This document shows positions 1-52,213 of a DNA stretch of 52,213 nt, one piece after another (position 1 is the stretch's first letter; each line of letters opens with the position of its first letter). Location: NCBI GenBank assembly GCA_031261485.1, contig JAISJO010000028.1, forward strand, positions 1 to 52,213. Reading direction: 5' to 3'. The DNA comes from Propionibacteriaceae bacterium. Lineage in GTDB: Bacteria; Actinomycetota; Actinomycetes; Propionibacteriales; Propionibacteriaceae. The notes beneath the pieces are model-generated. The model did no database searches. It was not told where the DNA came from and worked only from the letters and a program-made list of their open reading frames with translations. A program made the translations under genes and the position numbers.

Positions 1-416
1 ACCAGTGGCATTGCCGTCATGGAAAGGGCAGACACTAGTGCTCCGATGAGCAGCCACGGCTTTCGACGGCCAAAACGGGAACGAGTCCTATCGGAAGCCA
101 GCCCTCCGATAATGACGGCGATTGCCCCGGCGATTGACGAGACCGTGGCAGTAATCGCGGCGAGGCGGACCTTGTTCGCAGGATCCATGTCCGCAAACAG
201 GGCCTGACTCAATGTGCCGAAGTTGGCCGATGGAATGGCCCAAGACAGGGTGCCGATGAGCATCAGAATGCCGAAGACTCCGAGTTTGTTGGTGTAATAG
301 CCTTTCCGTTCCGAAGTTGCCTGGGCAACGTCGTCGACGCTCTCGGGAGCAGTGGTGTTTTCCGCGTTTTCGGGCAAGGTCTCCGAACGAGGTACGGTGT
401 GATCTGAAGTGCTCAA
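1..416 (-). CDS. MFS transporter, N-terminal part (cut by window edge)
   Basis: Only the first 138 codons are visible; the 3' end lies beyond the left edge. A hydrophilic Glu/Thr-rich tail of about 44 residues is followed by predicted membrane helices at about residues 45-66 and 85-107, then GGLASDRTRSRFGRRKP at 104-120. This is MFS motif A, the conserved loop between helices 2 and 3. The loop style is common in sugar and drug MFS permeases; the substrate cannot be told from this part. The TTG start at 414-416 is chosen because AAAGGAG lies 7 nt upstream and no ATG is better placed. The gene is divergent from a TetR gene across an 88-nt gap holding a palindromic operator, so it is probably repressed by that regulator. 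Family call sure; substrate unknown. Confidence 0.85.
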   Translation of the reverse strand, partial: MSTSDHTVPRSETLPENAENTTAPESVDDVAQATSERKGYYTNKLGVFGILMLIGTLSWAIPSANFGTLSQALFADMDPANKVRLAAITATVSSIAGAIAVIIGGLASDRTRSRFGRRKPWLLIGALVSALSMTAMPL

Positions 417-438
417 TTCGGGACTCCTTTGGTAGAAT

Positions 439-468
439 TGAACTAGATTCAAAATTGAATGTAGTTCA
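439..468. promoter_or_regulatory. Palindromic TetR-type operator between divergent genes
   Basis: A 30-bp dyad: TGAACTA (439-445) pairs with TAGTTCA (462-468), and inside it ATTCAA (447-452) pairs with TTGAAT (455-460). Only the positions 446/461 and the central 453/454 do not pair. It lies between the MFS gene start (416) and the TetR gene start (505). Size and position fit autoregulation plus control of the transporter. The function is inferred. Confidence 0.75.
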
Positions 469-504
469 GTTTTTCGAGAATGTCAAGAGCCTTGGAGGAG
501 ATTC

Positions 505-1092
505 ATGGGGTCAACCAAACCGCGCGGCCCTTACCGCAAGTCGGACGAGCGCAGGACCGAAATCCTCCAAGCCGCCCTTGAGGCGTATGCAACATCCGAT
601 GCTGGCGGGCCGACCCTCAAAGCCATCGGCGACAAGGTGGGACTGACTGAGTCGGCACTGCTTTACCACTTCGGCAGCCGCGAAGAGTTGTTCTGGGCAA
701 TCGTCAAGGCACGCGACGAGTCTGACCGCTTCCAAGTCGATGATGAGGAGGTAACGGCCACCGACTTCACTCGCCTTGGCCAGATGATTGCTCACAACGC
801 CTCGACTCCAGGCTTGGTCAAGTTGTTTCTGGAACAGGCTGTTGCAGCCGTTAGCCCTAGTCATCCCGCACATGATGAGTTGCGCGCCCGATACGAACGG
901 TTCAACGCCGTCCTCGCGCAAGGCTTGTCCGGTCTCAAAGGACTCCCCCCCGACCAAGCCGCGTGGCTCGCACGCATCGTTATCGCCGCTTCCGATGGCC
1001 TGCAAATTCAATGGCTGCTCGACCCCAGTATCGATATGCGCGCCGACCTTGACGCGCTCATCGCGCTAGCCACGGAGGCGTTGGGCGAGTGA
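505..1092 (+). CDS. TetR family transcriptional regulator
   Basis: A 195-residue protein with the usual TetR layout. A basic N-terminus (GPYRKSDERRTEILQAALEA) is followed by a helix-turn-helix at about 37-58 (LKAIGDKVGLTESALLYHFG); the rest is the helical ligand-binding and dimerisation domain. The ATG at 505 has GGAGGAG 4 nt upstream. The gene faces away from the MFS transporter across the 30-bp palindrome at 439-468, so autoregulation and control of that transporter are likely; the inducing ligand is unknown. Its last four bases overlap the GTG start of mutY, so the two are probably translationally coupled, although no functional link between efflux control and mutY is obvious. Confidence 0.92.
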   Translation: MGSTKPRGPYRKSDERRTEILQAALEAYATSDAGGPTLKAIGDKVGLTESALLYHFGSREELFWAIVKARDESDRFQVDDEEVTATDFTRLGQMIAHNASTPGLVKLFLEQAVAAVSPSHPAHDELRARYERFNAVLAQGLSGLKGLPPDQAAWLARIVIAASDGLQIQWLLDPSIDMRADLDALIALATEALGE

Positions 1093-1961
1093 ATCCCTTG
1101 GCCGCTCCCCTTGCGCGGTGGTACGTGCGCCAGGCCCGCGACTTGCCTTGGCGACACCCCGAGGTGAGTCCGTGGGGGATTCTGGTGTCGGAAATCATGC
1201 TGCAACAGACCCCCGGCGCACGGGTCATTCCGTACTGGACGCGCTGGATGGAACGCTGGCCCACACCCGTCGACCTTGCTGATGCCACACCAGCTGAAGT
1301 CATCCAGGCATGGGGAACGCTGGGCTACCCACGACGCGGCCTGCGCTTGCGGGAGTGCGGTGTTGTCATTGCCACTTCCCACGGCGGGGCAGTTCCCAGG
1401 GACGAGATCGTCTTGCGAACGCTGCCGGGGATTGGGGAGTACACGGCCGCTGCCGTCGCGGCCTTCGCGTACGGACAACGTACGGTCGTTCTGGACACCA
1501 ATATCCGCAGAGTCATCGCGCGAACTGTGGGTGGCCAAGCCTTACCAAATCCGGCACTTACCAACCCAGAGCGTGCCCTTGCTGCCTCCCTCCTGCCCGA
1601 CGACCCGGCAGAGTCTGTACGTTGGAACCAAGCCACGATGGAACTGGGCGCCACTTTGTGCGCAGCCCGAAGCACAATGTGCGAACCATGCCCTGTCAAG
1701 GACTTATGCGCATGGCGAGCGGCCTCCTATCCCGGCGACCTCCATGCAGGCAAGCGCCGCCCCCAAGGGTACGAAGGCACTGACCGTCAAGCACGCGGAC
1801 GAGTCCTAGCTATGTTGCGGGAGGCCGATGGTGAGTTGGTACCCATCGAGGCAATGCTGGCCGCACTGCCCCGGCGCGACCAAGCCGAACGAGCCGTCGA
1901 GTCCTTGCTCGCAGACAGCCTTGCCGAACGCATCGGGGAAGCCCTGCGCTTGCCCGCCTGA
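1089..1961 (+). CDS. mutY: A/G-specific adenine DNA glycosylase MutY
   Basis: Removes adenine mispaired with 8-oxoguanine or guanine in base-excision repair. Visible features of the 290-residue protein: the catalytic Glu35 in SEIMLQQTP, the helix-hairpin-helix LPGIGEYTAAAVAAFAYG (112-129), the catalytic Asp136 in VVLDTNIRR, and a [4Fe-4S] loop with Cys191-X6-Cys198-X2-Cys201-X5-Cys207. It is shorter than E. coli MutY (350 aa); only about 80 residues follow the cluster, so the NUDIX-like 8-oxoG-recognition domain is reduced or absent. The GTG start at 1089 overlaps the TGA of the TetR gene (GTGA), indicating coupled translation. Other HhH-GPD members (Nth) are less likely because of the MutY-type Asp136 context. 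Confidence 0.95.
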   Translation: MNPLAAPLARWYVRQARDLPWRHPEVSPWGILVSEIMLQQTPGARVIPYWTRWMERWPTPVDLADATPAEVIQAWGTLGYPRRGLRLRECGVVIATSHGGAVPRDEIVLRTLPGIGEYTAAAVAAFAYGQRTVVLDTNIRRVIARTVGGQALPNPALTNPERALAASLLPDDPAESVRWNQATMELGATLCAARSTMCEPCPVKDLCAWRAASYPGDLHAGKRRPQGYEGTDRQARGRVLAMLREADGELVPIEAMLAALPRRDQAERAVESLLADSLAERIGEALRLPA

Positions 1962-1971
1962 GGCAAACCAC

Positions 1972-1977
1972 TAGACT
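1972..1977 (+). promoter_or_regulatory. -10 element (TAGACT) for a leaderless gene
   Basis: TAGACT is followed by exactly six bases and then ATG at 1984. The same TANNNT-N6-start arrangement recurs at many genes in this window. It supports a leaderless transcript for the gene starting at 1984; no Shine-Dalgarno sequence is present. Confidence 0.6.
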
Positions 1978-1983
1978 TTGGTC

Positions 1984-3819
1984 ATGTTGGCCCAGACTGC
2001 GCGCACCTCAGGACGGTTGTGGTCGATGACTGCGCGAGTGTTCGCCGCCAAAGGTCCGCTCCTACTTCTCCTTTTCCTCCTCGGCTGGGCTGGGTACCAC
2101 GTCACGACCCTCGCGTGCGGAACGGTCGCACCTCGCGTGCCCTGGTTGGTCTTCCCGCTGATGGGCCTGGGTTGCCTCATCCAGTTGAGCGTGACCCTTG
2201 TCGCCTATCGCACGTCGATTGAGACTGCCGAAGACGCCATGGGGATGGTTCGGGAGGAGCGCATGGACCTCGTGTCGCTCATTTCCACGATGATGATCCC
2301 CTTCGCCGCCGCCTACTCCGCGTTCGGATTCATGACACAGTATGCGAAGGATGCGCTGCTTGCTTCCGACGCTATGTTGGGCGACTTGGCGCACCAGTCC
2401 TTTCTCTTGGCCGTCAGTCCCATTGAGTCCCGCAGGACCCTCATTATTACTATTGCCGCTTTCGTCGCCTTATGGCTGGCCACTCGTGGCGTCAAGTTCC
2501 TCGCCGAAAAGGCACATGCGACGTACCTCTCCCTGCTCGCCACTTTCCTCTCATCGTGCTCGACTTTCCTGGTCCTCTTCTCTGTGTTCCGGGTGTACGA
2601 GCAACTCTCCTTCTGGGCCCGGGACCGGGTCTTCATGCAGTGGTGGAACGACGCGCTGGCCTGGGCGGGAAGTCTTGTCCGCATCAATTTGCCCCTCATC
2701 GTGGATACCGGTTGGGGCTGGCTCGTCAGCACAGCATGGCCTGTCTTCTGGAGCGTCTTGTCCCAACCTGTGCTCTGGCTCGCGGTCGTCGCGCTCGTCG
2801 CCGGCACGAGTCTGCCCGCCATAGACACAGTAAGGAGTGCTGTCAGTAGTCGCCTCGGTTCGGACTATGACACCAAGGTGGCCACTGTGCTCACCGCGGC
2901 GACGAGTGAGCGTGCCCCTGGATTCCTCCGCAAGATTGTCGTTCCCTTCCTTCACCTTCTTGGCGTCATCCTCACGGCTGGGATACCTTTTCTCTGTGCG
3001 CTCATCGTGTCGTACACCGCCCTGGAATGGGTAGAGACCTGGCTAACGTACCTTGTCAACAAGGCAATCGGGCCAGTGGGGCCAAAGATGGTGTTGCTGC
3101 TGGGTCCGTTACAAGATATCGTGTCGCTTGCTCTTGCGCCGTGTATAGCCGCCGTGCTCTTGTCTGTCGCGTATGCCCAACTCAAGCAGGCTGAAAATCA
3201 GGCGGCGATGCCTGCGAGAACTACTGTGCCGAGCATGGATTCTGCGACTTCGCGCAGAATGACGAGGTCTCCAGGAAGCCAATCCCGAAGAATTGGAGTG
3301 TCCGTAGTCATAGTCCTAGTTTCTCTTGCCCTTGCCATCGGGATGTCGCGCCTGACTCCACCCAGCCCGGACGCGACTATCGAGATGACCATGGACACTC
3401 CAGCAATGGTCATGGATAGCGAGATAACACTTTCCAATGTGCGCATCGGACGTTTCCTGAGTATGAGCAGTGGGTTTGGTGAGCCGGAAATCCTGTTCAG
3501 TCGAGGAGTCTTCGTGGTCGCCACGGTGTCCGTGTACGCCGACCAGAATCTGTTCTCTCGGGCGGACTTGCGTGCTAGCTCCGAGGTGTACGCCACGGTC
3601 GAAGGAACCGGGTCAGTGTCATCGACACCCGGATTCGTCACAACGAGAGATTTGGTATTCGAAGTTCCGCTGTCGAGTCTTGATGACCTCGTCCTACGAG
3701 CCACGACTGCTCAAAACGTGACGTCGACCGTCGCCTGGGGGACTCTCCGGATACCGCCAGACACCCCTGTTGCTCGAGAGGTCTCTGCGTCTTCGGTCGT
3801 CATCAAGGAGGGACGATGA
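1984..3819 (+). CDS. Multi-pass membrane protein with exported C-terminal domain, function unknown
   Basis: A 611-residue protein not assigned to a characterised family. It has about nine hydrophobic helices between residues 15 and 400, a polar loop, one more helix at about 439-457, and then about 155 residues without membrane segments, predicted outside the cell. That tail (TLSNVRIGRFLSM..., then VVATVSVYA and DLVFEVPLSSLDD) resembles the exported parts of the next two genes and has the strand-rich look of DUF4352-like domains; this assignment is weak. The ATG at 1984 is preferred over TTG at 1978 because TAGACT-N6 precedes it. A REP-like palindrome (3235-3264) is embedded in frame in the loop before the last helix (residues ~418-427). 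The stop overlaps the next start (ATGA). Confidence 0.8.
   Translation: MLAQTARTSGRLWSMTARVFAAKGPLLLLLFLLGWAGYHVTTLACGTVAPRVPWLVFPLMGLGCLIQLSVTLVAYRTSIETAEDAMGMVREERMDLVSLISTMMIPFAAAYSAFGFMTQYAKDALLASDAMLGDLAHQSFLLAVSPIESRRTLIITIAAFVALWLATRGVKFLAEKAHATYLSLLATFLSSCSTFLVLFSVFRVYEQLSFWARDRVFMQWWNDALAWAGSLVRINLPLIVDTGWGWLVSTAWPVFWSVLSQPVLWLAVVALVAGTSLPAIDTVRSAVSSRLGSDYDTKVATVLTAATSERAPGFLRKIVVPFLHLLGVILTAGIPFLCALIVSYTALEWVETWLTYLVNKAIGPVGPKMVLLLGPLQDIVSLALAPCIAAVLLSVAYAQLKQAENQAAMPARTTVPSMDSATSRRMTRSPGSQSRRIGVSVVIVLVSLALAIGMSRLTPPSPDATIEMTMDTPAMVMDSEITLSNVRIGRFLSMSSGFGEPEILFSRGVFVVATVSVYADQNLFSRADLRASSEVYATVEGTGSVSSTPGFVTTRDLVFEVPLSSLDDLVLRATTAQNVTSTVAWGTLRIPPDTPVAREVSASSVVIKEGR
3235..3264. repeat. 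REP-like palindrome inside a coding sequence
   Basis: ATTCTGCG and CGCAGAAT flank a six-base loop (ACTTCG on this strand). The 30 bases 3235-3264 are the exact reverse complement of 8727-8756. The copy is translated as part of the loop before the last membrane helix of the gene at 1984-3819. Confidence 0.85.
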
Positions 3820-4373
3820 AGCGCTGGTTCATTGTGGGTTGGGTGGCTCTAGGAGTAATCGCCGTTGCTTGGGTGCTCATCATTCGCTTCAGTTCGGCTG
3901 CTTGGGCAGTCGAGAACCTGCCGCGCGTGCCCGAGAGCCAGACATGGGACACTCGCCTCGCGCAGGCACAGTTGACCCAGATGATGGTCCTTGAAGGAGT
4001 GCCATCTACGTGGGGTGATCCCACTCTTCCTGTCGAAGGAGCTACGTTTGTCCTTGTCACTGTGGATGTGACGAATCGAGTGGAGGGACTGCTGTGCGAC
4101 TTGAGCCTGATTGGCGACGGGCGGGAGTGGTACATGGCCGTCTCCGCCGCATCCAACATCGACGAGTCCTACCTGACCTCGTGCCCCGGCGATGACGTGC
4201 CCTCAACACAAACCATCACTCTTGGCCGCATCTTTGAGGTGCCGACATCTTTGCTTGACGAACTGGAGGGTGTACATCTCGGCGTCGCCCAGGCTTCAGA
4301 CAAAGACACATTCCTTGACTTCAACCGGCCCCAGGAAGAGGCGGTCTTGACCGGAGTGCTTAGCGGTCGATGA
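3816..4373 (+). CDS. Membrane-anchored exported protein, function unknown
   Basis: A 185-residue protein with one N-terminal membrane helix (about residues 5-28: FIVGWVALGVIAVAWVLIIR) and an exported domain of about 150 residues. The exported domain includes FVLVTVDVTNRVEGLLCDLSL and a pair of cysteines (CDLSL, SCPGDD) that could form a disulphide. The pattern of a TM anchor plus a 'VLVTVDVTN'-type strand resembles DUF4352/telokin-like exported domains; this is only a suggestion. The ATG at 3816 overlaps the preceding TGA (ATGA), so the two genes are co-translated. The 3' end overlaps the convergent gene at 4360 by 14 bp. Confidence 0.75.
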   Translation: MKRWFIVGWVALGVIAVAWVLIIRFSSAAWAVENLPRVPESQTWDTRLAQAQLTQMMVLEGVPSTWGDPTLPVEGATFVLVTVDVTNRVEGLLCDLSLIGDGREWYMAVSAASNIDESYLTSCPGDDVPSTQTITLGRIFEVPTSLLDELEGVHLGVAQASDKDTFLDFNRPQEEAVLTGVLSGR

Positions 4374-5031
4374 ACTCCACGGGAGGTCTCACCGTCCAGT
4401 AGTTGTCTTTGCCCTCCTCTTGCGCCCATTCGTCTTCTGAACTGAGGCCCAAAATAGTATTGTTACGATACTCCATGGGCCATATCCCCACGACGACGCC
4501 CTGAGAAGCGGGTTTACCGTCGGCTTCATGCGCGGTGAACCCGTCGTACACCAGAAACTGCCAGCGCACTGGAAAGAAAGTGGCAGTCGGAGGAAGTACT
4601 CGCCGAACGGAGTACCCGCAACTGGTCAGGCTTTGGCACACGTTCATTGATACTGTCGGCGCGGCCATGTCCGCGCCCTCGCCGTTCGTGTAGCGGAACT
4701 GAACGATGTCACGTAGGTCTGTCGACTTGATTTGCCTGTCCGAGACATTGAGTATTTCGCCCATGATCTTGATCGTCCACGATTCGCCCAGAATGTCGGA
4801 GACGTGATGCTCCACAGTCGCACTGTTGATTCGAATCGCCGCCGCATGTACATCAATATCCACTCCAGGAGCCACCACAATCTCGCGGTCCACCCGACGA
4901 TTGAAACCGCCAAGCGCCGCGACGAGTGCGGCAACTATCAAGACAGCAAGAGCTGCTGCCGCAAGCTGTCGCTGCTTGGCAGTGAGACGAGTCTTCTTCG
5001 ACGATGGAGGCGCGTCAGGGATGTCGACCAT
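4360..5031 (-). CDS. Membrane-anchored exported protein, function unknown
   Basis: A 223-residue protein with a short basic N-terminus (SSKKTRLTAKQRQ), one membrane helix at about 25-43 (LAAAALAVLIVAALVAALGG) and an exported domain of about 175 residues with cysteines in VCQSLTSCGYS. Organisation and size match the neighbouring 3816-4373 product, and the two genes converge and overlap at their 3' ends. No family is recognised with confidence; a DUF4352-like fold is possible. The ATG at 5031 follows TAATCT with a 7-base gap, consistent with leaderless expression; there is no Shine-Dalgarno sequence. Confidence 0.72.
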   Translation of the reverse strand: MVDIPDAPPSSKKTRLTAKQRQLAAAALAVLIVAALVAALGGFNRRVDREIVVAPGVDIDVHAAAIRINSATVEHHVSDILGESWTIKIMGEILNVSDRQIKSTDLRDIVQFRYTNGEGADMAAPTVSMNVCQSLTSCGYSVRRVLPPTATFFPVRWQFLVYDGFTAHEADGKPASQGVVVGIWPMEYRNNTILGLSSEDEWAQEEGKDNYWTVRPPVEFIDR

Positions 5032-5038
5032 GACAGGT

Positions 5039-5044
5039 AGATTA
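5039..5044 (-). promoter_or_regulatory. -10 element (TAATCT) for leaderless gene at 5031
   Basis: Read on the minus strand, TAATCT is followed by seven bases and the ATG at 5031. The position fits a transcript that starts at or next to the start codon. Confidence 0.5.
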
Positions 5045-5090
5045 CCGTGTTGCCAGAAGTTGGCCTAGGCAGCTTTCCGGCTACCTTCTG

Positions 5091-5117
5091 TGTAAATTGT
5101 TACAGAGTTTACGTAAA
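5091..5117. promoter_or_regulatory. Two adjacent palindromes upstream of glgP, candidate operator
   Basis: TGTAA-ATTG-TTACA (5091-5104) and TTTACGTAAA (5108-5117) lie side by side, and GTAAATTG occurs in both. They sit 39 nt or more upstream of the glgP -10 element and about 50 nt from the divergent promoter at 5039-5044, in an AT-rich patch. A regulator binding site is inferred; no regulator gene is adjacent. Confidence 0.5.
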
Positions 5118-5155
5118 TTGCCTCTTGGAGATACTGAGCCCTTGGGTTTGTAAGG

Positions 5156-5161
5156 TATTTT
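5156..5161 (+). promoter_or_regulatory. -10 element (TATTTT) for leaderless glgP
   Basis: TATTTT, six bases (GGTACA), then GTG at 5168. No Shine-Dalgarno sequence is present, so the geometry decides the start codon. Confidence 0.6.
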
Positions 5162-5167
5162 GGTACA

Positions 5168-7735
5168 GTGAGTAACTTTGTGAGTGATGCGGACTTGGCC
5201 CCTGGCCTACTGTCCCAACCCGCCGACGAGTCCCAAATGATGGACAAGCGTCTTGGCCCTGAATTCGCAGTGGCAAGTCCTCTCGCATCCGGCCCGGTCC
5301 AATCGCCCAAGCTGACCGTGGACGGTTTCGTGAAGGAGTTTCTCCACGAATTGAACATGGGACAAGGCGTAACGCTGCCCCGTGCAACTGTCAACGATCA
5401 GTACCTCGCTCTCGCTCGAACAGTGAGGCATTACCTCATGGCACGCTGGCTGGAATCCACCCGCCGCGTCTTCGAGGGTCGCCCCAAGATGGTGGGGTAC
5501 CTGTCCGCCGAATTCCTCCTAGGTCGCCAGCTTGAAAACAACCTCTTGGCCGCCGACCTGACCTCGATTGCCCAAGAAGCGCTGGCCTCGTGCGGCATCA
5601 ACCTGTCCACTTTGCGCGCACAGGAAGTCGAACCTGGCTTGGGTAACGGCGGTCTGGGACGGCTTGCCGCTTGTTTCATTGACTCACTCGCCACCATGCG
5701 CGTGCCGTCGATTGGCTATGGCATCCGGTATGAGTACGGCATCTTCCGCCAGACCTTCGTGGATGGCGCACAAGTCGAGCAGCCCGACACCTGGCTGGCG
5801 CTGGGCAACCCATGGGAGTTCCCGCACCCCGAAAACTCGGTCCAGGTCGAATTCGGCGGCAAGACAAGTACGTACGTCGATGAGGACGGCGCGACCCGCA
5901 GTCGTTGGGAGCCGTCGTGGAATGTCATCGCCGTTCCATATAATTACATTGTTGCTGGTTACCAAAATGGATGGGTCAACACCCTACGCCTGTGGAGCGC
6001 CGAAGCGACCAAGGCTTTCGACCTCAACATCTTCAACTCCGGCGATTACGCTGAGGCCGTTCGCGCCCAGACTTTCGCGGAGAACATCACAAAGGTTTTG
6101 TACCCCGAGGATTCAACGCCCCAGGGCAAGGAGCTACGCCTGCAACAGCAGTACTTCTTCGTTGCCGCGTCTATCCGTGACTTCATCCGCCACTTGGAAC
6201 CCGAGTTCGACATCCATGACCTGCCCTCGCGTATCGCCTTCCAGCTCAATGACACCCACCCGGTCATTGGCGTGCCGGAACTCATGCGCATCCTGCTGGA
6301 TGAGTACAAACTGGACTTCGACGAGGCATGGGACATCACCTCCGCTTGTTTCAATTACACCTGTCACACCCTGTTGCCTGAGGCTCTGGAGACCTGGCCC
6401 GTCGACTTGGTCGGGCGTCTCTTGCCCCGCCATATGGAAATCATCGAGCAAATCAATGCTCAGTTCTGTGCCCTTGTGCGTCAGAAGTTCCCCGATGACG
6501 AGGCACGTATTCGCCGAGTGAGCATCATCTCTGAGCACCCCGAACGCACTGTGCGCATGGCCCACTTGGCCACCGTGGCCGCCGTCCACGTCAATGGTGT
6601 GGCTGAGTTGCATTCGGAACTGCTCAAGGTCAAGGTTCTCCCTGACTTCGCAGAACTGTGGCCCGAGCGCTTCACCAACGTCACCAACGGTGTCACTCCT
6701 CGCCGGTTCATCAAGCTCGCCAATCCCAAGCTGTCTGACCTGGTCACCGACGCCATCGGAGTCGGCTGGCTCACCGACATGGCGCGTCTGCGCGAGTTGG
6801 AGCCATGCGCCGAGGATGAGGACTTCCGTGCCCAATTCGCCGCGATCAAGAATGAGAACAAAGCAGTCCTTGCTTCTGTCTTGAAAGTACGTGCTGGAAT
6901 TGAACTCCCACAAGGACATATGCTCGACTGTATGGTGAAGCGTCTTCACGAGTACAAGAGACAATCACTCAAGCTGCTGCACATTGTGACCATGTACGAA
7001 CAGCTCACGTCGGGCAAGGTGAAGGCGTCCGATGTGACACCACGCACCTTCGTTTTTGGTGCCAAAGCCGCCCCCGGTTACCGGATGGCCAAGGAAACCA
7101 TCCGCCTCATCAACGCGGTCGGCGCGACCATCAACGCCGACAAGCGCGTCAACGATGTCATGCGGGTCATCTTCCCGCCCAATTACAATGTCACTCTGGC
7201 TGAACGCCTCATCCCGGCCGCCGACCTCTCCGAGCAGATTTCGCTCGCCGGCAAGGAAGCATCGGGAACGGGCAACATGAAGTTCGCCCTCAACGGAGCC
7301 TTGACCGTCGGTACGGATGATGGGGCCAACGTCGAGATCCGCAAACTCGTCGGAGACGATCACTTCTTCCTCTTCGGTATGGCCGAACCTGAAGTCGAGG
7401 CGCTGGCACAGAAGGGGTACCATCCCGTCGCGTTCTACGAATCTGATCCGGACTTGCACGCGGCCATCGACCTCATCGGGTCGGGCGGTTTCTCTCACGG
7501 CAATGACGCGGACTTCGAGACCATCGTGTCGAACCTGCTGTATGACGACCGCTTCATGGCGTTGGCTGACTACGCTTCGTACATGAAGGTCCAGGCTGAG
7601 GTGGATGCGAAGTACGCCGACCAGGACGCATGGACTCGTTCCGCGATTCTCAACGTCGCGCGTTGTGGGTACTTCTCCTCCGACCGTTCCATGAAGGACT
7701 ACATCGACCGCATCTGGCATGTACAGGCGTTGTAG
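5168..7735 (+). CDS. glgP: Glycogen/starch/alpha-glucan phosphorylase
   Basis: Catalyses phosphorolysis of alpha-1,4-glucans to glucose 1-phosphate in the cytoplasm. The 855-residue length is normal for the family. Landmarks are VGYLSAEFLLGRQLENNL, EPGLGNGGLGRLAACF and YGIRYEYGIFRQ in the N-terminal half, ITSACFNYTCHTLLPEALE in the middle, and the pyridoxal-phosphate site EASGTGNMKFALNGALTVG with Lys705 as the Schiff-base lysine. The N-terminal ~50 residues are extra and low in conservation. The GTG start is set by the TATTTT-N6 promoter element. No other glycogen genes are adjacent. A REP-like hairpin follows the stop codon and may help end transcription. Confidence 0.97.
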   Translation: MSNFVSDADLAPGLLSQPADESQMMDKRLGPEFAVASPLASGPVQSPKLTVDGFVKEFLHELNMGQGVTLPRATVNDQYLALARTVRHYLMARWLESTRRVFEGRPKMVGYLSAEFLLGRQLENNLLAADLTSIAQEALASCGINLSTLRAQEVEPGLGNGGLGRLAACFIDSLATMRVPSIGYGIRYEYGIFRQTFVDGAQVEQPDTWLALGNPWEFPHPENSVQVEFGGKTSTYVDEDGATRSRWEPSWNVIAVPYNYIVAGYQNGWVNTLRLWSAEATKAFDLNIFNSGDYAEAVRAQTFAENITKVLYPEDSTPQGKELRLQQQYFFVAASIRDFIRHLEPEFDIHDLPSRIAFQLNDTHPVIGVPELMRILLDEYKLDFDEAWDITSACFNYTCHTLLPEALETWPVDLVGRLLPRHMEIIEQINAQFCALVRQKFPDDEARIRRVSIISEHPERTVRMAHLATVAAVHVNGVAELHSELLKVKVLPDFAELWPERFTNVTNGVTPRRFIKLANPKLSDLVTDAIGVGWLTDMARLRELEPCAEDEDFRAQFAAIKNENKAVLASVLKVRAGIELPQGHMLDCMVKRLHEYKRQSLKLLHIVTMYEQLTSGKVKASDVTPRTFVFGAKAAPGYRMAKETIRLINAVGATINADKRVNDVMRVIFPPNYNVTLAERLIPAADLSEQISLAGKEASGTGNMKFALNGALTVGTDDGANVEIRKLVGDDHFFLFGMAEPEVEALAQKGYHPVAFYESDPDLHAAIDLIGSGGFSHGNDADFETIVSNLLYDDRFMALADYASYMKVQAEVDAKYADQDAWTRSAILNVARCGYFSSDRSMKDYIDRIWHVQAL

Positions 7736-7750
7736 GGGCTAGTCAAGCCG

Positions 7751-7790
7751 AACGTCATCCTGCGCGAAGTCGCAGGATCCAGTTGACGTT
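7751..7790. repeat. REP-like palindrome after glgP
   Basis: ATCCTGCG (7757-7764) and CGCAGGAT (7771-7778) with loop CGAAGT, flanked by an outer inverted repeat AACGTCA (7751-7757) / TGACGTT (7784-7790). It belongs to the same family as 8727-8756. Compensating changes (TTC/GAA to TCC/GGA) keep the stem. It could act as a glgP terminator hairpin. Confidence 0.75.
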
Positions 7791-7889
7791 GGTGTTTTCC
7801 AACTCCCCGACCTGCCTCGGCTAACCCCCACACATCCTCGGGCGGCCCAGCCTTGGGCGCGTTGAATATGGGCGCGGCCGTCCTCCGGT

Positions 7890-7930
7890 ATGTGGGGACC
7901 CCCCGCGCCGGGCGCGGCGGGGTTGGGGAG
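7890..7930. repeat. GC-rich hairpin
   Basis: CCCCGCGCC is followed almost at once by the complementary GCGCGG-CGGGG between glgP and the convergent yigZ. It is a strong potential stem, either a bidirectional terminator or another dispersed element. Confidence 0.4.
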
Positions 7931-7978
7931 TGACATTCTTTGTCCGACATCCTGTCCTTATGCCATTCCGAGCGCGAG

Positions 7979-8602
7979 TTATTGCGCAGGTACTTCGATT
8001 GTGTCTTCACCGATGAGGCTCGGAACCAGTTTCCCTTGGGTGGTGCGGGCGAGTAGGTCTGGAACGTCACCGTTGTACGTCAATTGTACGGACACTCTTT
8101 CGCTGTAGTCGACTCTGAGAATGACTGCGCCCTCTCGGATTAGGTCTTCTTGGATACGGCCCGCATCGGCATGAGGAAGTGCGACTTCCCAGATTGGGCG
8201 TACCTCTCTGACCACCCTAGGCATGGCTGCCAACCCGTCCGCGACCGCACCCCCATAGGCCCGTGTCAAACCACCTGCACCCAGTTTGATACCGCCGAAA
8301 TACCGTGTGACAACGACAGTCACATTCTCCACATCTTCTTTGAGGAGAGCGGTGAGCATGGGGATGCCTGCTGTGCCTGCTGGTTCGCCATCATCTGACG
8401 AGCGAGCAGTCCGTACATTGTCCGTACATATGACGAAGGCTGTGCAGTGGTGGCGAGCGTCTGGGTATACCGACTTGATGGAAGCGATGAACTCCCGTGC
8501 CTGTTCTGACGAGTCCGTGCGAGCGAAGTCCGCGATGAACCGAGACTTCTTGATCTCGGTCTCGTGGGTCGCGCGGTACCCCGCAGGTGGCATGGTCGGC
8601 AC
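7979..8602 (-). CDS. yigZ: YigZ/IMPACT family protein
   Basis: A 207-residue member of the UPF0029/IMPACT family. The N-terminal domain carries the signatures KKSRFIADFART, HHCTAFV, SSDDGEPAGTAGIPML (about 67-82) and TRYFGGIKLGAGGLTRAYGG (about 100-119). A ferredoxin-like C-terminal DUF1949-type domain follows. The eukaryotic relative IMPACT modulates Gcn2 and bacterial members have been linked to ribosome or translation control; the exact bacterial role is unsettled. The GTG start at 8602 follows TAGACT with six bases between, so a leaderless transcript is likely; an in-frame ATG at 8593 is the alternative. It stands alone, convergent with glgP. Confidence 0.92.
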   Translation of the reverse strand: MPTMPPAGYRATHETEIKKSRFIADFARTDSSEQAREFIASIKSVYPDARHHCTAFVICTDNVRTARSSDDGEPAGTAGIPMLTALLKEDVENVTVVVTRYFGGIKLGAGGLTRAYGGAVADGLAAMPRVVREVRPIWEVALPHADAGRIQEDLIREGAVILRVDYSERVSVQLTYNGDVPDLLARTTQGKLVPSLIGEDTIEVPAQ

Positions 8603-8608
8603 ATGGTG

Positions 8609-8614
8609 AGTCTA
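8609..8614 (-). promoter_or_regulatory. -10 element (TAGACT) for leaderless yigZ
   Basis: On the minus strand TAGACT is followed by CACCAT and then the GTG start at 8602. Confidence 0.6.
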
Positions 8615-8726
8615 GTGGTGTCTCGTGGTGTGAGCCTGTAGATACTGCGACCTCGACTGGTTTCGCGCTGCATGGCTGGCTTGCCTCGACAGTAGAATAG
8701 TTCGGGCGATGTTGACTACCGCTGAT

Positions 8727-8756
8727 CGTCATTCTGCGCGAAGTCGCAGAATCCAT
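8727..8756. repeat. REP-like palindrome
   Basis: ATTCTGCG (8731-8738), loop CGAAGT, CGCAGAAT (8745-8752). Thirty bases are identical, in inverse orientation, to 3235-3264. A partial inverted second unit (GCGACTTCGCG, around 8777) follows directly, as in paired REP arrangements. Confidence 0.85.
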
Positions 8757-8864
8757 TCTGACAGGCGTGGATTAAGCGACTTCGCGAACGACAGAGAATG
8801 TGGTCACTTATCAGCGTTGCCCTAGACCACTTGGACGTACATGGGATTCGGAAGGGGGATGCGC

Positions 8865-10172
8865 GTGACTAGCGGTAAGGCGACTGGGCTACTGGAATTG
8901 GGCACTCTCATGGCCGACGCCGGGTATCCGGTCCCGGATGTACAGGCGGTTCTCAGGGCTGCAGCGGCTGCACAGGGCAGGCCCGATATCGTCGTGTCCG
9001 CTCTCGGAGACCAACTCATTGTGGACGACCCAATGGACAATTGCACACGCACGGCACTGACCTCCGGGCGTGTCCTCAATTACGGGCAAACGCGGGCGAC
9101 CACCCAACTCTCCGCGGCTGCCTCCCACGGCAATGTGCCTCTCGAATCCTTGTCTGACGAGGTAAAACGCGCGCTCGCCGCAGGAACGAACCCGCCTCGT
9201 TGGGCCATCATGCTCGGCTGTGGCCTGGTGAGCCTCGGCCTGGGAATCGCCTTCGACGCGCCCTATTGGGCAATCGGCATTAGCTTCTTCCTCGGCTTCA
9301 TCTCCTCGGCGGGTATGGGTGCGATCAAGCTCACCAAGAGGGTCGCTTCCATCATGCCGCTGGTCTTGTCCTTCATCACGACGCTCCTCTTGCTTGCTGT
9401 AGCGGCTCTCATCCAGGCGCACACGATTCCACTCGTCGCGTTGGCCGTCCCAGTAGTCATTCTTGTTCCCGGCGCTGTCATCACCCAAGCAGTCCTGGAG
9501 ATCTCGGGCGGCGACCCTATCTCAGGCGGCGGCCGACTGGTGGCCGGCCTTCTCACCTGGGGTTTGATGGCGGGCGGAGTCTTGCTGGCGGTGGCCGTGT
9601 TTGGCGGCCGTCCCAGCGGGTATTACGTCATTCTTCCGTGGGGTTCGGAGCTGACAACAAGGGCGCTCGGCTGGTGGGCGACGGCTCCGCCCGCATGGAC
9701 TGGTTGGTTGGGTATGTTGGGTCTCGGAATCGGTTTTGCCCTGCTTGTGTGGTTCCCATGGAAACCCGCGTTGCTCATGCTCGCGGTCTTGGAAATCGCC
9801 TATACCATCCTCACGGTGTGCAGCCCCTTGATGGGGTCCCCCATCGCCACCGGAATCGCTGCCGCTGCTGCATTGTTCATTTCTCGGAGTGTCGAGAGGT
9901 ATTCGCCTGCTTTGCCGCCGCTCATCTTGTTCCGGCCGACCTTCTGGGCGCTTGTTCCTGGGACTTTGGGCCTTGTAGGAATTCTGTCGTCCTCAGGTCA
10001 TGTGGACACCGGGGACGTCGCCATGCCCGTTATGGGAACCATCCTTGCTATTGCGGTTGGTCTGCAAGTGGGAGCTCTGGCCTCCGAACTGGTACATCCG
10101 CATGTACGTCACCTCATACCCAAGAAACTGCGTCCCAACGTAACGAATCCCCAAGCACCCACGGTATTGTGA
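8865..10172 (+). CDS. Threonine/serine exporter ThrE family protein
   Basis: About 435 residues with the two-part ThrE architecture. The cytoplasmic N-terminal region of DUF1212/ThrE type starts LLELGTLMADAGYPVPDVQ. It is followed by about ten membrane helices in two blocks, with the conserved VPVVILVPGAVITQAVLEISGGDPISGGGRL near the end of the first block. The C-terminal block corresponds to the ThrE_2 (DUF3815) half. The family exports threonine and serine in Corynebacterium; the true substrate here is not shown. GTG 8865 is chosen because AAGGGGG lies 6 nt upstream; in-frame ATGs at 8841 and 8859 are alternatives. It is monocistronic, with a hairpin just after the stop. Confidence 0.9.
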   Translation: MTSGKATGLLELGTLMADAGYPVPDVQAVLRAAAAAQGRPDIVVSALGDQLIVDDPMDNCTRTALTSGRVLNYGQTRATTQLSAAASHGNVPLESLSDEVKRALAAGTNPPRWAIMLGCGLVSLGLGIAFDAPYWAIGISFFLGFISSAGMGAIKLTKRVASIMPLVLSFITTLLLLAVAALIQAHTIPLVALAVPVVILVPGAVITQAVLEISGGDPISGGGRLVAGLLTWGLMAGGVLLAVAVFGGRPSGYYVILPWGSELTTRALGWWATAPPAWTGWLGMLGLGIGFALLVWFPWKPALLMLAVLEIAYTILTVCSPLMGSPIATGIAAAAALFISRSVERYSPALPPLILFRPTFWALVPGTLGLVGILSSSGHVDTGDVAMPVMGTILAIAVGLQVGALASELVHPHVRHLIPKKLRPNVTNPQAPTVL

Positions 10173-10176
10173 TGCC

Positions 10177-10200
10177 ATGGAACCACTGACCAGTGGCCAT
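10177..10200. terminator. Stem-loop after the ThrE-family gene
   Basis: CCACTG (10183-10188) and CAGTGG (10191-10196) form a tight stem extended by ATGG/CCAT outside. No U-run follows, so the termination function is uncertain. Confidence 0.4.
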
Positions 10201-10207
10201 GTCAACT

Positions 10208-10337
10208 GTCATTCTGCGCTTATCAGATGGATGCTGTTCAGCGCTGTCGCGCCTGCAACAACCTTCAATCGCCTCGGACACGAAGCGAGCTTCGAGTCTC
10301 TCGGCTCAATCGCTTGTGCGACTTCGCGCAGCATGCC
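10208..10337. repeat. Degenerate REP-like pieces
   Basis: GTCATTCTGCGC at 10208-10219 matches half of the REP-like unit, and GCGACTTCGCGCAGCATG at about 10318-10335 matches most of it in the other orientation. The gene-free stretch 10173-10440 holds little else that can be recognised. Confidence 0.5.
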
Positions 10338-10440
10338 GAGGGGGGAGAGAGAATCGGTGCCTCCCTAGCGCGGTACGAGATTGCGACAGCGGCATGATGT
10401 GGCAAGCTAAAGACGGACTTGAAATGAGAGCGGAGTTGTC

Positions 10441-10902
10441 ATGAGAGCAGTTGTACAACGAGCAACAAGTGCGCATGTCGTCGTCGACAGGGAGGTCGTC
10501 GGTCAACTTCCGAGCCCCGGTTTGGTCGTCCTTCTCGGCATCACCCACACAGACACCGCCGCGCAAGCCGACAAGTTGGCCCGCAAAGTCTGGGACCTGC
10601 GCATCATCGAAGGGGAGGGCGGGTCCGACAGCCAGGCTTGGAGCAAGGGAGACGTTTCCGCCTCCGATATTGGCGCGCCGCTGCTTGTCATCAGCCAGTT
10701 CACCTTGTACGCCGACACCCGCAAAGGTCGCCGACCCTCCTGGTCCGAGGCCGCTCCCGCCGATGTTGCCCAGTCCTTGTACGAGTATTTCGTCTCCGCC
10801 CTGCGCTCCCTAGGCGCCCACGTCGAGTGCGGTGTCTTCGGCGCCATGATGGACGTGTCCCTCACCAACCACGGCCCGGTCACCCTCGTCCTAGAGGTGT
10901 GA
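10441..10902 (+). CDS. dtd: D-aminoacyl-tRNA deacylase
   Basis: Hydrolyses D-aminoacyl-tRNAs (and Gly-tRNA(Ala)), preventing D-amino-acid misuse in translation. The 153-residue protein shows the two active-site motifs of the family: [17 protein letters not shown] (about 81-97) and [11 protein letters not shown] (about 142-152, the family's NxGPVT motif). The N-terminus [16 protein letters not shown] is typical. ATG 10441 has GGAG about 5 nt upstream. It is a single gene with no obvious operon partner. Length and motifs are complete; no oddities. Confidence 0.96.
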
Positions 10903-10924
10903 TAGTGGGCTCGCGTCAGCCCAA

Positions 10925-10943
10925 CGTTACAGATTTCGTAACG
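10925..10943. repeat. Inverted repeat CGTTAC-N7-GTAACG downstream of AbiE pair
   Basis: A 19-bp dyad between dtd and the 3' end of the AbiEii gene. With its flanks (AACG...ACGATA) it resembles the reverse complement of the 12630-12648 dyad on the other side of the toxin-antitoxin pair, so similar sequences bracket the module. Confidence 0.5.
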
Positions 10944-11028
10944 ATAGACAAACGCGAGACATCCGTCAGTTACATTGAGCAAGGAGATTCGCCAGCCTCC
11001 CTTGGCATCACCATGCTCAGTATCCAGG

Positions 11029-11808
11029 CTAATCGTCCAGTCTGGAGAGCACTTGGTCGACCACAAGTTCGGCGGCTATGTCGATGTCGTAGTCGTCAGG
11101 GAGCCTCACCGCAAGGCGCGTGGTGTCGTCCCTGAATTGTGGGTCTGCCGTCTTGGTGCGAAGGTTTGCGACTGCAAGCGCAGACGTGAGCCCTGCCGGA
11201 CGGTATGGAGCGAAAGCATTGAGGATGGCGGCTGGGGCGATGTCCAACTGGGTCAGCGCCAGCCACATGTCGAACAGGTCCCGACCTTTCGACCGTTGGT
11301 ACAGGGCGCGAGTTTTCGTTGCAACTAACTCAGGAGTCTGGAATGACAAGACCTGAGTATTGCCGCTCCACCAATGCGAATCGACTCGGAATGGCACCCT
11401 GACAAGCGGCATTGCAGGCGACCGTTCGTGTGTGTTCATCTCAATCTTGATTCTCAGAGGCGCCCCTTCGTCGGTGGTCGTGCGCCACAGCACTTTCGGG
11501 TGAGCCCCGACCTGAGAGTTCGTCTTGAATCCAACCCCGTCGCCAATCTGCCGCAGCGCTGACAGCAGGGGCCCTACGTTTGAGGCGGTGGAGCGCACGT
11601 AATCGAGGTCTTCGCTGTAGCGGTATGGATTCGGCAAGTGGAGTTTGTGGAACGCCGTACCGCCCCGAAATACCAACTCCTCGCCGAGGCTGGGATGGGC
11701 GGCGATAAGGCAGATGGCGCGTGAAAGCAGGAGGTCTTGCTCGATCTGAGCCTGTTCCGGCCATGGGTGGGCAATACCCCAGATTGTGACATCTTGTGGA
11801 GGAATCAT
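11029..11808 (-). CDS. AbiEii/AbiGii-type nucleotidyltransferase toxin
   Basis: The 259-residue toxin half of an AbiE-type (type IV) toxin-antitoxin and abortive-infection system. Nucleotidyltransferase signatures are visible in LVFRGGTAFHKLHLPNPYRYSEDLDYV, written here in parts: the GGTxxxK loop (RGGTAFHKL) and the acidic pair in YSEDLDYV. Further on are RIKIEMNTHER and the helical FQTPELVATKTRALYQRSKGRD-type segment (TPELVATK, KGRDLFDMW). The start at 11808 (ATG, continuing IPPQDVTIWG) is chosen because it overlaps the antitoxin stop as ATGA; an upstream in-frame start would lie inside the antitoxin gene. Known AbiEii enzymes transfer nucleotides to tRNA and stop growth; specificity here is unknown. 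Confidence 0.9.
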   Translation of the reverse strand: MIPPQDVTIWGIAHPWPEQAQIEQDLLLSRAICLIAAHPSLGEELVFRGGTAFHKLHLPNPYRYSEDLDYVRSTASNVGPLLSALRQIGDGVGFKTNSQVGAHPKVLWRTTTDEGAPLRIKIEMNTHERSPAMPLVRVPFRVDSHWWSGNTQVLSFQTPELVATKTRALYQRSKGRDLFDMWLALTQLDIAPAAILNAFAPYRPAGLTSALAVANLRTKTADPQFRDDTTRLAVRLPDDYDIDIAAELVVDQVLSRLDD

Positions 11809-12620
11809 GTGTCGGGGTCCACTTCCTTGTTGATGACCAAACCCCACTCGGGGTCGGTGTGCCCGCGTCGTGGGTACGACGGATGCAAGAGAGATAGCGC
11901 CACCTCATCGGTCTGAGCCGCCAGACGCAGCGGTCCCAAATTGCCAAGGTCGGTACATGTGGCGATGACCCAACCGACGCGACGCACTGAAGACACCGGG
12001 AAGTGGCACGCCGCTTCGGCAACATCAGATGCCGTCATGCCAGCCTCGTTGACTAAGTCGATGATAACATTGGCAGTGTTGTCCAGCCCTCCGGCAAGAG
12101 TGATGTCGCTAGCCACATCCAAGGCTGTTACGGCAGGCGTTGAGAACGGCACGTCACCACTGTGAGTCCGCACCATAGTCGTGGGAACTTGCCCGACTCT
12201 TTCGCGGCGAATGAACTCAAAGCGCACTCGACCCACAGTTCGGTCAGCGACTCGGCCATCAACGCCGACCTGAAACACCTGAGGAGCATGATGGGCTGCG
12301 CCAAAACGGGCAGCCGCACTCAGCCAGCCGACGTAGTATGAGACTCCGACATAGCGGGCCAAATCATCTATCAGTTCAACCCCAGGTGGTCCTCCGACCG
12401 CCCTATGCCCTGGGACCACCGGCACCCACAGACCTCGGGCTGGCGACACCCACTCACCACGCTTGATTGGCGCGGCCAAGCGCACCCGCACCTGGTTTTC
12501 CGGCACGCGGAGTAGTTCAGCGACCTCCGCAGTAGTCAAGGCTGACAAACCGTGCGATAGTGCCCAGTCCGCAGCCTGCGCGCCGCGCACTGGTGTCTCC
12601 GGCATATGCCTTATCGCCAT
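11805..12620 (-). CDS. AbiEi-type antitoxin/transcriptional repressor
   Basis: A 271-residue partner of the downstream AbiEii toxin. An N-terminal winged-helix DNA-binding segment (LTTAEVAELLRVPENQVRVRL, about 28-48, written here as its helices TAEVAELL and ENQVRVRL) is followed by the AbiEi C-terminal domain with PGVELIDDLARYVG, YYVGWLSAAARFGAAHH and PAVTALDVA. AbiEi proteins neutralise the toxin and repress their own promoter through inverted repeats; a 19-bp dyad overlaps the putative promoter here. The ATG at 12620 follows TACGAT with a 7-base gap; a second ATG at 12605 is possible. Toxin and antitoxin overlap by 4 bp. Confidence 0.88.
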   Translation of the reverse strand: MAIRHMPETPVRGAQAADWALSHGLSALTTAEVAELLRVPENQVRVRLAAPIKRGEWVSPARGLWVPVVPGHRAVGGPPGVELIDDLARYVGVSYYVGWLSAAARFGAAHHAPQVFQVGVDGRVADRTVGRVRFEFIRRERVGQVPTTMVRTHSGDVPFSTPAVTALDVASDITLAGGLDNTANVIIDLVNEAGMTASDVAEAACHFPVSSVRRVGWVIATCTDLGNLGPLRLAAQTDEVALSLLHPSYPRRGHTDPEWGLVINKEVDPDT

Positions 12621-12627
12621 ATACAGT

Positions 12628-12648
12628 ATCGTAACACAAATCGTTACG
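12628..12648 (-). promoter_or_regulatory. AbiE promoter and overlapping dyad
   Basis: CGTAAC (12630-12635), seven bases, GTTACG (12643-12648). On the minus strand TACGAT (12633-12628) overlaps the dyad and stands seven bases from the ATG at 12620. A repressor bound here would cover the promoter, as expected for AbiEi autoregulation. Confidence 0.55.
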
Positions 12649-12739
12649 TTATATACTTTTCATCTCTCTCGACTATCCGGAGGGGCACTTCAGTTGACCA
12701 AGAATAGCTGTCGCGCAGACGCGGTGGGGGGAGGACTGC

Positions 12740-13468
12740 TCAACTTCCGGGGAGGCTGGGGTCGAGCCAGTACTTCGTTATCGCGCAGAAGACCGTGTAC
12801 GCCATGAGAACAAGGATGATGGCTTTGTAGTACTTGACCCCGCCGAACTTTGCGTACAACTTGTCGAGGAAGGGGTCGAGCCAGTACACGGCAACGAGGG
12901 TGAGCATGCCCCACGCCAGGGACGAGGTCAGGCAGATACGGCCTTGGAAGTTGAGGAACTGGTTGGAGTAATCCCAATAGGACTTGTGGACCAACCAGGT
13001 GAGCAGGTAGCTCGCGCCAAGCTCGAACAGGGTCATTGCCACCATCCCCGAGAAGAAGAGGATGACGGGCTTGCCCCGCAGGCGGGCGAACAAGACAGTG
13101 ATCAAGACTGCCCCGACCCCGTATATCTCGATGAAGGGCAATCCCCAGATCAGATGGCACTGATTCAGAATCGGCACATCGGCCAGCCAGGGGAGATACT
13201 CCGGCAACTTACCCAGGACGAAGAGGTACCCGCGATCCGTCCACTGCCCTTGGGTGATGAGTATGTCCAAGGTCTCCCAGACCCACCCAAACACACCGCA
13301 GATCAGGAGAATGAAGCACAAGTCAAAGAAAGAGCGGTGGGTGCCCTGAGTGTCGGTGCTTGCCTGGATGTCGGTGCCCTGAGTTCCGACGCTAGCCTGA
13401 ATCCCGGTGCTAGTCTGAGTCTCTACGCCGGCCTCGACCTTGTCTGCGATCTCTTCTTTCTTTGGCAC
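12740..13468 (-). CDS. CmpB-like membrane protein (putative ABC transporter permease family)
   Basis: 242 residues. The first ~43 residues are a Thr/Gln/Gly/Ala-rich repetitive tail (TQTSTGIQAS, TQGTDIQAST, DTQGT). About five to six membrane helices follow, with the family hallmarks GWVWETLDILI, DRGYLFV, EIYGVGAVLI and SYWDYSNQFLNFQGRICLTS. These define the PF06541-type 'ABC_trans_CmpB' proteins, whose function is not established and which usually lack an ATPase partner, as here. The GTG at 13468 follows TAGACT-N6. It lies 73 bp downstream of the pseudokinase gene on the same strand but with its own promoter element. Confidence 0.82.
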   Translation of the reverse strand: MPKKEEIADKVEAGVETQTSTGIQASVGTQGTDIQASTDTQGTHRSFFDLCFILLICGVFGWVWETLDILITQGQWTDRGYLFVLGKLPEYLPWLADVPILNQCHLIWGLPFIEIYGVGAVLITVLFARLRGKPVILFFSGMVAMTLFELGASYLLTWLVHKSYWDYSNQFLNFQGRICLTSSLAWGMLTLVAVYWLDPFLDKLYAKFGGVKYYKAIILVLMAYTVFCAITKYWLDPSLPGS

Positions 13469-13474
13469 ATGCTA

Positions 13475-13480
13475 AGTCTA
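13475..13480 (-). promoter_or_regulatory. -10 element (TAGACT) for leaderless CmpB-like gene
   Basis: On the minus strand TAGACT, TAGCAT, then GTG at 13468. Confidence 0.6.
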
Positions 13481-13541
13481 CTTGCTTTCTTCGCATATCG
13501 CACCTCTATACCCTCTGACAAGGGAAATTAGTGCCAGCCCT

Positions 13542-15377
13542 TTACCGGATCACAATCTCCATGACGGATTGTCCCCAATTGCCGGGGGTCATTTCTGCGG
13601 GGCTCAGAATGTACACAACCACGTACCGTGACGTGGTGGATACGGGAATACTTGCTGTTGGCGTCGTGAACGTGAGTTGCCCAACCTGGGTCCATGACGT
13701 GAGCGAATCCATGGGGGGTTCGATCACAGTGGCAGGGTCGCCGGAAGGAACGTACACCCCAATCGTGGAAGGTATCCCACGAAGAGTCACCGTCACCGAC
13801 GTGATGGTCTTGGACGTCCCAAGGTCGAGCACGAGACCTACGCCCATCCCCCACTGGTTGGGATTCTCCTGTGGGCTAGGGTAATCGTACGTGCGCCATC
13901 CAGTCGCGGGATTGCCGTCGATTGCAAAGGATGCCATATCATTGTTCTCATCTTCGTCCCCAGGGCCATCCAAGGGGTCGAAGACTTGGGCGGAGACCAC
14001 AGGAATCTTCGTATCCGCAGGCGGCTCAGGTGCCTTGTTGGCACCCCTGTACCCCAAGAGAATGATTGTTGTGATAATGGCCACAACGACGAGCGCCGCC
14101 AGAATGAGAATGCCCACGGACCACTGGCGTATCTGGCGTCGTGATAGGAAAGCCACGCGGCGACGGCGATCCTCGTCAGACTCGATTTCGTCCACTGTGT
14201 GTATCGTGACACGCCCAGACTCAACAGCAGGACCCGGAGCCGATGGGACCAACCCGCCAGTGGGAGCATCGAATCCACTCGGCATGGGCGCGGTCGGGAC
14301 AGATGGTTCACCAGAAGGTATGAAGACTGGTCTCTTGGCTCCCCCTTGAGTTCCGCCCGCTTGTGGAGCAACGACAGAGGCTCCTTGCCCAGCCTGACCA
14401 GTCAGGGTTTCGGACGTCTGGGACACCCCCGACATACCATCCGCTCCCGCACTCACGACAGACAAGTTCGGCACCGTTCCAACTCGACGAGCCAAATCAG
14501 CAACACCCGTCGTCGTGCCAAGTTCAGCGCTCAACATCTCGACAATTCGGTTGGGCGACGAGGGGTGTCCGGGCGCTGTGGAGGAGAGTATTTGATAGGT
14601 CAACTTGTTGAGGGCGGCGGATGTGCCAGGAGCAACTTGGGCGGGAGTCGGCAGGCCCGCCTCCGTACGCTTGGCGGTCTCCATTCCCAGTACGGGCGTT
14701 GTTCCCGGCCACTGGGCGGTCAGGCAGGCATACAGGATTCGACCGCAACCGGCCACATCCGCTGCCTCCATTTCGGCACGGCCCATTGCCTTGTCAGAAG
14801 CACTTTCTGTCAACGCAGCCTCGACCATCAGGCCCGAAAGCTTGACTGACCCATTGGCGGTGATATGGACATCAGACGGGTTGACTCGCATATGAAACAG
14901 GTGCAGGGCGTGGGCACTCGCTAAGGCGGTCGCCACTTCTCGCGTGACCCAGGCCGCCTCCACGCTGGACAATGGGCCTTGCGTAAGCAATTCGGTCAGA
15001 GTGTACCCCTCGGCCCACTCCGAGATGATGTACGCCCCATCGGCATCTTGGCCGGCATCGAGGATGCGCAGGAACCGCGCATCCATTGCCCCTGACGCCT
15101 CCCGCGCCGCCTCTAATACCGCCATTGCGTCATGATCGTTGGCGAAGGCGAATACCATGACTGGGCGCGACAAGGACTCGTCATTGGCCTTCCAACGCGA
15201 AGCCGAACCCATCCGGCCCGCAGGACTGACCAGGCGATACTGGTCGGCCACAAGTACCCCCGGCACAAGCGGCGTCAGTCCCGCTAGGACGGGTTGCGTC
15301 CCGCCGGTCGCGTCGATGGGCATGTACCCTGTCGGCAAGGAGTCTTCCTTCTCAGGAGTGACACTTGAGTCATCCAC
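13542..15377 (-). CDS. MurJ-linked membrane pseudokinase with extracellular discoidin-like domain
   Basis: 611 residues: a cytoplasmic kinase-like domain (about 50-290), a Pro/Ser/Gly-rich linker, one membrane helix (about 418-442) and a ~169-residue exported domain with an F5/8-type look (FAIDGNPATGWRTYDYP, VLDLGTSKTITSVTVTLRG). The kinase motifs are degenerate: the catalytic-loop HRDLKPxN is replaced by HMRVNPSDV and DFG by SGL, so phosphotransfer is unlikely. In mycobacteria the same parts are fused to MurJ in one protein (MviN, Rv3910), where the pseudokinase binds an FHA protein when phosphorylated. Here it is a separate gene: GTG 15377 has GGAGAGGAG upstream and overlaps the murJ stop by 8 bp. 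Confidence 0.88.
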   Translation of the reverse strand: MDDSSVTPEKEDSLPTGYMPIDATGGTQPVLAGLTPLVPGVLVADQYRLVSPAGRMGSASRWKANDESLSRPVMVFAFANDHDAMAVLEAAREASGAMDARFLRILDAGQDADGAYIISEWAEGYTLTELLTQGPLSSVEAAWVTREVATALASAHALHLFHMRVNPSDVHITANGSVKLSGLMVEAALTESASDKAMGRAEMEAADVAGCGRILYACLTAQWPGTTPVLGMETAKRTEAGLPTPAQVAPGTSAALNKLTYQILSSTAPGHPSSPNRIVEMLSAELGTTTGVADLARRVGTVPNLSVVSAGADGMSGVSQTSETLTGQAGQGASVVAPQAGGTQGGAKRPVFIPSGEPSVPTAPMPSGFDAPTGGLVPSAPGPAVESGRVTIHTVDEIESDEDRRRRVAFLSRRQIRQWSVGILILAALVVVAIITTIILLGYRGANKAPEPPADTKIPVVSAQVFDPLDGPGDEDENNDMASFAIDGNPATGWRTYDYPSPQENPNQWGMGVGLVLDLGTSKTITSVTVTLRGIPSTIGVYVPSGDPATVIEPPMDSLTSWTQVGQLTFTTPTASIPVSTTSRYVVVYILSPAEMTPGNWGQSVMEIVIR

Positions 15378-17184
15378 GACGGGCTCCTCTCCGATGGACC
15401 ATAGCCAAGAGTTCGTCCACGCCCTCAATGTGCGCGAGCTTGGCCACTCCCAAGTACACACCACCTGCAACCAAAACGGCGATAACGAGGCCGATGATGT
15501 CAGGAATCAGGCCAACGAAATGTGCCTTCTGATAGAAGCAAATCACTGCAGCGATGAGCGAACCGGGCAAGGCGGCGAGGCACTGAAGGACGATGGGGCG
15601 CAACAGGGACTCTTTCTTCCACTGGGGCACAGAGCGACGCAACATGCCAAGGGTAGCGATGGCAGACACCAGATAGCCTGCTCCCAATCCGATGCCCAAA
15701 GCGGGTGCGACCCAGGCCGGAGAAACCTTGACGCCAAGGACAAGAATAAAGTCGACAGCCAGGGTCACGCCCATCTGTATTGCCTGCGATGCCGCTGCCG
15801 CTCGAGGGTCTTCTTTCGCGTAGAACGAGCGCTGCGTGACATATTGCACTGTCATGGGGACTATGCCCAGCGCCAAAGCGACTAGCGTCCAGCCGACGTA
15901 CGTCCCCCCAACCTTGCCGCGATAAGCCATCTCGCATAGAGGCACACCGACGGCGACGAGAAGGAAAGAGAGAGGCACAGTAGCAGCACACAAAGAACGA
16001 ATACCTGATGTCACGCTATGAGCGAAGGAGCCCCACCGCCCGGCACTGGAGTCAGCGGCGAGCGTCGGTATGAGAGCGGTGACGAGCGAGACGGTGAGCA
16101 GGGAATGGGGAACCATGAAGATGATGTACGCATTGGTGTACGCCGAGTTGCCTGCGCCCTCGCCTCCAGCCGTCGCAATCGTCGCCAATCGAGTCACGAA
16201 CCACGCCGCGCCCTCCGTGATGATGACCACCACGATCACCCACTTGGCGAGACCGGCAAAATGACCCAGACCGGTGTGCAGGAAGTCGAAACGAGGCCGG
16301 TAATGGAAGCCGATATGCCGCAAAGCAGGTATGAGAACGGCAGCCTGCGCGACGACTCCAATGAGGGTGGCGCCGCCCAAGATGAGCGCCTGTGCCGTCG
16401 AGAAGGGCTGCGACCAATCACTGCCGAAACCGTACACCGTCGCGTAGAAGGCAAAGAGCGCGATTTGGACGACGTTGTTGACCACGGGCGCCCACATCAT
16501 CGGGCCGAAACTACCGTTGGCGTTCAGCACCTGTCCGAGGAAGGCGAACACCCCATAGAAGAACAACTGCGGCATGACCAGTATCGTCATGAAGACGAGG
16601 GAGTCGAAGTGGGGAGCCAGCGCGGGCGTGTGCCATTCTGAAGAGGAATATAGCCATGCCACAAGGCGACCGCCGACCATGAGGAGAATGGTCATCAGGG
16701 CCAGGATAAGCAGAAATGCGGTGAAGAGGCGATTGGTCAGAGCCTGACCCTTGTCCTCGTCCTCCTGCTGGGCTCTCACGAGTTGGGGCACAAGGATAGC
16801 GTTGAGAACACCTCCGGCGATGAGGACGTACACGCTCATCGGGACGGTATTGGCGACTGAATAGATGTCCGCCTGGCGCGAAGCTATGCCGATGAGGTAC
16901 CCCAAGAGGAGCATCTTGACCATGCCGAGAATCCGTGAGACCAGGGTCCCCGAGGCCATGAGGAGGGTGGCGCGTCCGATGGAACGTGCCCGGCTCGGCG
17001 GGGTCGGGGCGTCGGTGGCATTGGGGGCTGGCTGAGCGTTTGGGGCGACTGGAGCGTCAGGGTCGATTGGCTCGGGTTCGGTCGGGACATCGAGTTCGGT
17101 CGGGGCATCGGGTTCGGTCGTGACATCAGCTTCAGGCGTGGGTAAACTACCAGTGTCGCCTGGTTCCATGGGATCGTCAGTCAC
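15370..17184 (-). CDS. murJ: Lipid II flippase MurJ
   Basis: A 604-residue MOP-superfamily membrane protein that moves lipid II across the membrane for peptidoglycan synthesis. An N-terminal cytoplasmic tail of about 68 residues is made of Pro/Asp/Thr/Ala repeats (EPDAPTELDVPTEP, PIDPDAPVAPN). The core starts GRATLLMASGTLVSRILGMVK, with about 14 helices and the family segments YFYGVFA-like (QLFFYGVFAFLGQVLNA), VPHSLLTVSLVTALIP and QRSFYAKEDPRAAA. The GTG at 17184 overlaps the upstream stop by 8 bp (GTGACTGA), with GGGGAGG upstream; its own stop overlaps the pseudokinase start, so three genes form one coupled operon. Confidence 0.95.
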   Translation of the reverse strand: MTDDPMEPGDTGSLPTPEADVTTEPDAPTELDVPTEPEPIDPDAPVAPNAQPAPNATDAPTPPSRARSIGRATLLMASGTLVSRILGMVKMLLLGYLIGIASRQADIYSVANTVPMSVYVLIAGGVLNAILVPQLVRAQQEDEDKGQALTNRLFTAFLLILALMTILLMVGGRLVAWLYSSSEWHTPALAPHFDSLVFMTILVMPQLFFYGVFAFLGQVLNANGSFGPMMWAPVVNNVVQIALFAFYATVYGFGSDWSQPFSTAQALILGGATLIGVVAQAAVLIPALRHIGFHYRPRFDFLHTGLGHFAGLAKWVIVVVIITEGAAWFVTRLATIATAGGEGAGNSAYTNAYIIFMVPHSLLTVSLVTALIPTLAADSSAGRWGSFAHSVTSGIRSLCAATVPLSFLLVAVGVPLCEMAYRGKVGGTYVGWTLVALALGIVPMTVQYVTQRSFYAKEDPRAAAASQAIQMGVTLAVDFILVLGVKVSPAWVAPALGIGLGAGYLVSAIATLGMLRRSVPQWKKESLLRPIVLQCLAALPGSLIAAVICFYQKAHFVGLIPDIIGLVIAVLVAGGVYLGVAKLAHIEGVDELLAMVHRRGARRG

Positions 17185-19180
17185 TCTTCACCTCCCCTGT
17201 CTCCACTGTCTCCTGAGGCTTCTGTGTCTCTTGTGTCTCCTGGGGTTCCTGTGACTCCCCTGACTCCCGTGGCTCCTGTGGTTCTTGTGTCTCCCGAGGT
17301 TCCTGGTTAGCCCGCGCTTTGGCCATTGTTCGTACTCGCAGTCCCGTACCCACAACGACCAATAGAACTGCACTACCGATGATGACCCACGCGAGCCAGG
17401 CCGTTTGCGTCGCGGAGATAGGAATGGTCGTGGCTGCACCGATACGTTCCCCGGCGCTCGTCTCCAGCCAGACGAGAACCTCGGTGTCGCCGTCCCGGGT
17501 GACCCGGGGCGCCAGTACTGCGGGGACCTTGTCGCCCGCGTTGACCAAGATGATGTCGGTTGTGGGGATCGTCAGCGCCAGTGGCGAAGAGGAGGACGAG
17601 GCTACCTTCACATAGACCGGGGCAGGAGACTTGTTGGTAATGGTCACGAGGAATGACCCTGTTCGTGATGTCAGCGTGACATTCGGTGGGGCAGTCAGGG
17701 TCACCGCCTGCGGAAGCGATGTCACCCAGTCGGCGACGGCTTGTGTGTACGTCTGAGAGTCGGAGTCGGAACCCCAGGATTGGGATAGGGCAGCAAGTCT
17801 TTGCGAAGCGACGAGTTGGCGAACCACGTCGTGCGAATCAGTCAGGCTCTCGTAGAGCGCGATGCCGCCACCCATGTACGTCGCGGCGTCCATAGATGCC
17901 GCTGTCAGAATGGGGTTCGTGGGTCCTGTGAGCACCGAAAGGCTCATCGGTTGACTCACGTTGTTCGCCAGGTCCGATAGCAACACCGGAACCTCACCTT
18001 GTACGGATATCTGCGCCTGGCCAGGGTCGTCCACGATCCTCGAAAGTGCGGGGCCGTAGATATAGTCTTCGGCAGCACGCAGGGCCGTCATTTGGACGGT
18101 CGAACTCGACCCATCCATACCTCTGACTGCGGCTGGCGAAGCGACAAGGACCCCAGCGGCCAGAGTTCCCGATTGAGCCGCAGAGACAAGGACAATGGCC
18201 GGTTGTAGAGTCTCGGCAACGTCCAACCACGCGGAGTCACCCCTCCCATCGTGCGCCCTGACAAGCAGCGGAAGAGTGGCCAGGGATTGAGGCAGAGTCA
18301 CAGCGTCAAAAGGAAAGACCTCAGCTACCGCGTCCTCATCCAGTGACTCGGCTAGCCCGAGATCAGGATTTCCCCAGGGCAAGCGATAACCGGCGCTCTT
18401 CGGCAAGGCGTCCACTTTGGCCAGCCACTCTTGTGCCGCAACGGATGACCGGCCAGTGTTGAGTTGGCCGTCCACGAGAACCTCATACCCTGATGCCATG
18501 ACGCTGACCTCGTGATACAGCAGTGGGTCAATGGCCCACGACACGTTCTCCCCCTGAGCGAGTTCCACGAGAGAACCCAGTCGGCCAGAGAACTCTCTCA
18601 CCAGGTGCTCGTCCAAGAAGACGGCGCCATGGAGGAGCGAGGGTGTGGAGGTGAGTTCGACGACGGTGGCGACTGAAACCGTAGCATTGCCACTTACTGT
18701 TACCAAGGTGCGCTCGCGGGCAAGAGGCTGGGCACTTGGGTCGGCTCCTGGCGCACGTACATCGACGCCCACGAGGTACACGCCGTTGTTGGGCATCCCC
18801 AATTGGGCCCACGTCGCGTGCAGGGTGAAAGGTCCCACTCCAGCGGATATGTTTTGCGTAGTCAGGGTGTACTTCGTTGGTTCCACATGGGACGAAGTGA
18901 AGGCAGAATCAGCATCGGAGGCCAAGACCGCGTCCAGGTCCGTGGGGCTGGCCAGGCGTGGGCCGTCCCGCCACAAGATGACCTCCACAGAATCCACTTT
19001 GTCGCCCGTGCTGGTGACCGAGCCTGTCACAGTCAGCCCCGCAGCGTCCTGGGTGATTCTCGTCATGGTGACATTGACGGCGACCTCCGCGTGAGCGGTA
19101 CCGGGAAATCCAAGGCCGAGAACAAACGCCGAGAAAGCGCCCATCACGCACAGGGCACGTCTCAAGGTCTGACTCGTCAC
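17177..19180 (-). CDS. DUF6049 family exported, membrane-anchored protein
   Basis: 667 residues. Signal peptide (about 1-31, cleavage after GTAHA), a large exported region of about 560 residues without recognised catalytic motifs, one C-terminal membrane helix (TAWLAWVIIGSAVLLVVVGTG) and a cytoplasmic tail of about 55 residues built from Glu-Pro-Gln / Glu-Thr-Gln repeats (TQEPQEPRES, SQEPQETQETQKPQET). Actinobacteria carry this family directly upstream of murJ (Rv3909 in M. tuberculosis), suggesting a cell-envelope role, but its function is unknown. The GTG at 19180 follows TAGGAT-N6. It overlaps murJ by 8 bp. Confidence 0.88.
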   Translation of the reverse strand: MTSQTLRRALCVMGAFSAFVLGLGFPGTAHAEVAVNVTMTRITQDAAGLTVTGSVTSTGDKVDSVEVILWRDGPRLASPTDLDAVLASDADSAFTSSHVEPTKYTLTTQNISAGVGPFTLHATWAQLGMPNNGVYLVGVDVRAPGADPSAQPLARERTLVTVSGNATVSVATVVELTSTPSLLHGAVFLDEHLVREFSGRLGSLVELAQGENVSWAIDPLLYHEVSVMASGYEVLVDGQLNTGRSSVAAQEWLAKVDALPKSAGYRLPWGNPDLGLAESLDEDAVAEVFPFDAVTLPQSLATLPLLVRAHDGRGDSAWLDVAETLQPAIVLVSAAQSGTLAAGVLVASPAAVRGMDGSSSTVQMTALRAAEDYIYGPALSRIVDDPGQAQISVQGEVPVLLSDLANNVSQPMSLSVLTGPTNPILTAASMDAATYMGGGIALYESLTDSHDVVRQLVASQRLAALSQSWGSDSDSQTYTQAVADWVTSLPQAVTLTAPPNVTLTSRTGSFLVTITNKSPAPVYVKVASSSSSPLALTIPTTDIILVNAGDKVPAVLAPRVTRDGDTEVLVWLETSAGERIGAATTIPISATQTAWLAWVIIGSAVLLVVVGTGLRVRTMAKARANQEPRETQEPQEPRESGESQEPQETQETQKPQETVETGEVKSD

Positions 19181-19186
19181 TGTGTC

Positions 19187-19192
19187 ATCCTA
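19187..19192 (-). promoter_or_regulatory. -10 element (TAGGAT) for the DUF6049-murJ-pseudokinase operon
   Basis: On the minus strand TAGGAT, GACACA, then the GTG at 19180: leaderless geometry. Confidence 0.6.
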
Positions 19193-19360
19193 CTTGCCGC
19201 GCTGGCGGGTGTGGTTGTCGCCAGACGGGGAACCGCGCCATTATTCAGGAAACCACTGATCAATCATGCACGCCGCCGGAGCCCCGAATCCCAACCCGCC
19301 TGGAGTCCCGGTGACTCACAACTGAGTCAGCACTTCCTCAGGGCAATCTCTGCCAAGCCC

Positions 19361-19388
19361 TTGGTTTCGCGGCTTCTAGGAATAGACT
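19361..19388 (+). promoter_or_regulatory. Promoter of the flavoprotein-nifJ operon
   Basis: -35-like TTGGTT (19361-19366), 16 bp, -10 TAGACT (19383-19388). Unlike many genes here, this one has a leader with a Shine-Dalgarno sequence (GGAAGGA, 19405-19411) before ATG 19417. Confidence 0.5.
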
Positions 19389-19416
19389 GGGTGCGAATAA
19401 CGACGGAAGGATTCCC

Positions 19417-21045
19417 ATGGCCGATCTGCGCGACATCACCGCGCTTCCCGACTTGTCTTCCACTTCGGGCCGCGTTGGTCCGGTCAGGTCGCGGATGCCT
19501 GTGTACATGGACTTCCTGCCGCCCTGCAACAACGCTTGCCCGGCGGGGGAGAACATCCAGGAGTACCTGCGACTCGTCAAGGCTGGGCAGGAACACGAGG
19601 CCTGGCTGGAGATCGTCAAGAACAATCCTTTCCCAGCGATCCACGGACGCGTGTGCTACCACCCTTGCGAGAGCGCCTGCAATCGTGGCTGCTTGGACCA
19701 GTCGATCTCCATTCACGGAGTCGAGCGGTACCTGGGCGACATGGCCCTGGACAAGGGATGGGCGTACCCCGAACCTGAGACCAAGTCGGGGATGCGTGTA
19801 CTCGTCGTTGGCTCTGGGCCTGCGGGCTTGAGTTGCGCCTATCATCTGGCGCGGCTGGGCCACGAGGTCGAGATACGCGACGCTGGCGAACTGCCGGGCG
19901 GGATGATGCGCTACGGCATTCCTGAGTATCGCTTGCCCCGCGACGTCCTCGACGCTGAGATTGCTCGACTGGAGGCGTTGGGCGTTGTCATCACGCAAAA
20001 CCATGTCGTCAAAGACCTCCTCCAGGAGCAAGCTGAGGGTCGTTTCGACGCGGTCTTCACCGGCATCGGCGCTGGCCTGTCCAAGAATGTCGACATTCCG
20101 AGTATGGACGCTTCGCGCATGATTGACGCTGTCTCCCTGCTGCACGACGTCGCGGCTGGCGACCGGCCCCTCATCGGGAAGAAGGTCGCGGTGTACGGCG
20201 GTGGCAACACGGCCATGGACGCAGCTCGTGTGGCCCGTCGCTTGGGCGCTGAAGAAGCCATCGTCATTTACCGTCGAACGGGCGAGCAGATGCCCGCACT
20301 GCCTGCCGAACGCGAGGAAGCCGAGGCCGAAGGCGTCAAGATGCACTGGCTGCGCACCATCTCCGAGGTCGAATCCGATGGCGACGTCCAAGTCGAAATC
20401 ATGGAACTGGACGAGAAGGGACGCGCTGTTGGAACCGGCCGTTTCGAGACCCTCCAGGCCGACACCGTCGTCTTGGCGATTGGCCAGGAGACGGATTCCA
20501 ACTTCCTGCGCCAGATTCCTGGGATGAAGTTCGACGGCGATTTGGTCAAGGTGGACCCCTTCACCCTGATGACTGAGATTCCCGGTATTTTCGCTGGTGG
20601 GGACGCGATTCGCTCGGACAAGACGGTAACAATTGCTGTCGGCCACGGTAAGAAGGCCGCGCGCATGATTGACGCTTGGATGCACAATCGCGTGGCGAGC
20701 CCCAAGCGGAAGCACCCACTGGTCACCTTCGACCAACTGCACTTGTGGTACTTCGGCGATCACGAGCGCCCTGTCCAATCCGAGTTGGACCTGACGAACC
20801 GCGCGGACTTTGAGGAGATTGTGCGCGGATTGGAACCCGCCGAAGCGAAGTTCGAGGCGATTCGGTGCCTCAGTTGTGGCAACTGCATCGAATGCGACGG
20901 TTGCTTGGGCGCTTGCCCCGAGGATGCGGTCATCAAGTTGGGCAAGGGGTACCGCTACCGCTACAACTACGAGAAATGTACGGGGTGTGCCACCTGCTAC
21001 GAGCAGTGTCCGGTCCACGCCATTGAGATGATTCCGGAGCACTGA
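19417..21045 (+). CDS. GltD-like NAD(P)H flavoprotein with C-terminal 2x[4Fe-4S] ferredoxin domain
   Basis: 542 residues. The N-terminal iron-sulphur helical domain of glutamate-synthase small-subunit type has Cys-rich PPCNNACPAGENIQEY and GRVCYHPCESACNRGCLD (about 36-93). An FAD-binding Rossmann motif follows (RVLVVGSGPAGLSCAYHLA, about 127-145), then an NAD(P) motif (KVAVYGGGNTAMDAARVARR, ~260-280) and GIFAGGDAIR. The C-terminus adds CLSCGNCIECDGCLGACPEDA and CTGCATCYEQCPVHA, two ferredoxin-type clusters absent from normal GltD. No large GltB subunit is nearby; instead it ends 1 nt before nifJ. The likely role is electron transfer between ferredoxin reduced by PFOR and NAD(P)H (inferred). 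Confidence 0.9.
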   Translation: MADLRDITALPDLSSTSGRVGPVRSRMPVYMDFLPPCNNACPAGENIQEYLRLVKAGQEHEAWLEIVKNNPFPAIHGRVCYHPCESACNRGCLDQSISIHGVERYLGDMALDKGWAYPEPETKSGMRVLVVGSGPAGLSCAYHLARLGHEVEIRDAGELPGGMMRYGIPEYRLPRDVLDAEIARLEALGVVITQNHVVKDLLQEQAEGRFDAVFTGIGAGLSKNVDIPSMDASRMIDAVSLLHDVAAGDRPLIGKKVAVYGGGNTAMDAARVARRLGAEEAIVIYRRTGEQMPALPAEREEAEAEGVKMHWLRTISEVESDGDVQVEIMELDEKGRAVGTGRFETLQADTVVLAIGQETDSNFLRQIPGMKFDGDLVKVDPFTLMTEIPGIFAGGDAIRSDKTVTIAVGHGKKAARMIDAWMHNRVASPKRKHPLVTFDQLHLWYFGDHERPVQSELDLTNRADFEEIVRGLEPAEAKFEAIRCLSCGNCIECDGCLGACPEDAVIKLGKGYRYRYNYEKCTGCATCYEQCPVHAIEMIPEH

Positions 21046-21046
21046 C

Positions 21047-24000
21047 ATGACGACTGACAAGACTTTGGGCAAACGCGGGATTATTGACGGTAACGAGGCT
21101 GCCGCCTCTGTCGCTTACCGCTGCAACGAACTGTGCTCGATTTACCCGATCACGCCGTCCTCCACCATGGCGGAGTTCGCGGACGAATGGTCGGCCCACA
21201 AGATTCCCAACATCTTCGGGACTGTGCCGACTGTCATCGAGATGCAATCTGAGGCTGGGGCTGCCGGTGCCATGCACGGGGCTCTACAGGGTGGGGCGAT
21301 GTCCACGACATTTACCGCCTCACAAGGGCTTTTGCTCATGATTCCCAACATGTACAAGATTGCGGGCGAATTGACGTCCACTGTCTTCCATGTCGCGGCG
21401 CGCTCTTTGGCGGCTCAGGGGTTGTCCATCTTCGGCGACCATCAAGACGTCATGGCTGTGCGCCAAACCGGGTTCGCCCTGCTCTCGTCTGCCTCCGTCC
21501 AGGAGGCTCATGACTTCGCCCTCATCTCACAAGTGGCAACGATGGAGTCGCGCGTCCCGTTCTTGCACTTCTTCGACGGCTTCCGCACCTCTCATGAGGT
21601 CAACACCCTGCGCCTGCTCTCCGATGACGACCTGCGCTCGATGGTGCCGGTCGAGTTGGTACGTGCGCATCGAGACCGCGCCCTGTCGCCGGAGCACCCG
21701 TACATCCGAGGCACTGCTCAGAACCCGGACACGTACTTCCAATCCCGCGAGACCGTCAACCCGTTCTATGACAAAGTACCTGGCATCGTCGAGTCTGTGA
21801 TGGACCGTTTTTCCGCTCTGACAGGGCGAAAGTACGGGCTGGTCGAGTATCATGGCGACCCCCAGGCGACAGCAGTGACTGTTGTCATGGGCTCGGGTTC
21901 ACAGACTGTCACGGAGACCGTCGATTACCTCAACGCACATGGGTACAAGGTGGGCGTGCTCACCGTCAGGCTCTATCGGCCTTGGCCCGCTGAGGCGTTC
22001 CTTGCCGTCCTGCCCAAGACTGTCCGCACAATCGGGGTCCTGGACCGCACCAAGGAACCGGGCGCAGGCGGCGAACCGCTGTACCTCGACGTGACGACCA
22101 CGGTTGCCGAGGCATATTCGGCTGGGACCATCGAGAACATGCCGAGGATTGTTGGCGGGCGTTATGGCTTGTCAAGCAAGGAATTCACTCCTGGGATGGT
22201 CAAGGGGATCTACGACGAGCTCGCCAAGAAGTCCCCGCGCCCGCGCTTCACTGTCGGAATCAATGACGATGTGTCCTTGCTCAGCATCGATTACGATGTG
22301 GACTTCGACATCGAGGACCCCAAGACGACCCGCGCGGTGTTTTACGGAATGGGTTCCGACGGGACGGTCGGCGCGAACAAGAACACCATCAAGATCCTGG
22401 GGTCCACCAATCCCGAGGGGCGCGACGAGCCTTTCTTCGCACAGGGGTACTTCGTGTACGACTCGAAGAAGTCCGGTTCGCGCACGGTCTCGCACCTGCG
22501 TTTCGGGCCCGACCCGATTCGTGCGCCTTACCTCATCAACAAGGCCGACTTCATCGCCTGCCACCAATGGTCCATTTTGGAGCGTATCGACGTTCTCATT
22601 TACGCGCGCCCAGGGACGATTCTGCTCATCAACTCGCCCTATCCAGATGATGAGGTTTTCACGCATTTGCCCAAGCCAATGCAACAAAAGATCATCGACT
22701 TGGGTGTTGAGTTGTACGCGATTGACGCGAACGAGGTCGCTCGTGCGGCCGGTCTTGGGGGACGAACCAACACTGTCTTGCAGACCTGTTTCTTCGCCAT
22801 CTCCGGGGTGCTTCCGTCCGACGTCGCCATTGGGGCCGTCAAGGCGTCCATCACCAAGACGTACGGCAAGAAGTCGCAGGAGATCGTCGAGAAGAATCAC
22901 ATGGCTGTCGATCATTCGGTGGCCCATCTCAAGAAGATCAATGTGCCTGCGGCCCCCGTCTCCGATGAGAAGTTCTTGGAGCCCGTGCCTCAAAATGCGC
23001 CTGAGTTTGTACGTAATGTGACCGCTCAAATGATACTTGACAAGGGCAATGACTTGCCTGTGTCGTCGCTGCCTGTGGATGGGTCGTACCCCTCTGGGAC
23101 GACGCAGTATGAGAAGCGCAATGTGTCGGACATCGTCGCCGAGTGGGATTCTTCCCAGTGCATCCAGTGCGGCAACTGTGCGTTCGTGTGCCCCCATGCG
23201 GTCATCCGGGCGAAGTATTACTCCTCTGACAAGCTGGAAGGCGCGCCTCAAGGATTCAAGCACGCCCCGCTCAACGCCGCCGGTGTGCCCGAGGGTTGCT
23301 ACACGCTGCAGGTGTACGCCGAGGATTGCACGGGATGCGGGTTGTGCGTGGCGGCTTGCCCGGTCACTCCCCTCAAGGCACCCAACCGCAAGGCCATCAA
23401 CCTCACGACCATGCTCGACAAGACCGAGGCAAAAGCCAATGTCGACTTCTTCGAGACTATCCCGTGGAACGACCGTTCGCGCCTGGATTTCGGGACTGTG
23501 CGCGGGGCCCAATACCTTCAGCCGCTGTTCGAGTTCTCCGGGGCCTGCGCGGGCTGCGGCGAGACGCCGTACGTCAAACTGCTGAGCCAACTGTTCGGCG
23601 ACCGTGCGACCGTGGCCAATGCGACCGGCTGCTCGTCGATTTACGGCGGCAATCTCCCGACGACGCCGTGGGCGAAGAATGGCGACGGACGCGGGCCTGC
23701 GTGGTCGAACTCCTTGTTCGAGGATAACGCCGAGTTCGGTCTGGGGTTGCGTTTGGCTGCCGATTTACAGACGGAATTGGCCCGGACAAGGCTCGACGCT
23801 ATGCGTGATGTTCTTGGGGCTGAGTTGGCGGACTCGATTTTGCAGGCGCCACAGCAGTACGAGTCGGACATTCGCAAGCAGTTTGATCGTATTGAGGCGC
23901 TGAAGGCGAAGTTGGCTGGTTTGGACACTAGAGAGGCGGCGGATTTATTGTCGGTTGCCGACCATTTGGTGCGTAGGTCCGTGTGGATCGTTGGTGGCGA

Positions 24001-24673
24001 CGGGTGGGCGTACGACATCGGCTCGGGCGGTGTGGACCATGTGCTGGCGTCGGGCCGTGACGTGAATATCCTTGTCATGGACACTGAGGTGTACTCCAAC
24101 ACCGGCGGGCAAGCCTCGAAGTCGACCCCTTTGGGCGCTGTGGCCAAGTTCGCGGCGGCGGGCAAGAAGACCAACAAGAAGGACCTTGCTTTGCAGGCCA
24201 TCTCTTATGGCAACGTCTATGTCGCTCGTGTGGCGATGGGCGCCGACCCGCAACAGACCCTGCGCGCTTTCCGTGAGGCAGAGGCGTATCCGGGGCCGAG
24301 CCTCATCATCGCATACTGCCACTGCATCGCCCACGGCATCGACATGACCATGGGCCTCAATCAGCAGTACCGCGCGGTGAACTCGGGCCACTGGCCGCTC
24401 ATCAGGTACAACCCCGTGAAGCGTTGGGCCGGCGACAACCCCTTCCTGCTCGATTCGCCGCGTCCACGTCTGAAGATGAAGGATTACATCACCCGCGAAT
24501 TGCGGTACAAGATGTTGACCAATATCGACCCTGACGAGGCCGAACGCATGCTTGTACTAGCGCAACAAACCACGGACCAGCGCTGGGAACAGTACGAAGA
24601 AATGGCAGGCCGCAGCGCCGACCACTTCGCGTCAGACGCCCAAGCCGACGACCTCAAGAAGTCAGCAGCGTAG
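21047..24673 (+). CDS. nifJ: Pyruvate:ferredoxin (flavodoxin) oxidoreductase
   Basis: Oxidatively decarboxylates pyruvate to acetyl-CoA and CO2 and reduces ferredoxin or flavodoxin. The 1208-residue single-chain homodimer type is full length. N-terminal pyrimidine-binding domain: YRCNELCSIYPITPSSTMAE. The two-cluster ferredoxin domain has CIQCGNCAFVCPHAVIR and CTGCGLCVAACPVTP. The C-terminal TPP domain has GACAGCGETPYVKLLSQLFG, ANATGCSSIYGGNLPTTPW and MDTEVYSNTGGQASKSTPLG. The ATG at 21047 is 1 nt after the flavoprotein stop, with GGAG upstream, so the two form an operon. The enzyme is oxygen-sensitive in most organisms and indicates anaerobic pyruvate metabolism. Confidence 0.98.
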   Translation: MTTDKTLGKRGIIDGNEAAASVAYRCNELCSIYPITPSSTMAEFADEWSAHKIPNIFGTVPTVIEMQSEAGAAGAMHGALQGGAMSTTFTASQGLLLMIPNMYKIAGELTSTVFHVAARSLAAQGLSIFGDHQDVMAVRQTGFALLSSASVQEAHDFALISQVATMESRVPFLHFFDGFRTSHEVNTLRLLSDDDLRSMVPVELVRAHRDRALSPEHPYIRGTAQNPDTYFQSRETVNPFYDKVPGIVESVMDRFSALTGRKYGLVEYHGDPQATAVTVVMGSGSQTVTETVDYLNAHGYKVGVLTVRLYRPWPAEAFLAVLPKTVRTIGVLDRTKEPGAGGEPLYLDVTTTVAEAYSAGTIENMPRIVGGRYGLSSKEFTPGMVKGIYDELAKKSPRPRFTVGINDDVSLLSIDYDVDFDIEDPKTTRAVFYGMGSDGTVGANKNTIKILGSTNPEGRDEPFFAQGYFVYDSKKSGSRTVSHLRFGPDPIRAPYLINKADFIACHQWSILERIDVLIYARPGTILLINSPYPDDEVFTHLPKPMQQKIIDLGVELYAIDANEVARAAGLGGRTNTVLQTCFFAISGVLPSDVAIGAVKASITKTYGKKSQEIVEKNHMAVDHSVAHLKKINVPAAPVSDEKFLEPVPQNAPEFVRNVTAQMILDKGNDLPVSSLPVDGSYPSGTTQYEKRNVSDIVAEWDSSQCIQCGNCAFVCPHAVIRAKYYSSDKLEGAPQGFKHAPLNAAGVPEGCYTLQVYAEDCTGCGLCVAACPVTPLKAPNRKAINLTTMLDKTEAKANVDFFETIPWNDRSRLDFGTVRGAQYLQPLFEFSGACAGCGETPYVKLLSQLFGDRATVANATGCSSIYGGNLPTTPWAKNGDGRGPAWSNSLFEDNAEFGLGLRLAADLQTELARTRLDAMRDVLGAELADSILQAPQQYESDIRKQFDRIEALKAKLAGLDTREAADLLSVADHLVRRSVWIVGGDGWAYDIGSGGVDHVLASGRDVNILVMDTEVYSNTGGQASKSTPLGAVAKFAAAGKKTNKKDLALQAISYGNVYVARVAMGADPQQTLRAFREAEAYPGPSLIIAYCHCIAHGIDMTMGLNQQYRAVNSGHWPLIRYNPVKRWAGDNPFLLDSPRPRLKMKDYITRELRYKMLTNIDPDEAERMLVLAQQTTDQRWEQYEEMAGRSADHFASDAQADDLKKSAA

Positions 24674-24685
24674 GTTGGATACGGC

Positions 24686-24934
24686 ATGGAGCACCATGGA
24701 GTTCGACGCATAACCCGTCGCCACGCAGGGAATCTGTTCCTGGGTCTTTCTGCCGCTTGTGTCCTGGGGATGATCGCGGCGATTGCCAGCAACTGGCATG
24801 CCATGTCGAAGACAGTGAACTCAATATCGACATGGCAGATGATCGAGGCGATGATGGTGCTCTTCCTGCCGCCTGCCGCCGTGTTGGCGCTTGTGGGGTT
24901 ACTACTGCGGAGAAGACGCAGCGAGCAGGCTTAG
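24686..24934 (+). CDS. Small two-helix membrane protein, function unknown
   Basis: 82 residues with two predicted helices (about 16-35, NLFLGLSAACVLGMIAAIAS, and about 52-74, IEAMMVLFLPPAAVLALVGLLL) flanked by basic ends (RRITRRH, RRRRSEQ). It starts 12 nt after nifJ stops and may be co-transcribed. No Shine-Dalgarno sequence is seen. Hydropathy and charge pattern look like a real protein, but no family is recognised. Confidence 0.55.
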   Translation: MEHHGVRRITRRHAGNLFLGLSAACVLGMIAAIASNWHAMSKTVNSISTWQMIEAMMVLFLPPAAVLALVGLLLRRRRSEQA

Positions 24935-25007
24935 CCTCCGCTGTCCTAATGCCTGGCTCTTGCCATGAGTACTTACTGAGCGTACGTGCCCGTGTGGAGA
25001 CCAGCTC

Positions 25008-25787
25008 TCACAGTCGTAGCGCAATCTCGACGGCCATCTGGATGTACCTCGCTCGCTGCTCGCGCGGTAGATTGCCCAGGATGCGGGGGTCCCATTCGTC
25101 TTCGGTCAGACTGTCAGCCGCGTACAGGAATTGGTGGATGGCGACATGGCGGAACTGAGCCAAGGCGGCCAGGGCCGAGGTTTCCATGTCTACGGCGATA
25201 CAGCCTTCGCTGACCCTCTTGGCCAGATTCGTGGTGGTTTCGCGGAAGAAAGCGTCGGTCGTCCACACCTTGCCCGACGTGTGCGGGATTGCCAACTCGC
25301 TCAGGATCTCGGCTGTCCTATCCGCAGTATCGACACTGATGTAGTCGCTCGCCGGGGCATAGTGGTAGCTGGTCCCCTCGTCACGATAGGCGGAGGTGGG
25401 GACAATGATTCCCTGCGCTGCCACGTTGGGGACGAGTGCGCCGCAGGAACCGAAGACCACGAAGGACCGTGTACCCAGGGCAATGGCCTTCTCTAGAACG
25501 GCTACTGTCGTGGGTGCACCGACTGGGCTGAGACAAGCGCCCAGGGTCGTCCCGCGATAGTCGAAGGTGTACGCCCGACCCGGATAGATCGGCAGATCCT
25601 GGTCAACAGCTTCCTCCAGGTACAAGTCGGCGATAGGTGTCACGGCGTACAACTCCAGCAGGACAGCGAAAGTCTTAGGCTGGAAGGTCACAATCATCGT
25701 CTCGGGGAAACTGGCGATATGGTGTGCCGTCTGATACGGGGAAATAACCTCCTCGCCGTCGGGGTCAAAGCTCTGCGTGATGGGCAT
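25008..25787 (-). CDS. Nucleoside phosphorylase (PNP/UDP family)
   Basis: Phosphorolysis of a purine nucleoside or uridine to base and (deoxy)ribose 1-phosphate. The 259-residue protein has family landmarks TLGACLSPVGAPTTVAVLEK, VVFGSCGALVPN, YRDEGTSYHYAP and IAVDMETSALAALAQF, the last containing the conserved Glu-Met-Glu-like ribose site (DMET). Substrate (uridine, purine or another) cannot be fixed by eye. The ATG at 25787 is chosen because AAGGAGG (25794-25800) sits six bases upstream; the ATG at 25793 directly abuts that motif and is unlikely. It is a single gene, 40 nt from the MazF-type toxin gene upstream. Confidence 0.87.
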   Translation of the reverse strand: MPITQSFDPDGEEVISPYQTAHHIASFPETMIVTFQPKTFAVLLELYAVTPIADLYLEEAVDQDLPIYPGRAYTFDYRGTTLGACLSPVGAPTTVAVLEKAIALGTRSFVVFGSCGALVPNVAAQGIIVPTSAYRDEGTSYHYAPASDYISVDTADRTAEILSELAIPHTSGKVWTTDAFFRETTTNLAKRVSEGCIAVDMETSALAALAQFRHVAIHQFLYAADSLTEDEWDPRILGNLPREQRARYIQMAVEIALRL

Positions 25788-25833
25788 GCGCATCCTCCTT
25801 GACGTTGGTGCCTGACCGCGTCATTCTATATCG

Positions 25834-26178
25834 TCAGCTGCCATATATCTCCTGCGTGGGGACGGGGCCTCCCATGAGGTAGGAGACGATCCGCTGAACA
25901 TGTGTGGTGTCGTAGCTTCGATGCTCGACTCGTGTGATTCGCTCTATGGACAGGGTACGCGGCTGCTCACATACGGCCCATGATCCTTCTGCGACCCTTA
26001 CTCGCGTCGGCCACGGCTTTTCTGCAGTGGTCAACGGCACGGTGATAACGAGTTTTCGGGCCCTATGAAAGCGCCTATCAGACAAAACGAGATGTGGGCG
26101 GTGTTTCGCCTGTTCTCGACCCTGCACCGGGTCAAGACTTGCCCAAATGAGGTCGCCTCTGTTGATTTCTCCTGTCAT
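25834..26178 (-). CDS. MazF/PemK-type endoribonuclease toxin
   Basis: 114 residues, the usual size. It opens RGDLIWASLDPVQGREQAKHRP followed by HLVLSD, the strand-loop signature in which PemK/MazF toxins bind RNA. VITVPLTTAEKPWPTRV and EQPRTLSIERI (conserved Gln plus Thr/Arg region) complete the fold. Sequence-specific mRNA cleavage and growth arrest are the known role of the family; cleavage specificity is unknown. The ATG overlaps the antitoxin stop by 4 bp (ATGA), giving the typical antitoxin-first operon. Confidence 0.92.
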   Translation of the reverse strand: MTGEINRGDLIWASLDPVQGREQAKHRPHLVLSDRRFHRARKLVITVPLTTAEKPWPTRVRVAEGSWAVCEQPRTLSIERITRVEHRSYDTTHVQRIVSYLMGGPVPTQEIYGS

Positions 26179-26456
26179 GGGCGTCTCTTCGTCCCGGTCA
26201 GCGAGCTAGACTCCTCCGCGTCGATGAGTGCGTCCTCTAGTGTGTAATCCTCATTGAGTTCGTCGCCGTCCGCCGCCAACATGGTGTGGTACTCCTGCGC
26301 AGAGGTCTCTTCCATCTGCTTCCAAAACAGCTCGTCAGCGAATCGGTTGAGGAGAACCTCGACAAGTCCCGACTGGGTTGTCCCTGCCCGGATGGCCGCG
26401 TCACGCAGTTGGTTCCGCACTTCGATGGGTACCTTGATGGATGTAAGAGTTGACAT
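26175..26456 (-). CDS. Ribbon-helix-helix antitoxin of the MazF pair
   Basis: 93 residues. The N-terminus STLTSIKVPIEVRNQLRDAA followed by GTTQSGLVEVLLNRF is a ribbon-helix-helix DNA-binding domain. The acidic C-terminus (GDELNEDYTLEDALIDAEES) is the expected toxin-binding part. The ATG at 26456 lies 6 nt from a perfect 15-bp palindrome, a likely autoregulatory site. An in-frame TTG at 26519 with AAAGGAG five bases upstream would add 21 residues and place the palindrome inside the gene; the choice is open. Confidence 0.85.
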   Translation of the reverse strand: MSTLTSIKVPIEVRNQLRDAAIRAGTTQSGLVEVLLNRFADELFWKQMEETSAQEYHTMLAADGDELNEDYTLEDALIDAEESSSLTGTKRRP

Positions 26457-26462
26457 ACCAGG

Positions 26463-26477
26463 AAGTATGTCATACTT
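26463..26477. promoter_or_regulatory. 15-bp perfect palindrome, antitoxin operator candidate
   Basis: AAGTATG-T-CATACTT directly upstream of the antitoxin ATG, in the promoter zone. RHH antitoxins typically bind such sites to repress their own operon. Confidence 0.6.
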
Positions 26478-26520
26478 GACATCCTCTGTGTGCTCTATCA
26501 CCGTGAGAGTCATCTTCAAT

Positions 26521-26670
26521 CAGTCTCCTTTCGTAGGTTGGTGGGTGTGGTGTTCCTGTGCGCCCCTCAAGAAGATAATGCGAAAATTGTGCACCGGCTG
26601 ACCGTTTACCCACAGGAAATCCTCAAACTCCGCGAAATTCGTCTATCTGTGGATAGCTCTGCTACCCGCG
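26521..26670 (-). repeat. Conserved toxin-antitoxin leader, copy A
   Basis: Resembles 29957-30105 over its length. Shared blocks on the plus strand are CTTTCGTAGG, CCTCAAGAAGA-AATGC, a TTAyCCACAGGAAA block and TGTGGATA-CTCTGCT. Here the two DnaA-box-like sites each carry one mismatch (TTACCCACA 26606-26614; TGTGGATAG 26648-26656). It lies directly upstream of the MazF antitoxin. Confidence 0.7.
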
Positions 26671-26700
26671 AGCCTTTGGGAAGATCCGTCCTCTCTTTAC

Positions 26701-26817
26701 CTACTTCGGAGTACTAAGAACGGTTTCTGCGGTGTAATCCAGTCGATGTCCTACGTGGTCCACACCGGCGATTGCGCAGGCAGCACGGATGGCATGTTCG
26801 AGCTGCGCACGGTTCAT
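26701..26817 (-). pseudogene. Truncated nucleotidyltransferase-type toxin remnant
   Basis: A 38-codon reading frame whose ATG overlaps the XRE gene stop (ATGA). Its start, MNRAQLEHAIRAACAIAG, looks like the first helix of the DUF6036-type nucleotidyltransferases that normally follow this kind of XRE gene. The sequence then loses any resemblance (VGHRLDYTAETVLSTPK) and stops. The expected continuation, around 150 residues, is missing. I infer a decayed toxin; the resemblance is from memory and should be tested by search. Confidence 0.5.
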
Positions 26818-27338
26818 GGTGTTCTCCATTGGCTCAGGACTTCTTGGCGTTCCGTGTCAGTCAGTACCCCCGCGAACGGCGATACGTCACGCATCTGCTG
26901 ACCGCGTTCAGTCGGGTCGAGAAGAGCCTCGCGGATAGCGCGAAGGTCTTGAGCATGAATGAGGTCGCGCCAGTACGCGATGTTGCCCGTATGCGGCTCA
27001 CCTCGGGAGTTCCGGGCAAGGTTGTCCAGATTACGCTCAATAGTGGGCACCCAGTTCTGGAAGGTCTTCTGGTCGAGATGGGAAGCTATTCGGCAATGCA
27101 GCATCCAACTCCGATGGTCGGACCTGTTCAAACTGACCGGCTCTGCGGACACTGTTTTCCGTAGCGAGTGACCAGTTCCATGTAGCAGAAAGCTGAGCAT
27201 GGTCTCGGACGGTTCGCGTTTGCCTGTGACATACTCGCTGATTCGCCCCTGGGCAACCCCCGTCATTTGAGACAGTTCCACCTGGGTCATGCCCGCCTGG
27301 TGCATGGCCTGGCTCAGCAGTGGGCCCACCTGATTCAC
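26814..27338 (-). CDS. XRE-type helix-turn-helix antitoxin/regulator
   Basis: 174 residues. The N-terminal HTH at about 8-50 (MTQVELSQMTGVAQGRISEY and VTGKREPSETMLSFLL) is Cro/cI-like. The C-terminal part (NWVPTIERNLDNLAR, AYWRDLIHAQDLRAIREALL, VLTDTERQEVLSQW) is typical of antitoxins paired with a nucleotidyltransferase. The GTG at 27338 follows TATATT-N6 (leaderless), and this -10 is inside a 25-bp palindrome, so autorepression is likely. The partner gene downstream is truncated, making this an orphan or domesticated antitoxin. Confidence 0.82.
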   Translation of the reverse strand: MNQVGPLLSQAMHQAGMTQVELSQMTGVAQGRISEYVTGKREPSETMLSFLLHGTGHSLRKTVSAEPVSLNRSDHRSWMLHCRIASHLDQKTFQNWVPTIERNLDNLARNSRGEPHTGNIAYWRDLIHAQDLRAIREALLDPTERGQQMRDVSPFAGVLTDTERQEVLSQWRTP

Positions 27339-27343
27339 AGTAC

Positions 27344-27368
27344 GAATATATCATGCGATGAGATATTC
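27344..27368. promoter_or_regulatory. 25-bp palindrome over the XRE gene promoter
   Basis: GAATAT and ATATTC ends with TCAT/ATGA inside; only one outer and one central pair fail. The minus-strand -10 TATATT (27350-27345) lies within it, six bases from the GTG at 27338. Confidence 0.65.
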
Positions 27369-27577
27369 AGAATCTGGGCGACACGACCGGACGCTAGCGA
27401 CACGAGACGAACTGATACAAGCAGATAAGGAGTGCCCTCCTCCGGTCACTACCCCCGCACGGGCAGGCTCTTGACTTCAACCAAAGTCGGCGGACTCTGA
27501 CCCATCCGCAGGGTGGTTCACCCCCAGTAGGCGCGGAGCACCAACCGGTACGCGGCGGGGACTATGCTGGCGCATAA

Positions 27578-27631
27578 ATGAACGCAAATGATGCGCAGGG
27601 GTACCAAGAACACGTACGGAATCGGATGTAG
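27578..27631 (+). CDS. Micro-ORF A, 17 codons, upstream of zinc-ribbon gene
   Basis: ATG to TAG encoding MNANDAQGYQEHVRNRM. The copy at 30259-30312 has 51 of 54 bases identical; two of the three changes are synonymous and one changes Tyr to Asp. TATGCT stands nine bases before the ATG in this copy and TACGCT nine bases before it in the other, so the transcript would begin next to the start codon. The stop is 20 nt from the next ATG, just before a strong GGAGGAGG. It may be a leader peptide, a microprotein, or part of a structured leader. Real translation is not proven. Confidence 0.5.
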   Translation: MNANDAQGYQEHVRNRM

Positions 27632-27651
27632 CTTCGGAGGAGGACTTCTCA

Positions 27652-27915
27652 ATGGAAATATGGCAGATTGTTCTGATAGTCGTAGGCGCGGTATTTGCAC
27701 TTTGGGTCGTTGCCTGGATAGTAAACTCTGTGGCCTCGTTTCTCTACAAGCAACAATTCACCCGGTTTTACTGCAAGAATTGCCGGGAGCAGTTCGAAGT
27801 GAGTAAGAAGCAGTACAAAGAGAGGGGTGCGGGATGGAGGACGGCAATAACAATCTGCTGCCCACACTGCGACCATGTGGTTGCCTATGGTGACCCATTC
27901 CAACTCCTTCGTTAA
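27652..27915 (+). CDS. Small membrane-anchored zinc-ribbon protein, copy A
   Basis: 87 residues. One membrane helix (about 5-32, rich in Val/Ile/Ala/Trp), then a cytoplasmic part with CKNC (about 41-44) and CCPHC (about 69-73), two knuckles that could bind one zinc as a zinc ribbon. The ATG at 27652 has GGAGGAGG 8 nt upstream. The paralogue at 30333-30593 keeps all four zinc ligands and about 40 of 86 residues. No function is known. Placement next to toxin-antitoxin genes in both copies suggests a shared mobile or defensive role, but this is inference only. Confidence 0.75.
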   Translation: MEIWQIVLIVVGAVFALWVVAWIVNSVASFLYKQQFTRFYCKNCREQFEVSKKQYKERGAGWRTAITICCPHCDHVVAYGDPFQLLR

Positions 27916-27927
27916 CGAGAACCCGCA

Positions 27928-28167
27928 ATGCCAGGAGTCATGGACGAACATTTCAACGCAGCGCTGAGGAAGGAAATCATCGAGGCAACTCCCGATGAGC
28001 GTTCCCAAGCGCGCGACCCTATCGACGCGCTTGATCCAGCACCGGCATACTTCACTGATGCTGAAAAGAGTCTGATTACTGAGCGGGCAGCAGGCTTGGA
28101 TGAAGGCAGACACGTAGGACGCCCTTGGCGTGAATCCCTCGCCGCGCTGCGAAGTAGCCTCGCGTGA
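27928..28167 (+). CDS. Putative antitoxin of a ParE/RelE-type pair
   Basis: 79 residues, acidic in the centre (ATPDERSQARDPIDALD), ending GRPWRESLAALRSSLA. The stop overlaps the GTG of the ParE-like toxin by 4 bp (GTGA), the standard antitoxin-toxin layout. No clear DNA-binding fold is recognised, and the family is not identified. It may start at ATG 27928 or 27940; the sequence around the first start (GCAATGCCAGGAGT) is repeated after the second zinc-ribbon gene. It is 12 nt downstream of zinc-ribbon copy A and may share its transcript. Confidence 0.6.
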   Translation: MPGVMDEHFNAALRKEIIEATPDERSQARDPIDALDPAPAYFTDAEKSLITERAAGLDEGRHVGRPWRESLAALRSSLA

Positions 28168-28471
28168 AGCGAACCGTCGTAACCCACGAGGACTTCGATG
28201 CCGATGTCGCTGCGGCGGCGGCGTGGTATCGGGATGTGTCACCCCGAACAGCCTTGGGTTCTTCGTCGTGTTGGGGAACCGCCTCGATCTCGTGGAGTTG
28301 TTCCCTGAATCAGGCAGTACGACATTTGCCACCTGTCAGAACTGCGGGCTGCGACAATTCCCGTATCTGCTGATTTACCGACTGACACCGGATACCGTAC
28401 AGATGCTCGGTCTGCTGCCGTCGCGCCGAGACCCTGAGTGGATTCAGCAGCAGGTTGAATCACGAAGTTGA
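28164..28471 (+). pseudogene. ParE/RelE-type toxin, frameshifted
   Basis: Starts GTG at 28164 and reads KRTVVTHEDFDADVAAAAAWYRDVSP, the first helix of a RelE/ParE toxin, then loses sense after about codon 28. The rest of the fold continues in another frame from about 28250: GFFVVLGNRLDLVELFPESG..., LRQFPYLLIYRLTPDTVQML and SRRDPEWIQQQVESR, ending at the TGA 28469-28471. One missing base (or two extra) near 28238-28262 would restore one frame. No slippery heptamer is seen there, so this looks like an inactivated toxin or a sequencing error. Confidence 0.7.
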
Positions 28472-28486
28472 TGGGGCGCGGGTCGA

Positions 28487-28492
28487 TAAGCT
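28487..28492 (+). promoter_or_regulatory. -10 element (TAAGCT) for leaderless NERD gene
   Basis: TAAGCT, six bases, GTG at 28499. Confidence 0.5.
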
Positions 28493-28498
28493 GTGTAC

Positions 28499-29227
28499 GT
28501 GGATATGACTGACGCCCTCCTTGGCTTTGCTATTCCAGTACTCATCGCCCTTGGGGCAGTCGCGCTTGTTGGCGTACTCGTCATAAGAGGTATTCCTCTT
28601 ATGCTGGACAGGAGACGGTATTACCGCTCTGCTTATGCTGGGATTACTGAAACCACGTGGACGGCTGCGCGCAAAGACGAGGGCCTACGCGGCGAATACC
28701 AACTCACACGTGAACTGGAACGCATTGCTGGACACAAGCGTTTTCTCTGTAATTGCTACGTCCCCAAAGAGGATGGCACCACGAGCGAGATTGATGTCCT
28801 CATGATCACTCAGGCGGGCATCTTCGTGTTTGAGATGAAGAACTATTCCGGTTGGATTTTCGGGTCACAGGACGATTACCAATGGACACAAGTGTTCCCG
28901 AACAAGCGCAAGGAACGGTTCTACAATCCGCTGAAACAGAACGCCACACACGTCCTCACCCTGCAGCGATACCTCCAAGGCTTCGGCCCAATCCCGTACT
29001 ATCCCATTGTCGTGTTTGGGAGGCAATGCACATTGAAGAAGGTGACTGTCAGCCCTGAGTCTGTGGTGCTCCCGCTGGATTCAGTGGGTCGTGTTGTGCA
29101 GACCCTCGGCTATCCTGTTCTCACCGAGTATCAAGTCGACATGGTGTGGTCCCAGCTCGCACCGCTGACGCAAGTCAGTCCGGAAATCAAGAACGCGCAC
29201 ATACAGCGAGTGTCTAGATCTCGGTAG
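28499..29227 (+). CDS. NERD-domain membrane-anchored nuclease-related protein
   Basis: About 242 residues. A membrane helix (about 7-32, GFAIPVLIALGAVALVGVLV) is followed by a NERD domain: GEYQLTRELERIAGHKRFL, TSEIDVLMITQAGIFVFEMK (Asp plus Glu-x-Lys of the PD-(D/E)xK fold) and NYSGWIFG, ending around residue 200. The domain is related to restriction-type nucleases and occurs in plasmid and defence contexts; activity here is unproven. The GTG at 28499 fits TAAGCT-N6; GTG 28493 is an alternative. It lies between toxin-antitoxin cassettes. Confidence 0.85.
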   Translation: MDMTDALLGFAIPVLIALGAVALVGVLVIRGIPLMLDRRRYYRSAYAGITETTWTAARKDEGLRGEYQLTRELERIAGHKRFLCNCYVPKEDGTTSEIDVLMITQAGIFVFEMKNYSGWIFGSQDDYQWTQVFPNKRKERFYNPLKQNATHVLTLQRYLQGFGPIPYYPIVVFGRQCTLKKVTVSPESVVLPLDSVGRVVQTLGYPVLTEYQVDMVWSQLAPLTQVSPEIKNAHIQRVSRSR

Positions 29228-29349
29228 CCTGCTACCTTGCGTCACTGGGTGCAACTGCGCGCCATGGCGAGGGAGTCTCGTCATGACATCCCATCGCTAC
29301 CTTTCTGAAAAGAGCCGATACGAGCAGGCATCCCTCGTCTAGCAATTCC

Positions 29350-29616
29350 CTAGTTATCGTCGTAGTGGCCCCGGCATTGGTTGACTTGAATGGTCCCGTC
29401 AGCCAGGACGCGATAGACCAGCCGATTCTTCTCATCTATGCGACGCGACCACCATCCGGCCAGATCACCTGTCAGGGCTTCGGGATTGCCAATCCCTTGA
29501 TTCCCATTTCGGGCGATGTCATCCAACAGACGGTTGATGCGCTTAAGCGTTCTCCGGTCCTGAAGCTGCCACCACTGATACTCAGACCAACTCTCAGACT
29601 GAAAATCAAGGTTCAT
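29350..29616 (-). CDS. yoeB: YoeB/Txe-type mRNA interferase toxin
   Basis: 88 residues, full length. It aligns with YoeB: WSEYQWWQLQDRRTLKRINR, GIGNPEALTGDLAGWWSRRI and CRGHYDDN. The catalytic residues are in place: Glu46, Arg65 and the C-terminal His84 (E. coli YoeB Glu46, Arg65, His83). Toxins of this family cleave mRNA at the ribosomal A site. The ATG overlaps the antitoxin stop by 4 bp. No truncation is seen, so this pair appears functional. Confidence 0.93.
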   Translation of the reverse strand: MNLDFQSESWSEYQWWQLQDRRTLKRINRLLDDIARNGNQGIGNPEALTGDLAGWWSRRIDEKNRLVYRVLADGTIQVNQCRGHYDDN

Positions 29617-29885
29617 TCCATCGCCCGCAACTCATCCATCGTCTTGCGGATGACTTGACCCTGCTCGAACTGCCCGATGCCGCGCCTCAGAGCTGCAAGA
29701 TTCGACTCACTGTAGAACGGGTCAGGTTCGGCTTCCAGAGCAAAGGGGATGCTGCGGGTCCGCACAACGGCCTTGAGGAAGACGTTCATCGCCGCCGTGA
29801 GACTCAGACCAATCTCGTCAAGCACGCTCTGGGCACTCGCCTTCACATCGTCGTCAATCCTGACAGTCACAGTAGATGTAGACAT
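29613..29885 (-). CDS. RelB/DinJ-type antitoxin of YoeB
   Basis: 90 residues. It starts STSTVTVRIDDDVKASAQSV, the RelB/DinJ ribbon-helix-helix strand and helix, followed by LDEIGLSLTAAMNVFLKAVV and a C-terminal toxin-binding part (QFEQGQVIRKTMDELRAME). YoeB is more often paired with YefM, so a RelB/DinJ partner is a family exchange worth noting. The ATG at 29885 is set by AGGAG seven bases upstream. An inverted repeat TACTGC-N7-GCAGTA lies 25 nt further upstream. Confidence 0.9.
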   Translation of the reverse strand: MSTSTVTVRIDDDVKASAQSVLDEIGLSLTAAMNVFLKAVVRTRSIPFALEAEPDPFYSESNLAALRRGIGQFEQGQVIRKTMDELRAME

Positions 29886-29909
29886 TAGTATGCTCCTAGA
29901 TGCTGTTTG

Positions 29910-29928
29910 TACTGCAACTCTAGCAGTA
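29910..29928. promoter_or_regulatory. Inverted repeat, RelB operator candidate
   Basis: TACTGC (29910-29915), seven bases, GCAGTA (29923-29928), just upstream of the antitoxin ribosome-binding site and containing TAGAGT on the minus strand as a possible -10. Confidence 0.55.
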
Positions 29929-29956
29929 TCCGCATATGTATCCTTATTCCAAGTCA

Positions 29957-30105
29957 TAGGCCCCTTTCGTAGGCATTGGAGGTTGTTATGCTGCGCGCGC
30001 CTCAAGAAGAGAATGCAGAAAGATCGCACCCCAAAGCCACTTATCCACAGGAAACCCTCATGCTCAGTGAGTCCTCGACACGTGTGGATAACTCTGCTTC
30101 ATAAC
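29957..30105 (-). repeat. Conserved toxin-antitoxin leader, copy B, with two DnaA-box matches
   Basis: Counterpart of 26521-26670. It contains TTATCCACA (30041-30049) and its inverse TGTGGATAA (30083-30091), both exact matches to the E. coli consensus DnaA box, 33 bp apart. The two can also pair as a 9-bp stem. It lies upstream of the RelB-YoeB operon. The gene-free stretch 29886-30258 consists of this block, the RelB operator and the start of duplicated unit B. Confidence 0.7.
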
Positions 30106-30258
30106 GGATTCTCAGCTACCTGATAGGAGGTGATAGAACCTGATGAGGAGTGTCTCGTCCTTGGCCACTGGCTCCCGCAGGGGCGGCTTGACTTCGACGA
30201 GAGGCTGGGGACTCGGGTCTACGCGGAGCATGCGAACCGGTGTTACGCTGATGCATAG

Positions 30259-30312
30259 ATGAACGCAAATGACGCGCAGGGGGACCAAGAACACGTGCGG
30301 AATCGGATGTAG
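30259..30312 (+). CDS. Micro-ORF B, 17 codons, upstream of zinc-ribbon gene
   Basis: Encodes MNANDAQGDQEHVRNRM, ATG to TAG. It differs from micro-ORF A at three bases only. TACGCT lies nine bases before the ATG. GGAGGAGG follows the stop, and the zinc-ribbon ATG is 20 nt after it. The conservation exceeds that of the downstream gene, which argues that this short segment is under selection as peptide, RNA or DNA. Confidence 0.5.
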   Translation: MNANDAQGDQEHVRNRM

Positions 30313-30332
30313 CTTCGGAGGAGGTCTTTTCC

Positions 30333-30593
30333 ATGGGAATATTGCAGATTGTACAGATAGTCATAGTCGCGATATTTGCACTTCTTGTCGTTGTCTGGAT
30401 GGTAAAGCGTGTGGTTTCGTTCTTCCACCGTCTGCAATTCCTCCGGTTTACTTGCGGGCATTGCGGAGAGGATTTCGCAGTGAACAAGAAGCAATTCAAA
30501 GAGGCTGATGGGAGATTTAAGCCCATACTGGAGGTTGATTGTCCACGCTGCGGTTGGGTGGTTGCTTCTGGTGATTGGTTGCTTTTCTTGTAG
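30333..30593 (+). CDS. Small membrane-anchored zinc-ribbon protein, copy B
   Basis: 86 residues: a membrane helix (about 5-32), then CGHC (about 41-44) and CPRC (about 70-73). It is a paralogue of the 27652-27915 product; the helix, the four cysteines and NKKQFKE are kept, while most other positions differ. ATG with GGAGGAGG upstream. It stands between the RelB-YoeB leader and the MerR gene. No function is recognised. Confidence 0.72.
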   Translation: MGILQIVQIVIVAIFALLVVVWMVKRVVSFFHRLQFLRFTCGHCGEDFAVNKKQFKEADGRFKPILEVDCPRCGWVVASGDWLLFL

Positions 30594-30605
30594 CAAGAAT
30601 CTGCA

Positions 30606-30722
30606 ATGCCAGGAGTTGAGGGCCAACAGTTCATCCCAATGCTGGAGAAGGCGAGTTCGCGCTGCCGTACATGGGTGAGTGCCTGCCTTCGTCCGACGAT
30701 TGAAGTCTCAATACCCCCCTAG
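30606..30722 (+). pseudogene. Possible remnant of the antitoxin gene after zinc-ribbon copy B
   Basis: A 38-codon frame starting MPGVEGQQFIPMLEKASS, at the position where copy A has the gene starting MPGVMDEHFNAALRKEII. Shared positions (MPGV, F, L, K) and the identical bases around the start suggest common origin. The rest has no counterpart. Weak evidence. Confidence 0.3.
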
Positions 30723-30734
30723 AGCATCCCAATT

Positions 30735-30766
30735 TTGACTCTCCGGTAAGGGGAGGGGTGATTGTG
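30735..30766 (+). promoter_or_regulatory. MerR-type promoter with dyad in the spacer
   Basis: TTGACT (30735-30740) is followed by CTCC-GGTAAGG-GGAG (30741-30755), an imperfect dyad filling a spacer of about 19 bp before a weak -10 (GATTGT, 30760-30765). A long spacer filled by a dyad is the usual site for MerR-family activators. Confidence 0.5.
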
Positions 30767-30797
30767 GATGTACCGGAACGACTGGGAGGATGGAATC

Positions 30798-31601
30798 GTG
30801 TATCGGATCGGGGAGTTCTCGAAGCTCGGGAAGACGACAGTCAAGACCTTGCGTTACTACGACGAGGTGGGGTTGCTCAGCCCTGCCGATGTGGACGAGT
30901 GGAATGGGTATCGCTACTACAGTGCTAGCCAATTGTTCGACTTGTACCGCATCGTCGCGCTTCGCCAGATCGGGTTTTCGATTGACGAAATACGCCAGTT
31001 GGCGACTGCGCAATCTCTCGACCTCATCGAACGCCGCCGCGAAGAACTCGCCCACCAACATGCGACTCTGACCGATCAGTTGTCCCGGCTCGACCATTAC
31101 CTATCTATCCAGAAAGAGGGTCTAGCCATGAGCTACGACGTCATCATCAAAACCATTCCGGCATCGAACATTTTCAGTAGCCGCCAGGTACTTCCCAACT
31201 ACTCCGACCTTGGCGCTGCCATGATGTCCATTGGCGCGAAAATCTCCGCCGACAATCCTGGTATCTGCTGCCCAGAACCGGGGTACTGCTGCGCGATTTA
31301 CCACGACGGCGAGTACAAGGAACACGACATCGATGTGGAGATCTGCCAGGAGACCGACAAGCTCGGCAAGGACGGGGACGGTTACACCTTCCGTGTCCTG
31401 CCCGAAGCCCAAGTTGCCGCAGTGCTGCACCGTGGGCCGTACGACACCATCAGCGCCGCGTACGCTTACCTGTTCGATTGGGTCACCAAGAACGGCTACA
31501 CCATCGCCGATTCCCCGCGCGAAAGTTACATCGACGGTCCCTGGAGCTTCGAGGACCCGGCCCAGTGGCTGACTGAGGTACAGGTGCCCGTCACAAAGTA
31601 A
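30798..31601 (+). CDS. MerR family regulator with GyrI-like effector domain
   Basis: 267 residues. The N-terminal MerR domain has YRIGEFSKLGKTTVKTLRYY, DEVGLLSPADVDEWNGYRYY and LRQIGFSIDEIRQL; a coiled coil follows (about 80-112, LIERRREELAHQHATLTDQL), then a C-terminal GyrI/BmrR-like ligand domain (RVLPEAQVAAVLHRGPYDTISAAY, written as RGPYDTISAAY, and YIDGPW). The architecture is that of multidrug-responsive regulators such as BmrR. GTG 30798 is chosen for GGGAGGA seven bases upstream. No target transporter is adjacent, so it probably regulates itself or a distant gene. A stem-loop terminator follows the stop. Confidence 0.9.
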   Translation: MYRIGEFSKLGKTTVKTLRYYDEVGLLSPADVDEWNGYRYYSASQLFDLYRIVALRQIGFSIDEIRQLATAQSLDLIERRREELAHQHATLTDQLSRLDHYLSIQKEGLAMSYDVIIKTIPASNIFSSRQVLPNYSDLGAAMMSIGAKISADNPGICCPEPGYCCAIYHDGEYKEHDIDVEICQETDKLGKDGDGYTFRVLPEAQVAAVLHRGPYDTISAAYAYLFDWVTKNGYTIADSPRESYIDGPWSFEDPAQWLTEVQVPVTK

Positions 31602-31617
31602 ACGACAGGCAAAAGGC

Positions 31618-31651
31618 GAGGCCGCCTCGGACTTAGTCAAGAGGCGGCCTC
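31618..31651 (+). terminator. Stem-loop terminator after the MerR gene
   Basis: GAGGCCGCCTC (31618-31628) and GAGGCGGCCTC (31641-31651): an 11-bp perfect stem with a 12-base loop, followed by TCCTCT rather than a clean U-run. Confidence 0.75.
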
Positions 31652-31718
31652 TCCTCTACGTCTGCCGCAGAGCGAACATGGGATGGTGACCCACCCAGAC
31701 GGAAGTGGTCTCACCTGT

Positions 31719-31861
31719 CCAACTTTGGCCTAGTCCGTACGTTCTCGGCACTGGGCCACGATGTGTGTACAAAGTTAGCTCGAAAATCGGCCTGGAACCG
31801 GCGAACTCTGATCCAAGACCGTTGCCGACCACAGAATCTGCACGAACATGGCCAAAGTTGG
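31719..31861. mobile_element. MITE-like 143-bp inverted-repeat element
   Basis: Perfect 12-bp ends CCAACTTTGGCC (31719-31730) and GGCCAAAGTTGG (31850-31861). Similarity continues inward with mismatches for about 20 more bases. There is no open reading frame of note inside. No target duplication is obvious, so this could also be a large hairpin RNA. The gene-free stretch 31652-32131 consists of this element, the one at 31901-32014 and a REP variant. Confidence 0.45.
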
Positions 31862-31900
31862 CCGCCAACGCCAATTGGGAACCCTAGCACCCGCCTGTCA

Positions 31901-32014
31901 GCGTGTGGATGGGGCTTCGTTCGCCGAGCGTAAAACGGCAGCGCAGGAAGTGACGGAGCCGAAGGCGGAGGCAGTTCCGTGAGCGAGCTCAAGAACGATG
32001 CCCCATCCGCACGC
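31901..32014. repeat. Long imperfect inverted repeat
   Basis: GCGTGTGGATGGGGC (31901-31915) pairs with GCCCCATCCGCACGC (32000-32014) with one mismatch; with the adjoining TTCGTTC the arm reaches 22 bases with two mismatches. The inside is purine-rich with further short dyads. No coding capacity is seen. Confidence 0.5.
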
Positions 32015-32074
32015 GCAGTACGTGAGCCCCTTCAAGACATACCCCGCCAGACATCGGGCATACAGGTTTGAATT

Positions 32075-32114
32075 GGATACTGCGACTCCGTTTCACTCCA
32101 CGCAGCATGACGGG
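32075..32114. repeat. REP-like element, long-loop variant
   Basis: GGATACTGCGACTCCG, loop TTTCACTCCA, CGCAGCATGACG: the same arms as the other REP-like copies in this window but with a longer loop. This is the form widespread in many bacterial genomes. Confidence 0.6.
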
Positions 32115-32131
32115 GACTCTCCTGTACAACC

Positions 32132-32167
32132 CAGTACGCCGTCCACCCGAAGGCGAACGGCGTACTG
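32132..32167 (-). terminator. Stem-loop terminator of the mut operon
   Basis: CAGTACGCCGT (32132-32142) and ACGGCGTACTG (32157-32167), an 11-bp perfect stem with a 14-base loop, just beyond the mutB stop (32188) in the direction of transcription. Confidence 0.75.
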
Positions 32168-32187
32168 AAAGGAAAGGAACAAAGCCT

Positions 32188-34341
<2,154 letters not shown>

Positions 34342-34343
34342 GG

Positions 34344-36221
34344 TTATGCTCCCAACTTTTCGAGGGTGGAGGCGAGGAAGTCGGCGACGTTCATGCCGTC
34401 GAAGATCTCGCCATCAATGTACTGATCGGCCTCGTCAGAGCCGATTTCTGTCTTCCGGCCGGCAAGCCATACCTCCAGGCCAGCAGCCTTCGCAGTCTTG
34501 GCCGCGTCGAGCGCCTGTGCGGCGTACACCTTGGTCGAAGAAGCAAGGATGACAATCGTCGTGTCTTCAGCTTGCGCTGCCTTCACGATCTCATCAGGAC
34601 TCGGGCCTTCCAACTCTGGGAAGGCGAGACCGCCGACGAGTAGCAGATTCGATGTGAATTGCTCGCGCCCGCCAAAGTCGCGCCTCTCGCCCAGGCAAGC
34701 CAAGAGGACTCGGGGAGTGTGACCCTTCGCCTTCTCGAAAACACGCGACTTGTCGCGCAGCGCCTCGAAAATCTCGGCGTCACGATGGGCTTTGAGGCCC
34801 TTGTACGCCGGTGCGGCGGGACGGGGGAGGAAGTCGGTGGGGGCTTCTTCGTCAGCCTTGGGGAACATGGACACGCCAGTCAGCGCGAGCTTGCGGGTGG
34901 CCAGGCGAGAATTGCGCTCGTCGGAAACGGCAGTGATCCATTCGGCCACCTTGCCCGATTCGAGCGCTTCTTTCATACCGCCGAGGGCTTCGATTTCTTG
35001 TACACGCGCCCACGCTTTGGCTCCGACCTGGTCGGTCAGCGACTCGAAGACCCAGGCGCCACCAGCGGGGTCCTTGACCGCGCCGATGTGCGCCTCTTCG
35101 GCAACGACCAACTGTACATTGCGCGCAACGCGGCGGGAGAAGGCGGACGGCAGTCCGTACACCGAATCGTGCGGAAGGACGGTAATGAGTTCAGCCCCGC
35201 CCGCAGCGGACGAGAAAGTGGCAATGGTGGAACGCAAGACGTTCACCCACGGATCGTCCTTGGACAGCATGCGCCACGAAGTGACGACGTGCTGGATGGC
35301 CCCACGGCCATCCTCGGGGACCTCCAAGACCTCGCCCACACGGGCCCACAAGCGTCGCAGCGCACGCAGGCGGGCGATGGTGAGGAACTCGTCGGCGGTG
35401 GCGGCCACGCGGAAAGAGATGGTGGAGAACGCCTCGGCGGCACTCAGGCCCGCGTCGGTCAGGACGCGCACGTACTCAATGCCGGTCGCAATGGCGAAAG
35501 CCAACTGGTCGATATCGCCAGCGCCCGCATTGTCATACGGCGTGACGTCCACGGTGAAAGCACGCAGGCCCGGGAAGGCTTTTGCCTTCTCAGACCACGC
35601 TTTGAGGTGATCGAGGGAGACGGGCTTGCCCGTTACCGCTGAAGAACCGATGGGGTCGATACCCAGAGAGCCGGTCGGTGCAGCAGCACCATTGCTCATG
35701 AGGAATCCCAGAAGAGCGTAGGCGGCTTTCTCCTGGTCGGTGATCGACGACACGGAGATAGCGGCCGCGTCGGGGATGACCTGGTGGAGGACCTTGGGCA
35801 CATCGGCGGGTGCGATGGCGTCGGGGTCCACGCGCAGCCATACTCCTGTGGCGCCTGCGTTGAGGTCGGCCAGAATCGCAGCGGTTGTACGAGCGACGTC
35901 CCCATCCTCGTGAAGCTGGGTCACTGCCCATGGCGCTTCAGGGTCGGGCAATTCCGAACCGCGGGTGAACGGGACCTGGTCGGGATACCCGATGCTCTCG
36001 TCCCCCGTAGCCTGGTCTTCGCCGGAGCGGACCGTCTCGGTGTACAAGGGGTCAATCGTCACCCCGTCAACCAAGGTTGTGGTTAGGCGCTTGATGGCCT
36101 GGTCAATCGTCAGCTCGGTACCCGGCGGACGCTTCCTATTCAATACCTTGAGAACCTCACGGTCCCACTCTTCGCGTGTTTGCGTGGGGAAATCCCCCGC
36201 CAACACCATGTTGTCCGTCAT
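34344..36221 (-). CDS. mutA: Methylmalonyl-CoA mutase small (beta) subunit
   Basis: A 625-residue partner of mutB in the heterodimeric actinobacterial enzyme. It keeps the barrel fold ([40 protein letters not shown]), but the cobalamin-binding DxHxxG motif of the large subunit is replaced ([12 protein letters not shown]), so it does not bind B12, as expected for the structural subunit. The ATG at 36221 is preferred over 36242 because AGGAGGG precedes it by six to eight bases. It overlaps nothing upstream; 174 nt separate it from the phosphate-transport genes. A possible -10 TAAGCT is at 36285-36280 on the minus strand. No cobalamin riboswitch was recognised upstream. Confidence 0.96.
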
Positions 36222-36381
36222 CGAACTCCCTCCTGGGATCATCGGGGCACGCGCTGCCCTTGGGAAAACTGTCGTGAACAGCTTATCGTGTCTCGGAGCG
36301 CGCTACGGCACCGAGAGAAAGGGTAATGTGCCAATGACGTAAGTCCTGGCCAAAGATGGGTAAGGGGTGTGTGCGGTCGGC

Positions 36382-36395
36382 GCGCGAAGTCGCGC
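36382..36395 (-). terminator. Short GC palindrome at the end of the phosphate-transport operon
   Basis: GCGCGA-AG-TCGCGC directly abuts the stop codon of the small membrane protein. It shares the GCGAAGTCGC core with the REP-like family. Confidence 0.4.
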
Positions 36396-36638
36396 TTACC
36401 AAGGCTTCGGAAAGTACGGGATGATGAGCCACAAACCGAAGAGACCGACGAGACCTACGAGGACCAGAGCGCCCCAGCCAGCCACACGCTTGCCAGGAGA
36501 CGACTCGGCGAGACCCTCGTCGGGCGTGAAGCACCAGTTGGAGAAGACCACGAGCGACACAATGAGACATGTGGCAAGGATGGTGACGAGGGCTACTTGG
36601 CCCAGTGCGCCCCAATTGACGGCGAGCAAGGGAGTCAT
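36396..36638 (-). CDS. Small membrane protein linked to the PiT transporter
   Basis: 80 residues with two helices (about 12-34 and 51-74, GWGALVLVGLVGLFGLWLII) and a short connecting loop (FTPDEGLAESSPGKRVAG). The ATG overlaps the PiT gene stop by 4 bp, so it is translated with it. Mycobacteria have a similar-sized membrane protein after pitA (Rv0544c after Rv0545c), so it may be an accessory subunit. Function is unproven. Confidence 0.75.
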   Translation of the reverse strand: MTPLLAVNWGALGQVALVTILATCLIVSLVVFSNWCFTPDEGLAESSPGKRVAGWGALVLVGLVGLFGLWLIIPYFPKPW

Positions 36639-38056
36639 CGAGGGACCTCCGCGTCCGCCGACGCGAGAACCTTGTCCGCTTCTGATGCCCCACGCTTCGA
36701 ATTGGTCGTTTCGTCCTCCTGGGCTGAACGCAACTGTTCGGGTGGCAATCTCCAGCGTTTCTTGTCCTTGAGGCGGACCACGCGCAGGGGAGTGTTGGCC
36801 GCCGGGTTGCCTGCAATCTTGTCGGGCAGTTGTGGCATGACCGGACTGGGGATGGGGGAGCTTTCACGGGCGACAGCAGCCTTGGCTACTGCGGCGGTCT
36901 TGGTGAAGACCGTTACCTCATGGCTCTCTGTCACGTTCTCAGCGCTGATGTGATTCTTTGAGGCCATGACCTTGACGCCGATGGCAACCAGGACGAGGAC
37001 AACAAGTACGGTTGCGAAACCCCATGCGCCTTTGTGGGCCAGCCACGTGGCGAGGGCCCCGACGAGGGCGGCGGCGGGAAGCGTGAGGAGCCAGCCGACC
37101 AACATGCGACCTGCTGTGGCCCAACGGACCTCGTCAGGAGTACGGCCCAGGCCGGTTCCCATGACGGCCCCGGAGACGACGTGTGTGGTTGACAAGCCAA
37201 AACCAAGATGAGAGGAAGCCAGAATCGCGGCCATCGAGGCAGTCTCGGCGACGAATCCCTGCGGAGACTCGATATCAGCCATGCCTTTGCCCATGGTGCG
37301 CATGATGCGCCACCCGCCAGAGTACGTACCCGCAGCGATAGCCAAAGCGGCAATGATGATGACCCACCAGTGCGGGGCGTGGTCAGGAGCGGCGAACCAC
37401 CAAGGAGTCTGCCCTGCGTGCTTCTCCGTGTAATCCATCGACCCGGCAACGAGGACCAGGGTGATGATGCCCATCGTCTTTTGCCCGTCGGAGGTCCCGT
37501 GCGCCAAGGCGACCATGAGCGATGAGAAGCGCTGGGCGTTGCGGAATCGCTTCTTGGTGGCTTTGCTGGCTGAATCAGAGTCGTGGTAGGCAATCTTTGT
37601 TGCAAGGTAAGAGGCGAGGCCGGCCACGAGGGGAGCGACGAGGGCAGGGAGCAGAATCTTGGAAACCACGACGTCGAACCGCACACCGGCCAGGCCCGCC
37701 TGCATGAGGACGGCTCCGATGAGCGCCCCGAAGATCGCGTGGGAAGACGAGGAGGGAAGGCCGAGCAGCCAGGTCAACAGATTCCAAATAATGGCCCCGA
37801 CAAGTGCTGCGAACACCGTCTCAGGGGTGACTAGAGTATCGTCCACCATTCCAGAGGAGATGGTCTTCGCAACCTCGGTCGAAAGGCACGCGCCGATGAG
37901 ATTCATCAAGGCGGCGAGGAGTACAGCTTGCTTCGGCTTGAAAGCGCCTGTTGTCACCGACGTTGCCATGGCATTGGCAGAGTCGTGAAAACCATTGGTG
38001 AAGTCGAACACGAGCGCTGTAACTACAACGACAAGAACAATAGCTTCAGCGCCCAT
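36635..38056 (-). CDS. PiT family inorganic phosphate transporter
   Basis: A 473-residue cation-coupled phosphate permease. The two inverted PiT repeats carry the signature motifs FDFTNGFHDSANAMATSV (about 17-34) and SSHLGFGLSTTHVVSGAVMG (about 280-300), plus GLPSSSSHAIFGALIG in the first half. About ten membrane helices are present. The C-terminal ~85 residues are a hydrophilic, charged tail (KDKKRWRLPPEQLRSAQEDE) not needed for transport in shorter homologues. ATG with GGAGGA seven bases upstream. The 235-bp gap upstream contains GTTCATCCACC (38128-38138), a weak PhoP-box-like match, and no gene. Confidence 0.95.
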   Translation of the reverse strand: MGAEAIVLVVVVTALVFDFTNGFHDSANAMATSVTTGAFKPKQAVLLAALMNLIGACLSTEVAKTISSGMVDDTLVTPETVFAALVGAIIWNLLTWLLGLPSSSSHAIFGALIGAVLMQAGLAGVRFDVVVSKILLPALVAPLVAGLASYLATKIAYHDSDSASKATKKRFRNAQRFSSLMVALAHGTSDGQKTMGIITLVLVAGSMDYTEKHAGQTPWWFAAPDHAPHWWVIIIAALAIAAGTYSGGWRIMRTMGKGMADIESPQGFVAETASMAAILASSHLGFGLSTTHVVSGAVMGTGLGRTPDEVRWATAGRMLVGWLLTLPAAALVGALATWLAHKGAWGFATVLVVLVLVAIGVKVMASKNHISAENVTESHEVTVFTKTAAVAKAAVARESSPIPSPVMPQLPDKIAGNPAANTPLRVVRLKDKKRWRLPPEQLRSAQEDETTNSKRGASEADKVLASADAEVPR

Positions 38057-38291
38057 CGGAGATCCTCCAGGCTGGGATTACCATCACGAATAGGGAGTCT
38101 AACAGGGGATTATGCCGCGGGAAAGTGCGTTCATCCACCAGAAACAAAGCACTGTTTTCTCATCTATGTAAACGACCTGTATGCATTGTTTTCTCGACGC
38201 AAGCGCCTGACAAGCACACTCAGTGACGAGTCTTGGTGAAAAGCGGAAAAATGGCGCGATCCGTGGAGGCCAGATTTTGCCGGAAATTTCA

Positions 38292-38852
38292 CTAGAGATT
38301 CCATTGTAGAATCGCCGAACTCTCCTTCTCATACCCCAAAACGGACAGACTGCCGGTCTTCAAGGGGAAGGCCCCACCGTGGGCGATACTCACCCCAACC
38401 CAGGTCAGCGCCAAGACGCGCAGGGCATGACCATGGCCGAAGACGATGGCTCGCTCGACTCCGGAGAAGCGCACGCGATTGACCACGCGGCTCAGGCGCT
38501 CGACCACTTCGTCGGACTGCTCGCCGCCCGGGATGTGGGAGGTCCAGATTCGCCAACTCGGCACTTGGGCGCGTATCTCGACAGAAGACAGCCCCTCGAA
38601 CTGTCCGTAATACCACTCAGCTAGGTCGTCGTCGATGACGGGATCGGGAAAACCGGCCAATTCGGCGGTCCTTAATGCCCTCTTTCTGGGTGAACTGAGG
38701 ACCAGGCCGAAGTCATCGGGGTTCAGGCGCGGGCGTAAAGATTCGGCTTGTTCTCGACCGTTCTCAGTCAGGTCAAGGTCGGTGATGGAGGTGTGCCGTC
38801 CGTTTCGGCTCCATTCGGTCTCGCCGTGGCGAACAAGGTACAGGTCTGTCAT
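38292..38852 (-). CDS. Histidine phosphatase family protein
   Basis: 186 residues of the phosphoglycerate-mutase-like superfamily. Catalytic RHG motif near the N-terminus (LYLVRHGETEWSRNGRHT; phospho-histidine His9), LTENGREQAESL, SSPRKRALRTAEL (second Arg), the acid residue in DDLAEWYYGQFEG, and the second His in VFGHGHALRVLA. This pattern (YLVRHGETEW...FEG) is common in broad-specificity phosphatases rather than glycolytic mutase. The natural substrate is unknown. The ATG at 38852 follows TAGGCT-N6, a leaderless signal. Confidence 0.92.
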   Translation of the reverse strand: MTDLYLVRHGETEWSRNGRHTSITDLDLTENGREQAESLRPRLNPDDFGLVLSSPRKRALRTAELAGFPDPVIDDDLAEWYYGQFEGLSSVEIRAQVPSWRIWTSHIPGGEQSDEVVERLSRVVNRVRFSGVERAIVFGHGHALRVLALTWVGVSIAHGGAFPLKTGSLSVLGYEKESSAILQWNL

Positions 38853-38858
38853 GACAAG

Positions 38859-38864
38859 AGCCTA
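38859..38864 (-). promoter_or_regulatory. -10 element (TAGGCT) for leaderless phosphatase gene
   Basis: On the minus strand TAGGCT, CTTGTC, ATG at 38852. Confidence 0.6.
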
Positions 38865-38901
38865 TAACGGAATGCCGAATGACGCGGATGTTTGGGGATT
38901 A

Positions 38902-40701
38902 CTATCCTGTCCAACCCACATTTTCCCACCGCGTGGTGGCGAGTCCGTCGGGGCCAAGGTTCGCCACGGTCGGGCGGGTGAAGAAGACTTCGGGCACCTC
39001 GTACAGGGGAATGAGCGGCCCGTACTTCCACACCGTCACCGCCATCGCGCCCAAGCGGGCCCGTCGGGAGTCGACATCGGGGTCGTGCGCAGCGGCGTAC
39101 ACGGCTGAGGCCACGTCGCCATTGTCGTATCCCCAGGAGTTGTCGGTGGCGAAACGGTCAGCCGAGCACAGTGGCGAGCGGTCGAGCAGGGTCACCCCGG
39201 TCAGATCGTAACTCTCGGGCAACACGTTCGCCGTGCCTGCGTATACCAAGGTCACTGCGATGCCCAAGCCTCGCAGTTGCGCCCTTACCGAAAACCCTTC
39301 ATTCTCCGCGAGTGTATCCCCTTGTGGAATGGCAAATCTGAGTACAAGCTTCACGCCGTTGAGCGCCCTGATTCCGTCTTCGCCCACTACGTACCCGGCC
39401 TGGTCCAGCGCTTCGGCCGCGTCCGCAGCAGTCCACTCGCCAGAGTCAGCGGCAAGATTGACGTACCCATCCTGGAAGGGGCGGAAGACCGGATTGTCCA
39501 AGGTGGTGACATTGACCAGACCGGCCAGGTCCGAGGAGCCGATCCTGTAGCGGTCAAGGCCCGCGAGCACCGCGCGGTACACCAGCGGGCTCGCCAAAGG
39601 CCCGGACTTGAGATTGGCGACGAGCCAACGACTGGTCGGCCCAACATCGGCGCGCAAAGAGATGTCCGATAATCCAGCCACCTTCGCGTACACGTTCGGG
39701 TCGGTGACCCAGAACGAATCCACAGTGCCACGCTCGTACTCCAAGGCCAAGTTGCCGGGATCCACGAGACGCAATTCGACCGAATCCATCAGTGGTGGAT
39801 CGCCCCACCATAGGTTGTTGCGCACCAGGCGCAAGGTCTCCCCGTCCCAGCTCGCGTAGCGGAAGGGCCCGGAGAAATACCCCTCCTTGTCCGCCAGCGA
39901 ATCCCAGGGCTGCGTGGGGATAGTGGCGGGGCCTTGATAGGTCGGCGTATGTACCGGAGGCTGGGTTCCAGGTTCAGGAGGCGAGTCGGGCGGAGTCGAA
40001 GGTGGGCTTGGGGTCGCGGGCACGGCTGGGTCCGAGGTCGAGGTCGCGCGCCACGGGCCGCGTGCGAAGGTGGCGGGCCAGTCCTTGTACGCCTGGTCGT
40101 ACATCACGACGACAGTGTGCTCGTTCTCGCCCTGTTCGATGAGGGCAATCGACTCGAACCCGCGCCCCTCGCACTGTGGGGATTGCTGTGCCACACACAC
40201 CTGCCAGGTCCACCAGAAATCCTCGGCTGACAAGGGGATGCCGTCATTCCATACAGCTTGCGGCCGTAGGGTGTACGTCACGGAGTTGGCCTCGAAAACA
40301 GGCTCGGATTCGAGCCACGTTGGGTCCCAAATCCAGTCGCCGTGCGAATCTAGAGTGAAGAATCTCGGGGACATGATGTCGGTCACGAGGTCCAGCGCCT
40401 GGTTTGCCGAGGTCCACAGGTTCCACGACTCCGGGAACGAGTCAACAGCGATACGCAAGACTCCCCCGTCCGCCAACTTCTGCCGACTCACGGGATTGGT
40501 CTTGCCGCCGGGCTCGGACATAGTGGGTGTTTCGCTTGGGGTAAATGGTGTCGGGTCGATGCTCTCCGAACCGCTCGCCGATGGGGAAGCGGACGGGTCC
40601 GCGCCTGGCGTGGGACCACAAGCGCTCAACCCTAGGGCAAGGGCAAGGCTCAGCCCGAGCGCGAGAATGCCGTCCCGTGTGGGACTTGCTCCCCGAGTCA
40701 T
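38902..40701 (-). CDS. Family 5 solute-binding-protein-like lipoprotein (LpqW-like?)
   Basis: 599 residues. Lipoprotein signal with lipobox LGLSAC (lipidated Cys28), then SBP_bac_5 fold segments (GGVLRIAVDSFPESWNLW, VWNDGIPLSAEDFWWTWQ, GYFSGPFRYASWDGETLRLV). Two Pro/Ser/Thr-rich stretches, at about 29-65 (DPSASPSASGSESIDPTPFT) and in an insertion near 230-265 (PATPSPPSTPPDSPPEPGTQ), look like O-mannosylation substrates. No permease or ATPase is adjacent, unlike true Opp systems. The ATG at 40701 is 2 nt after the PMT stop, so it is coupled to the mannosyltransferase. Mycobacterial LpqW has this fold and acts in mannolipid assembly; a similar role is possible. Confidence 0.85.
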   Translation of the reverse strand: MTRGASPTRDGILALGLSLALALGLSACGPTPGADPSASPSASGSESIDPTPFTPSETPTMSEPGGKTNPVSRQKLADGGVLRIAVDSFPESWNLWTSANQALDLVTDIMSPRFFTLDSHGDWIWDPTWLESEPVFEANSVTYTLRPQAVWNDGIPLSAEDFWWTWQVCVAQQSPQCEGRGFESIALIEQGENEHTVVVMYDQAYKDWPATFARGPWRATSTSDPAVPATPSPPSTPPDSPPEPGTQPPVHTPTYQGPATIPTQPWDSLADKEGYFSGPFRYASWDGETLRLVRNNLWWGDPPLMDSVELRLVDPGNLALEYERGTVDSFWVTDPNVYAKVAGLSDISLRADVGPTSRWLVANLKSGPLASPLVYRAVLAGLDRYRIGSSDLAGLVNVTTLDNPVFRPFQDGYVNLAADSGEWTAADAAEALDQAGYVVGEDGIRALNGVKLVLRFAIPQGDTLAENEGFSVRAQLRGLGIAVTLVYAGTANVLPESYDLTGVTLLDRSPLCSADRFATDNSWGYDNGDVASAVYAAAHDPDVDSRRARLGAMAVTVWKYGPLIPLYEVPEVFFTRPTVANLGPDGLATTRWENVGWTG

Positions 40702-40703
40702 CG

Positions 40704-42893
40704 TCACACCCAACCAGGCAGCCACATACGCAACTGCCATTGCGTTCTCGTCATGAGTTGCCCGGTGTATATGGGGTAGTTGAACGCGAAATCGAGGATG
40801 ATGAGTCCGACGATTGTACCCACGATGATGCCGCCCGATTGGCGGCGCGGTCCCGAATCAGCCGGGCCCAACACCACCCCCAAGACCATGGCGAGGGCGA
40901 TGACCATGAAGGGAATCATGGTGATGGCGTAAAAGGCGAACTCCGGGCGGGTGCCCGCGAACATCCACGGAATCCATGTCGAGAACATACCCAAAACTGG
41001 CACTGAGAAGCGCCAATCCATCGCAGCCAACCACCACACCAGCGCAATGAGAATGGCAATGGTCGCCGCCCACCACAATAGCGGAGTGCCCAAGCCGGTG
41101 ATGACTCGCATGCACGTCTTGCCGACCGCCGCTGTGCATCCCTGGTCGCCGGGCTTGATGTCGTTCTCCGCCATGATGCCAACGGTACGTGCCACGACCG
41201 GCCACCCCCACGGACTTGAAGCATAGGAGTGAGTAGCATTGGCCATTGTGTCGCCGGTGTGCCAGTTGTACATGTCGACGTGGTAATGCCACAGCGACCC
41301 GAGGTCTTGCCCGAAGTGCCTGACCGTCCAATCGTCGAGGTGGCCAGCTCCCCAGCCTCGGTCGTACCCGCCGCTCGTCCGCAACCACGGAATCCAGGTG
41401 GCGAGGTACACGCCCACAGCGACAACGACCATAGAGATGAAGGCGGGAACCCCGTCGGTCAGCAGACCCCACATCGCCGAACCCCGCGCGCCCGCCAGGC
41501 GGCGAGCAGAGATGGACCAGACCACCACCATGACGCCGAAGACGGCTAGGGGGTACATCGAGTTCCACTTGGTCCCGCACGCCAGCCCGAACAACACTCC
41601 TGCACCGAGCAGCCATGGACGGAAGACGAAGGGTCCAGGTTTACCGGCAAAGGTGGCATCGGGTAGTTTCTCCAAGGCGTCGGCCAATCGATGTCGGAAA
41701 AAGTCCCTGTCAGCGACCACACAAGACACACCCGCGACGATGAAGAAGGCTTGGAAGATATCGAGCAGGGCGATGCGCGACATGACGAAGGAGAGTCCGT
41801 CGACGGTCAAGAGGACGCCCGCGATACCCCCGATGAGAGTCGAGCGCGACAGGCGGCGTGCGAGGCGGATGACGATGAAAACAAGAAGGGTTCCGAAAAC
41901 GAGGGACCCGAAACGCCATCCGAACGAGTTGACGCCGAAGAGCTGTTCACCCGCCGCGATGAGCCATTTGCCGACCTCAGGATGCACGATGAAACTCGCG
42001 CTCGGGCTCAGGGCCGACGTGTCCCCAAGCGCGAAAGCGGGATTGACGACCTCGCCCTTTCCATCCCAGACGCCCTCGTATCCGTATTGAAGCAAGGAGT
42101 AAGCATCTTTGGCGTAATAGGTCTCGTCGAACATGATGCGGTCGGGGTACCCAATCCTCCACCAGCGAATGAGAAAGGCGATACCCGTGATGACTAGGGT
42201 CGTTACCCATCCCCAGAGACGGTCGGTGGGCGGGCCGAGCCGCAATTGTTCCAGAACGGTCAGGCGCTGGCGGTTCCCGGACGCCTCAACGAACCGTTCC
42301 ACACGGACGGCGAAGGGGATCTTGGGTGGGGCGGCCGGGCGAGGTTTGTCGGGAGGCGCAGGTACCCATGGCGCGACCTCGTAAGTATCCGTGGAGACGG
42401 CTGGTTGTTCCGAGGCACCGAGAGATTCCGCGTCAAGAGGCGGAGAAGAGGGGACGGTCCCTGTTGCGTCCGGCAAACGCTGATCATCGACCACGTCACC
42501 AGAGTCACCAAGTTGTTTCCCATCCTCCGACTGGGCAGCATCCACGGTTGACTCCGGCACAGACACTTCGGGCAAGTCCGGCGTGGCAGCGGTGTCGACT
42601 GACGTATCCACTGTCGAAATACGGTGCCCTCGCCCATGCGCCTCATCCAGAAGACGGGAGAAGGCGGGCGCTCGTTCTGGCTCGAACGCGGACGGAGTGT
42701 CGGCAACATCCCGAGGCGTGTCAGCGGAACGGACGGATTCGTCGGTCGACACATCCTGCGGTGCCGAACTAGGGGTCTTTACCTGAAAACCGGTCGCAGA
42801 CTGAGCCGGTCGCGCTTGGCTAGCCAACCAGGCCTCGAACCCAGAGGGGCGAGCGCGCAGGGGGTCGCCCGGATTCTGGTCCACGTCCGACAT
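40704..42893 (-). CDS. Polyprenyl-phosphate-mannose:protein O-mannosyltransferase (PMT family)
   Basis: A 729-residue membrane enzyme that transfers mannose from polyprenyl-phosphomannose to Ser/Thr of exported proteins. The first ~225 residues are cytoplasmic, disordered and rich in Asp/Ser/Thr/Pro. The GT39 core then begins RWWRIGYPDRIMFDETYYAKDAYSL (given here as GYPDRIMFDETYYAKD), with the catalytic Asp-Glu in FDE and the HPEVGKWLI motif; about eleven helices follow. ATG 42893 is chosen, as upstream codons would invade the divergent rsmI; TAGACC on the minus strand is 8 nt away. It is divergent from rsmI as Rv1002c is from Rv1003. It is followed after 2 nt by the SBP-like lipoprotein. Confidence 0.95.
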   Translation of the reverse strand: MSDVDQNPGDPLRARPSGFEAWLASQARPAQSATGFQVKTPSSAPQDVSTDESVRSADTPRDVADTPSAFEPERAPAFSRLLDEAHGRGHRISTVDTSVDTAATPDLPEVSVPESTVDAAQSEDGKQLGDSGDVVDDQRLPDATGTVPSSPPLDAESLGASEQPAVSTDTYEVAPWVPAPPDKPRPAAPPKIPFAVRVERFVEASGNRQRLTVLEQLRLGPPTDRLWGWVTTLVITGIAFLIRWWRIGYPDRIMFDETYYAKDAYSLLQYGYEGVWDGKGEVVNPAFALGDTSALSPSASFIVHPEVGKWLIAAGEQLFGVNSFGWRFGSLVFGTLLVFIVIRLARRLSRSTLIGGIAGVLLTVDGLSFVMSRIALLDIFQAFFIVAGVSCVVADRDFFRHRLADALEKLPDATFAGKPGPFVFRPWLLGAGVLFGLACGTKWNSMYPLAVFGVMVVVWSISARRLAGARGSAMWGLLTDGVPAFISMVVVAVGVYLATWIPWLRTSGGYDRGWGAGHLDDWTVRHFGQDLGSLWHYHVDMYNWHTGDTMANATHSYASSPWGWPVVARTVGIMAENDIKPGDQGCTAAVGKTCMRVITGLGTPLLWWAATIAILIALVWWLAAMDWRFSVPVLGMFSTWIPWMFAGTRPEFAFYAITMIPFMVIALAMVLGVVLGPADSGPRRQSGGIIVGTIVGLIILDFAFNYPIYTGQLMTRTQWQLRMWLPGWV

Positions 42894-42901
42894 ACTCACA
42901 G

Positions 42902-42911
42902 GGTCTAGTGT
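42902..42911. promoter_or_regulatory. Overlapping back-to-back -10 elements of PMT and rsmI
   Basis: TAGTGT (42906-42911, plus) stands six bases from the rsmI GTG at 42918. TAGACC (42907-42902, minus) stands eight bases from the PMT ATG at 42893. The two elements share two base pairs, so both promoters occupy a 24-bp gap and cannot be used at the same moment. Confidence 0.6.
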
Positions 42912-42917
42912 AGTGGC

Positions 42918-43976
42918 GTGGCCGACAACACTCCCGCACCCGACACCGTGCCCCTCGACTCCTTCGTTCCTGACGATGAGATCGGCGGGACCAACCCTCC
43001 GCCCGCTGGTGATGACCTGTCGGCCAACCCTCCCTCCAACTCCTTTGTCCCAGACGATGAGAGCTGTCCGACCATTCCCCTTGTCGGCGACGAAGACCTG
43101 CCAATCGACCACCCATCCGATGGCGAGGACCTGTCGGCCAACCCTTCCTCTGGGGGCGAACTCGTCCTGGCGGGGACACCCATCGGCGATTCCCGGTATG
43201 CCTCCCCTGCCTTGCGTGAGGCCCTGGCCTCCGCCGACCTCATCGCCGCAGAAGACACCCGGCGTTTCGTGGACCTGTGCCGACGCATTTCGGCGCCCAT
43301 TCCCGAGCGCATCGTGTCGTACTTCGAGGGTAACGAATCGGCCCGCACCCCCGAACTTCTGCGCGAATTGGAGTCAGGCACTCGGATTGTCTTGGTCACA
43401 GACGCCGGTATGCCGTCTGTGTCGGACCCTGGATATCGCCTAGTCAGCGCGTGTATTGATGCCGGAATACGGGTAAGGGCGGTGCCAGGACCGTCGGCCG
43501 TCCTCACAGCTTTGGCAGTATCGGGGCTGCCGGTGGATCGCTTCTGTTTCGAGGGATTCCTTCCGCGCAAGGCCGGGCCGAGGCGTACACGACTGGCCGA
43601 GTTGGCCAATGAGCAACGCACTATGGTTTTCTTCGAAGCCCCCCACCGCTTGGGCGACTTCTTGGCCGACGCGGCGGCGGCATTTGGAGACTTGCGTCGA
43701 GGAGCGGTGTGTAGGGAGTTGACCAAGACGTACGAAGAAGTCGTGCGCGGCGGCCTGGCCGACTTGGTGGAATGGGCGCGAGGCGAAGTGCGCGGCGAGA
43801 TTACCGTGGTCATCGCAGGTGCCGAGCCCCAAACAACAGCACTGTCCGACCTAGTCACCCAAGTACAAGACCTCATCGACCTGGGCGAGAAGCGCTCAGC
43901 GGCGGTCGGGTCAGTCGCAGCACGTACAGGAGTCGACCGGCGTCAGTTGTACGACGCGGTACTGGCCGCCCGGTAG
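42918..43976 (+). CDS. rsmI: 16S rRNA 2'-O-ribose C1402 methyltransferase RsmI
   Basis: SAM-dependent tetrapyrrole-methylase-fold enzyme that methylates the 2'-OH of C1402 in the ribosomal P site. Core motifs: LVLAGTPIGDSRYASPALREAL (given as AGTPIGDSRYASPALRE), IAAEDTRRF, SYFEGNE, VTDAGMPSVSDPGYRLV, VPGPSAVLTALAVSGLP and FFEAPHRL. The 352-residue protein carries about 80 extra N-terminal residues before the core, made of acidic Pro-rich repeats (SFVPDDE twice; DLSANPPS and DLSANPSS). GTG 42918 is supported by TAGTGT-N6; a later start would remove the extension. Confidence 0.95.
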   Translation: MADNTPAPDTVPLDSFVPDDEIGGTNPPPAGDDLSANPPSNSFVPDDESCPTIPLVGDEDLPIDHPSDGEDLSANPSSGGELVLAGTPIGDSRYASPALREALASADLIAAEDTRRFVDLCRRISAPIPERIVSYFEGNESARTPELLRELESGTRIVLVTDAGMPSVSDPGYRLVSACIDAGIRVRAVPGPSAVLTALAVSGLPVDRFCFEGFLPRKAGPRRTRLAELANEQRTMVFFEAPHRLGDFLADAAAAFGDLRRGAVCRELTKTYEEVVRGGLADLVEWARGEVRGEITVVIAGAEPQTTALSDLVTQVQDLIDLGEKRSAAVGSVAARTGVDRRQLYDAVLAAR

Positions 43977-44042
43977 CACAGGAACAACCGCGTCCCCAGA
44001 TGTCATGCTGCGCGACAGTGCGCGGAATGATCACACTTGCTT

Positions 44043-44108
44043 CCCGTTCCAACGGATTGGGCTCCGTGTTTCAACGGATTCGCTGTCGCGTTTCGACGGA
44101 TTCAGCGT
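44043..44108. repeat. Three degenerate 22-bp tandem repeats
   Basis: Units 44043-44064, 44065-44086 and 44087-44108 share the core CGTTTC-ACGGATT-GCT. They lie between the convergent rsmI and DUF4032 genes, next to a REP-like half-unit at about 44001. No spacers are present, so it is not CRISPR. Confidence 0.6.
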
Positions 44109-44112
44109 CGTC

Positions 44113-45495
44113 TTAGGGATATTTCGCGGCTGCCCTTGCTCGTAAAGCGGCAATGTCTAGGTACCGACTCTCTTCCAGCACATCCTCGGCTGCGGCTTCC
44201 CAGGGGTCGTACGGGGGTTCTTCCTCGTCATCCTCGTACCCCAGGGACGGGTCGAACGGGTTGACCAGGCCCTTGTCGGTGACAGGGACAAGGGCGTCGG
44301 AGCTCAGCGCCTCATCCGGCAGGCCCTGGAGAACGTCATGGACGTACCCCTTGGCGGCTTCGACGATGGGAATTGAGCGCGACTCGCGTTGTGCCTTGTA
44401 CCACCGATAATCCAGGACCTCGTGGAATATCTGCGCCGGTTCGCGCTTGGCCCGAAGTTCCTCGGGCACCTGCTGCATGACCGGCTCGAAGACCTCCATC
44501 AGCCACTTGTGCGCGACGACAGCCTCATCGGTATGGGCCTGGCCGGTGCCGAAGCGGTAGGTGTCGAGGTCGTTGAGGAGGCGGCGGGCCTGGTTCTCCT
44601 CGGTGTCCAACCCAGTCAGACGCATGAGGCGGCGCATGTGGTGGCCCGCGTCCACGACCTTGGGTTGAATACGAATGGTGGATTCGTCTCCCGTCGTCTC
44701 AATGTCCATCTCGGCCACGTCGAAACCCAGGGCGTTGAGTCGGCGCACACGTTCCTCAATGCGGTACATTTGCGTGCCCGGAAACTCTTCGACCCGTGTC
44801 AGTTCATCCCACAAGTCATGGTAACGGGCAATGATGGTATCCACAATGCGCAAGGGATCATGCGGTTCGCGCAAGAGCCCGCCAGCTTGGAGGTCGAGGA
44901 AGTCGCCGTACAAATTGGTCCGCGCAATCTCCAGGTCCTGCTCCCGTTGGCCCGTGGTGAGTGCCGTGTGTATTTCGCCGGTCTCGGCGTCAACGAGGTA
45001 GGCCGCGAAGTCGCCCGCATCGCGCCGGAAGAGGATATTGGACAGCGAGACGTCGCCCCATTTGAAGCCCACGAGATGCAGGCGTGCGATGAGGACCACC
45101 ATGGCGTCCAAGAGACGCGACACTGTCTCTTGTCTTACCCCTGCCGAAAAGAGGGCCCGATAAGGCAGGGAGAACTCCAAGTGGCGAGTCAACAGGATGG
45201 GATCGAGCGGGTTACCCTTCTTGTCGCGGCGCTCAGAAATGATACCGACGGGCTCGACAGCAGGGGTGTTGAGGCGGTGGAGGTCCTGGAGAAGCCGGTA
45301 TTCGTGGAGGGCAAGGTGCTTGATGACTTCCTTGGCCGCGTACACCGAGTCACCCACCTGGATGAAACGCACAACGTGGCGCGACAACCCCCGAGGGAGC
45401 GCGACCAGAAGCTCCACAGGCCAGTTTTCCAGTGGGACATCCCACGGGAACGGGAGCAACCGCGAATCAGGCGTCGCGGAAATGAATCTGGGCAC
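44113..45495 (-). CDS. DUF4032 domain protein with kinase-like N-terminal region
   Basis: 460 residues. The N-terminal half has the lipopolysaccharide-kinase/InaA look of the protein-kinase fold: VYAAKEVIKHLALHEYRLL (candidate Lys-Glu pair), GFKWGDVSLSNILFRRD (HxD-like loop, written WGDVSLSN) and YLVDAETGEIH (DFG-like Asp). The second half is the DUF4032 region (FHEVLDYRWYKAQRESRSIP), ending in an acidic stretch (GYEDDEEEPPYDPWE). It is actinobacterial; function unknown. GTG 45495 is favoured because homologues start near FISATPDSRLLPFPW-like sequence, but no Shine-Dalgarno sequence supports it. Confidence 0.85.
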   Translation of the reverse strand: MPRFISATPDSRLLPFPWDVPLENWPVELLVALPRGLSRHVVRFIQVGDSVYAAKEVIKHLALHEYRLLQDLHRLNTPAVEPVGIISERRDKKGNPLDPILLTRHLEFSLPYRALFSAGVRQETVSRLLDAMVVLIARLHLVGFKWGDVSLSNILFRRDAGDFAAYLVDAETGEIHTALTTGQREQDLEIARTNLYGDFLDLQAGGLLREPHDPLRIVDTIIARYHDLWDELTRVEEFPGTQMYRIEERVRRLNALGFDVAEMDIETTGDESTIRIQPKVVDAGHHMRRLMRLTGLDTEENQARRLLNDLDTYRFGTGQAHTDEAVVAHKWLMEVFEPVMQQVPEELRAKREPAQIFHEVLDYRWYKAQRESRSIPIVEAAKGYVHDVLQGLPDEALSSDALVPVTDKGLVNPFDPSLGYEDDEEEPPYDPWEAAAEDVLEESRYLDIAALRARAAAKYP

Positions 45496-45588
45496 GCAGT
45501 CATTCTTCCACGTACAAGGAAAGTGGGCTAGTGGTTTGCTGGAGGACAATCCTCGATGGTCAAACACGCGCGCCTTGTGGAGCAGTGT

Positions 45589-46746
45589 TTACGAAGAGGT
45601 AACCCGTTGTGCGGCGACTCCACCGGCTTTGACAATCAGGGAATCCGCATGGGCCATGGCTTCTTGCGGGCTTCCTGCCAACCGAGTCAGCGATACGGTC
45701 TGAATGGAATCGGCGGGCGGCGTCGCCACCACATCACCTGCGACGATGATGCGCCACGGCGCTGACTCGGACAGGCCTAGAGCGTGATCGACAACCTTCC
45801 CAGCGAAGCTGGTGGAATCCAATCGGCCTTCTCCCAAGATGACGACATCGGCTTGTGCACAGGCCTCAACCAGCCCTGTCAGTTCGGCTATGCGCGGAGC
45901 ACCGGGCACGAAGCGAGCTGCCCATCCAGTTGCTAGACCGTAACCGGTGCCACCGGCCGACCCGGCACCTGGAGTTTGAGGCTGTCCGCCCAAGACCTCA
46001 GCCAACCGGACCAAACCCGCTTCCAACAAGGCAATATCCTTCGGGCTTGCCCCCTTCTGGGGACCGAAGACGCTCGCCGCGCCCTTGGGGCCGTACAAGG
46101 GCGAGGTGACATCGACTAAGAGTTCCACACCGTCGGGCGGCGGTGGCAGTAAGTCCTCCAGCGAAACGTGGTCAAGTCTTGTCAGTGACCCGCCGCCTAG
46201 AGGCAGAAGTTGCCCTGAAGCGTCGAAGGCCTTCAGCCCCAAGGCCGTCAGTGCGCCCATGCCTCCATCGGTTGACGCCGAACCCCCCAATCCCACGACT
46301 ATTCGGCGTGCCCCGGAGTACACAGCCTGCCGCAGCAATTCGCCCAAGCCGATGGTGTGTGCGCCCAGCGGGTCGAGTGCGACCATGTGAATGATGCCGG
46401 AGGCAGACGCCAGGTCCACCATCGCTGTGCCGTCAGGAAGCAGACCAAAACCAGAGGACACCGGGCGTGAGTCCGGTCCGGTCAGGTGAGGTACCTCGAT
46501 CCACCGCGCACCAGGCACGGCCTCGGTGAGTAACCGAGCAGTCCCCTCGCCGCCATCTGCCTGGGGCAGTTCCTGGATCTGGTCGTTGGGGCGGACTTCC
46601 AGCCAACCCTGCGCGATGCCGTGGCTGGCTTCCTGGGCATCCAAGGTGCCCTTGAAGGAGTCGGGCGCGATGACGACGCGCAGTGGTCGGTCAATGGGTG
46701 TCCGCTCCTGTGGACGGAGGGGGGTCAAGAGCAGTGAAGCGGTCAT
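45589..46746 (-). CDS. Glycerate kinase (GlxK/GckA type)
   Basis: 385 residues of glycerate kinase type 1 (GlxK family), which phosphorylates D-glycerate to 2- or 3-phosphoglycerate. Landmarks: VVIAPDSFKGTLDAQEASHG near the N-terminus, PQADGGEGTARLLTEA, VGLGGSASTDGGMGALTALG, AGSAGGTGYGLA and DVVILGEGRLDSTSFAGK. About 20 extra residues precede the core. The ATG overlaps the beta-mannosidase stop by 4 bp, so it is the last gene of the operon with ATPases, dehydrogenase and mannosidase. The context suggests that it handles glycerate released or formed during breakdown of the imported compound. Confidence 0.93.
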   Translation of the reverse strand: MTASLLLTPLRPQERTPIDRPLRVVIAPDSFKGTLDAQEASHGIAQGWLEVRPNDQIQELPQADGGEGTARLLTEAVPGARWIEVPHLTGPDSRPVSSGFGLLPDGTAMVDLASASGIIHMVALDPLGAHTIGLGELLRQAVYSGARRIVVGLGGSASTDGGMGALTALGLKAFDASGQLLPLGGGSLTRLDHVSLEDLLPPPPDGVELLVDVTSPLYGPKGAASVFGPQKGASPKDIALLEAGLVRLAEVLGGQPQTPGAGSAGGTGYGLATGWAARFVPGAPRIAELTGLVEACAQADVVILGEGRLDSTSFAGKVVDHALGLSESAPWRIIVAGDVVATPPADSIQTVSLTRLAGSPQEAMAHADSLIVKAGGVAAQRVTSS

Positions 46747-49241
46747 GCTAACTCAATCTCGCGCGTTGTGGTGTCTCCCCAAGTACTTAGCGTCAGCCAG
46801 GCGGTCGGGGTTGTTGATTCGACGACAATCGAGGCGTCAAATCCGGGGATTAGGGGGAAATAGTTGTCGGAATAGAGAAGACGTTGGTCGTCTTCCAGTC
46901 TCACTAGAGTAGCCACACCACCCTGAGCGCTCAACCGGAGTTGCCAGCGACCGTCGCCCAGAGCTTCGACCGTCGAATCAATCTGGGGGCTCGCGGGGGT
47001 GTACTCCGCGAGTGGCGCGAAGATGAGCCTGTCAGACGATAGCACCCGTCCGCTCGCGTCGATCAGTCGCACATGAACCGATTCAGTGTGGCGATCCCGC
47101 ACACTGGCGTACAACCGGTCCAACCTCAGAAGCGACTGAGGAGAACCGGGAGCTATGGTGACATCGCGCTCCCATTGCTGGATGACCTGTCCCAGGGAAT
47201 CAACATGGCGGACCTGGAGGATTGCCGCCACGGAACGACCAGTCGCGTTGGACGCCACAATCGCCACATCGTCGAGGTCGCGGTACACGCCGACAACGAC
47301 ATCGCGGTAAAGCCGAGCTAGGACATAATGGCTCATCAGCGGGCGTAACCCATAGTCAATGGCGCCGAATTGGAACAGAGGACCACCCTTGTTGAGTGAC
47401 CAGTAAAGGACCCCCCGATTCGACGGAGAGCGCAACCTGAACCAGCCGATGGCGTGATAGTCGGCCTCAGCCTGTTCAATCTCCAGGTCATTGAGATAGG
47501 CCCTCAGACCGCCTGGAGTGTGGAGACTCGTGTACGGGAAGCGCTTGATGACGTCGAGGGTGGTGACGTCCTTCCAGCGCTCAGCCCAACCAGAACCAGT
47601 GAAGTCATCGACATCCAGACCCATGACTTCTTTGAGGGTCTCGGGCCTGGAGTACGTCGACTGGGACCAGCAGGTCTCGGACACGAACACTGGGTCTTTC
47701 GTGGCGTTGAAGAAATGCCCCCATGTGTGGGAATCGCCTTCGACAGGGGATTGTGCAAAAGGTCCGTCGTGTGGGGAGTTTGTGATGTAGGGCACCCCAG
47801 TCGGAACCTGTTCCAGAATCTCGGGGATGACCTCGCTAAAGAGACGCTCGCCAAAGAAGTATTCCAAGGAATCTTTCCATCCCCATTCCTGCCAACCCTC
47901 GTATTGTTCGTTGCCTCCTGCGAAGATCACCAGAGAGGCGTGCTGCCGCACAGTGGTGATGAGATCGACCACCTCTGCCTTGAAGTTCTCGACCCAGGCC
48001 TCGTCATAGTCAGGATAGGTGTTGGAGTGGAGGTAACAGTCCTGCCAAATGAGCAGGCCGCGCCGGTCACACTCAGCATAGAAATCCTCAGTTTCCGGCA
48101 TGCCACCTCCCCACATCCGGATCATGGTGTTGTTGCCATTCTCGATCAGCGTGAACAAGCGCTGGTAAGCCTCTTTGTCGGCATACACCTTGAGATAATC
48201 CAAGGCGACTAGGTTGGTGCCTCTGGCATAGATTGGGGTGGAGTTGATGACGAACTCGAAGGTGGGCCTCCCGGTGACGGGATCGGTCAGCCTCAGTTCG
48301 ACTTGGCGCAGTCCTATGTCGCGCTTCGCCGACGCAATGATCTCTCCTCGGTGGCTGACTTCAATCAAGCCTTGGTAAAGGAAAGCCTCTCCGTAACCGC
48401 GTGGCCACCACAACCTGGCACTCGGCACTTCGAGTCGGAAGGCGTACGTCGCAGCACCGGGGCTGACGAGGACTTCATTCCCCGTCCGGGCAGCGGGAAC
48501 AGACTCACCTGGCTCGTTCAGGGCGACGGACAACCACAGAGACTCCGGAGTCCATTCGCCACAGTTGAGGCTGACGTGTACCACCACATCGGCGTTGCCG
48601 TCGGTATCGATAGCCGTCACCTCGGTCCATACTCCTGTGACTTCCACTTCCTGCACACGACGAAGGCTTAGGGGACGAGTCAGCCCTAGGCCCAGCACAC
48701 CGGTGCCCAGGTTGAGCAATGAGGTATCGGAGAAGAAGGAGCGTTGGTAGCGACGGATGAGCGACTTGCCCAACTTGGTTTCAATCCCGCCCTGGTGCCC
48801 CAATCGAGCTCTGGCTTCGGGAATCATGTCAGCCACAGCCTGTTCGTGACCTTGAATGAGAACAGTCAGCTCGTTGGTTTGCTGCAGGACCCCAGGGGCA
48901 ACCTGGAAGACGTAGGTCCGCATAGCATTCTCAGTTCGACCAATTTCAACGCTATTGAGGACGAAGGTTGCGAACGTGTCAACACCAGGTGCGACGACTT
49001 CCCAATCCTGGTCCGGGTCGGCTCCTTCAGGCAGGTCGAATGTGACGCGGTACACCCAGTCGGTGGCCGAAACCTGGTGAGCGGCAGTGGCGGTGGCATT
49101 CGAGGCATAAGGATTCTCCAGGCGACCAGCGGCCACGAGTGCCTCATGGACGACGCCTGGGACCTGGGCAGGCACAGTATCGCCGGGATTATCCGCAGGT
49201 GCGACAGTCCATGCTCCATCGATGATCCATGACTCGCTCAC
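46743..49241 (-). CDS. GH2 beta-mannosidase
   Basis: An 832-residue glycoside hydrolase family 2 enzyme, cytoplasmic (no signal peptide). Order: N-terminal sugar-binding-like domain (WIIDGAWTVAPAD, VPGVVHEALVAAGRLENPYA, as in beta-mannosidases), immunoglobulin-like domain, TIM barrel with ARGTNLVALDYLK, MIRMWGGGMPETEDFYAECD, acid/base Glu in FAGGNEQYEGW and nucleophile Glu in VFVSETCWSQS, then C-terminal beta domains. The GGNE form replaces the common GNNE. GTG 49241 with AGGAG six bases upstream. In an operon with a peptide/oligosaccharide-type ABC transporter; its product is probably mannose from an imported beta-mannoside. Confidence 0.92.
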   Translation of the reverse strand: MSESWIIDGAWTVAPADNPGDTVPAQVPGVVHEALVAAGRLENPYASNATATAAHQVSATDWVYRVTFDLPEGADPDQDWEVVAPGVDTFATFVLNSVEIGRTENAMRTYVFQVAPGVLQQTNELTVLIQGHEQAVADMIPEARARLGHQGGIETKLGKSLIRRYQRSFFSDTSLLNLGTGVLGLGLTRPLSLRRVQEVEVTGVWTEVTAIDTDGNADVVVHVSLNCGEWTPESLWLSVALNEPGESVPAARTGNEVLVSPGAATYAFRLEVPSARLWWPRGYGEAFLYQGLIEVSHRGEIIASAKRDIGLRQVELRLTDPVTGRPTFEFVINSTPIYARGTNLVALDYLKVYADKEAYQRLFTLIENGNNTMIRMWGGGMPETEDFYAECDRRGLLIWQDCYLHSNTYPDYDEAWVENFKAEVVDLITTVRQHASLVIFAGGNEQYEGWQEWGWKDSLEYFFGERLFSEVIPEILEQVPTGVPYITNSPHDGPFAQSPVEGDSHTWGHFFNATKDPVFVSETCWSQSTYSRPETLKEVMGLDVDDFTGSGWAERWKDVTTLDVIKRFPYTSLHTPGGLRAYLNDLEIEQAEADYHAIGWFRLRSPSNRGVLYWSLNKGGPLFQFGAIDYGLRPLMSHYVLARLYRDVVVGVYRDLDDVAIVASNATGRSVAAILQVRHVDSLGQVIQQWERDVTIAPGSPQSLLRLDRLYASVRDRHTESVHVRLIDASGRVLSSDRLIFAPLAEYTPASPQIDSTVEALGDGRWQLRLSAQGGVATLVRLEDDQRLLYSDNYFPLIPGFDASIVVESTTPTAWLTLSTWGDTTTREIELA

Positions 49242-49292
49242 AATGTACTCCTGACTAGGAATGATTACTTAGTTTGGTTGGGGGAGAGGGGT

Positions 49293-50285
49293 TCAGGCGT
49301 GTGAGTAGGCATCCGACGCCCTGAGACGGCCCAGCAGTGGCTCATCGGCCCTGTACCTGCGGAAGTTCTCCGAGAGAATGTCGAGGGAACGTGCTTTCAG
49401 GTCGGGCATCTCAGCCGTCTGGTGCGGCGTCATGATGACATGGGGGGCATCCCAAATTGCCGCATCGGGCGGAAGAGGTTCCTGCTCGAAAACATCGAGG
49501 CCTGCACCTGCGATGGTCCCGGCGTACAAAGCGTCGACGAGAGCCGCCTCATCCACGACTGACCCGCGAGCCATGTTGATCAAGTGAGCACTCGGCTTCA
49601 TCTTGGCCAAGGCCGCTGCGTCGATCATGTGGTACGTCTCATCGGTGAGTCTGATGGATAGAACCACGACATCTGACTGAGTCAGAATCGTGTCGATAGT
49701 CTCACCCAAGCTGGCATCGAAATACTGATCGGCTTCGGGCGGGCGCTGATGAACCCCGCGCCCATAAGCCAAAATACGTGAGCCGCAGGCTTTCAGCAGA
49801 GAAGCAAGGGCGTGCCCAGTGTGGCCCATCCCAATGATGCCGACAGTCTTGCCATACAAGCACCGTGCCGGTCCGAGATCTACGCGCTTGCGCCACGCAT
49901 GGTCCTGACGGTCCAATTCCAGGGTCGGCGCATCGTAAATCAAGGCCAGCATGAGGAAGAGGCAGTGCTGAGCCAAGGCCGGCGCCGCTCGTCCCGCCGA
50001 GCCCGTGATAATGAGGTCATCGCGGCGCAGGAACTGGGGGCGAGCCGACTTGTTGAGGCCCGCATGATCACAGTGGATCCAGCGCACGTTCGGAGTCGAC
50101 ACGTAACGCTCGTCGAGGTCGGCCCTCAGTACTGCCACATCGACCTGAGGCAAGAGCTCAGCGATACCGGCGGCATCGTCAGGGTCGAGAACAGTCAGGG
50201 GGGCGGGAGCCACAATCTCGCGCAGAGCGTCGAGGTGCCATCCTTCGTAGGCGACGGTGGTCAGGACATGTTTGATGTCAGGCAT
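49293..50285 (-). CDS. D-isomer-specific 2-hydroxyacid dehydrogenase
   Basis: 330 residues. The NAD(P)-binding domain has GKTVGIIGMGHTGHALASLL (GxGxxG at about 148-153), VVVLSIRLTDETYHMI with the conserved Arg, NMARGSVVDEAALVDAL, GLDVFEQEPLPP (catalytic Glu) and VIMTPHQTAEM (catalytic His). Relatives reduce hydroxypyruvate or glyoxylate, or oxidise D-glycerate and 3-phosphoglycerate; substrate is not fixed. The TAG of the ATPase gene ends 5 nt before its ATG, so it is in the same operon. Together with glycerate kinase it points to glycerate/hydroxypyruvate chemistry. Confidence 0.92.
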   Translation of the reverse strand: MPDIKHVLTTVAYEGWHLDALREIVAPAPLTVLDPDDAAGIAELLPQVDVAVLRADLDERYVSTPNVRWIHCDHAGLNKSARPQFLRRDDLIITGSAGRAAPALAQHCLFLMLALIYDAPTLELDRQDHAWRKRVDLGPARCLYGKTVGIIGMGHTGHALASLLKACGSRILAYGRGVHQRPPEADQYFDASLGETIDTILTQSDVVVLSIRLTDETYHMIDAAALAKMKPSAHLINMARGSVVDEAALVDALYAGTIAGAGLDVFEQEPLPPDAAIWDAPHVIMTPHQTAEMPDLKARSLDILSENFRRYRADEPLLGRLRASDAYSHA

Positions 50286-50290
50286 AGTAA

Positions 50291-51190
50291 CTAGTCTTTC
50301 GTGGTGGTTGTGAGAACGGCCTCAGGTTGTTCGCTGAGACTCGCGGCTTCGGTTTGGTCTTTCGTGGCTTCCGCGGCATCCATTGCTGCCACCAAGTGTC
50401 CGGGGGCGGAAGCCAGCAAGGTCTTGGTGTACTCGGCCCGAGGATGGTCGTACACCTCGGAGGTCACGCCTTGCTCGATGATCTCCCCACGCTTCATGAC
50501 CAGAACATCATCCGATACCAACCTGACCAGAGCCAGGTCGTGGGAGATGAAGACGAACGTCAATCCGAGTTCCTCTTGGAGAGACTTGATCAACTTGATG
50601 ACCTGGGCCTGGATGGACACATCTAGGGCGGAGACAGGTTCGTCCAGAATGAGCACTTCGGGACGTAAAGCTAGAGCACGGGCAATGGCCACTCTCTGAC
50701 GTTCCCCACCAGACAATCGGGAAGGGAAGACATCGGCATAGGCCAGAGGCAGGCCAACCTGTTCCAGCAGTTCATCGACGCGACGTTGGTAATCCTTGGG
50801 CTCGACCAGTCCGGAGTGTATCCGCCATCCTTCAGAGATGATTCCCGCCACCGAACGTCTGGGATGCAAAGAGGCATAAGGATCTTGGAACACCATCTGC
50901 AAATGACGGCGTTGGGCGCGAAGTTCCTTGCCAGACAGGGATTTCAAATCCGTGCCACGGAAGAGGACTTCTCCGGCACTCGGCTCGATCAGGCGCAGAA
51001 TCAGGCGAGCCAGAGTGGACTTGCCCGACCCGGACTCTCCCACAACAGCCAGCGTCTTGCCCTTTTCGACCGTTAGGTTGGCGTCAGCAACAGCCACGAC
51101 ATCATGGCGTTTGAGAGAGAAACCAGACCCGCCTCGGAAGACCTTCCGCAGACCCCTGGTTTCCAGGATGACACTGTCAGCGCTGGCCAT
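50291..51190 (-). CDS. Opp/Dpp-type ABC transporter ATPase (DppF-like)
   Basis: 299 residues. Walker [16 protein letters not shown]-loop FQDPYASLHPR, ABC signature RLSGGERQRVAIARAL, Walker B VLILDEPVSALDV and H-loop FISHDLA are all intact. It starts VILETRGLRKVFRGGSGF and has the F-type subunit form. ATG 51190 is set by GAGGAGGT five bases upstream and overlaps the preceding gene by 14 bp. With the D-type ATPase it would power uptake of a peptide or oligosaccharide; the neighbours favour a sugar-containing substrate. Confidence 0.95.
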   Translation of the reverse strand: MASADSVILETRGLRKVFRGGSGFSLKRHDVVAVADANLTVEKGKTLAVVGESGSGKSTLARLILRLIEPSAGEVLFRGTDLKSLSGKELRAQRRHLQMVFQDPYASLHPRRSVAGIISEGWRIHSGLVEPKDYQRRVDELLEQVGLPLAYADVFPSRLSGGERQRVAIARALALRPEVLILDEPVSALDVSIQAQVIKLIKSLQEELGLTFVFISHDLALVRLVSDDVLVMKRGEIIEQGVTSEVYDHPRAEYTKTLLASAPGHLVAAMDAAEATKDQTEAASLSEQPEAVLTTTTKD

Positions 51191-52172
51191 GACGTACCTC
51201 CTCGGCAAAATGGCACAATGCCAGGTGTCCGTCATCGACACTGACGGCCGGTGGATCCTGGGTTGCGCAGATGGGTTCAGCCACTGGGCACCGGTTGACG
51301 AAGGGGCAGCCGGTGATTGTACGGGCTTTGTCCGGCGGGGAGCCGGCGATGGGGCTGAGGTTGTGCCAGTCCCAGTCCTTGACTGAGCCGGGCTGGGAGG
51401 CCAGGAGTGCCCGAGTGTACGGATGGGCCGAACGTACAGCGACATCCTGTGCACCGCCCTCTTCAACGATCTGGCCCGCGTACATGACGATGATGCGATC
51501 AGCAACCAACCGAGCCACCGAAACGTCGTGCGTGACGAAGATCATGGCCATGTTGGTCTTCTTCTGAAGTTCCTTGAGCAAGCGCAAAATCTCAGCCTGA
51601 ACAGTCACGTCCAGAGCCGTCGTGGGCTCGTCAGCGATGAGGAGCTTAGGTTCCAAAGCGATTGCCATGGCGATGCACACCCGCTGGCGCATACCGCCCG
51701 AGAGTTGGTGGGGGTAATCCTTGAGCCGCGCTCGCGCATCGGGGATGCCGACCTGGTCGATGAGGGTAACAGCCGCTTCCGTGGCCTCGGCTTTGCCCAT
51801 GTTGCGACGGACCCTGAAGATCTCGGTCAATTGCCGACCGATGGTGTACGTCGGGTTGAGTGCATCAAGGGCGTCTTGGAAGACCATGCCGATCTTGCGA
51901 CCGCGAATAGCCCGGTACTGTTTTTCGCTCATACCGACGAGTTCTTGCCCATCGAAGTGGATGGATCCGACGATGCGTCCTGGAGGGCAGTCGATGAGAC
52001 CAATGATGGCCTTTTGGGTAACCGACTTGCCTGACCCGGATTCGCCCAGGACGGAGACCACTTCGCCTTGGTCGAGGTGGAAGTTCACATCACGCACGGC
52101 CAGGACTTGGCCGCGTTCAGAGGAGAACTGGACTTCGAGTTTGCTGACTGTCAACAGCGGTTCGACGGTCAT
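51177..52172 (-). CDS. Opp/Dpp-type ABC transporter ATPase (DppD-like)
   Basis: 331 residues. Walker [16 protein letters not shown]-loop [10 protein letters not shown], signature [16 protein letters not shown], Walker [15 protein letters not shown]-loop FVTHDV. The C-terminal oligopeptide-transporter extension has the Cys-containing loop [15 protein letters not shown] and ends with CHF, which binds an iron-sulphur cluster in related DppD proteins. ATG 52172 with AAGGAGGT six bases upstream, overlapping the stop of the previous gene (ATGA). First complete gene of the leftward operon. Confidence 0.96.
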
Positions 52173-52213
52173 GCTGCTACCTCCTTCGCATCGACTTGGC
52201 TAGTGACCGTGGG
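52169..52213 (-). CDS. C-terminal tail of the preceding gene, probably the ABC permease
   Basis: Fifteen codons ending [14 protein letters not shown] and TGA, overlapping the ATG of the DppD-like gene by 4 bp. The rest is beyond the window edge. Position before DppD-type ATPase suggests the second permease (DppC type). No membrane segment is visible, so the assignment rests on context only. Confidence 0.5.
   Translation of the reverse strand, partial: PTVTSQVDAKEVAA

Follow-up and report, generated by a model that had tools for sequence, protein, structure and literature searches.

The question raised by this locus is why a frame of only 17 codons should occur twice, almost unchanged, ahead of two genes whose products are poorly alike. 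The window, i.e. the whole stretch of 52,213 nucleotides that was analysed, forms contig 81 in the 2.8-Mb draft assembly of a Propionibacteriaceae bacterium. A preliminary description of this DNA had reported the frame MNANDAQG(Y/D)QEHVRNRM at two places, and we confirmed it at 27578-27631 (micro-ORF 1, MNANDAQGYQEHVRNRM) and at 30259-30312 (micro-ORF 2, MNANDAQGDQEHVRNRM), both on the + strand.

Two near-identical micro-ORFs and their signals

The two copies are identical at 51 of 54 bases. They differ at 27592 (T/C, synonymous), 27602 (T/G, Tyr to Asp) and 27616 (A/G, synonymous), and two synonymous changes among three are too few for a test. When the peptide was searched against its own genome the good matches were these two sites only (E about 1e-11 and 1e-12), the three others having E values of 1.08-2.28.

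The signals around the frames were also found as first reported. Two + strand hexamers, TATGCT in unit 1 (27563-27568) and TACGCT in unit 2 (30244-30249), each end nine bases 5' of the micro-ORF ATG; we consider them putative -10 boxes of the TAnnnT type, the consensus given in the available parts of a Propionibacterium acnes start-site paper (PMC3848588). The Shine-Dalgarno-like run GGAGGAGG lies 3' of each micro-ORF stop, at 27636-27643 in unit 1, 8 bases 5' of the gene 1 ATG, and at 30317-30324 in unit 2, again on the + strand. In both units the stop precedes the start of the next gene, i.e. it ends at 27631 with the ATG at 27652 in unit 1, and the corresponding positions in unit 2 are 30312 and 30333.

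Immediately 5' of micro-ORF 2, at 30130-30261, there are two overlapping + strand frames. One of them stops (TAG) right against the micro-ORF 2 ATG; the other overlaps micro-ORF 2 as ATGA and has AGGAGG 12 bases 5' of its own ATG. By eye, the counterparts of these two frames are not intact in unit 1.

The duplicated units and their genes

Judged from the alignment, both micro-ORFs sit in an old duplication (about 27438-27975 versus 30148-30651) that spans the micro-ORF, the downstream gene and the beginning of the next ORF. Its core of 273 bases is ungapped, 79% identical and contains both micro-ORFs. The duplication extends past this core at both ends, a feature that was absent from the preliminary description. 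The upstream parts of the two units (27438-27562 and 30148-30243, + strand) can be aligned only with large gaps: the comparison of 27438-27577 with 30148-30258 has 79 identities, 20 mismatches and 53 gap positions, and its score of 78.8 compares with a maximum of 51.8 among 300 single-base shuffles. The stretch from the -10 box through the micro-ORF aligns gap-free, whereas the sequence directly upstream takes several gaps. On the 3' side of the core, a 61-base block that is 74% identical covers the beginning of the next ORF.

The gene that follows the micro-ORF encodes an 87-residue protein in unit 1 (gene 1, 27652-27915, + strand) and its 86-residue paralogue in unit 2 (gene 2, 30333-30593, + strand). 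Inspected by eye, both proteins have a hydrophobic N-terminus and both CxxC pairs, in gene 1 as a CxxC...CPxC ribbon. The Pfam zinc-ribbon matches were all sub-threshold, the best being Zn_ribbon_3 in gene 2 at 23.6 bits (cut-off 27). The poor resemblance noticed earlier between the two proteins was borne out, since they are 48% identical with 41 of 87 columns invariant. The differences between the genes fall on 25 first, 30 second and 29 third codon positions over 86 codons. The protein thus seems to be diverging fast or to be little constrained, yet the frame and the cysteines are kept.

The next ORF of unit 1 (27928-28167, + strand) encodes 79 residues. It gave no Pfam family at E<=5 and weak matches (E about 1e-3) in two of the 18 other genomes of the genus, and from general resemblance we take it to be antitoxin-like. 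It is followed by what are probably the remains of a toxin gene (28164-28471, + strand), a broken frame present in pieces only, with two stops in the first-frame translation; the label toxin is again our assumption from general resemblance, and the pieces, searched separately, matched no toxin family. In unit 2 a short ORF (30606-30722, + strand) matches the start of the 27928 ORF in its first codons, then diverges and stops after 38 codons as against 79 in unit 1. It is probably a truncated remnant.

Conservation along the duplicated unit

In the preliminary description the local conservation of the micro-ORF was taken to imply selection on the peptide, the RNA or the DNA itself. The comparison of the two units does not bear this out, since the lead of the micro-ORF over the gene's first 60 bases is not significant and since the best change point lies inside the gene. 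Identity declines gradually from the micro-ORF into the gene, i.e. to 17/20 between the stop and the next ATG, 50/60 over the first 60 bases of the gene and 124/200 over the next 200, and there is no drop at the micro-ORF end. The micro-ORF plus spacer is better kept than 249 bases of the gene (68/74 versus 170/249, p = 1.9e-5) and than its first 100 bases (p = 0.013). Against the first 60 bases there is no significant excess, either for these 74 bases (p = 0.18) or for the 54-base micro-ORF (p = 0.080). In other words, the 5' half of the unit is well kept and the micro-ORF is at its peak, without forming a sharp island. As far as the sequence goes, one genome with two copies does not suffice to establish selection on the peptide, the RNA or the DNA. 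The case also holds a lesson of method: where identity is graded along a duplication, a short segment at its peak can be highly alike in two paralogues without any selection on a peptide.

Such a gradient could come from a duplication that is itself a mosaic, in which the 5' part was gene-converted or is younger than the ribbon part and the micro-ORF is a bystander that may be neither translated nor functional. We consider this, the main rival of the explanation given below, possible, if on balance doubtful. It is favoured by the position of the best single change point, 27726, with 86.5% identity before and 60.2% after it (likelihood ratio 31.6), and by the small improvement, a likelihood ratio gain of only 2.7, that is obtained when a micro-ORF term is added to a linear decay. 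Differences show no excess at third codon positions in either part of the gene (3, 6 and 4 by codon position in the better-kept part, 22, 24 and 25 in the rest). This points to relaxed or fast divergence of the protein and not to strong purifying selection, so constraint at the protein level does not explain the better-kept part. Silent change is likewise similar in the micro-ORF and in the gene, at 2/14 versus 6/38 of the codons that keep their amino acid and at 1/6 versus 2/17 of the fourfold sites. On the other hand, the micro-ORF is still the peak of identity and its leader is free of the gaps seen upstream. Permutation tests also favour a real peak: over 349 positions the named segment had a probability of 1e-4 and the best of all 54-base segments one of 9e-4, and when the test was confined to the 273-base core the values were 0.022, 0.0036 and 0.0058 for the best segments of 54, 74 and 89 bases.

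A candidate leaderless upstream ORF

The observed anatomy, duplication and identity profile can also be read in another way, which is the explanation we lean to, tentatively and with a probability just short of an even chance: a near-leaderless upstream ORF would channel ribosomes to the downstream gene at the head of a small duplicated operon, the peptide itself being probably incidental. Each copy would be the 5' head of such an operon. By the P. acnes spacing, the TAnnnT promoter would start the transcript about 3-4 bases 5' of the micro-ORF ATG, and the 17-codon upstream ORF would be read by leaderless-type initiation. Its ribosomes would terminate 20 bases 5' of the next ATG, just ahead of a strong Shine-Dalgarno site, and would favour translation of the membrane/zinc-ribbon gene via coupling or reinitiation; for this the exact peptide would probably not matter. 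The copies would be alike because of one duplication, after which the ribbon half diverged more than the 5' half with its promoter, upstream ORF, ribosome site and membrane segment. The earlier suggestion of a nearly leaderless first ORF followed by a normally initiated second one is therefore plausible in its outline, which fits what is known from P. acnes and mycobacteria, and it is the promoter, the translation of the micro-ORF and the coupling that we infer. The micro-ORF is probably a leaderless upstream ORF of the ordinary kind already known from other actinobacteria.

In support of the leaderless upstream ORF, both copies agree in the -10-like box, its spacing, the frame, the stop and the ribosome site, and the leader is gap-free. 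The placement of the box is rare, since a TAnnnT ending 5-9 bases 5' of an ATG was found for 17 of the 847 + strand ATGs in the window, both micro-ORFs being among them. Codon use points the same way. The codon score of micro-ORF 2 is 0.126 in frame and beats all five other frames (best 0.021), and that of micro-ORF 1, at 0.000, exceeds both other + frames and practically equals the best - frame (0.001); for reference, 51-mers of ten long genes gave 5-95% ranges of -0.06 to 0.44 in frame and -0.63 to -0.01 when shifted. GC at third positions exceeds that at second positions in both (9 versus 5 of 16 codons in micro-ORF 1, p = 0.14; 11 versus 5 of 16 in micro-ORF 2, p = 0.04). In three presumed non-coding stretches, however, an excess of at least 5 of 16 was seen in 70 of 665 stop-free 48-mers, the excess being 4 in copy 1 and 6 in copy 2. 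Taken together, codon use and the -10-like box are suggestive and modestly favour translation of the micro-ORF.

Published leaderless starts provide further support. According to the available parts of the P. acnes study (PMC3848588), the TAnnnT box is centred at about -9, 50 annotated starts overlap the transcription start site and 88 more lie within 10 nt of it. The box at about -9 and a start codon within 10 nt of the transcription start would be shared with our units; the difference is that the P. acnes leaderless mRNAs are those of annotated genes, whereas here we deal with a 17-codon ORF in another genome. The leaderless small ORFs of mycobacteria (Shell et al. 2015, PMC4633059, in its available parts) are alike in that a short ORF at the 5' end precedes an annotated gene and coupling was proposed. 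Among 220 leaderless small ORFs of M. tuberculosis there are 23 whose end overlaps the following gene as RTGA, above the level of random sites, whereas our micro-ORF would stop 20 bases 5' of the next ATG; translation was measured there and is deduced here. The polycysteine leaderless attenuators of mycobacteria (Canestrari et al. 2020, as cited in the available text of PMC9031893) likewise place a short leaderless ORF ahead of an operon, but the micro-ORF peptide has neither cysteine nor a run of one residue.

Several observations argue against a leaderless upstream ORF. The frame is short and exists in only two copies. A -35 element was not recognised, and a sigma-70-type scan of 26800-31200 returned 0 promoters as against 2.6 expected from shuffling. 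The in-frame codon score of the downstream genes is low, and the opposite strand is equally kept (see below). As for the coupling, the good Shine-Dalgarno site could be sufficient by itself to initiate the gene that follows.

If the micro-ORF is translated, it adds another leaderless short ORF ahead of an accessory operon. Short upstream frames may be overlooked in the family of P. acnes, as the terms small ORF, leader peptide and uORF do not occur in the available parts of the P. acnes start-site paper (PMC3848588).

The micro-ORF peptide and its relatives

A different explanation is that the peptide itself is selected, either as a sensory leader acting by ribosome stalling or amino-acid-responsive attenuation, or as a microprotein partner of the membrane protein. 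We regard this as improbable. A point in its favour is the single replacement among about 41 replacement sites. At the replacement rate of the gene, 0.304, about 12 would be expected, and the binomial probability of one or fewer is 6.7e-6, a value whose reference rate comes from the entire gene downstream, a region that is different in any case, and that rests on three changes in all. Silent change in the micro-ORF is not clearly reduced (two in about 10 sites against a proportion of 0.364 in the gene, p = 0.23). A working precedent for a sensory leader exists in the toiL uORF of the E. coli topAI-yjhQ operon (PMC12121999, in its available parts), which also precedes an operon with toxin-antitoxin-like genes; toiL, however, differs in having a Shine-Dalgarno site of its own together with a repressive hairpin, and the micro-ORF gives no signal of such a hairpin.

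An amino-acid-responsive attenuator leader finds no support in the peptide, which lacks a residue run, and a stalling switch of the erm or toiL type finds none in the folding results. Folding of six pieces was no better than that of shuffles (z -0.22 to 0.91). When the folding was constrained by a ribosome placed on codons 1-15, access to the ribosome site was predicted to stay nearly the same, at 0.37-0.50 in unit 1 (free 0.47) and 0.33-0.42 in unit 2 (free 0.40), and it rose only where the placed ribosome itself covers the site. Predicted access to the start codon in unit 1 was 0.20-0.50 at codons 1-12 and 0.70-0.82 at codons 13-15 (free 0.63); unit 2 did not follow the same pattern (0.39-0.59, free 0.42). 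These predictions are compatible with simple translational coupling.

The search for homologues of the segment and of the peptide, which had been proposed as a check, gave none beyond the window's own genome in the genomes searched. At E<=0.01 the peptide matched one of 195 genomes of the family and one of 364 of the class, in both cases its own, i.e. it does not have the spread of a conserved microprotein. A degenerate pattern of 11 peptide residues had 0 exact matches in genome_contigs and viral_contigs, and no relative of the peptide was found in viral_contigs. At the DNA level, the own genome matched fully among 96 genomes and six others had matches of 22-29 bases (E 0.017-0.063), in sets that may omit records very near this genome. 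A full-text literature search did not find the exact peptide. According to the available parts of PMC9094748, most newly found short ORFs of M. tuberculosis are without a sign of purifying selection and 90 show it.

Including its own genome, the membrane protein matched 1/198 genomes (those of the family) at E 0.001, 1/394 at 0.01, 4/391 at 0.05 and 18/296 at 0.05, in four sets that overlap. A profile search returned a 78-residue protein (L014:1489-1725, E 1.8e-4) of genome G013, which belongs to the same genus. This protein, too, has two CxxC pairs and an N-terminus that is hydrophobic. It is a weak relative of gene 1 in a different neighbourhood, and no micro-ORF was seen upstream of it; it starts 15 bases 3' of a gene that we take, from general resemblance, to be an ABC-transporter permease gene. 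Of the 17 matches in other genomes in the set of 296, 10 lie in open frames of over 200 residues and the best (E 2.9e-4) has an internal stop. The set of 391 gave two matches in other genomes besides that of G013, and among all these weak matches it was the G013 protein whose sequence was examined. No relative was found with the protein pair in 135 stretches of genome_contigs, nor any in 210 and 16 stretches of viral_contigs, and solved structures gave 11 matches up to E 1, the best at 0.073. A phage or plasmid origin was rejected, since phages gave no match and plasmids one 36-base chance match; at the DNA level unit 1 was compared with plasmids only and unit 2 with phages only. A system in which a selected peptide, as sensory leader or microprotein, acts together with a membrane zinc-ribbon protein that evolves fast, and which is present in two copies, restricted to one lineage and linked to toxin-antitoxin genes, is, in our estimate, very improbable.

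RNA structure and the opposite strand

The constraint might also act on the DNA or RNA or on the opposite strand: the segment could contain an RNA element or the operator of a regulator encoded nearby, or the antisense strand could be coding across micro-ORF and gene. This, too, we hold to be improbable. It would account for the identity that continues over the bases between the stop and the next ATG, and a candidate regulator is encoded nearby, the helix-turn-helix gene (26814-27338, - strand, HTH_3) that is divergent to unit 1; the repeats of 24500-33000 include no second copy of this gene. A small inverted repeat at 27582-27596, within micro-ORF 1, has a terminator-like score on the - strand and differs by one base in unit 2, but terminator-like sites are no commoner than in shuffles (3 versus 3.1). 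An RNA element was rejected, since the folding gave no signal and Rfam, searched at E<=5 over 26800-31200, gave a single match, which is below threshold and at another place.

The opposite strand deserves closer attention. The codon scores of genes 1 and 2 are low in their own frame (-0.088 and -0.048) and slightly below those of the opposite-strand frame of matching phase (-0.028 and 0.042). That frame runs open across the gene in each copy, and on either strand 40 of 83 residues are kept. The corresponding - strand open frames, at 27649-28332 and 30243-30626, lie opposite both membrane-protein genes. Pfam assigned them to no family, with one weak match at E 0.18, and no Shine-Dalgarno-like run was seen before their listed starts. 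We prefer the sense strand because of the strong ribosome site before the ATG, the two CxxC pairs, the weak relative in the genus and the excess of GC3 over GC2 in genes 1 and 2 (p = 0.007 and 0.010). The opposite-strand result nevertheless lowered our confidence in the leaderless upstream ORF slightly, from an even chance to just below it, and made constraint on the DNA, the RNA or the antisense strand a little less improbable than it had seemed before.

Genomic setting

The units lie between a gene at 25008-25793, presumably that of a nucleosidase-like protein, and one at 32188-34341 that presumably encodes methylmalonyl-CoA mutase. Between these flanks there are genes for a PemK/MazF-type toxin, the helix-turn-helix protein, the two units, a NERD-domain protein, a YoeB/RelB pair and a MerR/GyrI-type regulator. 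Both flanking genes are found in 11 other genomes of the genus. In three of these they are on the same contig and in opposite orientation, spaced by 1.4 kb (G003), 1.6 kb (G001) and 3.1 kb (G006), as compared with 6.4 kb and the same orientation in the window; the remaining eight have them on separate contigs, possibly through assembly breaks. Ten proteins of the region, compared with eight stretches downstream of the mutase gene, matched none at E<=0.01. From this comparison we infer that the region of the units is accessory. The part of the window from 25834 to 31601 is rich in toxin-antitoxin genes, i.e. the PemK/MazF type, YoeB/RelB and the probable remains of another pair.
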